The notes under the pieces were generated by a model that saw nothing but the letters and a program-made list of their open reading frames with translations, ran no database searches and was not told the origin of the DNA. From positions 1-54,076 of the forward strand of contig JAHWKY010000032.1 of the NCBI GenBank assembly GCA_019347575.1: a DNA stretch of 54,076 nt, written 5' to 3'. The translations under genes were made by a program, and so were the position numbers. Within the stretch, counting starts at the first letter, position 1, and the number at the start of each line of letters is the position of its first letter. This stretch comes from Actinomycetota bacterium (lineage in GTDB: Bacteria; Actinomycetota; Nitriliruptoria; Nitriliruptorales; Nitriliruptoraceae). This document shows positions 1 through 54,076 of the stretch, one piece after another.

Positions 1-217
1 CTTCGGTGGCGGAGCGGCAACCAGGTTGTCTGTTTGTCGGCGTAAGTGGTTGACGAGCGGTCGATCGGGGCCGGCACGATGTTCGCTGTGAGGCGGCCAC
101 CGGCGGTCTCTGGTGCGCCCACGCCGAGACCGCCGGGGCGCCCAGCACCGTTCATCCTCCCCCCTTGGCTTCCTTGTTCCTTCCTTGCGCTGGGCGATCC
201 GGTGATAGAGCCAGGCC

Positions 218-892
218 GTGGTGTGGCTGATCGTGCTCGCTGGCTACCTGTCGGGCTCGGTGCCCTACGGGCACATCCTCGCCCGCCGGCGGGGGATCGA
301 CATCCAGGGCGAGGGCAGCGGCAACATCGGCGCGACCAACGTGCTGCGCACCGGGAACAAGCGCGCGGCGGCAATGACGCTGGTCCTGGACGCGGCCACC
401 GGCCAGCAGCGCCACGTCCTGCCCGCCCAAGAGGCCCTGTCGGTCGGCAACTTCCGCTTCAGTCCCGACGGCGCACGGGTGGCGATCGCAACCGGATCGA
501 CCGTCCGCGTCTACGAACTGCCCTCCGAACAGCTGGTAGCAGAGCTGCCGCACCGAGGTGCCACACGCGACGTCGCGTTCAGCGACGACGGGCGCATGCT
601 CATCACCGCATCCGAATCCGGATCCGGTATCTGGGACCTTGCCACCCAACGTCAACTCGCCCGGTTTCCCGGCGCAGGCTCGTTCTCCGTCGCGTTCACC
701 CCCGACGGACAGCGGATAGCCGTCGGCGGCACCGACGGTGCGATCCGCCTGTACCCCTGCGACGTCTGCCATCCCATCCAACGCATGCTCGAACTCGCCC
801 GCGACCGCATCACACGACAACTCACACCAGCCGAACGTGCCCGCTTCCTACACGAACAAGCCCCCACCGACAGCGGACACGACCAGACTTGA
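218..892 (+). CDS. Chimeric ORF: PlsY N-terminus joined to WD40 C-terminus
   Basis: Residues 1 to about 57 read as the start of a PlsY glycerol-3-phosphate acyltransferase: a membrane helix starting [18 protein letters not shown], then [12 protein letters not shown] and GNKRAAA, motifs of that family. From about LDAATGQQ onward the protein is a WD40 propeller tail, with repeats such as [21 protein letters not shown] and [12 protein letters not shown]. It ends [14 protein letters not shown], a tail typical of actinobacterial NTPase-WD40 proteins. PlsY normally has about 200 residues with several more helices, and the WD40 part lacks most blades, so neither half should be functional. Start is GTG with only a weak ribosome site. 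The junction near 390-400 may be a genomic deletion or an assembly join. Confidence 0.6.
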
Positions 893-1146
893 ACTACCAC
901 TGTGTAGTTATCCAACAACACCCTTCTAATTGCCGGCGCCCAGAACCAACGGGATTGTGCGGCCTCGTCACAGAATGAGCGGCCGAGCGCCGGTATCACC
1001 CGCATGGTCATGCGCATATGGCGCTTCGTCGCTACAGCGTCGGATACCGGACGGGAGCCGCCGCTCTTCGATGCCGCCCGAGGTCAGGATCGGGTGTGCG
1101 TTATCGATCGGTTCACCGGGGGCCATGACGCGCGCGACAACCACGG

Positions 1147-1786
1147 CTATCGCTGCTCAACTTCCACGACGTAGAGATCGTGGTCCGACAAGTTCGTGCT
1201 CTTGGCGAAGGTGGGAACGTTCCAGCAATCTCGGATCTCCCACGAGGCGGGAACGGCGATGTGATCGATGCTTCGCCCGGTGCCGCGCTGATGCGGAAGG
1301 CAGGTAGTCGGGACCTGCAGAACCAATGAGTCGGCCAGTTCGATGATGGCGTTGCGGCCTCTTCGGCTTCCGATGACGCGACTGTCCAGTGAGTGGTTCC
1401 AGTCTCCACCCCAGAGAAGGCTCCCTGCGGGTGCGCAGGTGCGGAGCGACCGGATCGCCGCCGACACGCGGTCGTCGTGGGACGCGCCGTTCCGCGGATC
1501 CTGGGCGCCAGACGCGAGCCAGCGAAGAACCGAACTCCAGATCGTCAGCCCATCAGCGTTCCGACGGCCGCAGTCCCCGGTCCGGCTCGGGGGGTCTCGC
1601 ATCGCGCGTGAAGACAGCAGCCAACGCTGACGTAGACTCATGCGGCCAGTCGTCGCGGCGCCGCAACTCCTGGAGTGAGAACAGGGTTCTTACCTGGTGA
1701 GGAGCAAGACGTCGCAGTCCTGCTCGACCACGAGACGGCGATGGCGAGCATCCCACCGCGCATCGGTTCCAGGTCCCAATCCTCAT
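1147..1786 (-). pseudogene. Broken endonuclease/exonuclease/phosphatase-family gene
   Basis: The gene starts with MRIGTWN at 1786, the usual first strand of this metal-dependent phosphoesterase fold. The sequence then continues in another frame as RHRRLVVEQDCDVLLL, so a frameshift lies near 1740-1775. A TAA at 1692-1690 interrupts that second frame, which resumes as SLRQRWLLSSRAM. The C-terminal half is well preserved: LLWGGDWNH (metal and active-site Asn region), SIDHIAVP and LSDHDLYVVEVE, the family's terminal Asp-His. The gene therefore carries one frameshift and one nonsense codon and is unlikely to make an active enzyme unless these are sequencing errors. Confidence 0.6.
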
Positions 1787-1898
1787 CTGCCTCCCCACAC
1801 CTGCACTGTCGCATCGGTGGACGAGACGCCCCTGGCCTGGCTGACGCCGTCCTGGGCCTGGTGGTACGGTCATTGGCACTTTCGACGAAGGTCGCCGC

Positions 1899-2666
1899 AT
1901 GATCCGGGCCGGCCGCGGTGAGCCGGTCGTGCTCCTGCACGGCGTGCTGTCGAGCGAGCGGTGCTGGCGGCACGTGGTGGACCACCTCAGCCCCCATCGC
2001 GACACCGTGGCGCTGACGATGCTCGGGCACCGCGGTGGCACGCCGGTGACCCGCCGTCCGGTTGTCGAGGACGACCTGCTTGACGACGTCGAGCAGCACC
2101 TCGATGCACTCGGACTGGAGGCGGTCCACGTCGCAGGCAACTCGCTTGGCGGCTGGGTCGGGGTCGGGCTCGCGCGGCGAGGCCGCGCCCGCAGCCTCAC
2201 ACTGTTCTCTCCGGCCGGATGCTGGGGCCCGCAGGAACGAGCGTCCGCGGTGGCGCTGCTGGCGAGGATCGTTCAGGCGACCCGGAAGGGGCGCGACCTT
2301 CTCGACACGAATGTCAATGATCCGGACTTCCGCCGAATGGGGCTGTCCGCGAACGCGGTCCACGGCGACCGCGTGACCCCGGCCGAGTTCCTCGAGATCG
2401 CCGACGACGTGATTGGCTGCGAGATGGCAGACGACATGACCACGTTCGGCGAAGCCATGGGCTCGGCGCATAACCTGGACGTGCCGATCACGCTGGTGTG
2501 GTCGGCCCAGGATCGAATCTTCCCGATCGACGTACACCTGCCCATCGCGCGGTCACTGCTGCCCCAGGCCGACGTGATCGTGCTCGACGATGTCGGACAC
2601 GTACCGATGTTCGACGACCCGGCACTGGTCGGTCGGATCATCCTGGAGCGCACCGCCGCTGGCTGA
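1899..2666 (+). CDS. Alpha/beta hydrolase
   Basis: A 255-residue alpha/beta-hydrolase-fold protein, probably a cytoplasmic esterase or C-C/epoxide-type hydrolase of unknown substrate. The oxyanion region LLHGVLSS lies near the N-terminus. The nucleophile elbow is GNSLGG (Ser), the acid is in WSAQDRIFPI, and the catalytic His is in DVGHVPMFDDP, all in the family's order. Length is normal for the family. The ATG follows a weak purine stretch. The gene stands alone between a pseudogene and non-coding DNA. Substrate cannot be predicted from sequence. Confidence 0.85.
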   Translation: MIRAGRGEPVVLLHGVLSSERCWRHVVDHLSPHRDTVALTMLGHRGGTPVTRRPVVEDDLLDDVEQHLDALGLEAVHVAGNSLGGWVGVGLARRGRARSLTLFSPAGCWGPQERASAVALLARIVQATRKGRDLLDTNVNDPDFRRMGLSANAVHGDRVTPAEFLEIADDVIGCEMADDMTTFGEAMGSAHNLDVPITLVWSAQDRIFPIDVHLPIARSLLPQADVIVLDDVGHVPMFDDPALVGRIILERTAAG

Positions 2667-3407
2667 CCGCCTGGACGGCGATGGGGTGCACCACAGAACG
2701 GTGCCGACGGTCATCACGGTGAGGACGGTGGATGCCGCAGGGAGCCCGAAAGGCTCGGGAGCGAGCGCGGGATGCAGTCCACGAGATTCCGTATCGAGGT
2801 CGTCCTCGGGGCCTCCGCCGTAGTCCGCCATGCGCGTCCGTCACAGCAGGTCTCACGCGCATATCCACGGTTCCCGTGCGGGTCGAGAGCAGTCATGATC
2901 GCGCACCGAGACGATCCGAGAAGACTACTCGTATCCGCCGATCGATCTGATCGGGTCGCTCGGAACGATCGGGTCACGCGATATAGCACGTCCATCCGCA
3001 CGCTCGAGATCGTGGATGTGTGGGGCGCCCGTTGCTGCTACCTCGACAACGATGTGGTGGTCGCCGGGCCGACGGATGGGTGTCGAACGGTTCGGCACGT
3101 GCATCTCGATGCTGCGAGCCAGCCACGCCGCGGGCAAGTAGCCCCACCGGATGTGGCGTACACGGCCCGTCGGAGTCAGGTTCTCGCGGGGTCAGCCCAT
3201 GCGGACGACAACATGTGGCTCTGCGGCCCGGACCGTCGTCCGGCAACTCCTACGTCCAATGCAGTGGGGGAGATCATGCCAGGAGAGTTATTCACAAAGC
3301 ATGGTCCGGGCTCAAGCGCCAAGCCCAACGGCACGTCCTTGCCTAGGGTCCGGGACTGGGCGTTCGTCCCTCGGTGTGCTGGCGGGTCTCTGCGACCGTG
3401 GTGGCGG
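2667..3407. other. Long stretch without a convincing gene
   Basis: About 740 bases between the hydrolase and the membrane-protein gene. Open frames run through it, including an upstream extension of the next gene's frame, but their amino-acid composition is irregular and Arg-rich. I recognise no family, ribosome site or stable RNA. It probably contains the promoter of the downstream gene and degraded sequence. Confidence 0.4.
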
Positions 3408-4148
3408 ATGATCCGCGGCAGAATGGGGAAACTGCGGGATGGTGCTTCGCGGCAGAGGAGAACCGGGGTGGGATCTGTACGTGCGGCCGACAGCCCAAGG
3501 AGAGCATGGCTTGCAACCGGAGGTGGGGCGGCCGTCGGAGCAGGCGTCGCCGGAGTCTTGGGGTTGCTCTCGGTGATCCCTTGGCCGGAGCTGTTCAGTC
3601 TGGATGCCAATCCGGGGAACGCGGTTGTCATGGACCCGGGACTGCAGGTCGTCCTGGTCGGCCACTACATGATCCTCGTTGCGGGTGGCGCGCTCGGATT
3701 GGTCGCGGCGGTCATACTCGTCGTCGCGCTGCGAGGTTGGGCCACTGTACGGATCGGTGCCCTCATGCTCGCCGGAGGGTCGGCTGCCTTCACGTACGCA
3801 GCCGCGGTGCGAGCCATCGACCTGACCGTCAACGACGGCCGAGCGAGCGAAGATGTCGAGGTGGTGGTGTGGGGCGGCGGGGCTGTACTGCTGGTCGGGG
3901 TCGTGGCCCTGACCCTGGCGCTGCGACGACAGGGCGGGAAGGGTTTCCTGCTTCTTGGTCTCGGCGCTCCGCTCCTGGTCGCTGCTGGCATCGCCACATT
4001 CGTCCTGGTGGGCCCGGACTTCTATCCAGAGATCTGGGGCGTCACCTTCCCTCCGCCGACCGACTATCTCCTCGCGATCTGGTTCATCGGGCTCGGCCGA
4101 GTCATGCGTACCAAGTTGCAGCAACGACCCGGCCCCGCCGTCGTGTAG
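3408..4148 (+). CDS. Putative multi-span membrane protein
   Basis: No family recognised. Starting at ATG 3408 (alternative ATG 3423), a basic N-terminus is followed by a hydrophobic helix (GVAGVLGLLSVIP), an exterior loop (LFSLDANPGNAVVMDPG) and four more hydrophobic stretches: YMILVAGGALGLVAAVILVV, IGALMLAGGSAAFTYAAA, GGAVLLVGVVALTLAL and APLLVAAGIATFVLVG. The topology of about five membrane helices suggests an integral inner-membrane protein. The frame stays open upstream to 2772, but that extension has no hydrophobic pattern and looks non-coding, so the true start is uncertain. Confidence 0.55.
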   Translation: MIRGRMGKLRDGASRQRRTGVGSVRAADSPRRAWLATGGGAAVGAGVAGVLGLLSVIPWPELFSLDANPGNAVVMDPGLQVVLVGHYMILVAGGALGLVAAVILVVALRGWATVRIGALMLAGGSAAFTYAAAVRAIDLTVNDGRASEDVEVVVWGGGAVLLVGVVALTLALRRQGGKGFLLLGLGAPLLVAAGIATFVLVGPDFYPEIWGVTFPPPTDYLLAIWFIGLGRVMRTKLQQRPGPAVV

Positions 4149-4388
4149 CTCCGTTGTGGGCCCCGCAGACGCGCGCGTAGGCGACCCGGCGCCCCGAGCG
4201 CCCACCGTGCTCGGAATCGTCAGCCGATGACCAGTCGGCCATGTGGCGCTGCCCTGACCTGAGCGGTGAAAGGATGCCGGAACCGAGCGTGCGGACGATG
4301 CCTGCTCAAGGGGCCGGACCCGCCAGGTTGACCAGCTCGTATCCCGCCGCTTCTCGTCGACCTCGATTGGGGTGCACCACGGGCGATA

Positions 4389-5036
4389 TCAGCCGTCCTC
4401 TCGCTTGAAGGTTGCGATCACCTCGATCTGACCGACGATGTTGTCGTTGAGTTCCTCGAGGTCCTCGGCCGGGACCCATAACTCACGGTGCTCGCGGCCA
4501 CCGACCTGCTGGGGCTCATAGCGTTCGATGAACTCCCGACGAACCTCGAACCGTGTGACGTACCCGACACCAGAGGCTTTCGCGTTCCAGTCGCGAACGA
4601 TCTGGGTCGCGTACTGCTCGTTGAGGACGGGGTAGAAGATCGGCTGGCCGGGCAACCGCGGCGGCCAGCGCCGCCACCCCGAATCCGCCAGCAGTTCGAG
4701 TTCCTCGGGACCCGTGGGACGCCACAGCGTCACCGTCTCGGCATCCGGTATGCCTCCGGTTGAGGCGCACTCGGTACGGGACTCTTGCAGCCACTCTCGG
4801 ATCTGCTCGTCCGGGTAGAGCATTGAGCCATCCGGTCCGTCAGTACTGTCGATGCCGACCAGGCGGTCCAGCGCTCGCTTGACCGGGGCCTCGTCGATGT
4901 CCCCGTCGTCGGCCAACCCCCATTGCGCTGCCCATCGGTCGGCATCGCTGCGGCTGAGACTGCCGTCAAGCACGGCAACGAAGCGCCGTTCGATCTCGGC
5001 GCGAGTCGGGGGCGGGAGTCGAGTCATGTCCGCCAC
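4389..5036 (-). CDS. ADP-ribosylation/crystallin J1-like domain protein
   Basis: A 215-residue protein. The C-terminal two thirds, from TLWRPTGPEELELLADSGWR through RLPGQPIFYPVLNE, DWNAKASGVGYVTRFEV and LWVPAEDLEELNDNIVG, resembles small actinobacterial proteins usually labelled ADP-ribosylation/crystallin J1; their biochemistry is not established. The N-terminal 85 residues (PPPTRAEIERRFVAVLDGSLSRSDADRWA) look like a separate small helical domain. The start is ATG at 5036; ATG 5027 is an alternative. It lies alone on the minus strand with no obvious partner. Confidence 0.6.
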   Translation of the reverse strand: MADMTRLPPPTRAEIERRFVAVLDGSLSRSDADRWAAQWGLADDGDIDEAPVKRALDRLVGIDSTDGPDGSMLYPDEQIREWLQESRTECASTGGIPDAETVTLWRPTGPEELELLADSGWRRWPPRLPGQPIFYPVLNEQYATQIVRDWNAKASGVGYVTRFEVRREFIERYEPQQVGGREHRELWVPAEDLEELNDNIVGQIEVIATFKREDG

Positions 5037-5166
5037 TGTGCCTCAGCGCCGCAGCCCACGCGATATCCGCTGATGGACAGCGCCCTGCTGCGCGGAAATG
5101 ACGCGTGATATCAGCAGGTGTTCGTTGTCCGCAGAACGGGAACCACGGGGCACCCCGCCACCTCCT

Positions 5167-5541
5167 TCACCGCAGCGGTACTCGCTCATCGCCGCGTCCG
5201 CCGTCCACCACGATGCGGTCTCCGAGAGGAGCGTCCAACGGGACGATGCGTTCATGCCACCAGGCGCAGGGTCCCGATTCGGGAACCGTCACGACCACGT
5301 GGGTGCGTGTCTCGCGGACCTCGACGGGGGCGTTCTCGCTGCAGCCGCTGAAGCTGATGGAGATGGCCGCATCTTGGCCTTCCACTCGCGCGGCGTCGAA
5401 CGTCTCGTAGCCGGGGCCCCAGCCAGCGTCGTGCTGAGCAGTATCCCCGCTGCATCCTCCCACTCCAACGAGCACACCCAGCAGTAGAACGGCGCAGCCT
5501 GCAACATGACGTGCACCGCTCACGCGGGCCAGCAGGTTCAC
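5167..5541 (-). CDS. Small secreted lipoprotein
   Basis: A 124-residue protein with a lipoprotein signal peptide: basic start, hydrophobic core VAGCAVLLLGVLVG and lipobox VGGC, predicting lipidation at that Cys and membrane anchoring outside the cell. The mature part contains two further Cys (FSGCSEN and SGPCAWWH), possibly a disulfide, and a beta-rich pattern (THVVVTVPE). The start overlaps the stop of the upstream DUF2071 gene by 4 bases (ATGA type), so the two are probably co-transcribed and under the same TetR-type control. Function unknown. Confidence 0.75.
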   Translation of the reverse strand: MNLLARVSGARHVAGCAVLLLGVLVGVGGCSGDTAQHDAGWGPGYETFDAARVEGQDAAISISFSGCSENAPVEVRETRTHVVVTVPESGPCAWWHERIVPLDAPLGDRIVVDGGRGDERVPLR

Positions 5542-6299
5542 GCCGCCGCTCCGGTCGTCTCGAGGGTAGCTACCGCCTTGAGAGGACCGACTCGCACGGT
5601 CACCCCGGGCGAGAAGTGGACGAGTGGTGCACCGGCGGGGTCAGCAAGCCCGACGGCGCGAACCAAGCTCTGCTCCAGGGCTATCAGCTCGGCCCGGTGC
5701 AGCGGCCACGGCTGGTGTGCTGCCCAAGCCCGCAGCAGTGTCCCGCCCCGCAGGCTGTACAGGCAGAACCGCGCGGTGAGGAAGTCCTCGAGGTCGGTGA
5801 TGTGCTGGGGTGGGATCGCGGGGCCAACGCGGACGGTCGCCTGCATCCGGGCGGGTTGATGCGGCCAGCGTCGGGCACCGCGGTAGCGGACCATCGGTCC
5901 GTCGACGTCGGTGTGCATGCGGGCACGCATGTAGGGCAGGCGGTGTGTCGCCCGTGCGGTGATCACCGCATCCGTGCGTGCCGCGTCCAGCGACAGAAAC
6001 CACACGCCCGGTACCCCGTCAGGTCCTCGCACGTAGGTTCGGACGTTGGTCTCGGGGAAGCGGGCACCGACCGCGCCCGATCGGGTCCACACCGACAGCA
6101 CGAACGGCACCAGTCCCACCCACGCCTGCCCCTCGTGCGTGTCCAGCTCCAGCTCCGGCGGCAGCAGGCGCTGGACCACCTCCGGGGGATACGGCCAGTG
6201 CAGGAAGGTCACCTCCCGCCACTCGTGCAGCATCACCGGTCGTGCCACCTCGACGTGAGGGGACCCGACCGGACGTCGGCTCGGCTGGTGGTGGGACAT
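5538..6299 (-). CDS. DUF2071 (YqjF-like) protein
   Basis: A 253-residue member of DUF2071, whose fold resembles acetoacetate decarboxylase but whose reaction is generally unknown. Family features include HWPYPPEVVQRLLPPELELD near the N-terminus, WVGLVPF, FPETNVRTYV, GVWFLSLDA and the C-terminal VHFSPGVTVRVGP. I chose ATG 6299 because GGAAG sits 5 bases upstream. The upstream ATG at 6311 has no ribosome site and almost touches the operator. It is divergent from the TetR gene across two palindromes and overlaps the lipoprotein gene downstream, so it is probably repressed by that TetR protein. Confidence 0.8.
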   Translation of the reverse strand: MSHHQPSRRPVGSPHVEVARPVMLHEWREVTFLHWPYPPEVVQRLLPPELELDTHEGQAWVGLVPFVLSVWTRSGAVGARFPETNVRTYVRGPDGVPGVWFLSLDAARTDAVITARATHRLPYMRARMHTDVDGPMVRYRGARRWPHQPARMQATVRVGPAIPPQHITDLEDFLTARFCLYSLRGGTLLRAWAAHQPWPLHRAELIALEQSLVRAVGLADPAGAPLVHFSPGVTVRVGPLKAVATLETTGAAA

Positions 6300-6314
6300 C
6301 GCAGCTTCCATGGG

Positions 6315-6330
6315 TTGAACGACCGTTCAA
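6315..6330. promoter_or_regulatory. TetR-type operator 1
   Basis: Near-perfect 16-bp palindrome TTGAACGACCGTTCAA just upstream of the DUF2071 start. It shares both half sites, TTGAACG and CGTTCAA, with the second palindrome 34 bp away. It is a likely binding site for the divergently encoded TetR protein. Confidence 0.75.
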
Positions 6331-6348
6331 GGACAAGCATAGCTACAC

Positions 6349-6364
6349 TTGAACGGACGTTCAA
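6349..6364. promoter_or_regulatory. TetR-type operator 2
   Basis: Near-perfect 16-bp palindrome TTGAACGGACGTTCAA lying 18 bp upstream of the tetR start. It differs from operator 1 only in the centre. Two sites between divergent genes suggest repression of both promoters and autoregulation. Confidence 0.75.
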
Positions 6365-6381
6365 ACCGGTGGAGAGAGCGC

Positions 6382-7023
6382 ATGGCAGAGGAAACCCGGG
6401 CCAAGCTGGTGGAAGCCGCGCGGGCCACGCTGGCCCAGGACGGGATGGCGGCCACCTCGGCCCGGACCATCGGCACCCGTGCTGGCGTGAATCCCGCCCT
6501 GATCTACTACCACTTCGACAGCCTTACGAGCCTGCTCGCTGAGGTCTCGCGCACACTCACCGCCGAGCGTGCCGCCACCTACCGTCAACGGCTCGCACCC
6601 GTCGGCACGCTCACCGAACTGGCAGTCGTCGCTCGCGGTCTGCACCGAGAGGAACACGCCAGCGGCAACCTCGCCGTGCTCGCCCAGCTGCTCGCCGGTA
6701 GCCGCGCTCATCCCGAGCTCGCCACCATCCTGCATGACAATTTCGATCTGCTCGCATCAGAGGTCACCAGCACCCTCGAACGGATCCTGTCCGGAACCGC
6801 GCTGGACGGGCTTCTCGATACCCACCAGGTCGCGCGCGCCGTCTCCGCCGGCTTCATCGGCATCGAACTCCTCGACTCCGTCAGCGGCACTGACGACCCA
6901 GCACTGTTCGACACCCTCGACACCATCACCGTCCTGGTCGACCTCATCCTCAACGCCGGCACGATCTCCAATGGCCTCCTCCGACGACGGCTCAGTACCG
7001 TGAGCAACCTCAAGCCGAACTGA
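6382..7023 (+). CDS. TetR-family transcriptional regulator
   Basis: A 213-residue regulator. The N-terminal HTH domain reads AEETRAKLVEAARATLAQDG, then SARTIGTRAGVNPALIYYHF (recognition helix and the conserved tyrosine-phenylalanine turn). The rest is the helical ligand-binding and dimerisation domain. I chose ATG 6382, preceded by GGAGAG at 5 bases; the TTG at 6349 would lie inside operator 2. It is divergent from the DUF2071-lipoprotein operon and most likely represses both it and itself. The inducer is unknown. Confidence 0.88.
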   Translation: MAEETRAKLVEAARATLAQDGMAATSARTIGTRAGVNPALIYYHFDSLTSLLAEVSRTLTAERAATYRQRLAPVGTLTELAVVARGLHREEHASGNLAVLAQLLAGSRAHPELATILHDNFDLLASEVTSTLERILSGTALDGLLDTHQVARAVSAGFIGIELLDSVSGTDDPALFDTLDTITVLVDLILNAGTISNGLLRRRLSTVSNLKPN

Positions 7024-7122
7024 CGCCGCTGTCAGTGCGTGGCCGCGCTCGAACAGCCATTCTGATTGGGGTGGTGGACCGTAGACTTCTACTCGACGTT
7101 GGAGCACGCGAGAGGGAGCCGA

Positions 7123-7389
7123 GTGCGGCAAGCAACCTCGCACACTGAGACGGCGCGGCACTTCTGGGTCTTCGATCGGCCCGTGTGGTCCGACGGGATG
7201 TTCTGGCAGGGACTCGTGCTCGGCTTGATCTTCGCGTTCTTCGAGACGTCGAGCATGGGATTCTCGGACCAGTCGCTCCTCGGGCAGGCTCTGGACCTGC
7301 TCGGCGCGGTTCTCGTGGGTATCGCAATCGTCGGTGTCGTCGGCGGGGCCGTGCGCTGGTTCCTTCGTGGCTATCGCAACGGCAGCTGA
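7123..7389 (+). CDS. Small membrane protein
   Basis: No family recognised. An 88-residue protein starting at GTG 7123, preceded by AGGGAG at a good distance. It has two hydrophobic segments: MFWQGLVLGLIFAFFE near residue 28 and LGAVLVGIAIVGVVGGAV near residue 61. It ends in the basic RWFLRGYRNGS. This predicts two membrane helices joined by a short loop. The frame stays open upstream to 7066 without a ribosome site. Confidence 0.55.
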   Translation: MRQATSHTETARHFWVFDRPVWSDGMFWQGLVLGLIFAFFETSSMGFSDQSLLGQALDLLGAVLVGIAIVGVVGGAVRWFLRGYRNGS

Positions 7390-7708
7390 CGGGGCTCTAT
7401 CGGTGGCGTGCGTGAAAGTCGCCGGCGAGGTCGTGGCCGTGCACGCGTCTGACCCGAACTGGCGGGGAACCGCCGCTTCCGTACGCCGCCGACGCCGCCA
7501 CGCGGCGGGCGTTATGCGCTGCACGGGTGACCTGGCCGACCCGATCACAACCACGGCTGCCGGTCGCGATATGGCGGCGCTTACCTGCAGCTCTCAAGCC
7601 GTCGGGGCGCCGGCGCGTCGGCATCACGGGGATGGGCGACACCAGCGAGTTCTGAGGCCGGCGACAGCGCACTATCGTCTGGCTCGTTCTCTCGCGCCAG
7701 GGATCAGC

Positions 7709-8461
7709 GTGGTTCACCAGGCTGCGGCATCGGGCTTCGACAGGGCAGCGCTCGCCTATGAGCGAGGTCGTCCTTCATATCCCGATTCGGCGATCCAATG
7801 GCTCGTTCAGCGGGCCAAGCTGACCGACGGCTCGGTGGTTGTAGATGTCGCAGCCGGCACCGGCAAGCTCACCCGGCTGTTGGTCGCTTCCGGTGCCCAG
7901 GTCATCGCCGTGGAGCCGGTCGAGGGCATGCGACATGTCCTGGCTGGTCTCGTCCCGTCCGCAGAGGTACTCGATGGCACAGCCGAGAACATTCCGCTAG
8001 CAGCTGGACACGCCGACGTCATCACCGTCGGTCAGGCGTTTCACTGGTTCGATGTGCCCGCTGCGCTGGCGGAGATTCACCGGGTGCTGCGACCTGGCGG
8101 ATCACTTGCCCTGGTGTGGAACCGGCGACTGCTGAACGAACCGATCCACGAGGACGTTAGCGGGATCGTTGATCCCCATCGGGGTGCGACCCCCAGCCAT
8201 CACAAGACGGAGACTTGGAGTGAACCGCTCCTGGCCAGCCCGCTGTTCGAAGCTGCCCACGAGCGAAGCTTCTCGAACGTCCAACGGCTCAACGAGGACG
8301 GACTCGTAGACCGCGTGATGTCAACGAGTTTCATCGCTGCGCTGGCGGACCAACAACGGCAAGGAGTCGAGCGGAGTGTCCGCGACCTGGCAACACGGCG
8401 GGGTGGATCCGTCGCTCTGCCGTACTCCACTGATGTGCAGCTGTTTCGACGGAGTCCCTAG
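7709..8461 (+). CDS. Class I SAM-dependent methyltransferase
   Basis: About 250 residues. The N-terminus FDRAALAYERGRPSYP is typical of the UbiE/COQ5-like methyltransferase_11 group. Motif I is VVVDVAAGTGKLT near residue 43 (SAM binding), followed by the acidic VIAVEPVEGM, motif II-like ADVITVGQAFHWF and motif III LRPGGSLALVWN. The C-terminal half probably confers substrate specificity, which I cannot predict. I chose GTG 7709; the frame stays open upstream to 7334, but that part is Arg-rich and lacks family similarity. The gene stands alone. Confidence 0.8.
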   Translation: MVHQAAASGFDRAALAYERGRPSYPDSAIQWLVQRAKLTDGSVVVDVAAGTGKLTRLLVASGAQVIAVEPVEGMRHVLAGLVPSAEVLDGTAENIPLAAGHADVITVGQAFHWFDVPAALAEIHRVLRPGGSLALVWNRRLLNEPIHEDVSGIVDPHRGATPSHHKTETWSEPLLASPLFEAAHERSFSNVQRLNEDGLVDRVMSTSFIAALADQQRQGVERSVRDLATRRGGSVALPYSTDVQLFRRSP

Positions 8462-9078
8462 CACCGAGTAGCGGAAGGCTGACCAGGTCCGGCGCCGTCG
8501 ATACGGAAGCGTTCCCGTGCCGGGCTTTGCTGACCGAGCGGCCGCCTTGGGCCGGGGAAATCCCGTGTTCGCGCGTACGGCCTTGGCCTATTGACCTCCC
8601 GAGCCGTCGCCGTAACCGATGGGGGACGACCGGACCTCATGCCCCGAGCTCGACGATCTCAGCTGCGGCCAGTGTGGTGAAGGTCCGGGTAGCGTCGTTC
8701 GCCCCGCGCTTGCGGTGGCGCGCCGCCCCAGGCAGAACATGTCCGACGGATCGACCTCCTCGACGGCGCTACCGGTCACGCCGTCGAGCCAGCGTCGGAC
8801 CGTTCGCGGGTGTGCTTCAAGGTTGATGTCCCAGCGTCGAGGCATGATGATCGCCACGAACGACCGAGAGTCCATCAGCGCCAGAGTTCGACATCGGCGA
8901 CCCGCTTCCGGCCGCGTGAACGACGTCTGGACAACCCAGCGCTCGCCGACAACATGGTCCGGCGCAGCATCAGCCGACGCGAGATCGAGGCCGTGCTTGC
9001 AGACAATGAGGACGCTTACCGCGACCAGGCAACCGTCCGACATCGGAGAGTGTGGCCCCGCCAGGCAAGGAGGAAGCC
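8462..9078. other. Intergenic stretch, possible degraded sequence
   Basis: About 600 bases without a convincing gene. Around 8936-9045 (plus strand) a frame reads MVRRSISRREIEAVLADNED, which faintly resembles DUF4258-type small proteins. It lacks a start with a ribosome site and a credible C-terminus, so it may be a relic. Nothing else recognised. Confidence 0.3.
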
Positions 9079-9513
9079 ATGCGCAACACCGCCCTAGAAA
9101 CCCTCGACGTGCTCGTCGGTGAATGGTCGCTCACCTTGACCGACGCGTGGTTCCTCGAATCCAGAGATGTCCGTCAGAACGGCCACGCGGTCGTTCGTTG
9201 GATCGGTGACGCGTTCATCGAGCTCGAAGCTGAGATGCAAGGCGAGCACGTGTGGCACTTCGTGTTCGGCCGCAGCGACGCCCACGAGCAGCTCATCGCG
9301 CTGTACCACGACCCGCGACCCACATCGCGCGTCTTTCAGATGAGCTTCGGCAATGGCGAGTGGACCCTCCTCCGCGAGGATCCCGACTTCCACCAGCGTT
9401 TCGTCGCCACCGTCACGAACGGTCGGATCCACGGGCAGTGGGACGCTTCCGAGGATGCAGGCGCTACCTGGCGCAAGGACTTCGACCTGATCTTCGAGCG
9501 CATCGCTCGCTGA
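9079..9513 (+). CDS. Small calycin/DUF1579-like protein
   Basis: A 144-residue protein that reads as a single beta-barrel: LDVLVGEWSLTL at the start, HAVVRWIGDAFIELEAEM, HFVFGRSDAHEQLIALYHD, VFQMSFGNGEWTLLREDPDF, and WDASEDAGATWRKDFDLIFER at the end. The GEW start and alternating strands resemble the DUF1579 and nitrobindin-like calycins. It may bind a small hydrophobic ligand, but no function is assigned. ATG 9079 is supported by AAGGAGG six bases upstream. Confidence 0.7.
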   Translation: MRNTALETLDVLVGEWSLTLTDAWFLESRDVRQNGHAVVRWIGDAFIELEAEMQGEHVWHFVFGRSDAHEQLIALYHDPRPTSRVFQMSFGNGEWTLLREDPDFHQRFVATVTNGRIHGQWDASEDAGATWRKDFDLIFERIAR

Positions 9514-9682
9514 CGTCCACTCACGAAGCGTTGCGGACGGGGCGTCGGCTGCCAGTTTCACTCAGAGTGTGGGCAACGGGCACGACCAGAGAACCACGGT
9601 GATGGGCCGGCACCCCTTCCTGAAGCGTGTTCCAGGTCGCATCGGCGTCGGGCAGCTGAAGATCATCCCATCGCGACACGCA

Positions 9683-10084
9683 TTACGGTGCCTCGAGCCG
9701 GGACTTCCAGGCGGCAAGGTCGCGGGCCACGGCTTCGGCGTCGCGGTCGAACTCCTCGTCGGTCATCCCCGGGCGCTGGCGGAGGGTGAAGACAACCTCG
9801 CACCCGTCACCATCCCTTATGACCCGGAGCGGGTTGTGCACCGTCTCCCCGGACGGAAGGGTGACGTCGTGGTCGAGGACGCCGAATTCGTTGCGCGGCA
9901 CGAACCAGAACCGGACGCGCCCCATCGGCGACTCCGTGGACCATTGCTCGCCGTCGTACTCGACCTCTGCGCCGGCGAGCCCGGCCGCCCACTGGGGCAG
10001 GTTGAACGGATCTGCGACGAAGTCATAGACATCGGTCGCAGGTCGGTCGATGTCGACGCTGATGTGCTGCGACCGTGATCCCAT
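9683..10084 (-). CDS. SRPBCC (polyketide cyclase-like) protein
   Basis: A 133-residue protein of the START/SRPBCC superfamily, hydrophobic ligand-binding helix-grip folds. The opening HISVDIDRPATDVYDFVADP and NLPQWAAGL match the typical first strand and helix. VVFTLRQRPGMTDEEFDRD and the closing amphipathic helix DAEAVARDLAAWKSRLE complete the fold. Length is near normal. No neighbour suggests a ligand. Confidence 0.75.
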   Translation of the reverse strand: MGSRSQHISVDIDRPATDVYDFVADPFNLPQWAAGLAGAEVEYDGEQWSTESPMGRVRFWFVPRNEFGVLDHDVTLPSGETVHNPLRVIRDGDGCEVVFTLRQRPGMTDEEFDRDAEAVARDLAAWKSRLEAP

Positions 10085-10215
10085 GGCGCCAACCTAGTGG
10101 CGCCGGACGTCGCCGATGACGGGGGCAGGCCGAGCCTGGGAACGGTGCGCATTAGGCGCTGCTCGGGCCACCTGGTCCACCCGACCCCAACCGCGGCGAT
10201 GCACCTGCCGGCGTC

Positions 10216-10402
10216 AGGTCCCCTCGGCTGAGTCGTACAACTGGTCGTAGGCATCGCTCGCCGCGTCGCTCTGGTGGGGGCCCCCGCCTGCCGCCCAGAT
10301 TCGGGTCTCACGGTCGACGGAGAAGTGGTCCACCCAGCGCCGTCTTCATCACTGAGGAGGATCAGCAGCGTGAAGGCGTTAGGCTCGACCCTGACGTGTC
10401 GC
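10216..10402 (-). pseudogene. Frameshifted gene remnant, unknown product
   Basis: On the minus strand one frame reads HVRVEPNAFTLLILLSDEDG then AGWTT. A different frame continues immediately as FSVDRETRIWAAGGG then PHQSDAASDAYDQLYDSAEG and a TGA at 10216-10218. The two pieces join sensibly if one base is added or lost near 10325-10340. I do not recognise a family. It may be the tail of a decayed small gene. Confidence 0.3.
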
Positions 10403-10495
10403 GCTCCCCCTCACCATCGACCTCGCGCAGCCCCGCCCACTACTGTCGGACAACAAGGTCGTCGAGATGCGTCGGCGGCGATGTAGGAGCGGCAA

Positions 10496-11053
10496 TTGTC
10501 CAAGCTGATCTACGCGTCGAACGTGTCCCTCGACGGCTGTACCGAGGACGAACGCGGCGCCTTCGACTGGGCCACACCGGACGACGACGTGTTCGCGTTC
10601 ATCACCGACCTCATGCGGTCGGCGAATACCTACCTCTACGGGCGGCGCATGTACGACACGATGGCCGTCTGGGAAACCGACGCCGCCCTGGCCGCGCAGT
10701 CGGAGCTCATGAGCGACTTCGCGAACGTCTGGCAGGCGGCGGACAAAGTCGTCTACTCCACGACCCTGGCCGCGGTGTCAACCGCCAACACCCGGCTCGA
10801 ACGCTACTTCGACCCCGGCGCGGTGCACGACCTGAAAGCCGCGGCCAGAAGCGATCTCATCGTGGGAGGTCCGAACCTCGCGGCACAGGCTTTCAAGGCC
10901 GGGCTGGTTGACGAGTGCCACCTGTTCATCTGGCCCGTCGTCCTCGGTGGGGGCAAGCCAGCGCTGCCGACCGACACGCGCGCCGAACTCGCGCTCCTCG
11001 GCGAGCGCCGATTCAGCAACGGCGTCGTACACCTCCGCTACCGCCCTCTGTAG
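10496..11053 (+). CDS. RibD C-terminal/dihydrofolate reductase-like protein
   Basis: A 185-residue protein of the RibD_C (DHFR-fold) superfamily, probably an NADPH-dependent reductase of unknown substrate. Family features are LIYASNVSLDG at the N-terminus, TYLYGRRMYDTMAVW, KVVYSTTL, DLIVGGPNLAAQAFKAGLVD (cofactor-binding glycine motif and following helix) and FIWPVVLGGGKPAL near the end. The start is TTG at 10496, supported by AGGAG about 6 bases upstream; no better in-frame start exists. No riboflavin genes are nearby, so a role in riboflavin synthesis is unlikely. Confidence 0.82.
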   Translation: MSKLIYASNVSLDGCTEDERGAFDWATPDDDVFAFITDLMRSANTYLYGRRMYDTMAVWETDAALAAQSELMSDFANVWQAADKVVYSTTLAAVSTANTRLERYFDPGAVHDLKAAARSDLIVGGPNLAAQAFKAGLVDECHLFIWPVVLGGGKPALPTDTRAELALLGERRFSNGVVHLRYRPL

Positions 11054-11081
11054 GGAGCCACGTCCGCTTCGACGGGAACGC

Positions 11082-11295
11082 TCAGGCTTCGACCCATTCG
11101 GAACTGACCGGTGGGCCCATGCGGTGAGCATCGGCAGAGCACAGACCGATCTCGTCAGCGGAGGCGTGCACGACGGAATGCACCAGCGGCACCGCCGCGT
11201 CCCAGATCGCCGGGTCGAGGGCGCCGATGCCGTTACCCGCGGATCTCGGCTGCCTCTTGCGGCGAGTAGATCCGCCTCGGGTCGATCGCGGTCAC
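11082..11295 (-). pseudogene. Frameshifted small gene, unknown product
   Basis: A possible GTG at 11295 with GAAGGT upstream begins VTAIDPRRIYSPQEAAEIRG and then hits TAA. Shifting frame at that point gives NGIGALDPAIWDAAVPLVHS and VVHASADEIGLC, ending SSEWVEA at a TGA (11082-11084). The two pieces fit as one protein of about 70 residues with a single indel near 11235. No family recognised. Confidence 0.3.
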
Positions 11296-11383
11296 CGCGT
11301 GTACCTTCGGTAGGGTCGGCGTCGCCGGGGGTCGGCGGCTTGCGTACTCAGTAAGCGGCCCTCTCCAGCCGTGGGTGCTGCGG

Positions 11384-11953
11384 TTAGAGCTCCAGCAGTG
11401 GTTCCGGTGTCCAGTCCAGCCAGCGTGGTGGATAGTCGGGGACCCCGAAGCGGTACGACCCAACCTCGAACGGACCATTGTCGGGAGCGTTGTTCCAGAA
11501 CACCGCCCGGTGACAGTGCGGCGTCGCCTCGGCGATCAGGGGCCAGAGCCGGTTGTAGCGGCTAGCGAGTTTCTCCTCTGGCACGTCGTGTCCGCCGGCG
11601 GCGACGCGCTTGGCGACGCGTGGCCTGGACAGACGAAGTGGAATCAGTACCGCGTGCAGAACGACGTCGTAGCCGGCCGCGACTGCCGTGGTGACAAGAT
11701 CGACCTTCGATTCGTGGGAGAACACGGTCTCTGCACAGAAGTCGATGCGGGCGTCAATCAGCGCCTGGCGCGTACGGTCGGCGATCTCGGCTGCTTCGTG
11801 CGCCCGGGAGAGCTCTTCGCCCGGGAACCGTTCGCTGGCAATCCGATCTGCGTTGACGAACGGCAGTCCCGGCCGTGCTGGTCGGAGGACTCGTTCGTAC
11901 AGAGTCGTCTTACCGGCTCCGTTCGGTCCCGCGATTACGTCGAGCCGGCTCAC
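11384..11953 (-). CDS. Zeta-toxin-family P-loop kinase
   Basis: A 189-residue P-loop protein. Walker A is AGPNGAGKTTLYE at residues 8-20. FVNADRIASERFPGEE and the helix AAEIADRTRQALIDARIDF followed by CAETVFSHESKVDLV match zeta-like proteins, in which the acidic residue after the P-loop and the ETVFSH region act in substrate binding and catalysis. Zeta toxins phosphorylate UDP-N-acetylglucosamine and so block wall synthesis; some relatives are ordinary kinases. The start overlaps the upstream antitoxin-like gene by 4 bases, the arrangement expected of a toxin-antitoxin pair. Confidence 0.8.
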   Translation of the reverse strand: MSRLDVIAGPNGAGKTTLYERVLRPARPGLPFVNADRIASERFPGEELSRAHEAAEIADRTRQALIDARIDFCAETVFSHESKVDLVTTAVAAGYDVVLHAVLIPLRLSRPRVAKRVAAGGHDVPEEKLASRYNRLWPLIAEATPHCHRAVFWNNAPDNGPFEVGSYRFGVPDYPPRWLDWTPEPLLEL

Positions 11954-12327
11954 AGTGGACGGCGGCGGCCATCTGCTCCGATCTCGATGAGGTTCCCGTC
12001 CTCGTCAAGCGACACGGTCGAATGCCCCTCGTCGCGAGCCGCTGCCCCGAACGACTGGGCGGCAGCTAGCTCACTGATGCGCGCGTCGACCATCGCGTGG
12101 GCGGCGACACGTTCGTCGTCCGTAAGCGACGAGAACTGAGCTTGACCAGCCGCCACGGCCAGGACACGACGGTTGGCGACCGATCCCGACCGTTCGACCT
12201 GCATGCCGATTCGCGCCCAGTGGCTGATCTGCTCGGCGGTGGATCGGTTCTCCGCCAGCGCGACAGCCTTCGCGGTTGTGGCGACGTCATCTGCGACACG
12301 TGTGGGGGTTGACGACGTCTTGGCCAT
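11950..12327 (-). CDS. ParD-like antitoxin
   Basis: A 125-residue protein. The N-terminal MAKTSSTPTRVADDVATTAK and AVALAENRSTAEQISHWARI resemble ParD-type antitoxins of actinobacteria that carry a ribbon-helix-helix-like segment. The rest, SLTDDERVAAHAMVDARI and GHSTVSLDEDGNLIEIG, may bind the toxin. ATG 12327 has AGGA at good spacing; a GTG at 12342 is in frame but less well placed. It is followed by the zeta-like toxin with a 4-base overlap and probably represses their shared promoter. Confidence 0.7.
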   Translation of the reverse strand: MAKTSSTPTRVADDVATTAKAVALAENRSTAEQISHWARIGMQVERSGSVANRRVLAVAAGQAQFSSLTDDERVAAHAMVDARISELAAAQSFGAAARDEGHSTVSLDEDGNLIEIGADGRRRPL

Positions 12328-12382
12328 CTGTATTCCTGTCACAGACTGCTACAACTGTATCGATATGTTACATTCCCGTCTA

Positions 12383-12526
12383 CTACTGCGCTCCCGGCGA
12401 ACCACACTTCCCGATCAGCTCCTGCAGCGCATCGCGGACCACGTCGCGCAGCAGATCCTTCAGACCGTCGCCGCCGACGGTGTCGAGCACTTCACACAGC
12501 GGTGGTGCATCATCCTGGTGGGCCAT
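12383..12526 (-). mobile_element. IS256-like transposase N-terminal remnant
   Basis: ATG 12526, preceded by GAGGAGG, starts a 47-residue frame with PLCEVLDTVGGDGLKDLLRD and VVRDALQELIGK. This resembles the first helices of IS256-family transposases, where the next residues would be the AxxxGA segment, but the frame stops instead. The upstream sequence (12560-12660) has GTAAGCGTCCC and GGAAGTGGTGGAAGTAGG on the minus strand, similar in style to the left ends of actinobacterial IS256 elements. No catalytic DDE domain remains. Assignment is from memory of the family and tentative. Confidence 0.4.
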
Positions 12527-12539
12527 CGTGTGGCCTCCT

Positions 12540-12806
12540 CTCGAGCTCCGTGGAAAGAACTCGCTGAGAGTCGCACGGTGGCCCGCCCTATCCGCGGACC
12601 CCGGCCCTACTTCCACCACTTCCTGGGACGCTTACGAACCGAACTGGGTCAGACCCGTGCATTTTGGAGGGACCGATCCACGGAGATGGAAGAGAAGCAC
12701 ATCTCCTTCGGGCAGGGCACGAGGCATTGACGGACTAGTGTCTTCTTGCTCTCCTGCATGGGCGCCGATGTGACGGCGGGGCGGCAGGCGCACGGGAAGG
12801 TGGGAG
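12540..12806. other. Gap upstream of the Liv operon
   Basis: This gap separates the IS-like remnant from livF and probably contains the operon promoter. No clear -35/-10 pair or operator stands out. The segment near 12560-12660 may be the end of the decayed IS element. Confidence 0.3.
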
Positions 12807-13607
12807 ATGGCCCGCCAGGGGAGGGCGCACGCCAAGGAGGCACGGGGCACCGAGCAGGACCACCGGGGCCTTGTCATCCGTGAGCCGATGCTGGCTGTCC
12901 GCCATCTCGATTTCTCCTACGGTCAGGTCCAGGTGCTCTTCGACGTTGACCTGGATGTCAACAAGGGAGAGGTGCTCGCCCTCCTGGGGACGAACGGTGC
13001 TGGTAAGTCGACGCTGCTGCGTGCCATTAGCGGCCTCGGCGAGCCGGACACCGGCGTGGTGCGCTTCGGCGGCAAGACGGTGACCTACGCCGAACCGCAC
13101 GACCGGGTGCGTCTCGGCATCGTGCAGGTGCCGGGCGGCGATGCCGTGTTCCGCATGCTCTCGGTCCGCGACAATCTGTTGGCCGGCGCCTACACGTTCA
13201 TCTGGGACCGGGACCGCGTTGCCGAGCGGGTGGACGAGGTCCTGGGGCTCTTCCCTGTACTCGCGGAGCGTCTCGATCAGCGGGCCGGAACCCTGTCCGG
13301 TGGCGAGCAGCAGATGCTGGGGCTCGCCATGGGGCTCATGCTCGACCCGAAGCTGCTGATGATCGACGAGCTCAGCCTCGGGCTGGCCCCGGTCATCGTG
13401 CAGCAGCTCCTCGAGATCGTCGAGCGTCTGAAGGACGGCGGGCTCACGATGGTGATCGTCGAGCAGTCGCTCAACGTCGCACTCGCGCTCGCCGACCGAG
13501 CCGTGTTCATGGAACGCGGCCAGGTGCGTTTCGAGGGCCAGGCTGCGGACCTCCTGGATCGAGAGGATCTCGTGCGCGCCGTGTTCCTCGGAAGCGAGGG
13601 CGGCTGA
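12807..13607 (+). CDS. livF: Branched-chain amino acid-type ABC transporter ATP-binding protein LivF
   Basis: A 266-residue ABC ATPase of the LivF group, which pairs with LivG on the cytoplasmic face to power uptake through LivH/LivM. Walker A is LLGTNGAGKST near residue 63, the ABC signature LSGGEQQMLGLAMGLM, Walker B LLMIDELSLGLAP, and VIVEQSLNVALALADRAVFM the switch region. The first 28 residues are an extension not usual in the family; ATG 12888 is an alternative start without a ribosome site, whereas 12807 follows GGAAGG. Its stop overlaps the next start by one base (TGATG), so it is the first gene of the operon. Confidence 0.9.
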   Translation: MARQGRAHAKEARGTEQDHRGLVIREPMLAVRHLDFSYGQVQVLFDVDLDVNKGEVLALLGTNGAGKSTLLRAISGLGEPDTGVVRFGGKTVTYAEPHDRVRLGIVQVPGGDAVFRMLSVRDNLLAGAYTFIWDRDRVAERVDEVLGLFPVLAERLDQRAGTLSGGEQQMLGLAMGLMLDPKLLMIDELSLGLAPVIVQQLLEIVERLKDGGLTMVIVEQSLNVALALADRAVFMERGQVRFEGQAADLLDREDLVRAVFLGSEGG

Positions 13608-16429
13608 TGGGCGTGTCCGTCGCGGGTTGGGACGTCAGCCTGGAGATCCTGGTCATCGGCGTCCTGACCGGACTGACATACGCCGTGCTGGCGGCCGGGC
13701 TCGTGCTCGTGTTCCGGGCGACGCGGGTGATCAACTTCGCCCATGGTGAGATCGGCGCGTTCGGGGCCGCTGTCCTCGCCAAGCTGGTCATCGATCAGGG
13801 CTGGAGCTTCGTAGTCGCCCTGCCGCTGGTGCTCGTGCTCGGCGGGATCGTCGGCGCTGCGGTCGAGCGCGGCGTGATCCGTCGGCTGTTCAAGGCCCCG
13901 CGCGTGGTCGTGCTCGTGGCGACGATCGGCGTGTCCCAGTTGCTGTTCGTCGCTCAGCTGCTCCTTCCCCAGGTGCACACCCCCGGACGATACCCGTCGC
14001 CGTTCGACCGCATCCTGCAGGTGGGCGACACGCTGCGGCTGTCCAGCGAGCACTTCATGGTGATCGCCTTCGCTCCGGCGATCATCGCCGGACTGGCCCT
14101 GTTCCTGACACGAACGCCGCATGGTCTGGCGATCCGCGCCGCCGCGGACAACCCGGACCGGGCAGAGCTGTCGGGCATCTCGACCAAGCGCATCTCGACG
14201 CTGGTGTGGGTGCTCGCCGGCGTCCTGTCGACCGTGACCGCCGTGCTCGTCAACCCACTCCGGGGCGTCATCGTCGGGGTGCCCTCTGCAGCGCTGGGGC
14301 CCAGCCTGTTGTTGCGGGCACTTGCTGCCGGACTCTTCGGACGGCTCATGTCCGTTCCGGCCGCGCTCGTCGGGGGGGTCACCATCGGCGTCGTCGAGGC
14401 GATCCTGTTCGTCAACGTCCGACAGCCCGGGATCGTCGATGCTGTGCTCTTCGTCGCGGTGCTCGTGCTCGTGCTCGGACGTGTCCGGGGCGACCGTGGC
14501 GAGGAGGGCGGGTGGTCACTGACACCGCGCGTTGCCGCGATACCCGAACGCCTCCGGCACGTCTGGTGGGTGCGGCGGATGGGGCCGCTGTCTGCGGCGG
14601 CAGCCGTGGCACTCGCGATCGGCCTCCCGCTCGTGGTCAGCAGTGCAAGTCGCAACTACCTGTTCACGCGGGTGGTCCTCTACGCCATCATCGGGCTGTC
14701 CATCGCGGTGCTGTCCGGCTGGGCCGGACAGCTGAGCCTGGGCCAGTTCGCGTTCGTCGGTGTCGGCGCGATGGTCACCGCCGCTCTCATCGGTCGAGGC
14801 ATGGGGTTCCCGGTGGCCGTGGGGTACGCGACCGTCGCCGGCGCCGTCGTCGCGCTCGCGGTCGGGTTTCCCGCGTTACGGGTGCGTGGGCTCTTCCTGT
14901 CGGTCACCACGCTCGCGTTCGCGGTCGCGGCGTCGAACTGGCTGTTCCAGGTCGACCTTCTGACCGGGGGCCAGGAGGTCTCGGTCGTGCCCCGCGCCGA
15001 GCTCTTCGGTGTCATCGATCTGGCGCCGGAGCGGACGTACTACTACGTGTGCCTGGTCGTGTTGATCGCGTGCGCAGCGATGATCGCGCGGCTCCGTACC
15101 ACGGGCGTCGGGCGGCGTCTCATCGCGGTACGTGAGAACGAGGCGGCGGCGTCCGCCCTGACGGTGTCCCCGTCGGGCGCCAAGCTCACTGCCTTCGCCC
15201 TGAGCGGTGGGCTGGCCGCCCTGGCGGGAGGCCTCCTGGCCGGGCTGGAGATCAACGTCGGCAGCACGTCCTTCGGTCCGCAGCTGTCGCTGCAGGTGGT
15301 TGCCATGGTGATCATCGGTGGGCTGGGCTCAGTGGCCGGTGCGATCCTCGGCGCCGTGTACGTGGTGGGACTCCCCGCGCTCTGGGGTGGGTCGCCGGCC
15401 GTCGCGCTCGCCACCAGCGGCATCGGCCTCTTGGTGCTCCTGCTGTACCTGCCCGGTGGGCTCATCGAGATCGTGCATCGCATCCGCGACGCCCTGCTCG
15501 CACGCCTCGCCCGACACACTCCCCCGGCTCCTTCGCCGATGCAGACCGCGGCCGACCGCCCGTTGCCAACCATGCCAGCCGTTGACGTCGACGACAGTGA
15601 GGACAGCGAGGAACCTGTCCTCATCGCCTCGGCGATCACCGTGGCCTTCGGAGGTCAGCGGGCCCTCGACGGCGTCACCGTCATTGCCAACCAGGGAGAG
15701 GTCGTCGGGCTCATCGGATCCAACGGCGCCGGGAAATCGACCCTGTTGAACGTCATCAGCGGGTTCGTCCCGGTCGATGACGGCCACGTCGTGCTGCTCG
15801 GCACCGACATCACCCCCCTGCCGGCACACCTGCGGGCCGACCAGGGACTCGGCCGGGTCTTTCAGGACGCACGACTGTTCGGCGATCTGACCGTGCGTGA
15901 AACCGTGAAAGTCGCGCTCGAGGCGCATGAGCGCAGCGAGCTGGTCCCGTCACTGCTTGCTCTGCCGCCGTCACGGCGGGCCGAGCGGGCGAAGGCCTTG
16001 GAGGCGGAGGCGATCGTCGACTTCCTGGGCCTCGGTCGGTACGCCGACACGTTCGTCGGCAACCTATCGACCGGCACCCGCCGGATGGTCGAACTTGCCT
16101 GTCTGCTCGCGCAGAACGCGTCCGTGCTGCTGCTGGACGAGCCGACCGCTGGAGTGGCGCAGCGGGAGACGGAGGCGTTCGGGCCGCTCATCAAGCGGAT
16201 CCAGTCGGAGCTCGGCGCCACGATCGTGTTGGTCGAGCACGACATCCCGCTAGTGATGTCCATCTCCGACCGTGTCTACTGCCTGGCCGCCGGCCGGTGC
16301 ATCGCCGAGGGCCTCCCGGCGGACGTCAGGAACGACCCCGCGGTCGTGGCCGCTTACCTCGGCACGGACGAACGGGCGATCGCCCGGAGCGGTACTGCCG
16401 CCGACGGCCGACGGCCGGTTCCGGCATGA
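13607..16429 (+). CDS. LivH-LivM-LivG fusion: two permeases and an ATPase in one chain
   Basis: A 940-residue fusion. Residues 1-300 are a LivH-type permease (GVLTGLTYAVLAAGLVLVFR, RVINFAHGEIGAFGAA). Residues 320-625 are a LivM-type permease (YAIIGLSIAVLSGWAGQLSL, GQFAFVGVGAM). After a Pro/Ala linker, residues 665-930 are a LivG ATPase with Walker A GSNGAGKST near 704, signature LSTGTRRMVELACLLA, Walker B VLLLDEPTAG and VLVEHDIPLVMSISDRV. Each part has its normal length and order, so one polypeptide supplies everything except LivF and the binding protein. It starts one base inside livF and ends with an ATGA overlap with the next gene. Such fusions occur in actinobacteria. Confidence 0.92.
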   Translation: MGVSVAGWDVSLEILVIGVLTGLTYAVLAAGLVLVFRATRVINFAHGEIGAFGAAVLAKLVIDQGWSFVVALPLVLVLGGIVGAAVERGVIRRLFKAPRVVVLVATIGVSQLLFVAQLLLPQVHTPGRYPSPFDRILQVGDTLRLSSEHFMVIAFAPAIIAGLALFLTRTPHGLAIRAAADNPDRAELSGISTKRISTLVWVLAGVLSTVTAVLVNPLRGVIVGVPSAALGPSLLLRALAAGLFGRLMSVPAALVGGVTIGVVEAILFVNVRQPGIVDAVLFVAVLVLVLGRVRGDRGEEGGWSLTPRVAAIPERLRHVWWVRRMGPLSAAAAVALAIGLPLVVSSASRNYLFTRVVLYAIIGLSIAVLSGWAGQLSLGQFAFVGVGAMVTAALIGRGMGFPVAVGYATVAGAVVALAVGFPALRVRGLFLSVTTLAFAVAASNWLFQVDLLTGGQEVSVVPRAELFGVIDLAPERTYYYVCLVVLIACAAMIARLRTTGVGRRLIAVRENEAAASALTVSPSGAKLTAFALSGGLAALAGGLLAGLEINVGSTSFGPQLSLQVVAMVIIGGLGSVAGAILGAVYVVGLPALWGGSPAVALATSGIGLLVLLLYLPGGLIEIVHRIRDALLARLARHTPPAPSPMQTAADRPLPTMPAVDVDDSEDSEEPVLIASAITVAFGGQRALDGVTVIANQGEVVGLIGSNGAGKSTLLNVISGFVPVDDGHVVLLGTDITPLPAHLRADQGLGRVFQDARLFGDLTVRETVKVALEAHERSELVPSLLALPPSRRAERAKALEAEAIVDFLGLGRYADTFVGNLSTGTRRMVELACLLAQNASVLLLDEPTAGVAQRETEAFGPLIKRIQSELGATIVLVEHDIPLVMSISDRVYCLAAGRCIAEGLPADVRNDPAVVAAYLGTDERAIARSGTAADGRRPVPA

Positions 16430-17787
16430 GCGAACGTCCCGTCGCGCTCATGGCCCGGCTTCTCGACTGCACCGAGGGGCAGGTCTTCACGATGCTGATC
16501 GGGATGACGCTCGCGTTATTGCTCGCAGTCCCCGGTATCCCTGCCGTCCTGCGCGACCGGCCCAGTCAGGCCCCCGCGCTGCCTCCTGCCACGGATGACG
16601 CGCCGACAGCACTCACCCCATCACCCGTGAGGCCGCCCGTCTCGACGCCTCCGCCGACACCTAGGGGAGACGCGAGCCCGGCATCCACCTTCGTCGCACC
16701 GCCGTCGAGTCCGCCGACACCCCCCGCACCACCCGCGGAGATCACGACGCCGCCAGACGTCACCGTCGCCACCCCGGCACCCGGCTCCATCCGGACCTTC
16801 GCCCGGGTCGGTCATCCCGGGGCCCCGGGAGGTCTCGCCGTTGCGGACGACGGAACGGTCTTCGTAACGACCGACAACGGGAGCGCCCGTGGCGGCCCCG
16901 GACCGTCACGCGTGTTCGCCTATGACGGCGACGGCACACCAACCGCCGACCATGCCATCGCGGGGCAGCCGCAGGATCGCCGCGGAGGGCTCGCGGGGGT
17001 AGCCGTCGAGCCGGGCAGCGGCGCCCTCGCCGTCCTCGATCCCGAGGGTGCGCGCATCATCGGCATCGACATGGGATCGGGCACCCAGTCCGTCCTCGCC
17101 ACGATCCCGGATCTTCCCGCCTGTCTGGTCCCCCTCGGCACCGGCCTGTGCCAGCCCGGGATCGAAGATCGTGCCCCGTTCCCGGTCTCCGCCATCTACG
17201 ACGAAGACGGCACCCTGTACGTCACCGATCCGGCGCAGGACACGCTCTGGCGGCTCCGCCCCCGCGACGAAGCACCTGAGGTCTGGTACCAGTCCGTGTA
17301 CTTCTCGGCCGGTGATGGGCCGTACGGCCTAGCGATGGGCGCCGGTGTGGTCGAGTTCACCGTGGGGACGAGCCACGATCCAGCTGCGTTCGATGCCGGA
17401 GCGCTGTACCGGCTGACGATCAACCCTGGCGGGTCCGCCGGTGCCCTCACCCTCGTCCACGCGTTCCCGCAGGGGGACCGTCCCGGGTCGCTCGCGCTGG
17501 CGAGCAGCGGGGCGGCGTACGTCGTGCTCCGGAGCAGCAGCACGATCGTCACCATCGCGCCGGACGGCTCCCAGACAAGCCAGATCGACCCACCCGGTAC
17601 GGGCCCGATCCCTCTCGATTCACCGTCCGCCGTCGCGCTCGTTAGCGGCGCCCTCCTTGTGGCCAACGGTCGGACCAGCGACGACCCCGACCGCTGGGCT
17701 GTGCTCACCATCGCCGTGAACGATGGCCCGACCGCAGCCGTGCACGACGACCGACGCCGAACCTCAGCGAACGCAGGGGGAGCCTGA
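16426..17787 (+). CDS. Membrane-anchored beta-propeller (SMP-30/NHL-like) protein
   Basis: A 453-residue protein starting at ATG 16426, overlapping the fusion permease by 4 bases. Domain order: a short cytoplasmic start, one membrane helix (FTMLIGMTLALLLAVPGIPA, residues 21-40), a Pro/Thr-rich stalk to about residue 120, then a six- or seven-bladed propeller. Propeller signs are GGLAVADDGTVFVTTDN, GGLAGVAVEPGSGALAVLD, PVSAIYDEDGTLYVTDP, YGLAMGAGVVEFTVG and SPSAVALVSGALLVANG. Related propellers bind or hydrolyse small molecules such as lactones. Its place between permease and binding protein suggests a surface role with the importer, for example sensing or processing the substrate. This role is inference. 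Confidence 0.75.
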   Translation: MSERPVALMARLLDCTEGQVFTMLIGMTLALLLAVPGIPAVLRDRPSQAPALPPATDDAPTALTPSPVRPPVSTPPPTPRGDASPASTFVAPPSSPPTPPAPPAEITTPPDVTVATPAPGSIRTFARVGHPGAPGGLAVADDGTVFVTTDNGSARGGPGPSRVFAYDGDGTPTADHAIAGQPQDRRGGLAGVAVEPGSGALAVLDPEGARIIGIDMGSGTQSVLATIPDLPACLVPLGTGLCQPGIEDRAPFPVSAIYDEDGTLYVTDPAQDTLWRLRPRDEAPEVWYQSVYFSAGDGPYGLAMGAGVVEFTVGTSHDPAAFDAGALYRLTINPGGSAGALTLVHAFPQGDRPGSLALASSGAAYVVLRSSSTIVTIAPDGSQTSQIDPPGTGPIPLDSPSAVALVSGALLVANGRTSDDPDRWAVLTIAVNDGPTAAVHDDRRRTSANAGGA

Positions 17788-19394
17788 TGTCACGCAGGCA
17801 ACGAACGAACCTCGGATTACACAGCAAGGGCGGGACCTACACGCTCGTGATGGGTGTCGTGATCGGCATGCTGATCGCCGGCCTCGCTATCCCGTTCGTC
17901 TTCGGCGAGCAACTCGAGTCGGTCCCGTCGAACGCGCGCCCCCTCGTGCCGCGCGCCGACGCGGACCTGCCGGGCGATGCCACTGGTGATGCCCGGACCG
18001 AGGTGACGGCATCGGAAGCGTCGCCCGAGAGCACGGGCGCGGCCAAGGCCGACGGACCTGGCACGGGCGGGACGGCCCTCGCTCCGGGCACCCAACGCGC
18101 CGATCCGGAGGCCACCGAACCCGACTCGGACCCCGCCCTGTCTGAGGCTCCGGGGGGCCTGACGGCCAGCGACCGCGGCGTCACGCCAGACACGATCAAC
18201 CTGGCGTTCCTGATCGTCGACCTCGGCGGCGTGTCGCAGTTCGGCTTCAGCATCCCCGGTTTCGACCCCGAGGCGCAACGTGGCTACGTCAGAGCGTTCG
18301 TCGACGACACCAACGCCCGTGGCGGGGTGTTCGGCCGCACGATCGAACCGTTGTTCTTCTCATACGACCCGACCGACCCCTCGTCGGGGCAGGCCGCCTG
18401 CCGCGCAGCGACGCAGGACCATGAGATCTTCGCCGCCCTCGACGTCGGTGGCGGTCTCGACTTCCCGGGCCAGTTGTGCTTCACCGAGCAGAACCGCACG
18501 CCGCTCATAGAGCTCGGGGGCTTCGGCACGACCCAGGAGATGTACGACAAGTCCGAGGGAAGGCTGGTCACGCTCCAACCCTCGGGCGTGCGCACGCTGG
18601 CGAACATGGCCCACGAGCTGGTGAACCAGGGCCTGCTCGAAGGCAAACGCATCGGCATCGTCGATCGAGACTTCCCGGGCACCGTCCGGACCGTGACCGA
18701 CGGCATGGTCGCCACCCTCGAGCGGCTGGGCTACGAGGTCACCTACCGCGCCGACCTCTCGCCGGACAACGGAGTCGCCACATCGCAGATCCCGGTCGCC
18801 GTGCAACAGATGCGCGCGAACCGCGTCGACGCAGTGATGCTGCTCATGGACTTCATCACCTCGACCGAGTTCGTGCAGACCGCCGATCGGAGCGGCTACA
18901 CGCCCGACTACTTCGTGTCCGACTTCGGATCCATGACCAACGACATCGCCCTCTCGGCCATGCCGGAGTCGTTCCGATCGGTCGGGATCACGACCATGCG
19001 GATCGGCGAATGGCGGATCGGCAGCCCCGAACCGGCCGTCGACGCGGCCTGCCGCGAAACCTACGCCGCCTCCTCAGGCGAGGATCCACACAGATCCGAC
19101 AACGACTACGGGGGCGCGATGCTGTCGTGCGGGATGGTCGACCTGTTCGTCCGGGCGGCCACCCTCGCCGGCCCCGAACTCACGCGCGAAGGATGGGTGA
19201 CAGGCGTGCAGCAGATCGGTGCCCTCGACTACCCCTTCTTCGGGGGCATGTCCTTCGGCCCAGGCAAGGTTGACGGTGCCGATCACATCCGGACGCTCGT
19301 CGCAGAGGCCTCCTGCCCCCCCGCCGAGGGACAGGGAGGTCGGTCCTCAGCCTGCTGGATGCCGGTTGGCGATTTCCGCCCACCCCACTACTGA
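17787..19394 (+). CDS. Anchored ABC substrate-binding protein (LivJ-like)
   Basis: A 535-residue type-1 periplasmic-binding-protein fold. It has no lipobox. One N-terminal helix (YTLVMGVVIGMLIAGLAIP) anchors it, followed by a long Ala/Thr/Asp/Glu-rich linker (residues 60-135). The binding fold starts at GVTPDTINLAFLIVD, with NARGGVFGRTIEPLFFSYDP, IFAALDVGGGLDFPGQLCF, LEGKRIGIVDRDFPGTVRTV and VDAVMLLMDF, typical of Liv-type receptors. It starts one base inside the propeller gene. Because ligand loops vary widely, the substrate is unknown; the downstream P450 suggests it may not be an amino acid. Confidence 0.85.
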   Translation: MSRRQRTNLGLHSKGGTYTLVMGVVIGMLIAGLAIPFVFGEQLESVPSNARPLVPRADADLPGDATGDARTEVTASEASPESTGAAKADGPGTGGTALAPGTQRADPEATEPDSDPALSEAPGGLTASDRGVTPDTINLAFLIVDLGGVSQFGFSIPGFDPEAQRGYVRAFVDDTNARGGVFGRTIEPLFFSYDPTDPSSGQAACRAATQDHEIFAALDVGGGLDFPGQLCFTEQNRTPLIELGGFGTTQEMYDKSEGRLVTLQPSGVRTLANMAHELVNQGLLEGKRIGIVDRDFPGTVRTVTDGMVATLERLGYEVTYRADLSPDNGVATSQIPVAVQQMRANRVDAVMLLMDFITSTEFVQTADRSGYTPDYFVSDFGSMTNDIALSAMPESFRSVGITTMRIGEWRIGSPEPAVDAACRETYAASSGEDPHRSDNDYGGAMLSCGMVDLFVRAATLAGPELTREGWVTGVQQIGALDYPFFGGMSFGPGKVDGADHIRTLVAEASCPPAEGQGGRSSACWMPVGDFRPPHY

Positions 19395-19442
19395 ACGCAC
19401 GCCCCGAACCACTCGACGGAGATGGGACACGGAGACAGGGAC

Positions 19443-21395
19443 ATGGGTCAACACAAGCGGGTAGCAGTCATCGCGCCGATGAAGAGAGAGATGCAGCCGA
19501 TCATCAAGATGCTCGAGCTGACACGGACCGGCGAGCAGGGTGGCATGCCGGTCTACACCGGCTGGGCGGGCGACGTGGAAGTCGTGCTCACCGGGACGGG
19601 CGTGGGCCCGGCGCGGGCCACCACGGCGACGGAGCGCCTGCTCTCGACGACCACCGTCGACCGGGTGATCGTGTCCGGGATCGCCGGCGGTCTCGCACCC
19701 GCCTCCAGGGTTCTCGACATGGTCGTCCCCGAGGAGGTCGTCGACAGCGCCACCGGCGAACGCTTCCGTTCAACACCATTCGGCGGCGTCACGGTCTCGG
19801 GTGTGATCCACACGGGTGACGGTGCGTCCTACGAGTTCGACGACGGCGACGTGGAACGCCTGGTCGCCGAGGCGTTCACCGCCCTGGACATGGAGACGGC
19901 CGCGATCGCCCGTGTCTGCGAACGACACGGCGTGCCGTGGCTCGCGTTCCGCGTGGTCAGCGACATGGCTGGTGACAACTCGCTGGGCCGCGACGTCATG
20001 GCCTTGGTGCATGAGGACGGCACGCCCAAACTCGGGGCGGCCATCCGCTACATGCTCACCCACCCGCGCCGCATCCCGCTGATGCTCCGTGTCGGACGCG
20101 ACGCCCAGGCAGCCGCCGCAGCCGCCGCACGGGCGGCGGTGGCGAACCTGAAGGAGCCGGCGGGCGCCGCATCCTCGACCTCGGCCTCGAGTTCCGCGTC
20201 CACCTCCGCCTCCCGCCAGCAGCCTCCCGAGGGGCCGATCGACCTGCTGTCGGGCGACTTGTACGACGACGTCGCCCGCCGTACCCATGCCTGGATGCGC
20301 CGCCACGCTCCGGTGTACTTCGACGAGAAGAACGAGTTGTGGGGGATCGCGACCTACGACGCCGTGCGGGCGGCCTCGAAGGACAGCGACACGTTCTCCA
20401 ACGCGGGTGGAAGCCGCCCCAAGCTCCCGCCGATGCCGTGGATGATCGACCTCGACGGCACGGATCATGTGAAGCGGCGCAAGCTCGTGAGCGGAGGGTT
20501 CACCCCTCCCAGGGTCAAGGAGCAAGCTCCACGGATCGCGCGTCTGTGCGACGACCTGATCAACACGGTGTGCGAACGCGGCGAGTGCGATCTGGTCCGC
20601 GACCTCGCCGCCCCGCTGCCGATGATCGTCATCGGCGACATGCTGGGCGTCGCCCCCGAGGACCGCGACCAGCTGCTGTCCTGGTCCGACGACCTGATCG
20701 GCTCGCTCGACCCGAGCCCGGGACGGCTGGAGGCGGCCGCCGAGGCGTTCGCGGGCTTCGACGCCTATGCGCGCCGCACGATCGACGCTCGCCGCGAACA
20801 GCCAACCGACGACCTCGTCAGCGTGCTCGTACACGCCGAGGTCGACGGCGACCGCCTCACCGACGACGAGATCGTGTTCGAGTCGATGCTGATCCTGCTC
20901 GGTGGCGACGAGACGACCAGGCACGTGATCAGCGGCGGGATCGAACAGCTGCTCCACGACCCCAGCGAACGTCGCCCGCTCGAGGACGACCCCTCGCTGC
21001 TGGCTTCGGCCGTCGAAGAGATGCTGCGGTGGGTCTCGCCGATCAAGAACATGGCCCGCACCGTCACCACCGACGTCGAACTCGCCGGCACGCAGCTGCG
21101 CGAAGGCGACGAGGTCGTCCTGCTGTACGAGTCCGCCAACTTCGACGAGGCACAGTTCAACGCACCGCAGAACTTCGACATCACCCGGTCACCCAACGAC
21201 CACCTCGCCTTCGGCTTCGGCCGCCACTTGTGCCTCGGCGCGGCCCTCGCCCGAGTCGAGATCCAGGCCATGGTCGGCAGGGTCCTCACCCGACTACCAG
21301 ACCTCGAACTGGCCAGCACCCAACCCCCAGAACGGTTCCTCGGCGCCCTGCGTAGCCTCCCCGTGCGGTTCACCCCGACCACACCGATCGGCTGA
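19443..21395 (+). CDS. Nucleosidase-cytochrome P450 fusion protein
   Basis: A 650-residue two-domain protein. Residues 5-225 are a phosphorylase-superfamily domain like MTA/SAH nucleosidases: IAPMKREM (Glu in the position of MTAN Glu12), TGTGVGPARATTATERLL, VIVSGIAGGL, ALDMETAAIARVCE (ribose-binding Met-Glu) and RVVSDMAGD (general-acid Asp). A Ser/Ala-rich linker follows. Residues 255-650 are a P450: I-helix LLGGDETTRH, ExxR in AVEEMLRWVSP, and heme loop FGFGRHLCLG with ligand Cys near 597. SNAGG, RKLVSGGF and NFDEAQFNAPQNFD make it closest to the CYP142 steroid-side-chain group. ATG 19443 has a purine-rich site; ATG 19422 has none. It is 48 bases after the receptor gene, probably last in the operon. 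Confidence 0.88.
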   Translation: MGQHKRVAVIAPMKREMQPIIKMLELTRTGEQGGMPVYTGWAGDVEVVLTGTGVGPARATTATERLLSTTTVDRVIVSGIAGGLAPASRVLDMVVPEEVVDSATGERFRSTPFGGVTVSGVIHTGDGASYEFDDGDVERLVAEAFTALDMETAAIARVCERHGVPWLAFRVVSDMAGDNSLGRDVMALVHEDGTPKLGAAIRYMLTHPRRIPLMLRVGRDAQAAAAAAARAAVANLKEPAGAASSTSASSSASTSASRQQPPEGPIDLLSGDLYDDVARRTHAWMRRHAPVYFDEKNELWGIATYDAVRAASKDSDTFSNAGGSRPKLPPMPWMIDLDGTDHVKRRKLVSGGFTPPRVKEQAPRIARLCDDLINTVCERGECDLVRDLAAPLPMIVIGDMLGVAPEDRDQLLSWSDDLIGSLDPSPGRLEAAAEAFAGFDAYARRTIDARREQPTDDLVSVLVHAEVDGDRLTDDEIVFESMLILLGGDETTRHVISGGIEQLLHDPSERRPLEDDPSLLASAVEEMLRWVSPIKNMARTVTTDVELAGTQLREGDEVVLLYESANFDEAQFNAPQNFDITRSPNDHLAFGFGRHLCLGAALARVEIQAMVGRVLTRLPDLELASTQPPERFLGALRSLPVRFTPTTPIG

Positions 21396-21730
21396 GCACC
21401 GATGCCCGCCAGCCGAACTGAGCGATCATCCTGTCCCGGGGAAGCTCCGACCGGCGCGGCATGTAGTAGTTGGCTGAGCCCCGGGAGCGCGTACGCATCG
21501 ACGCCTCAGTGCCGCGATGTCGCTGTTCATCTTCTTCCTGCTGATCGATCCGGCACGAGGAACTTCGTCACCCGGTCCGACCGGATATCCGACCAGATCG
21601 GGGGATGAAGTCGGAAGCAGCCAGCGTGTCGACGCCCGTGAGTTCCGGCGGCCACACCGGGCAGGGCATCCCTGCGGGAGAGACCGTCACGCGTTCAGGC
21701 TCGTCCTACTTCGCGTGAACCCGTGTTGTG
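21396..21730. other. Intergenic gap after the Liv operon
   Basis: 335 bases with no gene recognised. It separates the operon from the convergent GrpB-like gene and should contain terminators for both, but no strong hairpin with a T-run was seen. Confidence 0.35.
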
Positions 21731-22255
21731 TCAACGGACATCGTCCTCGTCGACCACGTCGAGGGCGTGACGTTGCCAGAAAGCGTTCTTGGCCTGCCAG
21801 TACCCGTCGGCACCGAGATGTGCCGACCGCAGCTTGACGCGGTCGTAGCTGGCTCGGAAACGGGGATCGCTGAGCAGGCGTCGTTGTCGCTCGAAGTCGC
21901 GGTCATGCGAGGAACCCACGGCGGTCACCTGTACGCCGACGGGCGTGCTCGATGACGTGTCGGTGAAGCTCGCGAACGTGGTGTCCCAGTTATCCGGTTG
22001 GGCCACCGCCATCATCTCAGCCAGCCGCTCGACGAGCTCGCCGAAGCGCTCGGGCGGGACACGCAACAGCACGTCGATGTCGCCCTTCGTCACACCGTCG
22101 GGGTAGGACGTGGCGCCGAACGCCACGGTCTCGACCGTGCTCATGCCGAGTTCGTGCTGGACGAGCGAGCGGAGCCGATCGGTCTCTCGCCGTGCCAGAT
22201 CGGTCAGATCGGTCACCTGCCGCAGTTCGATGGGCTCGCCCTCGTCCTCGGCCAT
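21731..22255 (-). CDS. GrpB-like nucleotidyltransferase-fold protein
   Basis: A 174-residue protein. VETVAFGATSYPDGVTKGDI plus DVLLRV holds the paired acidic motif (GDIDVL) of the nucleotidyltransferase fold as seen in GrpB/UPF0157 proteins. Further family signs are VGVQVTAVGSSHDRDFERQR, LLSDPRFRASYDRVK and YWQAKNAFWQRHAL at the C-terminus. The biochemical role of the family is not settled. ATG 22255 is chosen because the upstream extension of the frame is Arg-rich and unrelated. Confidence 0.78.
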   Translation of the reverse strand: MAEDEGEPIELRQVTDLTDLARRETDRLRSLVQHELGMSTVETVAFGATSYPDGVTKGDIDVLLRVPPERFGELVERLAEMMAVAQPDNWDTTFASFTDTSSSTPVGVQVTAVGSSHDRDFERQRRLLSDPRFRASYDRVKLRSAHLGADGYWQAKNAFWQRHALDVVDEDDVR

Positions 22256-22475
22256 CGCTGGTCCCTCGTGACGTGACTCGAGCCTGGAGCGTACGCCCAG
22301 CCTCCGTGACCGGATGTGGTCCGTCGTTCCTGGATCGCCTCGCTTCCCTCGAAGCAGGGCTCGCGTGCGACGGTGTCGAAACCCGGGGAGCTTCGCGAGG
22401 GAGGTCTGGATGCGTTCGATCACGGGAGCGGTGCTCCTGTCCTGGGCGAACGTGCCCGGAGGCGTCGAGACGACA

Positions 22476-23360
22476 GCACCGCCGGCGACGACCGCATCGA
22501 CTTCGACGCGCCGCTGCTCCAGACCGGCCAGTTCGAGCTCGACATCGTCGCGAGCCCCGTCGACGGCATCGGCAGCGGCGTCTCGCGGAGTGTCGGACAC
22601 GACCGAGGCGACGATCAGCGGTGCCACCCTGGTCGTCACCCCCACCGTGGTGACCGACGGCATCCGCCTGTCTGCCAACACCGACGGCACTGGCGACGAT
22701 CGTTACGTGCGTGCGGATTGAGGCGAACGGGCTGACGAGCTGACGATCGTCGACGGTGCCACCGGCGAGACGCGCTGGACGCGCCGCTTCCACGCCACCG
22801 GTCGCGACCCTTCGGCCGGACTGGCCACGCTCGGCGACCTGACCACCGACGCGTTCGTCGTCGACGGCGCGAGCGGCACGGTGCTGTGGGCTGCCCCGCC
22901 CGACCCCGAACCAGCCCTCGACCGAACCGAACGGATCTCGACCGATGCGCCCCACGAGTGGCAGTCAGCGCCGACGACGTCGAGCTGGCTCGCCGGAGAC
23001 GTCACGTGCGAGACCGAAGACGAGGGCCACGTCTGCGAGCGCATCCATCTGCAGATCGTGCCCGACGACGGCCAGACCTTCGGGCGGCTGACCGCCCACA
23101 TCGGCGACTTCGGTCCCGTCCCGCCGCCGGTCACCGATCTCGACCTGTACCTCTACGAGTCCGACGGGGTCGGCCACGTCGGTCCCAGGGTGGACGCTAG
23201 CGGTAGGTTCGGGTTGCCCGACGAGCCGCCGGGCGAGGACGTCGAGGTCGACCTGACGTTCGTCGAGGGCGCGGCGCGCTACGTCGTCGTCGAGGTTCGC
23301 CACTACCAGTCCACCCACTCCACCTACCGCGGCACCGCGTCGCTCCAAGACGCCGACTGA
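22476..23360 (+). pseudogene. Decayed secreted propeller/PPC-domain gene
   Basis: From about 22476 one frame reads GDDRIDFDAPLLQTGQFELD and IVASPVDGIGSGV. A second frame takes over near 22600 with ATLVVTPTVVTDGIRLSANT, then reaches TGA at 22719-22721. After this stop the same frame resumes with DELTIVDGATGETRWTRRFH and FVVDGASGTVLWAAPP, which are PQQ/FG-GAP-like repeats. It ends in a preserved pre-peptidase C-terminal-like domain: DLDLYLYESDGVG and YVVVEVRHYQSTHSTYRGTA. One frameshift and one nonsense codon are therefore needed to restore the gene, and its N-terminus is missing. The product was probably extracellular. Confidence 0.55.
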
Positions 23361-23391
23361 ACGATGTGGCGTCGGCTCTGTGTGGGACCAC

Positions 23392-23697
23392 TTAGGCGGC
23401 CTGCTTGCAGGCAGGGCACGTCATCGGCTTCTGACCGCGAACCTTGAGCCGGGTCCAGTAGCCGTCGCAGTCGCGGCACGGACCCAACAGCTCCTGGTCC
23501 TGGGCCAGAGGCAGCGACTCGCTCAGGTGCTCGGATCGCTCCGCTGCACCGGTCTCCGGTTCCTCTGCGGGAGGAGGCGCGGGGTCGGGCTCCCGGGGCG
23601 GATCGGGTGCAGGTTCAGGCGGGGCGTCCGTCGTGTCCTGGGAGGATGCGGCCTCGTCGCGACGCAGCCAGCTCTTGATCCGATTGCCTGCCCCCAT
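23392..23697 (-). CDS. Small zinc-ribbon protein
   Basis: A 101-residue protein with a basic start (GNRIKSWLRRDE), a Pro/Glu/Asp-rich disordered middle and a C-terminal CRDCDGYW...CPACKQAA pair of CxxC motifs expected to bind one zinc ion. Such small proteins may bind nucleic acid or act as adaptors. No partner is evident. ATG at 23697. Confidence 0.65.
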   Translation of the reverse strand: MGAGNRIKSWLRRDEAASSQDTTDAPPEPAPDPPREPDPAPPPAEEPETGAAERSEHLSESLPLAQDQELLGPCRDCDGYWTRLKVRGQKPMTCPACKQAA

Positions 23698-23898
23698 GCA
23701 GCAGCTCCGATCCTGCGGGGCCCGCCGACCCAGGCTACGGACGGTGGGCGCTGTGATGTCCTGACCCCCGTCGCGCGCAGGCTACCTCGCCGATCCTCGA
23801 CACCCAGCCGCTCAGCCGCCCGTCGGGGGCAAGGCACCCCGGGCTGGTGTAGGCCACCGCCCCGCCCCGATCGGACCATGGGGCGGGCAGGTCTGCGG

Positions 23899-25071
23899 TC
23901 AGCGCATCGAGACGATGACCGCCCCGACGTCGACCATGTTGTACAGCTCGACAACGTCGGCGTTGGACAGCCGCACGCACCCGTGGGACGCGTCACGTCC
24001 CAGGCTCGCGACGTTGGCGGTTCCGTGGAAGCGGATCGCGCCGGGCGCGCTCCAGTTGAGCGCCCGCACGCCGAGCGGGTTGTTGGGTCCGGGGCCGATG
24101 CGGGCGGGCATCGACGCCCCCCACCCTCTCGGATCGGGGTTGACCCACGTCGGCATGTAGCGCTTCAGCGTCACTTCGAAGCGGCCGGTCGGTGTCGGGT
24201 AGTTGCCGGTGCCGGTCGCGACCGTGAACGACCTGACCAGCCTCCCGCGGAGGTAGACGTCGAGTCGGTGGGCCGTCTGGTCGAGGAGGAGGATCTCGTC
24301 GAAGCGCTCGGTGGGGACCTCGGGGTACAGCGGCGTCACCGACGCCGACACCTTCCCACCCGTCGTCACCCGGGCCGCGATGAGACCCGCCGTGGCGCCC
24401 ACCTCGACGCGTCGGCCCTCGGCGCCGGGGCTGATCGTCGGTGCGCCACCGACGATCTCCAGCTCGGCGTCGACCGGGTCGAAGTCGGTCGCGGCGGCGA
24501 TCTCGCGGGCCAGCCGGCCGGGTCCGGACGCGGGATCGTGGATGGTCACGTCCAGTTCAGGTCCCAGCTCCTGCGAGCGGTAGCGCACCTGGGCCCAGTC
24601 CCACCACGACAGCTCCTCGGCGGCGGCGAGCGCCGCGTCGACCTGTGCGGCAGCGTCGTGCGTAGCGCCGAGTTCGCGGCGGGTACGGCGCCACGTGCGA
24701 TCCGCCGCCTCGATCTCGACCACGGCGTCGTCGAGCTGCGATGTCAGCGCCTCCTCGACCGCGGCGAGCGCGGTGTCGGCACTCATCCCGCCGACATCGA
24801 CGCCGGCGATGGTCGTACCCGGAAGGAGCAGGTCGCGCTGGGCCGAGGCGTAGCGGTCGACATCGATCGCCAACGCGGCACCGGCGAGGGTCAGCACGCT
24901 GAGGACGCTGACGGCGACGATCAGCCCGATGCGTCGCGACGTGCTGCGTGCCGTCCACGTCGTGCCGGGTCCTGCGTGCGTGCTCACCGTGCGCCCTGTC
25001 GTCCCCGTCGTCACGTCCCTTCGTACCAGAAGACGCCCGACCGTGCCGAGGAGTTGCATCGACTTACGCAT
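23899..25071 (-). CDS. L,D-transpeptidase (YkuD) with peptidoglycan-binding repeat domain
   Basis: A 390-residue wall enzyme. The cytoplasmic start is followed by one membrane helix (IGLIVAVSVLSVLTLAGAA, residues 48-66). The extracellular region begins with a VanW-associated/PG_binding_4-like domain (LLLPGTTIAGVDVGGMSADT, then the TLAAV-type helix and an RRVEVGATAG segment). The C-terminal YkuD domain starts at EILLLDQTAHRLDVYLRGR and carries the catalytic signature HGTANVASLGRDASHGCVRL, with nucleophile Cys at about 365. It should form 3-3 peptide cross-links or attach proteins to peptidoglycan. It stands alone. Confidence 0.9.
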   Translation of the reverse strand: MRKSMQLLGTVGRLLVRRDVTTGTTGRTVSTHAGPGTTWTARSTSRRIGLIVAVSVLSVLTLAGAALAIDVDRYASAQRDLLLPGTTIAGVDVGGMSADTALAAVEEALTSQLDDAVVEIEAADRTWRRTRRELGATHDAAAQVDAALAAAEELSWWDWAQVRYRSQELGPELDVTIHDPASGPGRLAREIAAATDFDPVDAELEIVGGAPTISPGAEGRRVEVGATAGLIAARVTTGGKVSASVTPLYPEVPTERFDEILLLDQTAHRLDVYLRGRLVRSFTVATGTGNYPTPTGRFEVTLKRYMPTWVNPDPRGWGASMPARIGPGPNNPLGVRALNWSAPGAIRFHGTANVASLGRDASHGCVRLSNADVVELYNMVDVGAVIVSMR

Positions 25072-25096
25072 AGTCGTCGGGGCCCACCGTGGACGA

Positions 25097-26415
25097 TCAG
25101 GTCGCTGGGGTCAGCGAGAGCAACTCGAAGGTCGCTTGCTCCTGGTAGCGCACGTCACCCCACATCGCACGAGCCCGGGTGTCGACGGTCCGCTCCTCGC
25201 GCACCGTCAGGCCGGTCTCGGGGTGCAGCCACCAGTCGACGGTCGAGGTGCCGTTCGCTCGTCCGCTGAGCTTGTAGAGGGCGCGGATGTGCACGGTGTC
25301 GACCGACTGGCCGCCGATCGTGAGCTGCTCGAGTCCGATGAGGACGCCCGAGTACCTCGCCTCGCCCTCGCCATCAGCGCTGGCGCAGCTGCCCGACGAG
25401 GTCGTGCCCGGGTCGGCACCCACACGCAGGAGTTGGGCCGGTGGGTCGCACCGGTACACGAGGCCGTCACGTTGCCCGAAGAACTCGACCTCGCTGCCTC
25501 GTGCGAGGACCGAGACCTGCTCGGCCGTGCTGCAGCGGTCGTGGATGTCGGTGTGCTCCTCGATGACGCGGTGCTCGACGTGCCAGCCGCAACCCTCGGT
25601 CGTGGTCACGACCGCGTGGGTCGTATCGGGGTAGGTGTGGTGGGCCCCGGTCAGGCTGATGCTCTCCTCGCCTTAGGTGGCGTAGCTGTACACGCCCGGC
25701 GCGGGCGCACGGAACGCGGGCGACGCTGCCTGCGCCTCCGCCGCGGGCTCGGGCGCGGTCTCGGGTGCCGCCCCGGGTTCGGTCTCGGGCGCTGGCGGCG
25801 TGTTGGCGGGAGCGACCGTGCCCGTGGCTGCGCTGTCGGTTGCATCCACGGCTGGTGGTGCGGATGCATCGAGAGGCGCCCCGGCTCCGGTCGTCGCCGG
25901 TGCGGGCGGGGTCACGGCCCGCGCTGCGTCGGCGATCGACGCGGGTTGCCGTCCGGTTACCGGGACCTCGGTGGCGGCGGGGCGGCACGTGATCGTGCCA
26001 GCGCATCGTCGAGGCTGACGACGGTGGATCGCGTGGACTCGCTCACGATCCACGAGCAAGCGGAGGCGATGGTGATGGCAGCGAGCCCGAGCGCCCCGAA
26101 GCGCACAGGCCGCGCCGGTACCTCGGTACGCGAGCGGATGCCGGCGCCCCGGCCTCTGACTCGAGGCGGCCGCTTCACGATGGGAACCGATGCAGCCTCG
26201 ACGATCGTGCGCCCCGAGGCGGCGAGCCGTGCAGCGGCGATGGCGCGGAGCCGCTCGGCCACCGGAGCGATGCCGAGGATCTCCTCGAGTTGCTCGCCCT
26301 CGTAGAGCAGCACGACCGAGTCGACCGCGGCGATCACGTCGGCTGTCCGCTGCTCGCCGCTGAGGACCGCGAGTTCGCCCAAGACGTCGCAACGGGACCA
26401 GCTGACCCAAGACGT
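25097..26415 (-). pseudogene. Broken membrane protein with cNMP-binding half-domain
   Basis: Minus-strand pieces join into one product. SWSRCDVLGELAVLSGEQRT and ADVIAAVDSVVLLYEGEQLE are the second half of a cyclic-nucleotide-binding domain; its first half is missing. A membrane helix follows (FGALGLAAITIASACSWIV). A frameshift near 25960-25990 leads to an Ala/Pro/Thr-rich linker that ends GVYSYAT. A TAA at 25675-25673 interrupts the frame, which resumes GEESISLTGAHHTYPDTTHA and continues as an extracellular domain with ARYSGVLIGLEQLTIGGQSV and DWWLHPETGLTVREERTVD to 25097. The truncation, the frameshift and the stop make it a pseudogene. It is downstream of an intact cNMP-binding gene. Confidence 0.6.
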
Positions 26416-26510
26416 GACGTGTCGGCGTCCGCGCGGCCGGTGTCGGTTCCCAGTCTCTCGTCGAGCCCGGCGTCAGCAGCATGGCCATACCCGTTCCGGA
26501 GGTGGTACGC

Positions 26511-26537
26511 GGCCGGCCCCACCCCCCGGGGCCGGCC
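26511..26537. terminator. Perfect 10-bp hairpin, terminator-like
   Basis: GGCCGGCCCC, a 7-base loop ACCCCCC, then GGGGCCGGCC. It lies 9 bases past the stop of the minus-strand cNMP-binding gene. No T-run follows, as is common for GC-rich actinobacteria, so termination is inferred. Confidence 0.6.
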
Positions 26538-26546
26538 GCGAGATCG

Positions 26547-27011
26547 TCAGCTACCCCCCTGTAGCGCTGGCGATCGGTTGCCCCCCAGTCGTTCCTGGTC
26601 GGCGGCGCTGATCCGCTCCGCGACCAGGGGTAGTTCCCGCAGCATCCGCTGGAACTCGCTCGGCCCCGCGACGAGCAGCCGCATGGGCGTGAGCGCGATC
26701 ACGTCGGCGCTGCGGGTGTTCCTCGTCAGCAGGGCGTGCTCACCGAAGAAAGTGTGCCGCCCGAGCCGAGCGACCTCGACGTCGTCGCGGACGACGGACG
26801 CGAGGCCTTCGAGGATCAACGCGAAGTCCCGACCGACCGCCCCGGCGACCACGAGCCGCTTGCCGGCGTCCACGTGTGCCTCGGTCAGGACCTCGTCGAG
26901 CAGGTCGATCATCTGGTCAGCGAGGCCATCGAACAACGGGATGGCACGCATGCGATCGCGGTGCTCGTCGTCGGAGCGGCGACGACGACCCCAGATCACC
27001 TCGTCCTGCAT
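26547..27011 (-). CDS. Cyclic-nucleotide-binding domain protein
   Basis: A 154-residue protein made almost wholly of one cNMP-binding (CAP_ED-type) beta-barrel: MRAIPLFDGLADQMIDLLDE, AGKRLVVAGAVGRDFALILE, GRHTFFGEHALLTRNTRSAD and VIALTPMRLLVAGPSEFQRM. The phosphate-binding cassette FFGEHALLTRNTRSAD resembles the FGExxLLxxxxRTAxV motif of nucleotide binders, so binding of cAMP or cGMP is plausible. It has no DNA-binding HTH, so it is not a Crp-type regulator. It could act by protein contacts. A hairpin follows the stop. Confidence 0.75.
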   Translation of the reverse strand: MQDEVIWGRRRRSDDEHRDRMRAIPLFDGLADQMIDLLDEVLTEAHVDAGKRLVVAGAVGRDFALILEGLASVVRDDVEVARLGRHTFFGEHALLTRNTRSADVIALTPMRLLVAGPSEFQRMLRELPLVAERISAADQERLGGNRSPALQGGS

Positions 27012-27111
27012 CCCTCGGCCTTCCCCCGCGCCGTTGTCCCCCCGGGACGACTTCCCTGCGCGACTGCCCTACGGTTGCATCCGGCCGTTGCGGTCGCGTC
27101 ACACTCGTGTT

Positions 27112-27173
27112 GCACTACCGCTGCGCTACTTGAGCGGTCGGGTTGTGCTACCGCTGCGCTACTTGAGCACTCG
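27112..27173. repeat. Two tandem copies of a dispersed intergenic motif
   Basis: Copies at 27112-27140 and 27145-27173, 33 bp apart, read GTGCTACCGCT...CTTGAGCACTCG in consensus; the first has small differences at both ends. Further copies lie at 35688-35715 and, inverted, at 52922-52950. They occupy the region directly upstream of the BTAD regulator start. Read on the minus strand the core TAGCGCAGCGGTAG resembles a tRNA D-arm. Confidence 0.8.
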
Positions 27174-30148
27174 TGCTGCACCCGGGGAGGGCTGGGCTGG
27201 ATATCCGTGTTCTGGGCCCCCTCGAGGTCGTTCACGGGGGTATCGCTCTGGAGCTCCCGGCGGGCCGCGTGCGTGAACTGCTGCTGCGTTTCGTCATCGC
27301 GGGGGCGCAGTCGCTGCCGGTGGAGCGGCTGATCACCGACCTGTGGCCCGAGAGCGAGAACCGCACGACCACGTCCACCGTGCGCACGTACGTGGCGCGC
27401 CTGCGGGGCGTGCTCCCGGCGGACCTCGTCGTGACGCGGACGGGCGGGTACGCCCTCGACCGCTCACAGGTCGACGTCGATGCGGAGCAGTTCGCGGACG
27501 AGGTCCGTCGCGCCGGCTCGCTGGTGATGCACGATCCCGAGCCGGCGCTCGAGCTCGTGCGTCGGGCGCTCGAGCGCTGGCGCGGACGCGCGTTCGAGGA
27601 GGTCGCCCATCGTGAGTGGGCCGCCGCGCCGGCGGCACAACTCGAGGCGGCCAGGCTCGACGCGCTGGAGCTCGAGGCGGAGGCAGAGCTGGCGATCGGT
27701 GGCCAGGCCGCGGCCGTGGCGGCCCGGCTCGCGGAACTCACCCGCGACCACCCCCTCCGGGAACGGCTCTGGCGCCACCGGATGGTGGCCCTCTACCACA
27801 GCGGTCGGCAGGCCGATGCCCTGGCCTGCTACCAGGAGGTGCGCCAGCTCCTGCAGGAGGAACTGGGCATCGAACCGGGAGCGGAGCTGCGCGAGCTGGA
27901 GGGAGCCATCCTCCGCCAGGACCCGTCGCTGACGGTCGAGGGGCCGGGGACGTGGCCGGTCGACCTCGAGCTGCCCGCCGATCCCGAACCAACGTCAGGG
28001 GTTCTGCTGACCACGCTGATCGGGCGCGAGGCCGATCTGCACGACGTCACGAGCTTGCTGGAGCACGTGGCGATCGTGACCCTCACGGGGCCGGCAGGGG
28101 TCGGCAAGTCCCGGCTCGCACGCGAGGTAGCAGGTCGCCTGCGGCGGAACCGGTCGGTGCGCATCGTCACTGCCGAGCTGGCCCAAGCCACGACCGAGGA
28201 CGCCGCCATCACGACCATCTTGGGAGAGCTCGGGGTGTCGAGGCGTGCTGGTGCCGACTCGCTCGTCCTGCTCCGTGATGCGCTCTCGGGCACCCAGCTC
28301 CTCCTCCTTCTGGACAACTGCGAGCATCTCGCCGCCGAACTCGGCCGTTTCGCCGCGGAGCTGGCGCGACGGGTCCCCGAGGTGCGCATCCTCGCGACCA
28401 GCCGCGAACCACTGGGCGTGGCGGGCGAGCGCGTACACCGCGTCGCGCCCCTCGACGTACCTGCCGCTGAAGCGTCGACGGACGAGATCGCGGGCGCCGA
28501 TGCCGTGCGCCTGTTCGTGGACCGCGCTCGCGTCGTCTCGCGCGACTTCGGCCTGGACGAGTCGAACGCGCGCGTCATCGCCAACATCTGTCGGCGTCTC
28601 GACGGCCTCCCCTTCGCCATCGAGCTCGCGGCGGCCCGGATGCGCATGTTCACGCCCCGCGACGTGGAGTCCCGCCTCGACGAGCGCTTCGGACTGCTCA
28701 CGGGTGCGCCCACAGCGGACGCGCGGTACGAGACGCTCCGGGAGGCGATCACGTGGTCGTACGAGCTGCTCGGCGCGTCCGAGCGGCGCTCGCTGCAGCA
28801 GCTGTCGGTGTTCGTCGGGAGCTTCGACGTGCGAGACGCGGCCGCGGTGATCGATCCCGATCACGACGGTGACGAGGTGGACATCATCGCGAGCCTCATC
28901 GACCGGTCGCTGCTCGTCGTCGAACGCCAGCGGGGCGAGGTCCGCTACCGCATGCTCGAGACCGTGCGGGCCTACGCGCACGAGCAGCTCGAGGCGTCCG
29001 GTGAGCTCGCCGCCGCCAGGAACCGTCACGCCCGTCACCTAGCCCGAGTCGCGGTGCGGGCCGGCGATCTACTCCACGGGCCCCGTGAGGTGGAGGGCCT
29101 GGCCGTGGTGACCGCCGCACTCGACGACCTGCGCGCTGCGTTCGAGTGGTGCATCGTCGCCGGGAGGTGGACCGACGCGGCACGGATGGTCACCAGCGTG
29201 CCGTGGGAACGCGTCGGTCGGACGGTCCAGTGGGAGATCACCCGCTTGGCGGTGCGTCTCGTCGCCGAGGGCCCCGAGCTCGATCCACGCCTCGATGCCC
29301 GTCTCCGCGGCACCGCGACGATCGGGCACTGGCTCGCAGGCGATGCCGACGCCGCCCGGACCGCGGGAGACGCCGCCCTCGAGGTGGCCGCGCGTGCGGA
29401 CGACGAGACCTACATCGTCACCGCCCTGGCGGTCGCGTGGGTGCGATGGGAATCCGGCGACGAGGAGGGCGCCGCGATGCTGTACGCGCCGTTGGCGGAC
29501 CCCTCGTTGGGAGACCGGGTCCCCGACGACGTCGCCGCGTACTGCCTCGGTGGCATGGTCATGGGGATGACGGAGCGAGCGATCGATCTGACGGGAGAGG
29601 CGTCGGCGTTCGTCGCGGAGCTCACCGAGACCGCCATCGCGCTGGCTGAACGCTCGGGGAGTCCGACCGCGACCGCCATGGCTCACCTGGCGCGCGCCTA
29701 CAGCCTGCTCGATGCCGACCTCGTCACCGCCCAGGTCGAGCTCGGTCACGTGGCGTCGGTCGACGGTCTCGCGCTGCCCACCTGGGCGCTGCACGCACGC
29801 AGCCACCTCGCCCGGCTGCGAGCGGCGGTGGGTGACGTCAACGGGTTGCACGAGGAACTCGCCGACATCCTCACCATCGCGCTGGCGACCGTCGACGAGA
29901 TGCACCTGCGCATGATCGGCGGCTTCGTGGGCGGGGCGCTCGCTGTCGCGGGTCACCTCGAGGTGGCCCCGACGCTCCGCCCCCTCGCGGTCGAGATCCA
30001 CACCATCCCCGGGCACCACGGGTGGCGGCCTGAGGTTGCCCAGCTCATGGGCTCCGACGACGCCCGGCCGTCGGTGCCGTCTCTGACGGGGCTGGAGCTG
30101 GAGCGGGTCATCCGTGCCGCGATCTCCGACCTGGCGACCGCCGGCTGA
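27173..30148 (+). CDS. AfsR/SARP-type regulator: OmpR-like HTH, BTAD, NB-ARC, TPR-like tail
   Basis: A 991-residue regulator. Residues about 10-95 form the winged-helix effector domain (IRVLGPLEVVHGGIALELPA, VERLITDLWPE, VRTYVARLRGVL). Residues 100-245 are the bacterial transcriptional activation domain (ALYHSGRQADALACYQEVRQ). Residues 275-530 are an AfsR-like NB-ARC ATPase with P-loop GPAGVGKSRLA near 306 and LLLLDNCEHL. The remainder is alpha-helical and TPR-like. Such proteins activate secondary-metabolite or stress genes. GTG 27173 opens the frame, but GGGGAGGG at 27184-27191 lies inside it and could instead serve a CTG at 27197. It is convergent with the next gene. Confidence 0.88.
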   Translation: MLHPGRAGLDIRVLGPLEVVHGGIALELPAGRVRELLLRFVIAGAQSLPVERLITDLWPESENRTTTSTVRTYVARLRGVLPADLVVTRTGGYALDRSQVDVDAEQFADEVRRAGSLVMHDPEPALELVRRALERWRGRAFEEVAHREWAAAPAAQLEAARLDALELEAEAELAIGGQAAAVAARLAELTRDHPLRERLWRHRMVALYHSGRQADALACYQEVRQLLQEELGIEPGAELRELEGAILRQDPSLTVEGPGTWPVDLELPADPEPTSGVLLTTLIGREADLHDVTSLLEHVAIVTLTGPAGVGKSRLAREVAGRLRRNRSVRIVTAELAQATTEDAAITTILGELGVSRRAGADSLVLLRDALSGTQLLLLLDNCEHLAAELGRFAAELARRVPEVRILATSREPLGVAGERVHRVAPLDVPAAEASTDEIAGADAVRLFVDRARVVSRDFGLDESNARVIANICRRLDGLPFAIELAAARMRMFTPRDVESRLDERFGLLTGAPTADARYETLREAITWSYELLGASERRSLQQLSVFVGSFDVRDAAAVIDPDHDGDEVDIIASLIDRSLLVVERQRGEVRYRMLETVRAYAHEQLEASGELAAARNRHARHLARVAVRAGDLLHGPREVEGLAVVTAALDDLRAAFEWCIVAGRWTDAARMVTSVPWERVGRTVQWEITRLAVRLVAEGPELDPRLDARLRGTATIGHWLAGDADAARTAGDAALEVAARADDETYIVTALAVAWVRWESGDEEGAAMLYAPLADPSLGDRVPDDVAAYCLGGMVMGMTERAIDLTGEASAFVAELTETAIALAERSGSPTATAMAHLARAYSLLDADLVTAQVELGHVASVDGLALPTWALHARSHLARLRAAVGDVNGLHEELADILTIALATVDEMHLRMIGGFVGGALAVAGHLEVAPTLRPLAVEIHTIPGHHGWRPEVAQLMGSDDARPSVPSLTGLELERVIRAAISDLATAG

Positions 30149-33100
30149 TCAGGACGCTTCCGGAGCGGGGCTGACGTCGGGGAACGGAGCGGGCTCGACC
30201 CCGATCTCCTGCATCCTGGCCGTGTAGGCGCGGTAGCGACGGCGCGATTCGCCCCGTCGACCTGCTCGCTCCAGGCACGCCACCAGCCGCAGGTGCGCGG
30301 CCTCGTCGAAGGGGTCGCGTTCGACCACGCGCAGCAGCAACCGGACCGCGCCGTGGCTGTCACCGCGACCCTCCTCGAGGTCGACCAGCGCCATCACGAC
30401 CTGCAGGTACAGCTCCGACGCGTCGTCGCGTGCGATCGCCAGCCACGACAGCATGGGCCAGCCCTCGAGTAGCTCACCCCCGTACGTCGCCTCCGCGGTG
30501 ACGAGGTGAGCCTCGGCCACGACCGGACGGCCGTCACGGACGGCCGACAAGCCACGCTCTGCCTCGTCGCGGAAGACCTCGAGGTCGCTGCTGATGCGTG
30601 CGGGGTCGATGCGCAGGTCTCCGATCGCCGCGGCGGCGTCCTCGTCGAGGGGCTCCAGGGCCCCCTGCAGATCACCCAGCGCGTCGATCAGGCGGCTCTG
30701 CGCATCATCGGCGTCGGGCCACAGCGTCGCCGCGATGCGTTCCCGCGGCCCCGAGCGATCCTGCATCACGACGAGGTAGGCGAACAGCTGGCGGGCATCG
30801 CTGTCGGTCGTCACGCTGGTCACGGGACGGCTGGAGTGCTGCAGCTCGAAGCCGCCGAGGACGCGCATGTGGAGGGGCGCCGCGGTCTCGGCACGGAGCG
30901 TGGTCAGGGTCGCCTCGCCCTGGTCCGCCCACGTGCGAGCGCCGCGGGTGCGCAGGGTCCGCACCGCTGCCTCGATGGTCGCGATCGAAGCCGCAGCCGG
31001 TTCGAGGGCTGCGAGTGCGACATCGGTGCGCGCCTCCTCGAGCACGCAACCCATGCGTGACCACAGCGTGCGTGCCTCCTCGAGCAGCGCTCGGCACTCC
31101 TGCGGGTCGGTCGTGAGTCGAGCTCGTAGCACTAGGTGGGTGGCCAGTCCCGGTCGATCGCGGCGCGACCTCGCCACCCGGAGCCCCTCGACGTTGGCCT
31201 GGGTCGCCGACGAGGTCTCTCCCTGTGCCAGGGCCACCTCGGTCAAGGCGGCCAGAGCGTCGACGTGTCCCAGCGAATCGGGATGCATGCTCGCGCGGTC
31301 CGCCAGCTCCCGCGCGCGTCGCGGGTCGTGGGGCAGCACGAGGCGGGCGAGGCCGGCCAGAGCGGGGACCGTGCCCTGGGTGTCTCCGACCGGGGCGCAC
31401 TGGGCCAGTGCCTCCTCGAACGACGACATCGCGAGGGCCCGCTCGCCACGGACTTGGTACAGCTCGCCGAGGTGGCCGAGCGCGTAGCCGACCCAGCGCG
31501 AACCGGTGCGTTCGAAGCTCTCGCGGCTGGTCACCAGATCGGCTGTCGCCTCGTCGAGGCGCCCGAGCCTGCGTAGGACCTGGCCACGGTTCGACAGCGC
31601 CATGGCTTGCAGCGGTACGGCGCCGATCAGGTCGGCGTGACGCAGCGAGACCTCGAGCTCGGCCAACGCTTCCACGTGCTCGCCCTCTTCCAGCAGTCGT
31701 GAGCCGCGGTTCGTGCGGACACGCACCAGCTGGAGGAGGTCGCCGGCTCGTTCGGCGTGCTCGAGTGCCCGCAGGTAGTAGTGGTCGTTGGCTGCCCGGT
31801 CGCCGTCGACCGCGGCCAGCATGGCGCGGAGTGTGTAGGTCGCGGCGAGCGCGTGGTCGTGATGGTGCGACCGGGTGATCTCGATGGCGTGCTCGGCCTC
31901 ACGACGCGCCGAGTCGATATCGCTCTGCATCCAGGCCGCGGCGCCGGCCCAGGCGTGGACCATCGCGCGGTCCCCGGGTGAGCCCTCGTCCCCGGTACGT
32001 GCGTACAGCTCGCGAGCCTGGTCGAGTTCCCCACCGAAGTGCAGCAGCATGCCCGTGCGCCACGCGAGCCAGGGCGGGACCGGATCGAGCGCCCGGCTCG
32101 CGTGCTCGAACCAGGTCAGCGCACGACCACGGTCACCCGCCATGCGCCACGCCTCACCGATCAGCGCGGCGAGGTCGGCGGCCGCCTCTGGACCGAGCGA
32201 GAGCCCCTCCGTCGTGGATGCCTCGCTGGTGAACAGGATCGCCGGATCACGGGCGGCCTCACCGACCGTCTCGAGGACCGACGGCCACGCGCCGTCCTGC
32301 AGCAGGCGGCGTCCGTGTTCGAGGAGCAGCGACAGGGGTTCCATCCGGTCGGGGGTGCGTCGGAGGTGGCGCAGCGCCGCCGCGGGGTCGTCGACGCGAC
32401 GCAGCTCACGCGCCGCGGCGAGGTTCGCCCGGCTGCGCAGCTCGTCGTCGACGAGCAGCACGTCCGCGGTCGCTGCTCCCACCTCGAGGACGTCGGACCT
32501 CACGCCCAGCGATCGGATCAAGCCATCCGCTGCCAGGCCGGGCACGATCGACAGGACCGGGAACCCGGTCACGGCTGCCAGTAGCTGAGGGGTCGCGCTC
32601 TCGAGCGCGTCGAGCGTCTCGAGCAACGTGCGGTCGGTGTCGTCGCGGCTCTCGACGAGTTCACGCGCGACCGCGGTCACGCTGTCCAAGGGTGGTCCGC
32701 CACCCAGACGCAGCCGCGCGGCCGCCAGCGTGGCGGCTTCGGGGTTGCCGTCGGCGAACCTCACGACCGCCTCGACGGCCGCATCGGTCCCGGAGCGGCC
32801 GAGTTGCCTCCGCGCGAGATCGATGACCTCGGCGTCCTCGAGTCGGAGCGTCGCGTCATCGATCGTGGCGACGCCCCCGCTGGTGCGCAGCCGATCGGTG
32901 CGCAGGCCGGGATCGCGACGTGCGATCAGCACCAGGCGGAGTTCCGGCGGGGCGTTCCGAGCGATGGCCTCGAGCAGGGCGACGCAGGTCCGCGAGGTCG
33001 CGAGGTGATCGGCCCCGTCGACCACGAAGTACAGGTCGCGTGACAGCGCGTCCGTGAGGGCCTCGCCGACCGACGCCGCCAGGGTCTCGGCCCGAGATCG

Positions 33101-33877
33101 ACTGCTCCGCTGATCCTCGCTCTGGAGTCCCGCTCCCAGTTCGTTCAGCGTGGCCGGCAGACCCGGAACTCGGATCCGCAGACCGCTCACGATCTCGCGT
33201 GCGAGCGTCGCGGGACGAAGTCCATCCCTCGGGATCGACAGCCACACCGTCGGGTGCAGGTCGGCCAACGCACGCACGAGGGTGGTCTTCCCCGAGCCCG
33301 CGCGACCGAGGACCAGGCTCAGGCGTGCGCGACGGGTCGCCTCCTGGAGCCGATCCACCAGCCGTGCCGGTGGGCCCGCGAGGCGGCCCGCCATCGGCGG
33401 GACGCTCCTGGCCGCATCGACGCGGTACGCCATCGCGGCCCCGGCGGGACCGGCGTGGTCGAGCGGCACCGGCACGAACCTGTGCTCGGTGGAGGCCCCC
33501 AAGACGTCGTGCACGACCGCCGAGGCCAGCACGGCGCCGGGCTCGGCTGCCTCGGTCAGCCGCCGGCACACGTTCACCGCCGAGCCGTAGACCTCCCCGT
33601 CGCGGTGGGTGAGCTCACCGATGTGGATCGCCAGACGGACCGGACGGCCCCAGCCCAGGTCGTCCTGCAACCCCATCGCGAAGGACAGGGCACGCGGCGC
33701 GGAGGTGAACGCGAGCACGTGCTCCTTGCCCTGACTGCGCAGGAGCGCGCCCCGATGCGCCTGCGCTCGTTCGGCGAGGGCATCCGTGGTCGCCCGGGTA
33801 TCGGCGTACGGCGTCGGGCCGTCGACGTCCACGACGACGATGGCGACGGTCCCCTGGAGCAGCGCTGTGTCCACCAC
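30149..33877 (-). CDS. Giant BTAD regulator with N-terminal cyclase-homology and ATPase domains
   Basis: A 1242-residue protein. Residues 8-155 are a class III adenylate/guanylate cyclase homology domain (IVVVDVDGPTPYADTRATTD, IHIGELTHRDGEVYGSAVNV, LTEAAEPGAVLASAVVHD). The expected metal-binding pattern is not clearly complete, so it may be a non-catalytic sensor. Near residue 190 is a P-loop (GRAGSGKTTLVRAL) of a STAND-type ATPase. Residues 550-980 are TPR-like helices. The last 240 residues are a DNA-binding-like plus BTAD module (HMRVLGGFELQHSSRPV, RLVACLERAGRRGESRRRYR). Domain order is inverted relative to the neighbour, with the BTAD at the C-terminus. Its stop directly abuts that of the convergent regulator. 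Confidence 0.82.
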   Translation of the reverse strand: MVDTALLQGTVAIVVVDVDGPTPYADTRATTDALAERAQAHRGALLRSQGKEHVLAFTSAPRALSFAMGLQDDLGWGRPVRLAIHIGELTHRDGEVYGSAVNVCRRLTEAAEPGAVLASAVVHDVLGASTEHRFVPVPLDHAGPAGAAMAYRVDAARSVPPMAGRLAGPPARLVDRLQEATRRARLSLVLGRAGSGKTTLVRALADLHPTVWLSIPRDGLRPATLAREIVSGLRIRVPGLPATLNELGAGLQSEDQRSSRSRAETLAASVGEALTDALSRDLYFVVDGADHLATSRTCVALLEAIARNAPPELRLVLIARRDPGLRTDRLRTSGGVATIDDATLRLEDAEVIDLARRQLGRSGTDAAVEAVVRFADGNPEAATLAAARLRLGGGPPLDSVTAVARELVESRDDTDRTLLETLDALESATPQLLAAVTGFPVLSIVPGLAADGLIRSLGVRSDVLEVGAATADVLLVDDELRSRANLAAARELRRVDDPAAALRHLRRTPDRMEPLSLLLEHGRRLLQDGAWPSVLETVGEAARDPAILFTSEASTTEGLSLGPEAAADLAALIGEAWRMAGDRGRALTWFEHASRALDPVPPWLAWRTGMLLHFGGELDQARELYARTGDEGSPGDRAMVHAWAGAAAWMQSDIDSARREAEHAIEITRSHHHDHALAATYTLRAMLAAVDGDRAANDHYYLRALEHAERAGDLLQLVRVRTNRGSRLLEEGEHVEALAELEVSLRHADLIGAVPLQAMALSNRGQVLRRLGRLDEATADLVTSRESFERTGSRWVGYALGHLGELYQVRGERALAMSSFEEALAQCAPVGDTQGTVPALAGLARLVLPHDPRRARELADRASMHPDSLGHVDALAALTEVALAQGETSSATQANVEGLRVARSRRDRPGLATHLVLRARLTTDPQECRALLEEARTLWSRMGCVLEEARTDVALAALEPAAASIATIEAAVRTLRTRGARTWADQGEATLTTLRAETAAPLHMRVLGGFELQHSSRPVTSVTTDSDARQLFAYLVVMQDRSGPRERIAATLWPDADDAQSRLIDALGDLQGALEPLDEDAAAAIGDLRIDPARISSDLEVFRDEAERGLSAVRDGRPVVAEAHLVTAEATYGGELLEGWPMLSWLAIARDDASELYLQVVMALVDLEEGRGDSHGAVRLLLRVVERDPFDEAAHLRLVACLERAGRRGESRRRYRAYTARMQEIGVEPAPFPDVSPAPEAS

Positions 33878-33908
33878 GTCCCCCCCTCGCCCCGCGAGCC
33901 TAATAGCC

Positions 33909-34715
33909 TCAACGTGCCCGGTTCGGGTGTCCGGCGACGGATCCGCGACCGGGCGGCGCAGGGTCGAGGATGGTGCCGAAGCGTCGGCTCAACGCGTCGA
34001 TGTGGGAGCCCGGCCAGTAGATCCGGCGGCAGCCGGTGCAGCGCGAGAACGTGTCGTGCTCGACGCGCGTCCGCGGAGGCAACTCGTCCAGCACGTCAGC
34101 CTTGGAGACGGCCGCGAGGGGGGCGTTGCACTCGGCGCATCGCGTGAAGGGTCGGGCGCGATCAGCGAGGTCGTAGCGCGTGACGACCTCCGTCACCTGC
34201 TCGTCGGGTTCCGACGATCTCGGGCAGTAGCCGTGGACGATGACGCGGCGCATCAACAGCTGACGATCGCGCGTCAGCAGGACGCGCTCGTCCTCGACCG
34301 CTCGCTCGGCCAGGTCGGCGTCGTCAGCGTCCGTGGCGTACCACGTGTCGAAACCGAGCAGTCGAAGTCGGCGGGCCAACGTGCCGAGGTGCACGTCGGC
34401 GACGAAGCGTCGTGGGTCGGGGGGATCCGGCCACAGCCGAGGGAGGGGTGCCAGATCATCGAGTGGCGGGTACACCGCGACGCGGGCGGCCGAGCTGATC
34501 AGCGTGTCGAGTCGGACGCTCTCGCCGTCGATCAGGACCGCTCCGACCTCGACGTGGGGAACGCCGAGCGACTCGATCAGGTCCTTGACCGAGCGAGGCT
34601 CACCCAAGGGCACGCTGGCCACCCCGTGGCGATCCACCTCCGAGCAGAACCAGTCCAGGTCGCCGTAGAGACGCACCTCGACGCGCTCGTCGTGGGGCCG
34701 GTCCGAAGGTGGCAC
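33909..34715 (-). CDS. Mut7-C RNase-domain protein with ubiquitin-like N-terminus
   Basis: A 268-residue protein. The first 85 residues (VEVRLYGDLDWF, VKDLIESLGVPHVEVGAVLI) look like the Mut7-C-associated ubiquitin-like domain. Residues 100-250 are the Mut7-C (PIN-like) RNase domain: FVADVHLGTLARRLRLLGFD followed by TWYATDADDADLAERAVEDE supply the acidic residues, then VLLTRDRQLLMRR. A zinc ribbon follows (CAECNAPL and CTGCRRIYW). Such proteins are predicted RNases, though few have been tested. Downstream of DUF1028 with 9 bases between, so possibly co-transcribed with it. Confidence 0.85.
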   Translation of the reverse strand: MPPSDRPHDERVEVRLYGDLDWFCSEVDRHGVASVPLGEPRSVKDLIESLGVPHVEVGAVLIDGESVRLDTLISSAARVAVYPPLDDLAPLPRLWPDPPDPRRFVADVHLGTLARRLRLLGFDTWYATDADDADLAERAVEDERVLLTRDRQLLMRRVIVHGYCPRSSEPDEQVTEVVTRYDLADRARPFTRCAECNAPLAAVSKADVLDELPPRTRVEHDTFSRCTGCRRIYWPGSHIDALSRRFGTILDPAPPGRGSVAGHPNRAR

Positions 34716-34724
34716 CTGCCCACG

Positions 34725-35597
34725 TTACGTGCCCGGGCCCGATCCCTCGGTGTCCGGCAGGGCGAGGTCCGCCCGGAGGTGCGCGAGCACCAGCGGGTCG
34801 ATGTGATCGGCGTCGGTCCAGCGCTCCTCGAGGTTCTCCCACCCCATGTAGTCCAGCAGGGGCGAGGTCAGGCCACCACCGGGGTCATCCAGCCAGCCGT
34901 GGGCGTGGAGACGTGCCGCGAGCTCGCGCCGGAGGGTCTCGTCGAGCGCGACCCACTCGGAGCGCGCTGCCCGGTCGAAGTAGTAGTCGTGCACCTCGAG
35001 CAGCTCGTTCAGGCGTTCGATGGGATCGTCGTGGTGGTCGACGCGCAGATCGACGAGGCGGTCGTGGTTGCCGCCGTAGCCACCGCCAGGTCGGCGGACC
35101 ACCAGGGCAGCCGATTCCATCCCGCGCTTCTCGCCTCCGGCGGCCTGACCCGCTCGCAGCGCGGCCACGAGCCGGTGTGCCAAGGCCCCCTGGGAACCGC
35201 GGAACGTCTCGGCCATTGCCTCGAGCACCTGTAGGCCCACGAGGACGTTGCCCTGCACGGCGAACCCGTCTCCGGTCAGCGAGCCTCGGTAGGGGAAGCA
35301 CTCCTCGCCCGTGTGCGACGCGGAGCATCCGTCCGCCGCGACGAGACCGGTCTGGCGCAGCGGGGCCGCCGGATCGGCACGTACGAGCTCGTCGAGGATG
35401 TCGTCGGGATCCTGCCCGGCCTCGAGTCGGTCGAGTGCGCGGGGACCCACCATCACGTCAGGGTAGGCCTGCACGGCGGCGGCGCCGACGCCTCCCCGCG
35501 CCCACGGCACGATCGCCCCGACGGCCACGAACTTCGACTGGACCGCGACGCCGACGTCGTCCGCGTCGGGATCCGCCGCGACGATGGAGAACGTCAC
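34725..35597 (-). CDS. DUF1028 family (Ntn-hydrolase-like) protein
   Basis: A 290-residue protein. VTFSIVAADPDADDVGVAVQ at the N-terminus, then SKFVAVGAIVPWARGGVGAA, LTGDGFAVQGNVLVG and ESAALVVRRPGGGYGG are DUF1028 hallmarks. The fold resembles N-terminal nucleophile hydrolases, but the reaction is not known. I chose GTG 35597, which has a purine-rich AGGGAGATGGC site, over the in-frame extension to 35684. The C-terminal 80 residues, HAHGWLDDPGGGLTSPLLDY, may form a peptidoglycan-binding-like module as in some relatives. Confidence 0.85.
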   Translation of the reverse strand: MTFSIVAADPDADDVGVAVQSKFVAVGAIVPWARGGVGAAAVQAYPDVMVGPRALDRLEAGQDPDDILDELVRADPAAPLRQTGLVAADGCSASHTGEECFPYRGSLTGDGFAVQGNVLVGLQVLEAMAETFRGSQGALAHRLVAALRAGQAAGGEKRGMESAALVVRRPGGGYGGNHDRLVDLRVDHHDDPIERLNELLEVHDYYFDRAARSEWVALDETLRRELAARLHAHGWLDDPGGGLTSPLLDYMGWENLEERWTDADHIDPLVLAHLRADLALPDTEGSGPGT

Positions 35598-35687
35598 ACG
35601 CCATCTCCCTCTCGCACGCCGCGGCTTCTCGCCGACGCGGAGCCTACGGCGGCCTGTGGCAGGGACCGAACGCCGTACCCTCATGTC

Positions 35688-35715
35688 GTGCTACCGCTCG
35701 CTACTTGAGCACTCG
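35688..35715 (+). repeat. Dispersed intergenic motif, copy 3
   Basis: GTGCTACCGCTCGC followed by TACTTGAGCACTCG, one base shorter than the copies at 27 kb. It lies between the DUF1028 start and the AmrS start, 29 bases upstream of the latter. Confidence 0.8.
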
Positions 35716-35744
35716 GCCTGCGGCCCGCCTCCGAGGGAACGACC

Positions 35745-36866
35745 ATGCAGTCCCTGCACACCCCGACCGACGACCCGTCCGTCGTCGTGACGCGCTACGC
35801 CACCCCGCTCGACGACGGCACCGTCCGCTGCGACGTCTGCCCACGGGCGTGCAGCCTGCGCGACGGACAACGGGGCCTGTGCTTCGTGCGAGCGCGGCAG
35901 GGCGACGACATCGTCCTGACCACCTACGGTCGCTCGAGCGGCTTCTGTGTCGATCCGATCGAGAAGAAGCCGCTCAACCACTTCCTCCCCGGTTCCGCCG
36001 TGCTGTCGTTCGGCACCGCCGGCTGCAACCTCACCTGCCGGTTCTGCCAGAACTGGGACATCTCGAAGTCCCGCGAGATCGACACCCTTGCCGACACGGC
36101 CGGGCCCGAACTGATCGCGCAGACCGCCGAAGCCCTCGGCTGCCGCAGCGTCGCGTTCACCTACAACGACCCCACCATCTTCCTCGAGTACGCCGCCGAC
36201 GCGGCCGACGCGTGTCGCGAGCGCGGTATCCGGGCCGTGGCCGTGACTGCGGGCTACATCAACCCTGAGGCTCGGCGCGACCTGTACGCACACCTCGACG
36301 CCGCCAACGTCGACCTCAAGGGGTTCACCGACCGCTTCTACCAGCGGCTGTGCACCGGCCAGCTGGACCCCGTGCTCGACACGCTCCGCTACCTGGTGCA
36401 CGAGACCGACGTCTGGACCGAGGTCACGACGCTGCTCATCCCCGGCCAGAACGACAGCGACGAGGAACTCGACGAGATGACCCGCTGGATCGTCGACGAG
36501 CTCGGTGACGACGTGCCGCTGCACCTGACCGCGTTCCACCCGGACTTCAAGATGCGCGACGTCCCGCCGACCCCGCCGGGCACACTGACCCGAGCTCGAG
36601 AGATCGCTCTGCGGAACGGGCTGCACCACGTCTACACCGGCAACGTCCACGACGTCGACGGGCAGTCCACGCGCTGCGCCGACTGCGGCACGGTCGTGAT
36701 CGAACGTGACTGGTACCAGCTCGGGACGTACCGCCTCACCGATCGGGGCGCCTGTCAGGTGTGCGGTGCGGACGTGCCGGGCGTCTTCGACGGACCGGTC
36801 GGGACGTGGGGGGAGCGTCGCCTACCGGTGCACCTCGCGTCCGCGTCGGGGCAGCGGACCGCGTGA
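35745..36866 (+). CDS. amrS: AmmeMemoRadiSam system radical SAM protein AmrS
   Basis: A 373-residue radical SAM enzyme. The 4Fe-4S motif is CNLTCRFCQNWD with Cys 94, 98 and 101. Upstream, CDVCPRACSLRDGQRGLCFV and GFCVDPIEKKPLNHFLPGS are specific to this family. SVAFTYNDPTIFLEYAADAA and the C-terminal CADCGTVVIERDWY...CQVCGADVPGVF zinc-ribbon-like pair also match. The AmmeMemoRadiSam genes occur together in many prokaryotes, with an unsettled role in protein or nucleic-acid modification. ATG is preceded by GAGGGAA. It overlaps amrB by 3 bases. Confidence 0.93.
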   Translation: MQSLHTPTDDPSVVVTRYATPLDDGTVRCDVCPRACSLRDGQRGLCFVRARQGDDIVLTTYGRSSGFCVDPIEKKPLNHFLPGSAVLSFGTAGCNLTCRFCQNWDISKSREIDTLADTAGPELIAQTAEALGCRSVAFTYNDPTIFLEYAADAADACRERGIRAVAVTAGYINPEARRDLYAHLDAANVDLKGFTDRFYQRLCTGQLDPVLDTLRYLVHETDVWTEVTTLLIPGQNDSDEELDEMTRWIVDELGDDVPLHLTAFHPDFKMRDVPPTPPGTLTRAREIALRNGLHHVYTGNVHDVDGQSTRCADCGTVVIERDWYQLGTYRLTDRGACQVCGADVPGVFDGPVGTWGERRLPVHLASASGQRTA

Positions 36867-37651
36867 CCGCCCCGTCCGTTCGACGCCCCGCCGTCGCGGG
36901 TGTCTTCTACCCCGACGATCCCGACCGGTTGCGCGCGGACGTCGGGCGCTACGTCGCCGTCGGAGGCCACGCGGCCGGGCCACTCCGTGCGGTGATCGTC
37001 CCACACGCCGGGTACCGCTACTCCGGCCCGGTCGCGGGAGAGGCGTACGCCCGGGTGGCGGTGGCGGAGCGTGCGTGGCGGCGGGTCGTCATCGCCGGCC
37101 CGACCCACTTCGCCCCGCTGCACGGCATCGCGGTGCCGAGTGTGGACGCGTTCGCGACGCCCCTCGGTGACGTTCCGCTGGACCGCGACGCGTTGGACGG
37201 GTTGGCCGCGCGGCGGCAGATCGTGGTCGATGACGACGTGCACCTCCGCGAGCCCAGCCTCGAGGTGCAACTGCCGTTCCTGCTCGAGACGGTCGGGGCC
37301 GTCCCGGTCGTGCCGCTCGGCGTCGGGGCGGCGGCGCCGGAGGTCGTGGCCGCCGTGCTCGAGGAGCTCTGGGACGACGGGACCCTGGTGGTGGTCTCCA
37401 CCGACCTGTCCCACTACCTGCCCCACGCCGTCGCACGCGAGCGCGATGCTCGGACCTCGGCGGCGATCACGGCCACCGATGCCGCTGCGATCGCGCCGCA
37501 CGATGCCTGCGGGGTCTACGCGCTGCGCGGGTTCCTCCACCTCGCAGGGCGTCGGGAGATGTCGGTGCGAGAGGTCGCGTTGCGCAGCTCAGGAGATGCC
37601 GGGGGACCGCGTGACTCGGTCGTCGGGTACGGGGCGTTCGTCGTCGCGTGA
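36863..37651 (+). CDS. amrB: AmmeMemoRadiSam system protein B (Memo-like)
   Basis: A 262-residue Memo-family protein, structurally related to extradiol dioxygenases. Family motifs are RRPAVAGVFYP at the N-terminus, VIVPHAGYRYSGPVAGEAY, VVIAGPTHFAPLHGIAV, HLREPSLEVQLPFL and VVSTDLSHYLPHAVA. The His residues in PHAGY, PTHF and DLSHY are the likely metal-site residues. GTG 36863 sits in GCGTGA, overlapping the amrS stop. The usual third member, the AMMECR1-domain protein A, is not adjacent. Confidence 0.9.
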   Translation: MTAPSVRRPAVAGVFYPDDPDRLRADVGRYVAVGGHAAGPLRAVIVPHAGYRYSGPVAGEAYARVAVAERAWRRVVIAGPTHFAPLHGIAVPSVDAFATPLGDVPLDRDALDGLAARRQIVVDDDVHLREPSLEVQLPFLLETVGAVPVVPLGVGAAAPEVVAAVLEELWDDGTLVVVSTDLSHYLPHAVARERDARTSAAITATDAAAIAPHDACGVYALRGFLHLAGRREMSVREVALRSSGDAGGPRDSVVGYGAFVVA

Positions 37652-37669
37652 CGCAGGTACGGTGCTGGC

Positions 37670-39091
37670 GTGGCTGCTGATCCTCCGCCTCCTCCCGTCG
37701 TCGCCGAGCTCCTCGCCGTGCTCCCGCGGGAGCAGGTGATCACCGACACCGACATCGTCGCGACGCACCGTCGTGATCGTGCGGAGTGGGCTCCGGCCGG
37801 TGCCCCGTCCGTGGTGGTGCGGGCGCGGTCCACGGCCGATGTCGCGGCGGCGATGACCGTCGCCTCGAGGTTGCGTGTGCCGGTCGTGCCGCGGGGCGCG
37901 GGCTCGGGCCTGTCCGGCGGAGCCAACGCCATCGACGGCTGCATCGTCCTCTCGGTCGAGCCCATGGACCGCGTCCTCGATGTCGACGTGCGGGACCGCC
38001 TCGCAGTGGTCCAGCCCGGCGTCCTCAACGGCGACCTGAAGGCCGAGCTCGCGACGGTCGGCCTGTGGTACCCGCCCGATCCGGCGAGCCAGGCGTTCTG
38101 CTCGATCGGCGGCAACATCAACACCAACGCCGGCGGTCTGTGCTGCGTCAAGTACGGCGTGACCCGGGACTGGGTCGCCGGCCTCGAGGTCGTGCTGGCC
38201 GATGGCCGCGTGATCCGGACGGGGCGCCGGACCCGGAAGGACGTCGCGGGCTACGACCTCACACAGCTCCTCATCGGTTCCGAGGGAACGCTCGGCGTCG
38301 TGACCGAGGTGACCGTAAGAGTCCGTCCCCTGCCGCCCCAGGCCAGCACGCTCGTCGCCTTCTTCCCGACGCTCGAGACCGCAGGCGTCGCGGTGGATGC
38401 CCTGTCGCGTGCCGGCGCCCCGTCCCTGTTGGAGATCATGGACGCGACCACGGTCGCCGCCGTCGACGACGCGACCGGCATGGGTCTCGAACGCGACGCC
38501 GCGGCGCTCGTCCTCGCCCAGTCCGACGCCGGTGCCGAGCGGACCGAGGAGATCGCTCGCTTCGAGAAGGCCTGCATCGACGCCGGCGCCGGGTACACCG
38601 CGGTGACCGATGACCCCCTCGAGGGGGACGCGCTCCTCACCGCCCGCCGGATGGCCATCCCGGCGCTCGAGATGCGGGGCGCGACGCTCCTCGATGACGT
38701 CGGTGTGCCGCTGTCGCGGATCGCGTCCTACCTCGCCGTGATCCCTCGCGTCGCCGAACGGGCGGGACTCACGATCGCCTCGTTCGGGCACGCCGGCGAC
38801 GGCAACCTCCACCCGACCATCGTGTTCGATCCGGCCGACCCGGACGAGGTCGGGGCCGCGCAGGAGGCGTTCGGGGCGCTCGTCGACCTCGCACTCGCGC
38901 ACGACGGAACGATCACCGGCGAGCACGGCGTCGGCGTGCTCAAGCAGCGCTGGCTGGAGCAGCAGATCGGCGCCGACGTCCTCGACGTCAGCCACGCGAT
39001 CAAGCACGCGCTCGACCCGCACGCGATCCTCAACCCCGGCAAGGCGCTCGCGCCCCGCTCCGGGTCGAGTTCCGGCCACATACGGCCATGA
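37670..39091 (+). CDS. FAD-linked oxidase, GlcD/D-lactate dehydrogenase type
   Basis: A 473-residue flavoprotein. The PCMH-type FAD domain carries VVRARSTADVAAAMTVASRL, VPVVPRGAGSGLSGGANAID and SIGGNINTNAGGLCCVKYGV plus TRDWVAGLEVVLADG (FAD contacts). The C-terminal FAD-oxidase_C domain has FASFGHAGDGNLHPTI-like TIASFGHAGDGNLHPTIVFD, ITGEHGVGVLKQRWL and the end ALDPHAILNPGKAL. It fits the GlcD group that oxidises 2-hydroxy acids such as glycolate or D-lactate; the substrate is not certain. GlcE/GlcF partners are absent here. The gene follows amrB by 18 bases. Confidence 0.88.
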   Translation: MAADPPPPPVVAELLAVLPREQVITDTDIVATHRRDRAEWAPAGAPSVVVRARSTADVAAAMTVASRLRVPVVPRGAGSGLSGGANAIDGCIVLSVEPMDRVLDVDVRDRLAVVQPGVLNGDLKAELATVGLWYPPDPASQAFCSIGGNINTNAGGLCCVKYGVTRDWVAGLEVVLADGRVIRTGRRTRKDVAGYDLTQLLIGSEGTLGVVTEVTVRVRPLPPQASTLVAFFPTLETAGVAVDALSRAGAPSLLEIMDATTVAAVDDATGMGLERDAAALVLAQSDAGAERTEEIARFEKACIDAGAGYTAVTDDPLEGDALLTARRMAIPALEMRGATLLDDVGVPLSRIASYLAVIPRVAERAGLTIASFGHAGDGNLHPTIVFDPADPDEVGAAQEAFGALVDLALAHDGTITGEHGVGVLKQRWLEQQIGADVLDVSHAIKHALDPHAILNPGKALAPRSGSSSGHIRP

Positions 39092-39129
39092 TCCGACCCA
39101 GAGTGGCGGGGACAGGCGACTGAACGATG

Positions 39130-39147
39130 CGACGTCCTCGGACGTCG
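39130..39147. promoter_or_regulatory. Palindrome upstream of the kelch gene
   Basis: CGACGTCC, a two-base centre TC, then GGACGTCG: a perfect 8-bp dyad 13 bases before the kelch-protein start. It could be a regulator binding site. No family can be named. Confidence 0.35.
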
Positions 39148-39160
39148 TACCGTGTCGGTG

Positions 39161-41446
39161 ATGACGACGCAGGTGCGCTGCCGCGAATGCGACGCCGTCG
39201 CGCCGCCGTCGGCCGGCTGGTGCGGGGCGTGCGGGGCGGCGCTGGACCGCCGGGCCACGGCGCCGCGGGGCGGGGCGCTTCCGCGGAAGCGGCCGGTGCC
39301 GACGACCCCAGGACGCTCGGTTCTGTGGCTGGCCCTCGCCTCGGTCGTGCTCGCGGCTGTCGCGGTCGTCGCCGTCGCCTCCGGGCGCATCGACGGGGCG
39401 TCACTCGACGTACCGGAGCCCGTGCCGTCCGCGGCTGCCGATCGCCGTGGCGCCCCGACCGTCACCACGGTGTCGGGGGCCCCGCTCGACGAGCCGACGT
39501 GGCACCTGCCCGCCCCCGGACCAGTGGACGAGAACGCGACTCCAGCGGTCGTGTGGACCGGCGACCGGATGTTCGTCTGGGGCGGGATGAGCCGCCTCAA
39601 CGCGCCCAGCTCCGAGGGTGCCCTCTACGACCCGGCCACCGACACGTGGGAGCGCATCGCACCCGTGCCGCACCCCGTGGGCGGTCGGCTGGACGGTGTC
39701 GCGGAGTGGACCGGCGCGGAGGTGTTCGTCTGGGGATACGGAGGTGAGGGACGGGCCGCGCTGTACGACCCCAGGGAGGACGAGTGGCGGCACGCTGCGC
39801 CGGCACCGGTGCCGGGCCGCTTCTCGCCGACGTCGGTGTGGACCGGGACCGAGGTCGTCGCCTTCGGGGGCGAGAACCCCAACCTCGGCGACGACGAACT
39901 TCGCGACGGTGCTGCCTACGACCCTCAGACCGATACGTGGCGGTCCATCCCCGACGTGCCGCTGGAGGGCACGACCCACATGCAGGCCGTCTGGACCGGC
40001 GATCTCGTCATCGCTGTCGGCGGTGGTGAGGCGGCCAGCTACGACCCCACGATGGACGCGTGGCGGCCCATGCCCGAGATGCCGACGCGGTCCCTCCACG
40101 ACCCGAGCGTGGTGTGGACCGGCTCCGAGGTCGTGGTGTGGGGTCCGGTCGCCGACTCCGGCGCAACCGAGAACGAGGCGGCGGCCTACGAGCCCGCGAA
40201 GGGAACGTGGCGGTCGCTGCCTTCCCCTCCGCTCGAGTCGCCACCACCGTGCGAGTGCAACGGCGGGCAGGCGGCGGTGTGGGCAGGGGACCGCATCGTC
40301 GCGTGGTCGGGCACGCTCGATGCGGCCGGTCCCGTCGCGCTCAGCTTCGATCCGACCAACGATACGTGGGAGCGCATCGGTGTCGCCCCGATCCCCGCCG
40401 CGTTCGGGGCGTCGCTCGTGTGGACGGGTGCCGAGGCGATCGTCTGGACAGGTGGTGGGCTCCTCGGCGCGACGATCGGCGAGCGCTCCGACGCCGGCGA
40501 GCCGATCCCGTTCCACGGGGGCGGGGCGTTGCTCCGGTTGCGTGACGGTCGGGAGACCGGGGCGTTGCAGGCGCTCGGGGACGAGCCGACCGGGGCGCGC
40601 GTCTTCCTCACCTACCCGATCTTGACCTCCCTGGAGGAGGGCACCGTCCGGATCATCGACGTGGATGCGCGGCGAGAGCGCCGCCTCGAGGTCCCCGAGG
40701 TCTCCCCGGGCGACGCCCTGTTCCGGTTGGAACCGGTCGCGGGACGACTCGTGTTCTGGGGTGGTGACATCACCTACGCGCTCGACCCCGATGACGGGAG
40801 GGTCAGCGAGCTCGGCCGGGCACTGCAGTTCGTGCCCGCAGCTGAAGCGGGGCGGGTCTGGCTGCTCGGCGGAACGTGGGAGGCGCCGACTATCCGGCAG
40901 GTGGAGCTCGAGGGCAACGTGACCGTGCCCGAGGTGCCGATGAGCGGCGGCCTCGCCGGAGCGGTCGACGGCGCGGTCATCCGTGAGGGTGTCGTCGACG
41001 TGTGGGACCCGGTGACCGACGAGGTCATCGCGGACCTCGGTCCGGCCTGGGTCATCGCGACGCACGGCAGCCGCGTGGCGGCGTGCACACCGCCGGCGTG
41101 TCGCGCCGTACGGATCAGGGACGTCGCCACGGGCGACCAGACCGTGGTCGAGCCGGATGCGACGCTCCGCGAGTTCCACGGCAGCCGCGGCCGGTTCTCA
41201 CCCGACGGCCGGCGGCTCGCGGTCGGTGTGGTGACCGTCGAGGGGTCGATGGTCGCTCTGCTCGACGACGCCGGGGGCATCGACCCGGTCGGGCCCTACG
41301 GCGGCGGAGGCGTGGGCTGGTCACCGACAGGCGTGCTCGTCTTCCGGATGCCCGATGGGCGCCTCGGCGTGCACCTCCCAAGCGGGCTCCGCGTCGTCCC
41401 CATCGACCTCGGCGAGTCCTTCGGCTTCGCCGTCGGCGGGGCGTGA
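39161..41446 (+). CDS. Anchored kelch-type propeller protein with N-terminal zinc ribbon
   Basis: A protein of about 761 residues. A cytoplasmic zinc ribbon (CRECDAV...CGACGAALDRR) is followed by a membrane helix (VLWLALASVVLAAVAVVAVA). The extracellular part has at least six kelch-type repeats of the pattern VWTGxxxxVWGG...YDPxxDTWxxIAPxP, such as AVVWTGDRMFVWGGMSR and ALYDPATDTWERIAPVP. After residue 470 a second, less regular propeller follows, with DATLREFHGSRGRFSPDGRR near the end. The role is unknown, perhaps adhesion or sensing. The start is weak: ATG 39161 or GTG 39152. Confidence 0.75.
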   Translation: MTTQVRCRECDAVAPPSAGWCGACGAALDRRATAPRGGALPRKRPVPTTPGRSVLWLALASVVLAAVAVVAVASGRIDGASLDVPEPVPSAAADRRGAPTVTTVSGAPLDEPTWHLPAPGPVDENATPAVVWTGDRMFVWGGMSRLNAPSSEGALYDPATDTWERIAPVPHPVGGRLDGVAEWTGAEVFVWGYGGEGRAALYDPREDEWRHAAPAPVPGRFSPTSVWTGTEVVAFGGENPNLGDDELRDGAAYDPQTDTWRSIPDVPLEGTTHMQAVWTGDLVIAVGGGEAASYDPTMDAWRPMPEMPTRSLHDPSVVWTGSEVVVWGPVADSGATENEAAAYEPAKGTWRSLPSPPLESPPPCECNGGQAAVWAGDRIVAWSGTLDAAGPVALSFDPTNDTWERIGVAPIPAAFGASLVWTGAEAIVWTGGGLLGATIGERSDAGEPIPFHGGGALLRLRDGRETGALQALGDEPTGARVFLTYPILTSLEEGTVRIIDVDARRERRLEVPEVSPGDALFRLEPVAGRLVFWGGDITYALDPDDGRVSELGRALQFVPAAEAGRVWLLGGTWEAPTIRQVELEGNVTVPEVPMSGGLAGAVDGAVIREGVVDVWDPVTDEVIADLGPAWVIATHGSRVAACTPPACRAVRIRDVATGDQTVVEPDATLREFHGSRGRFSPDGRRLAVGVVTVEGSMVALLDDAGGIDPVGPYGGGGVGWSPTGVLVFRMPDGRLGVHLPSGLRVVPIDLGESFGFAVGGA

Positions 41447-41466
41447 GGTCCCGACCCCTCCGGCGC

Positions 41467-41622
41467 GCGCGTGACCCCCAGGACGACCTCGACCGCGGCC
41501 CGACGACCGGCGACTTCATCGCGGCTCTCGACCCCAGCGGCCTGATGATCCGCCTCGTCGGCGGACCGGCCGAGATCTCCGAGAGGGTCGAGCAGCAGAT
41601 CCGCGCCCTCGTCGGCCTCTGA
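41467..41622 (+). CDS. Possible gene fragment
   Basis: A coding-like stretch without an upstream start: TTGDFIAALDPSGLMIRLVG, GPAEISERVEQQIRALVGL, then TGA. Composition and third-position GC look like real protein and the end is clean, but its 5' part seems missing. No family recognised. It may be a relic left by rearrangement after the kelch gene. Confidence 0.3.
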   Translation, partial: ARDPQDDLDRGPTTGDFIAALDPSGLMIRLVGGPAEISERVEQQIRALVGL

Positions 41623-41724
41623 CCACCGCTCCGTGTGGAGTTGTGCTCGCATGTGAGGCCAGGTCTCCACGGAGTGGGCCGGGGTCGCGACGTCCGCCAT
41701 GAGCGACTGCGGGGCAGCGGGGCG

Positions 41725-44130
41725 TCAGTCGTACTGCATGGCGATGCGGCGGATGTCCTCGAGGTAGTGGAACGGGGCGTCGGGCGCGGGCTCGAACGCC
41801 TCGTAGCGCACCACACCCGGTGCGCCGGTCCAGCGGTAGGAGCCGTGGCGCTCGTAGATGCCCCAGCTCACCGGGGAACGGCGGTTGATGCCGGCCTCGA
41901 TGCCCTGGAACGGTGCCATCGGGAACAGTGGCCTGAAGCCCTCGTCCCGGGCGACCTCGGCCCCGCCCACCTCCAACCTCACGGTCCACGTGCCACCTGC
42001 GGGGCGGTCGAGGTGCAGCACGATCTCGGTGACGCCATCCGCGAGCTCGCCGCCGTCGAGGTGACGCAGCGAGCCGTGCCCGTCGTTGTGCACGAACGTC
42101 AAACGCCCGTCGCTGACGTAGAGCCCGTAGCCGCCGCCCTGATCGCCGTGCGCGATGAGGTACCCGGCGTCCCCGGGGCGGTAACCGGCGCCGCCCCCCG
42201 CCCCGCCGTCGCCGTCGCCGTCGCCAGTCGAACCTGGCCAGGACACCGTCGCGCGGCAGGAGCGGAACAGGATGAACTGCAGTGAACGCCACCGCTCCAG
42301 CGTCGGTGTGAAGAACGGCAGCACGGCGGGGCGCTCGAACACCTCGTCGCGGTCGGGACGGATCATGAACTTGAGGCCCGAGCCCTCGTCCATCGGGTAG
42401 ATCTGCTCGCGCCACGCCGCCTCGTCCCAGGCGCGCGACAGCTCCGTGACCAGGTCGGCGTGCTCGGCAGCAAGGTCGCGGATCTCCGTGGGATCCTCAG
42501 ACAGGTCGTACAGCTCCCACTCGGAGTCGTCGAACGCTGCCAGCGGCTGGTGCAGCGAGACGATCTCCCAGTTGTCGCGCAGGTACGCGCGGTTGCCCTG
42601 CACCTCGAAGACGTGCTCGCGGTGCGTGCTGTCGACCGAGGGGTCGTCGAGCCACGGCGTCATGACGTGGCCCGCGATGGGCTGTAGCGGCGCCCCGCCC
42701 CGCTCGCGCGGGGCGTCGACGCCGACGACATCGAGCACAGTCGGGAGCACGTCGGACAGGTGCGCGTACTGCCACCGGATCGAGCCGGCCTGGTCGCGCC
42801 AGCGCGCCGGCCACGACACGATCGCCGGCACGTGGCGTCCGCCCTGGTGGGTGTTGAGCTTGTAGAGCCGGTACGGCGTGTTGCACGCCATCGCCCAGCC
42901 CTGGGGGTAGTGCGACACGGTCTGCGGCCCGCCGATCAGGTCCAAGCGCGCCAGGTCACGTGACACCTCCACCTCGCCGCCGAGGTGAGTGAAGTAGGTC
43001 GTCGTCCCGGTGAGGCCGCCCTCACGCGATGCCCCGTTGTCGGAGGTGAACACGAGCAGCGTGTTCTCCCACTCGTCCAGCTCCTCGAGCGCCCCGCGCA
43101 GCCTGCCCAGCGAGACGTCGATGGTCTCGACCATCGCCGCGTACACCGCCATGTAGCGCGCGAACACGGTGCGCTCGTCGTCGCCGAGTTGGTCCCAGGG
43201 AGGTGCCTCGTAGCCGGGCTCGGAGTTGCGGGGCGGCAGCTCGGTTCCGGGTGGCACGACGCCGAGTTCGAGCGCCCGGCGGTGCCGCGTCGTGCGGATG
43301 GCATCCCAGCCGACCTGGTAGCGGTCGGCGTACTTGGCGATCAGCTCGGCTGGGGCCTGCAGCGGGGCGTGGACCGCCCCGTGCGCGAGGTAGAGCAGGA
43401 ACGGCTTGGTCGGGTTCGCTGCTCGCGCCGACCCGATGAGCGCGATGGCCTGCGACGTCAGGTCATCGGTGAGGTAGTAGCCGTCGGGGTAGCGGTCCAC
43501 CTCCACGGTCGTGTTGTCGCGCACGAGCCGGTGCGGGTGGTGGAAGTTGGTGAAGCCGTCGAGGAAGCCGTAGTAGCGCTCGAATCCCTTGCCCAGCGGC
43601 CACGAGTGCTTCGGTCCCGCATCGGACAGGTCGGAGTCCTTCGCGAGGTGCCACTTGCCGACCGCGAACGTGGCGTAGCCCGCCCCGTCCCTCAGGATCT
43701 CGGGCATGGTCGCCGCATCGTCTGCGAGCTCCATCGCGTAGCCGCTGAACCCGGGGTCGCTGTGCGCGACGTGGCCGACGCCGACGCGGTGCCCGGTGTT
43801 CATCCCGGTCAGCAGCGACGCCCGCGACGGCGAGCACATCGGGGTCACGTTGAAGTTGGCCAGGCGGATGCCCTCCTCCGCGAGGAGGTCGAGGTTGGGG
43901 GTCTCGATCTCGGAGCCGAAGCAGCCGATGTCGCTGAAACCGAGGTCGTCACAGAGGACGACCACGACGTTCGGGGCGCCCGTTGGTGGGGTCGGTCGGG
44001 GCGGCCACCACGACTCCGAGCCGGCGATGCGATCGGTGACGACGCCCTCGAACCCGGCGTACGGCTCGCTCGAGCCGGTCGGCGGGAAGTCGCTGCGTGG
44101 GAACCCCGGCGGCGTCGGATCGTCGGTCAC
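41725..44130 (-). CDS. Arylsulfatase-like enzyme (type I, formylglycine)
   Basis: An 801-residue sulfatase. The metal-binding start is NVVVVLCDDLGFSDIGCFG. The formylglycine motif is MCSPSRASLLTG with Cys near residue 99. VGKWHLAKDSDLSD, FLLYLAHGAVHAPLQAP, LLVFTSDNGASREGG (second metal site) and GGRHVPAIVSWPARW follow. About 200 C-terminal residues form a beta-rich extra domain (FILFRSCRATVSWPGSTGDG and later strands). I see no signal peptide. GTG 44130 is chosen for its AGGAGG ribosome site; the frame stays open to 44355 across an inverted repeat. It is divergent from a DUF1214 gene. No formylglycine-generating enzyme is in the window. Confidence 0.9.
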   Translation of the reverse strand: MTDDPTPPGFPRSDFPPTGSSEPYAGFEGVVTDRIAGSESWWPPRPTPPTGAPNVVVVLCDDLGFSDIGCFGSEIETPNLDLLAEEGIRLANFNVTPMCSPSRASLLTGMNTGHRVGVGHVAHSDPGFSGYAMELADDAATMPEILRDGAGYATFAVGKWHLAKDSDLSDAGPKHSWPLGKGFERYYGFLDGFTNFHHPHRLVRDNTTVEVDRYPDGYYLTDDLTSQAIALIGSARAANPTKPFLLYLAHGAVHAPLQAPAELIAKYADRYQVGWDAIRTTRHRRALELGVVPPGTELPPRNSEPGYEAPPWDQLGDDERTVFARYMAVYAAMVETIDVSLGRLRGALEELDEWENTLLVFTSDNGASREGGLTGTTTYFTHLGGEVEVSRDLARLDLIGGPQTVSHYPQGWAMACNTPYRLYKLNTHQGGRHVPAIVSWPARWRDQAGSIRWQYAHLSDVLPTVLDVVGVDAPRERGGAPLQPIAGHVMTPWLDDPSVDSTHREHVFEVQGNRAYLRDNWEIVSLHQPLAAFDDSEWELYDLSEDPTEIRDLAAEHADLVTELSRAWDEAAWREQIYPMDEGSGLKFMIRPDRDEVFERPAVLPFFTPTLERWRSLQFILFRSCRATVSWPGSTGDGDGDGGAGGGAGYRPGDAGYLIAHGDQGGGYGLYVSDGRLTFVHNDGHGSLRHLDGGELADGVTEIVLHLDRPAGGTWTVRLEVGGAEVARDEGFRPLFPMAPFQGIEAGINRRSPVSWGIYERHGSYRWTGAPGVVRYEAFEPAPDAPFHYLEDIRRIAMQYD

Positions 44131-44179
44131 GGCGACCTCCTCGTCATCGCGGGGCGAGGTCGCCGCCCCCGCCCCGCCT

Positions 44180-44227
44180 GAACTTGAATGGTTGGGTGCA
44201 TCTAAGTGCACCCAGGTATTCAAGTTC
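44180..44227. promoter_or_regulatory. Inverted repeat between divergent genes
   Basis: Two 21-base arms, GAACTTGAAT...TGGGTGCA and TGCACCCA...ATTCAAGTTC, separated by TCTAAG and differing at only 3 paired positions. It lies exactly between the sulfatase and DUF1214 starts, so it is a likely shared operator. The sequence is unusually AT-rich at the ends for this region. Confidence 0.65.
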
Positions 44228-44242
44228 GTCGGAGGAGGCGCG

Positions 44243-45448
44243 GTGGGAGATCCATCAGATGGTGGCGCGGCGGCGGGCGGGGCGGCGAAGGGCCCGGCGC
44301 TCCAGGACGGCGCGGCGGCCGAGTCCGCGATGGCCGCGTGGGAGCGGTTCGTCACGGGGCTGGCGGACGCCGGGGCGGTGGTGACCGGCGAGCTCGGGGC
44401 GCAGGACGAGCGCGAGCTGGCCGAGGGCTACCGCCACGTCACACGGGTGCTGTCCATCGCCCTCGAGATGCTGCTCGAGAAGGGAGACCGCGCCCGGCCC
44501 GAGTTCACGCGCTGGATGGACCACCACCGCCGCATCCTCGGCGACAACCCCGAGACCATCTACGACGCCGCCTACCTCGATCCGTCCCTGACCTACCAGA
44601 TCCACGGTCACCGCGGGACCTGCACCTACCTCGGCGTCGTCGTCTACGGGACCGGCGAGGGCGGGGCGCGGCGCATCGTCGGTCACCTCGACGACACCGA
44701 CCTCGCCGTCATCCAGGACGGGGCGTTCGAGGTGTGGCTCGCCCCGGCCGGGTCCCAGGCCGTCCCCGTCGGTGCCGACGTCATCACGCTGGAGGACGAC
44801 GCCACCGACGTGATGGTCCGTCAGTACTTCGACGATCGGGGCGTGGAGGAGGAGGCGACGTACACGATCGAGGCCGTGCCCGATCCGGGTCCGCCGCCGC
44901 CGCTGACCCCGCAGATGCTGGCGTCGCGGCTCGACGAGGTGACCGCGTTCGTCGGCAACATCCTCGAGGTCGAGACGACGCTGTCGGCGCTCATGGCGAC
45001 CGCGACCCCCTCGCGTCTGCGGTTCGGCGACGAGTACGTCGACGAGCACGGCGAGCCCACCCCGCCGCCCATCGACCCGCAGGTGGTCCAGCGGGCGATG
45101 CCGTCACCGGCGATCCAGTACTCCGGCAGCTGGGTGGACCACCTCGAGGAGCACGAGGCACTGGTCGTGGAGGGGGTCGTGCCCGCGTGCCGCTACTGGT
45201 CGGTGCAGCTGCTGTCGCGGTGGATGGAGTCGGGCGACTGGCACCACCACCCCGTCTTCCTCGTCGGCGAGCAGCTCGTGACCGGCGACGACGGGCGCTT
45301 CCGTGTGGTGGTGTCCCAACGCGACCCCGGCGTCGACAACTGGGTCGCGACCACCGGGATGGGCTCGTTCAACGTGGTGGTCCGGGCCATCGGGGCGTCC
45401 GAGCCGATGCAGATCACCTACACGCGCGCCCCGCTCGCCGAGCTCTGA
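44243..45448 (+). CDS. DUF1214 domain protein
   Basis: A 401-residue protein. RHVTRVLSIALEMLLEKGD, DAAYLDPSLTYQIHGHRGTC, YLGVVVYG and VVEGVVPACRYWSVQLLSRW resemble DUF1214-containing proteins often found near lipid or xenobiotic-degradation genes. The C-terminal part has VVSQRDPGVDNWVATTGMGS and VVVRAIGASEPMQITYTRAP. Chemistry is unknown. GTG 44243 is preceded by GGAGGAGG. Being divergent from the sulfatase across a shared operator suggests joint regulation, perhaps for turnover of a sulfated or hydrophobic compound. Confidence 0.75.
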   Translation: MGDPSDGGAAAGGAAKGPALQDGAAAESAMAAWERFVTGLADAGAVVTGELGAQDERELAEGYRHVTRVLSIALEMLLEKGDRARPEFTRWMDHHRRILGDNPETIYDAAYLDPSLTYQIHGHRGTCTYLGVVVYGTGEGGARRIVGHLDDTDLAVIQDGAFEVWLAPAGSQAVPVGADVITLEDDATDVMVRQYFDDRGVEEEATYTIEAVPDPGPPPPLTPQMLASRLDEVTAFVGNILEVETTLSALMATATPSRLRFGDEYVDEHGEPTPPPIDPQVVQRAMPSPAIQYSGSWVDHLEEHEALVVEGVVPACRYWSVQLLSRWMESGDWHHHPVFLVGEQLVTGDDGRFRVVVSQRDPGVDNWVATTGMGSFNVVVRAIGASEPMQITYTRAPLAEL

Positions 45449-45469
45449 GCCGATCGCTCCGCCGCCGCG

Positions 45470-45647
45470 CGCTCGCCCCGAGAACCACCGTATCCGGTGG
45501 CTCCGGTCGGTATCCGGCGACTCGGTGGGGTGTCCGTGCGCGCTCGCCCCGAGAACCACCGTATCCGGTGGTTCCGGTCGGTATCCGGCGCCTCCGGATG
45601 GCGACCGGTGCGGACGATCGCCTGGGAACCACCGTATCCGGTGGTTC
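45470..45647. repeat. Palindromic repeat cluster
   Basis: Three copies of a 22-bp palindrome, GAACCACCG TATC CGGTGGTTC, at 45482-45503, 45553-45574 and 45626-45647; the first has one changed base. The first two sit in a longer repeat of about 50 bp that also includes CGCTCGCCCCGA before and CGGTCGGTATCCGGCG after. Spacing is 71 and 73 bp. They lie between two convergent genes and could form transcription-terminating hairpins or a mobile REP-like element. Confidence 0.85.
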
Positions 45648-45675
45648 CTGGAGCTCGCCCGGCGGGGCGCGGATG

Positions 45676-45750
45676 GCGCCGGGGCGAGGATGGCGCGGGT
45701 GGCGCGGGGCGAGGACGGCGCGGGGCGAGGACGGCGCGGGGCGAGGGGCC
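45676..45750. repeat. GC-rich short tandem repeat
   Basis: Repeats of about 16 bp, GAGGACGGCGCGGGGC, two exact copies at 45711-45742 with degenerate flanking units. Located immediately past the selenoprotein stop codon. Confidence 0.7.
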
Positions 45751-45756
45751 TGGCGT

Positions 45757-46323
45757 TCAACCCGAGCGCTCGTAGCCGCGGTCGTCGATCCAGGGCTCGT
45801 CATCGACGCCGAGACCGTCGGCGATGCGGTTGATGTAGTTGAAGTAGGAGCACACCTGGGCGCAATCGGAGATGGCGGCGTCCGACCATCCGACCCCGCG
45901 TAGCACGTCGACGTCCGCACGCGAGCACGCCCCGGGCGTTCGCGTCAGCTTGTCGGCGTACTCGAGCAGCGCCCGCGTCGCCGGATCGATGCCGCAGTTG
46001 CGCCAGTCGTCGCAGAACCGATCGACGAGCGCTTGGTCGTCGACCTCAGCCCGGAGGTCGTGCAGGTGGGACTTCGTTCAGTAGTGGCAGTCGTTGGCCA
46101 TCGAGGTGACGACCGCGATCATCTCGCGCTGGGCGCGCGACAGCTCGGAGTCGCCGAACATCGTCGCCTTGTACAGCCGCATCGACTCACGCAGCATCGC
46201 CGGGGACTGGCTCTGGACCGCGACGATCTCCCAGATCCGTCCCGCCCGTGCGACGGCCGCTTCGAACTCCCGACGGAGAACGCCCTCGGCGGCCTCCGGC
46301 GGGATCTTCTCCACGTACGCCAT
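45757..46323 (-). CDS. Selenocysteine-containing AhpD-like (carboxymuconolactone decarboxylase family) protein
   Basis: A 188-residue reading frame containing one in-frame TGA at 46080-46078 (codon 82). Before it: MAYVEKIPPEAAEGVLRREF, LSRAQREMIAVVTSMANDCHY. After it, without any shift: TKSHLHDLRAEVDDQ, YADKLTRTP, SYFNYINRIADGLGVDDEPW. In this peroxidase-related family the helix motif is CxxC...H; here Cys79-His-Tyr-X82 places TGA exactly at the second Cys, giving CxxU. A SECIS-like stem-loop starts 17 bases after TGA. Family members reduce peroxides through the CxxC pair; selenium would raise reactivity. The start has GGGGAAG nearby. SelA/B/C/D are not in the window. Without Sec decoding, an 81-residue truncated protein would be made. 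Confidence 0.85.
46041..46060 (-). promoter_or_regulatory. Putative bacterial SECIS element
   Basis: On the minus strand, stem CGACCTC, loop CGGGCT, stem GAGGTCG: 7 perfect pairs. The stem begins 17 bases and the loop 24 bases after the TGA. A G is at loop position 2. Bacterial SECIS hairpins lie just after UGA within the coding region with a G early in the apical loop, so all features fit. Confidence 0.75.
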
Positions 46324-46491
46324 CGGCTTCCCCAGTCTGGACGTCGACCTGAGCCTACTGAGAGCGCGGCGCGTGGAACCGGAGCAGCCTCGACGGCGTC
46401 CCACCTCCGTCACCGATGTGCGGCTAGGGCACCTCGGTGGCCTAGGCCGCGCTGGGTGCAACCGCCCCGAACGGCGGGAACAGGTGGGAGC

Positions 46492-47013
46492 GTGGACGAA
46501 GCGGCGTTCGAGGCACTGTTCGAGGCCCACTACGGGGCGGTGGTCGCCTACGCGCGCCGTCGGGGGGTCTCCTGGGACCAGGCGCACGACGTCGCCTCGG
46601 AGGTGTTCAGCATCACCTGGCGCCGGTCGCAGCGCGTGCCGACGGATGCGCCCCGCCCGTGGCTGTTCGCGGTCGCACGCCGCTGCCTGGCCAACCACCG
46701 GCGTGCTGGCCGGCGGTGGAGGGGGCTGGTGGACCGCGCAGCGACGGCCTTCGGTGCCGCGCCGCCACCGGCGAGTCCCGACGACGTCGCCACCGAGACG
46801 GACGACGAGGAGCTCGCGCGCGCGCTGGCGAGCCTGCCCGCGCGCGACCGCGAGGTGCTGGCTCTGGTGGCCTGGGACGGACTCACCCACGCCGACGCGG
46901 CCCAGGTGCTGGGGATCAGCGAGTCGGGCGTGTCCAACCGCGTCGTGCGAGCACGTGCACGCCTCCGGCGTGCGCTGGGCGAACCGACGGACGCGGGGGT
47001 GGGAGGATCGTGA
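46492..47013 (+). CDS. ECF-type RNA polymerase sigma factor
   Basis: A 173-residue sigma-70-family ECF factor. Region 2 is FEALFEAHYGAVVAYARRRG, AHDVASEVFSITWRR (-10 recognition), and PRPWLFAVARRCLANHRRAG. Region 4 is SLPARDREVLALVAWDGLTH followed by ADAAQVLGISESGVSNRVVR, the -35-binding HTH. GTG 46492 follows AGGTGGGAG. The stop overlaps the next gene by 3 bases, so the two are translationally coupled. Target promoters cannot be predicted. Confidence 0.9.
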   Translation: MDEAAFEALFEAHYGAVVAYARRRGVSWDQAHDVASEVFSITWRRSQRVPTDAPRPWLFAVARRCLANHRRAGRRWRGLVDRAATAFGAAPPPASPDDVATETDDEELARALASLPARDREVLALVAWDGLTHADAAQVLGISESGVSNRVVRARARLRRALGEPTDAGVGGS

Positions 47014-47672
47014 CCGTGCCGGACAGAGGAACAGGTGACGACCGCAGGAGGGACGACGTGGAGGAGCTGGAGCGGCTGGCCCGCGCCAACCCTGTGTCGC
47101 CAGACGAGGTCGTGGAGCTGTCCCGTTCGGCCCGCGCGCGGGCCACGTACCAGGAGATCACCATGCAGAGCACCGATCCCGTCCCCGCCCGCACCGGTCG
47201 GGGACGCCTGGCTCCCCTGCTCGTCGGCGTCGCCATCGCCGCCGTGCTGGTGGGCGGCGTCACGGTCGCCCTGACCGGGGGCACCGAGCCCGAGAGCCCA
47301 CCGGTCGCCGGTCCCGACGACGCAGGATCTGAACCGATCTCGCCGGACGGCGGGATGGCGATGTGCATCGAGGTGTACTCGCTCGAGACGCTGCCGAACC
47401 GTGAGTTCGCCTTCGACGGGACCGTGACGGCGATCGAGGGTGACAACATCAGCTTCGCCGTGGAGGAGTCCTTCGCCGGTGACGTCGGTGGAGAGATCAC
47501 GCTGCAGGGCGCGACCGGCCTGAGCGCTATCACCGTGGACAACCCGGCAGCCGTAGCCGTGGGCGACCGGCTGCTCGTCTCCGGCGACGGAGGGTTCGTC
47601 TGGGGTTGCGGCTTCACCCAGCCCTACGACGCCGCGACCGCCGACGCGTGGCGGTCGGCACTGGCGGGCTGA
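47010..47672 (+). CDS. Membrane-anchored partner of the ECF sigma factor
   Basis: A 220-residue protein coupled to the sigma gene (GTG 47010 in GTGA). A cytoplasmic N-terminus of about 65 residues (DDVEELERLARANPVSPDEV) precedes one membrane helix (LAPLLVGVAIAAVLVGGVTV). The extracellular domain contains MCIEVYSLETLPNREFAFDG, VTAIEGDNISFAVEESFAGD and a second Cys in VWGCGFTQPYD. By position it could be an anti-sigma factor, but it lacks the HxxxCxxC zinc motif of ZAS anti-sigmas. The outer domain may sense a signal. Confidence 0.7.
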   Translation: MTVPDRGTGDDRRRDDVEELERLARANPVSPDEVVELSRSARARATYQEITMQSTDPVPARTGRGRLAPLLVGVAIAAVLVGGVTVALTGGTEPESPPVAGPDDAGSEPISPDGGMAMCIEVYSLETLPNREFAFDGTVTAIEGDNISFAVEESFAGDVGGEITLQGATGLSAITVDNPAAVAVGDRLLVSGDGGFVWGCGFTQPYDAATADAWRSALAG

Positions 47673-47690
47673 CCGCCACACCGGCGGGGA

Positions 47691-50477
47691 GTGCCCGACC
47701 TCCCGGAGGTGTTCGCCTCCCGCAGGGGTCGGGTCCTCCCCGCCACCGCGCCTACGCTGCGCACGTTCGCGGTAGGGGAGCGCGTCCTGCGTCGCTGGCT
47801 GGGTCTGACGGTGTGCCTCATGGCGCTCGGCGCGATCGTGGGGAGCACCGCCACGGCGAGTTCGCGGGCCGACCGCACGGTTCGCGAGGTCCGCGTCGTC
47901 GCCGTCGACGATCGTTTCTACCTCGCCGACTACGCCAGCTACGCCACGTTCGAGGCGGAGATGCGGCGCCTGTTCGAGCTCGCCCGCCCCGACCTCGACA
48001 CGGACGGTCTCAACCTCGTCGTCTACCCGGAGTCGATCGGGCTGTGGACGGCGTTCCTGGGGCCGCGGGGCGCGATCGGACGGCAGGCGAACTCCGCCGA
48101 GGAGGCCATCGCCTCGCTGCTGGTCGCCCACCAGCCGCAGATCGACTTCTACGCCGCCCGGTTCGGCGTGCCTCCCGCCGACCCGACCCAGCTCGACGAT
48201 CCGGCTGCGGCGCTCGATCTGCGCACCCTCGCCTGGGCGCTCGTCGATCCCATGACGCGTGCGGTGCAGGAGACGTTCTCCGCCATCGCGGACGACGAGG
48301 ACGTGTGGCTGGTCAGCTGCAGCGACCAGGCGCCGTTCGAGCCCACCGACGACCCGACGTTCTCGGTCGTGCGCGACCCCGAGGCACCGGCCGACTCGCC
48401 GACCTACGTCGTGCCCGAGGACGAGCCGTTCTTCTACAACCTGTGCTGGGTGTGGAACCCCAACGGCGAGGTGGTGTTCACCGCGCGCAAGGAGTACCTC
48501 GTCGCGCTGGAGCAGGACCTGCTCGACATCACCTCCGAGTCGGTGGACCACATCGGTGTCGTGCCCACCGAGGTCGGGCGCCTCGGCTTCGCGATCAGCG
48601 CGCCAGCATGGGCACACGAGGTCACACAGCGGCTGGAGCAGCTCGACATGCACGTGCAGCTCCAGCCAGATGCCAACCCCGGGGCGGTCGGGGGCTACGG
48701 CTGGGCCAACGCCCCGCCGTCCCTGGACAACTGGCAGCCCGATGGCTGGCGCATGGCGAGCTGGGAGCAGCTGTCGCTGTCGGGGTCGGTGCAGGCCAAC
48801 GTCACGCCCATGGCGACCGGCACCGTCCTCGACTTCGTCATGTTCGACGGCCAGGGCCACGTGATGCACCAGCCGCGCCCGACCGACCAGCCTCGGGCCT
48901 TCATCGGCTCGCCGGCCGAGCCGGGCTTCTCCGCCATCGAGCCGTGGCTCGATGCGGTGCGCCCGTGGTGCCCTCCGGACGACCCGTCGGCCCCGCTGCT
49001 GGAGCGCCGTTCCGCGCTGGTGGACTGCTCACGCCAGCTCGAGCCGGGAGCCCCGCACCACGACGAGGAGGTGGAGGGCGTCATCGCGGCAGACGTCGTG
49101 CTGCGGGAGCGCCCCGTCGACCTCCCCGCAGCGCCGGCGTGCAGCGACTGCCGCGCTACCTCGGAGGTCGCGGGGCGCCAGTGGACCCCGGCGGTCACCT
49201 CCGCCCCGGATGGGGCGCTCCACCTCGTCTACCGTGTCGGCGCGACCTCCTGGGACGGTGTCCACCCCGACGGCGACATCGTCGCGCAGCGCTCCGACGA
49301 CGGCGGCCGCACCTGGACGGATCCGGTGCGCGTCGACGACGGACCGCCTCCGAGCAACCGCCCCGACGACGGCGCCTGGCACCCGGAGGTCGTGGCGCTG
49401 CCGGACGGGACGCTCGTCGTCGCCTACGAGGACGCGCGCGAGTCCGAGAACGTCTGGGTCGCGCGCTCGACCGACCGGGGCGCGACGTGGTCGCCCAGCA
49501 CGCGCGTCTCGACCACGGAGGGACGTCCGACGAACGGGGCGGCCCGCAACGGCTACCACGACCTGGCGGTGTCCGACGACGGCGAGGTGCTGCTGGTCTA
49601 CCACGGTCACGACATGGCGAACTCTGCGGCGCGGGTCTACGCCGTGAGGAGTACCGATGGGGGTGCGACGTGGACCGATCCAGTCGTGGTGGACGACACG
49701 CCGACGATCGAGGTCGGGCCCGCCGACTCTCGGGTCGTCCACGGGATCGGTCACGCGTGGCGTCCCGCAGCCGCCTTCCGGTCCAACGGCGACGCCGTAC
49801 TCGTGTGGCAGGACTTCCGCGACCGTCGCAACACCCTGCGTTCCGTCATCGCGCCGATCGACCAGCTCGGAACCACGGCGTCATCTCTCGTTGAGGCGGA
49901 TGCGGACGGGCGCACCTGGAGCGACGATGCCACCACCGAATGGGCGCAGCAGCTCACCCCCAGCCTGGGGCGCGTCGGTGACGACGTGTGGCTGGCGTGG
50001 GAGGACACCCGCGGCGGGCTCGGGCACATCCGCGCGTCACGGCTCGCTTGCGGGGCGTCGTGCGCCTGGTCCGGATCGATCAGCGTGTCGGAACGTTCCG
50101 CGGCCCGCGAGCGCAGCCCCGATGTGGGAGACGGCGGCGTGCTGCGCATCGCGTTCGAGCGCGAGGCGGCCGACCAGGGGTTCGCGGCCATCGTCGCCAC
50201 CGGCGGCGCCGGAGTTGGCTGGGCCGAGCGCGCGTACGGCCCCGGGCTGGCGCCGGCCGTGGCATCGGACGGCACCGTCGCGGTCCAGGCCACCACCGGG
50301 TGGACCGACGCAGCGGCGCACCCCGACACCGAGCGCATCGTCGTCGCAGCCGCCCCGACGCCGCACCCAGCCAGGCCGACCCCGCCCGCCGACGCGCCCC
50401 TGCCCACGACCGGTGGCGGCATCGTCGGGGCGCTCGCGATCGCGCTGATCGCCGCTCACCGGAGGTTGCACCGTTGA
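47691..50477 (+). CDS. Cell-wall-anchored nitrilase-like/BNR-repeat fusion protein
   Basis: A 928-residue surface protein. A signal peptide (LRRWLGLTVCLMALGAIVGS) is followed by a carbon-nitrogen-hydrolase fold: LNLVVYPESIGLW supplies the Glu, VFTARKEYLVALEQDL the Lys, and GRLGFAISAPAWAHEV aligns with the ICxD nucleophile segment but has Ser for Cys. Residues about 500-840 carry BNR/sialidase-type repeats (RSDDGGRTWTDPV, RSTDRGATWSP, RSTDGGATWTDPV). The end is a sortase signal: LPTTG near residue 904, a hydrophobic stretch and RRLHR. The nitrilase part may be inactive or altered. A hairpin follows the stop, and the amine oxidase lies downstream. Confidence 0.82.
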   Translation: MPDLPEVFASRRGRVLPATAPTLRTFAVGERVLRRWLGLTVCLMALGAIVGSTATASSRADRTVREVRVVAVDDRFYLADYASYATFEAEMRRLFELARPDLDTDGLNLVVYPESIGLWTAFLGPRGAIGRQANSAEEAIASLLVAHQPQIDFYAARFGVPPADPTQLDDPAAALDLRTLAWALVDPMTRAVQETFSAIADDEDVWLVSCSDQAPFEPTDDPTFSVVRDPEAPADSPTYVVPEDEPFFYNLCWVWNPNGEVVFTARKEYLVALEQDLLDITSESVDHIGVVPTEVGRLGFAISAPAWAHEVTQRLEQLDMHVQLQPDANPGAVGGYGWANAPPSLDNWQPDGWRMASWEQLSLSGSVQANVTPMATGTVLDFVMFDGQGHVMHQPRPTDQPRAFIGSPAEPGFSAIEPWLDAVRPWCPPDDPSAPLLERRSALVDCSRQLEPGAPHHDEEVEGVIAADVVLRERPVDLPAAPACSDCRATSEVAGRQWTPAVTSAPDGALHLVYRVGATSWDGVHPDGDIVAQRSDDGGRTWTDPVRVDDGPPPSNRPDDGAWHPEVVALPDGTLVVAYEDARESENVWVARSTDRGATWSPSTRVSTTEGRPTNGAARNGYHDLAVSDDGEVLLVYHGHDMANSAARVYAVRSTDGGATWTDPVVVDDTPTIEVGPADSRVVHGIGHAWRPAAAFRSNGDAVLVWQDFRDRRNTLRSVIAPIDQLGTTASSLVEADADGRTWSDDATTEWAQQLTPSLGRVGDDVWLAWEDTRGGLGHIRASRLACGASCAWSGSISVSERSAARERSPDVGDGGVLRIAFEREAADQGFAAIVATGGAGVGWAERAYGPGLAPAVASDGTVAVQATTGWTDAAAHPDTERIVVAAAPTPHPARPTPPADAPLPTTGGGIVGALAIALIAAHRRLHR

Positions 50478-50499
50478 ACCGGGAACGCCGGTTCAACGG
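50471..50499. terminator. Hairpin at gene end
   Basis: CCGTTGAACCGG, loop GAACG, CCGGTTCAACGG: a perfect 12-bp stem overlapping the stop of the nitrilase/BNR gene. Intrinsic-terminator-like, though no T-run follows. It resembles the hairpin at 52874-52920 in carrying GTTGAACC/GGTTCAAC. Confidence 0.65.
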
Positions 50500-50538
50500 T
50501 TCGATCCTCCACACCACCCAGGATCGGGAGGCACGACC

Positions 50539-52260
50539 GTGACAGATCTGACCTCACCCCCCAGGCCGGCAACGCCGGCCCCTCCCCCCTCCAGGGGGGA
50601 GGCGATGACCGACGCGACCGGCACCCCGCCCCGCCAGCTGACGCGCCGGGGCTTCCTCGGAGGCGCGGCCGCGGGCGCGACCATCCTCGCCCTGCCCGGT
50701 GCGCGCCCCGCCTCCGCTCGAGCCGCTGGTGCTGCCGTCCACGCCGAGTCGGGGGTCTCGGCCGCCGGCACCCACGAGGCCGACGTGGTCGTCGTCGGGG
50801 CCGGCTTCGCCGGCATCGCCGCGGCCGAGACCATCGTGGCGGCGGGGCGCAGCGTGCTCGTCGTCGAGGCACGCGACCGCGTCGGGGGGCGGGTGTGGAA
50901 CGCCCACCTCCCTGACGGCCAACCCATCGAGATCGGCGGGCAGTGGGTCGGCCCGACCCAGGACCGGCTCTACGCGTGGGCCGAGCAGGTCGGCGTCGAC
51001 ACGTTCCCGACCCACGACCAAGGCGCGTACGTCGACTACCGCAACGGGATGCGCTTCACCTACGAGGGGCGCATCCCCACTTCCGATCCGGCCGGTGCAG
51101 TCGAGGCCGGCGTGGTGATCGAGCGCCTCAACATGATGGCGGCGGAGGTCGACCCTGCAGCGCCGTGGGCCAGCGACTCGGCCGGGGAGTGGGACCGTCA
51201 GACGTTCCGCACCTGGATGGAGTCCAACATGGCCACCCCGGGAGGCAGGTCGCTGGCTGAGCTCGCCATCGAGGCGATCTGGGCCTGCGACCCCGACGAC
51301 GTCGCTCTGCTGCACGTGCTGTTCTACATCGCCTCGGCGATGGGGGACCTCAACCTGCTCATCAACACCACCGGCGGCGCCCAGCAGGACCGGTTCGTCG
51401 GCGGATCGCAGGAGGTCGTCATCCGCCACGCCGCCGCCCTCGGCGATCGGGTCGTCCTCGCCGCCCCCGTACGTCGCATCACCCAGGACGCCGGCCGGGT
51501 CACGGTCGAGGCCGACGGCGTCACGGTTCGAGCCCAGCGCGCGATCGTCGCGCTGCCGCTCCACCTCGCTGGTCGCATCGAGACCTCCCCACCGGTCGGG
51601 GCGCTCCGCGACCAGCTCACCCAGCGCATGCCGATGGGCTCGGTCATCAAGGCGATGGCGGTCTACGACACCCCGTTCTGGCGCGACGACGGGCTCGCGG
51701 GCCAGGCCACCAGCGACACCGGTCCGGTCAAGCTCACCTTCGACAACACCCCGCCCAGCGGCACGCCGGGCGTGCTCATGGGCTTCTTCGAGGCGGACGC
51801 GGCGAGGAAGTGGAGCACACGCTCACGCGAGGAGCGCCGTGACGCGTTCCTCGAGTCGTCCCAGCGCTACTTCGGCGATCAGGCGCTCGAAGCGACCCAC
51901 TACCTCGACCTGGACTGGCAGGCGCAGCCGTACTCCGGTGGCGGCTACGTCGGCTTCACGGCCCCCGGCGTGCTCACCCGCTACGGCGAGGCGCTGCGGG
52001 CCCCGGTCGGCCGCCTCCACTGGGCAGGCACCGAGACCGCCACGACCTGGAACGGCTACATGGACGGCGCCATCCGCTCCGGCGAGCGCGCCGGCGCTGA
52101 GGTGGTCGCGGTCCTCGACGAGCCCACCTCGCCACCTCCCCCCGCCGAGGAGACCGAGCCGCCACCCCTGCCCACGACCGGTGCCGGGGCGGCCTCCGCC
52201 GCAGCGGGCGCCGCGCTCGCGACGACCGCCGCGGTCGTGCGCCGCCGGCTCCAGTGGTGA
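50539..52260 (+). CDS. Tat-exported, LPTTG-anchored flavin amine oxidase
   Basis: A 573-residue flavoprotein. The N-terminus has a Tat signal, TRRGFLGGAAAGATILALPG, cleaved near PASARA. The Rossmann FAD motif is VVVVGAGFAGIAAAETIVAA with VLVVEARDRVGGRVWN, then GQWVGPTQDRLY. The C-terminal FAD segment is GRLHWAGTETATTWNGYMDG. This matches monoamine/putrescine-type amine oxidases. It ends with PPPLPTTGAG, a hydrophobic run and RRRLQW, a sortase signal, so a folded flavoenzyme is fixed to the wall. GTG 50539 is preceded by GGGAGG. It would release aldehyde, ammonia and peroxide outside the membrane. Specific amine unknown. Confidence 0.9.
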   Translation: MTDLTSPPRPATPAPPPSRGEAMTDATGTPPRQLTRRGFLGGAAAGATILALPGARPASARAAGAAVHAESGVSAAGTHEADVVVVGAGFAGIAAAETIVAAGRSVLVVEARDRVGGRVWNAHLPDGQPIEIGGQWVGPTQDRLYAWAEQVGVDTFPTHDQGAYVDYRNGMRFTYEGRIPTSDPAGAVEAGVVIERLNMMAAEVDPAAPWASDSAGEWDRQTFRTWMESNMATPGGRSLAELAIEAIWACDPDDVALLHVLFYIASAMGDLNLLINTTGGAQQDRFVGGSQEVVIRHAAALGDRVVLAAPVRRITQDAGRVTVEADGVTVRAQRAIVALPLHLAGRIETSPPVGALRDQLTQRMPMGSVIKAMAVYDTPFWRDDGLAGQATSDTGPVKLTFDNTPPSGTPGVLMGFFEADAARKWSTRSREERRDAFLESSQRYFGDQALEATHYLDLDWQAQPYSGGGYVGFTAPGVLTRYGEALRAPVGRLHWAGTETATTWNGYMDGAIRSGERAGAEVVAVLDEPTSPPPPAEETEPPPLPTTGAGAASAAAGAALATTAAVVRRRLQW

Positions 52261-52283
52261 GAGCCGCGGGGTAGACGTCGCCG

Positions 52284-52823
52284 TCAGTGGCGGGCGAGGG
52301 CGGGGGCGGTGACGAACGGACGAGGCACCAACGTCGCGTCGGGCGGGACCTGCTGGCGCCTTCGCTCGGCCTCAGCGGTGATGAGCTCGGCGGCGCGGAA
52401 CATCTCGGTGCTGCGCCACCCGTCGGCACGGGAGCTGCGCTCCGACAGCGGCACCGTGAAGCCCGGCGCCCAGAACTCCCGGCCGTCCACGAGCGTCAGG
52501 CGCAGGTGCGGCTCGAGGCCGCGACGACCGACGGCTGCCTCGGCGATGCAAGCCCACTCGAAGCGTCGGCTCGCGACGCCGTAGTCCAGGCGCACGCCCC
52601 GCCCGTCCGCGACGACGCCCAGGCGCCAGCACGGGATGGCCCAGCCGAGCCCGGCGACGAGCGCCACGGCCGACACCTCGTCGAGACCGGACGTGGGCAG
52701 GTGCGTCCACGGCACGACCGCGAAGCAGATCACGATGCCGTAGATAGCCAGGTACCGGTACGAGTGCCACGAACCCAGCCGATCCCAGCGGCTGTCGGAC
52801 AGCGGTGTGTTCCCTCGGTCCAC
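52284..52823 (-). CDS. Small membrane protein with PH-like cytoplasmic part
   Basis: A 179-residue protein with two hydrophobic segments: YRYLAIYGIVICFAVVPW (residues 22-39) and VSAVALVAGLGWAIPCW (residues 50-66). The following GVVADGRGVRLDYGVASRRF and EWACIAEAAVG read like a bacterial PH-type beta barrel. The last third is helical (FRAAELITAEAERRRQQ). No named function. It is convergent with the amine oxidase gene and lies downstream of the protease gene, separated by a repeat and a hairpin. Confidence 0.65.
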   Translation of the reverse strand: MDRGNTPLSDSRWDRLGSWHSYRYLAIYGIVICFAVVPWTHLPTSGLDEVSAVALVAGLGWAIPCWRLGVVADGRGVRLDYGVASRRFEWACIAEAAVGRRGLEPHLRLTLVDGREFWAPGFTVPLSERSSRADGWRSTEMFRAAELITAEAERRRQQVPPDATLVPRPFVTAPALARH

Positions 52824-52873
52824 ATGGACATTGTGGCACGGGAACGGTCCCGACGCGGGCGGTGCCGTCCGAG

Positions 52874-52920
52874 AAGGTCGAACCGCTGAACCCGTCTACC
52901 CGGTTCAGCGGTTCAACCTT
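52874..52920. terminator. Long hairpin, terminator-like
   Basis: AAGGTCGAACCGCTGAACC, a 9-base loop, then GGTTCAGCGGTTCAACCTT: 19-base arms with one mismatch. It lies downstream of the minus-strand htrA gene and upstream of the small membrane-protein gene, with the dispersed repeat adjacent. Confidence 0.7.
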
Positions 52921-52921
52921 T

Positions 52922-52950
52922 CGAGTGCTCAAGCAGCGAAGCGGTAGCAC
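52922..52950 (-). repeat. Dispersed intergenic motif, copy 4 (inverted)
   Basis: On the minus strand this reads GTGCTACCGCTTCGC then TGCTTGAGCACTCG, matching the copies at 27 and 35.7 kb with two changes. It sits 15 bases past the protease stop. Confidence 0.8.
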
Positions 52951-52964
52951 GAGCTTCCGCGGCC

Positions 52965-54056
52965 CTAGAGGGGCGGGGCCTCGCCGAGCGTCACGGTGAG
53001 GGTCAGCTCCTCGCCGCCCCGTACGACGTCGACCTCGACCTCGTCGCCGGGTTCCTGTGCGCGTACGGCGACGGCGAGCTCGCTCATCGAGGTGATCTCC
53101 TCGCCGTCGAAGGAGACGACGATGTCTTCCGGCTGCAGCCCCGCGCGGTCAGCGCCGCTACCGGGCTCGACGCTGACGACGAGCGCGCCCTGGTCCACGG
53201 GGAGGTCGTACGTCGCGGCGATGCCCGCGTCGACGTCCTGGCCCTGGATCCCCAGGAGCGCGTAGCGGACCTCGCCGTCCTCGAGCAGGCGGGTGGCGAC
53301 GTTCACCGCATCGGGAGCGGCGATCGCGAAGCCGACCCCGTCGTTGGCGCCGGATTCGCTGAGGATGGCGGTGTTGATGCCGATCACCTGACCGCGGTCG
53401 TTCACCAGCGCCCCACCGGAGTTGCCGGGGTTGATCGCGGCGTCGGTCTGGATGAGGCCGAGCAGGGTCCCGTTCCCGGTGGGGAGCGAGCGGTCGAGGG
53501 CCGAGACGATCCCGGCGGTCACCGACCCCTCGAGGCCGAACGGCGAACCGATGGCGACGGCGATCTCGCCGATGCGCGGCAGCTCGGATGCGAACGTGGC
53601 GGCGGGTAGGCCGGTCGCGTCGATGCGGAGCACGGCGAGGTCGCTGCGTGGATCGGTGCCGACCACGTCGGCCTCGTACTGGCTGCCGTCGGGCAGGGTG
53701 ACACCGACCGCCGCCGCCTGCTCGACCACGTGGTTGTTGGTCAGCAGGTATCCCTCGGAGTCGAAGATGACTCCGGTGCCGGCGCCCACGACCGCGCGAC
53801 CGTTGCTCACGCTGACGTGCACCACGGAGGGCGAGACGCGCTGGGCGATCTCGCCGATGCTGAGCCCGCCGGTGGCGTCGCCGGTCACGGGTGGATCCGC
53901 GTCGCTGCCGGTCTGCACGGTGGCGGGTGGCGCGACGGTCGGGGCGGGGCCGTCGTCCACGATCGCCACGCCAGCCAGCGTGACCACCGAGGCGACCGCC
54001 GCCGACAGGACGGCGGTCGCCAGGTGGCTGCGGCCCTTCCCGGCAGTGGAAGGCAC
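52965..54056 (-). CDS. HtrA/DegP-type serine protease with PDZ domain
   Basis: A 363-residue protein anchored by an N-terminal helix (LATAVLSAAVASVVTLAGVA), with a Pro/Ala linker and a trypsin-like domain. The catalytic triad is His109 (LLTNNHVV), Asp139 (DPRSDLAVLRI) and Ser213 (INPGNSGGAL). A single PDZ domain follows (VVSVEPGSGADRAGLQPEDI and SMSELAVAVRAQEPGD). It acts in envelope protein quality control. The GTG start at 54056 is close to the window edge; the protein could begin further upstream. Confidence 0.92.
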   Translation of the reverse strand: MPSTAGKGRSHLATAVLSAAVASVVTLAGVAIVDDGPAPTVAPPATVQTGSDADPPVTGDATGGLSIGEIAQRVSPSVVHVSVSNGRAVVGAGTGVIFDSEGYLLTNNHVVEQAAAVGVTLPDGSQYEADVVGTDPRSDLAVLRIDATGLPAATFASELPRIGEIAVAIGSPFGLEGSVTAGIVSALDRSLPTGNGTLLGLIQTDAAINPGNSGGALVNDRGQVIGINTAILSESGANDGVGFAIAAPDAVNVATRLLEDGEVRYALLGIQGQDVDAGIAATYDLPVDQGALVVSVEPGSGADRAGLQPEDIVVSFDGEEITSMSELAVAVRAQEPGDEVEVDVVRGGEELTLTVTLGEAPPL

Positions 54057-54076
54057 CGCATCGGGCGGGGGTGGGG

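Follow-up and report, generated by a model that had tools for sequence, protein, structure and literature searches.

An AhpD-like gene of the TIGR01926 family with a predicted selenocysteine at codon 82 in a Nitriliruptoraceae contig

The window, by which we mean the whole stretch of 54,076 nucleotides analysed here, contains an AhpD-like gene that, judging from its sequence, very probably encodes a selenoprotein, the selenocysteine (Sec) being read from the UGA at codon 82. By homology the product is a member of the AhpD/CMD fold and of the peroxidase-related subfamily TIGR01926. The family, the pattern at codon 82, the CxxU motif with the spacing of its Glu and His, the SECIS-type hairpin and selA, selB and selC are all read directly from the DNA. 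A preliminary description of the window had already proposed a selenoprotein, and the proposal is borne out by the Sec/Cys pattern at codon 82, by selA, selB and selC, by a second selenoprotein gene in the genome and by a hairpin that falls within the bacterial SECIS (bSECIS) constraints. The features are collected in Table 1.

Table 1. Positions in the window of the predicted selenoprotein gene and its elements
Feature	Positions	Strand	Description and basis
AhpD-like (TIGR01926, peroxidase-related) predicted selenoprotein gene	45757..46323	minus	188 codons + stop; ATG at 46323, terminal TGA 45759-45757
In-frame TGA, codon 82, read as selenocysteine	46078..46080	minus	translation and codon 82 of homologues
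CxxU active-site motif C79-H-Y-U82	46078..46089	minus	translation and homologue alignments
bSECIS-type hairpin	46041..46060	minus	7-bp stem CGACCUC/GAGGUCG, loop CGGGCU; MFE folding, position kept in 26 clade members

Translation of the minus strand with TGA read as U gives MAYVEKIPP...NDCHYUTKSHLHDLRAEV...YINRIADGLGV...ERSG. Codon 82 is the only internal TGA of the 188-codon frame and lies in the context C79-H-Y-U82-T-K-S-H86; 106 residues, including YINRIADGLGV, follow U82 before the terminal TGA (codon 189). The coordinates, residue numbers and motif of the preliminary description were exact on re-translation; it had left the strand unnamed, and the plus-strand reading of 45757-46323 as a gene was ruled out, being nonsense with a TAG. 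It had also expected standard annotation to report two truncated ORFs, which is right for the 5' half, contained in a 270-aa ORF that ends at the TGA, but not for the 3' half, which has no in-frame ORF of at least 60 aa in the ORF list and would therefore be lost in standard annotation. The gene is corrected here; standard annotation would cut the product at codon 81.

Codon 82 was compared among homologues collected from 84,980 species genomes by a scan with an alignment as query; a single-protein query gave pattern matches and no confirmed relative. The in-frame UGA aligns with Cys or UGA of the homologues, and conserved sequence lies on both flanks. As the preliminary description had predicted, the position is occupied by Sec or Cys codons: in the best 80 of more than 570 relatives, a sample that represents the neighbourhood of the window gene and not the whole TIGR01926 family, codon 82 is TGA in 52, TGC or TGT in 28 and anything else in none, and other internal stops are nearly absent. 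Identity reaches 58-59% in the closest relatives of the searched set, and within the same best 80 the nearest 43 homologues, spanning 59 to about 40% identity, all carry TGA at codon 82. These 43 come from Acidimicrobiia, Acidobacteriota, Chloroflexota, Planctomycetota, Armatimonadota, Gemmatimonadota, Myxococcota and other groups. The CxxU branch of TIGR01926 is consequently no rarity: in the closest homologues, most of which are metagenomic, Sec is the usual form.

On a tree built with the codon 82 column masked, the Sec and Cys labels require 2 changes, versus 24.8 for shuffled labels. The window gene groups with one Acidimicrobiia and one Acidobacteria sequence (support 100/98), and a Cys clade of Bacteroidota, Balneolota and Gemmatimonadota sits among the Sec rows; the tree thus disagrees with a single Sec clade, yet the AU test does not reject one (p 0.324). 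Within its own class, a match at E <= 1e-15 occurs in only 8 of 66 genomes, that of the window included, and the presence of the gene is therefore patchy. Among the other class matches, one genome (G009) has the CxxU form and one (G021) a GAPU form, which is described below, while the rest have Cys forms. Horizontal transfer would be a fair guess for what lies behind this distribution. A plasmid search gave no lead, its relatives being Cys-type or unclassified and less than 60% identical.

Family and fold assignments agree. The protein matches NCBIfam TIGR01926 with 131.4 bits (cut-off 81.8) and Pfam CMD (PF02627) with 47.1 bits (cut-off 23). Its AlphaFold model is all-helical, with the CMD/AhpD fold, and the best Foldseek matches are the solved relatives 2pfx, 3c1l, 2oyo and 6k40, with TM of about 0.72-0.76 for a model of middling quality (mean pLDDT 76.7, with confident values between about residues 45 and 165). 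A small alignment shows no variation at Glu67, codon 82 or His86. The spacings E67-C79 and U82-H86 equal those of Glu118-Cys130 and Cys133-His137 in the Glu/Cys/Cys/His relay of Mycobacterium tuberculosis AhpD.

The gene stands near a sigma-factor-like gene, a sulfatase and DUF1214 genes. In flanks of 3 kb, no neighbour gene recurs across the Sec homologues except in near relatives; the sigma-factor-like, sulfatase and DUF1214 genes accordingly give no functional lead. The preliminary description had considered the vicinity of an ECF sigma factor worth attention; this arrangement is not conserved among Sec homologues and looks incidental, and the fragment of the sigma-factor-like gene that was searched has no Pfam match. 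Just 3' of the gene and before the DUF1214 gene, at 45457-45760, short repeated units of the types GAACCACCGTATCCGGTGGTTC and GGCGCGGGGCGAGGAC were seen by eye, and similar units, CCGTATCCGGTGG-like or ATCCG, were glimpsed elsewhere in the ORF translations of the genome.

From these elements we infer a mode of synthesis and action. SelA would make Sec-tRNA-Sec from selenophosphate, and SelB with the charged tRNA would bind the hairpin just downstream of the UGA and insert selenocysteine at codon 82 in the cell. The product would be an all-helical thiol/selenol oxidoreductase in which Sec82, at the place of the second Cys and near His86 and Glu67, would by analogy with AhpD act as the peroxidatic residue and attack a hydroperoxide or a related electrophile; Cys79 would then resolve Sec82, forming a selenenylsulfide, and the enzyme would be regenerated by a cellular thiol reductant. 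Hydroperoxides are the substrate that we favour, by a small degree and by analogy. The protein may instead be a selenoprotein of another kind, namely a thiol/selenol disulfide reductase, a redox adaptor or an enzyme with another electrophile as its substrate, a reading that we hold to be possible, if the less probable one. We know of no settled substrate for TIGR01926 proteins, no conserved gene partner points to one, and the debrominase Bmp8 (6ohi, 6ohj; E about 1e-4) is also among the fold matches; against this, the arrangement E-x11-C-x2-U-x3-H fits the AhpD relay and the closest structures are named peroxidase-related or AhpD.

The genome holds most of the machinery needed for decoding UGA as Sec. 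A tRNA-Sec gene (selC) with anticodon TCA scores 76.8 bits, over the Rfam cut-off, SelA scores 498.5 bits, SelA and SelB are both over their cut-offs, and the selA and selB genes adjoin. Downstream of selAB, on the minus strand beside selB-selA, lies a formate dehydrogenase alpha gene (G000:C26; L021:1249-4548) with TGA at the Sec site, ENQARI-U-HSSTVPG; when read through the TGA it matches NF041513 with 1815 bits. The hairpin of this formate dehydrogenase gene has the loop GGUCU, as do several distant AhpD-like homologues.

The preliminary description had proposed looking in the full genome for selA, selB, selC and selD. The first three are present, whereas neither the family model nor a same-order SelD used as query recovered selD from the assembly of 120 contigs (estimated 98.8% complete). 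The selD model gave three partial matches, which were judged from their sequences and gene neighbours to be ThiL, HypE and PurM, and the sole match to the same-order SelD was HypE. Among the 66 class members, selA is over the cut-off in 44 and selD in 49; the selD of class members often itself has an in-frame TGA. An assembly gap would be the simplest reading of the absence. Alternatively, the gene could be a true selenoprotein gene that is undecoded here since selD has been lost, with translation stopping at UGA-82. The missing selD speaks for such a loss, but an assembly in 120 contigs could lack a gene that the organism has, 49 of the 66 class members have selD, and intact selA, selB, selC and Sec formate dehydrogenase genes would be difficult to account for if Sec were no longer decoded; we therefore consider it quite unlikely. 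Because the assembly has no selD but does have intact selA, selB and selC and two intact selenoprotein genes, an organism truly devoid of selD that makes selenoproteins by activating selenium in another way is conceivable, with a still slighter probability.

The hairpin of Table 1 is the candidate signal for Sec insertion. Its stem begins 17 nt and its loop 24 nt after the UGA. The preliminary description had placed a hairpin 24 bases after the TGA; the 7-bp stem, the G at loop position 2 and the 24 nt to the loop stand, while the stem itself starts at 17 nt. The bacterial bSECIS model has a loop of 3-9 nt, a stem of 4-16 bp, a G in the first two loop positions and a loop lying 16-37 nt after the UGA (PMC13188914). 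The hairpin agrees with this model in its 6-nt loop, its 7 bp, its G at position 2 followed by another G, and its distance of 24 nt. Rfam gives no match around the gene.

On the window sequence alone the hairpin is weak evidence: its folding energy is ordinary for the composition (z = 0.19 and -0.33 versus shuffles) and, with z near 0, was rejected as an argument for it, and when synonymous codons of the window gene alone are permuted 23% of the permutations reach the observed score, which is not significant. Across the clade the predicted hairpin is supported. The best SECIS-like score in the homologues has a mean of 17.2 behind TGA and 9.0 behind Cys codons, and synonymous-codon permutation across homologues gives a mean z of 1.11 for TGA and 0.20 for Cys, values for which, the rows being related, no probability is claimed. 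In 26 close members the 7-bp stem lies at equal distance from the UGA, with 93% of cells paired versus 21-45% for slid pairings, and the basal pair varies from C-G to U-A or U-G. A letter-shuffle control of covariation is marginal (27/500 for the score, 87/500 for the percentage paired); this control is weak because coding constraint keeps the peptide D-L-R-x-E-V, which writes most of the stem. In remoter TGA homologues other hairpins are found at 16-19 nt, some of them with a GGUCU-type loop.

A sequencing error or recent nonsense mutation, by which the second Cys codon of a CxxC protein became TGA and left a pseudogene, would take one substitution from TGC or TGT in a family that does have Cys forms, but is hardly credible given that the nearest 43 homologues among the best 80 of more than 570 share the TGA at exactly codon 82, that the frame is otherwise intact, that selA, selB, selC and a further selenoprotein gene are present in the genome, and that the hairpin lies at the position of the clade.

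AhpD-like selenoproteins were said in the preliminary description to be known from surveys, and CxxU members of TIGR01926 are indeed catalogued (PMC13188914, PMC9312934, PMC2398784). Reviews of 2022 and 2026 list an AhpD-like selenoprotein, COG2128/TIGR01926, with CxxU and the example MCB9421940.1 (PMC13188914, PMC9312934), and a survey of ocean sequences in 2008 counted 299 'AhpD-like 1' COG2128 CxxU sequences (PMC2398784). The gene described here adds to an already known selenoprotein family, and its correction is useful for annotation and unsurprising to a specialist. A Sec/Cys pair from the TIGR01926 family would be well suited to testing what advantage selenium gives within the AhpD fold.

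Outside the window, we also observed a separate AhpD-like group (TIGR01926, 89 bits) that has TGA at the equivalent codon and no first Cys, with [NG]-G-A-P-U versus CxxU. Its members are L033/L128 (G021:C316), L129, L130, L131 and L132. In 396 genomes of the phylum 5 members were found, each with the TGA and with a 6-bp hairpin in a constant place, whose loop, CGUGC, lies 20 nt after the TGA. In the reviews searched, the AhpD-like selenoprotein entries are CxxU (PMC13188914, PMC9312934), and a Sec form that lacks the resolving Cys may therefore be undescribed so far.

Among known systems, M. tuberculosis AhpD (1knc, 1gu9) shares the CMD fold with the protein described here, but has CxxC in place of CxxU, 12-13% identity and a weak fold match. 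The Cys-type peroxidase-related structures 2pfx, 3c1l, 2oyo and 6k40 are nearer, with the same family and fold, and their Glu, Cys, Cys/Sec and His positions align with those of the protein described here; they differ in having Cys at the second position, where Sec is predicted here, and are 27-33% identical. The model NF041238 (AhpD_rel_CFYUT) has a similar C-x-Y-U-T motif in an AhpD-related domain and its C-terminal part aligns, but it spans 357 positions versus 188 aa here, and the score of 66.2 bits lies far below its cut-off of 175. The catalogued AhpD-like CxxU selenoprotein (MCB9421940.1), compared by description, shares the TIGR01926 family and the Sec at the second position, and no essential difference was found, the copy described here being carried by a high-GC genome.
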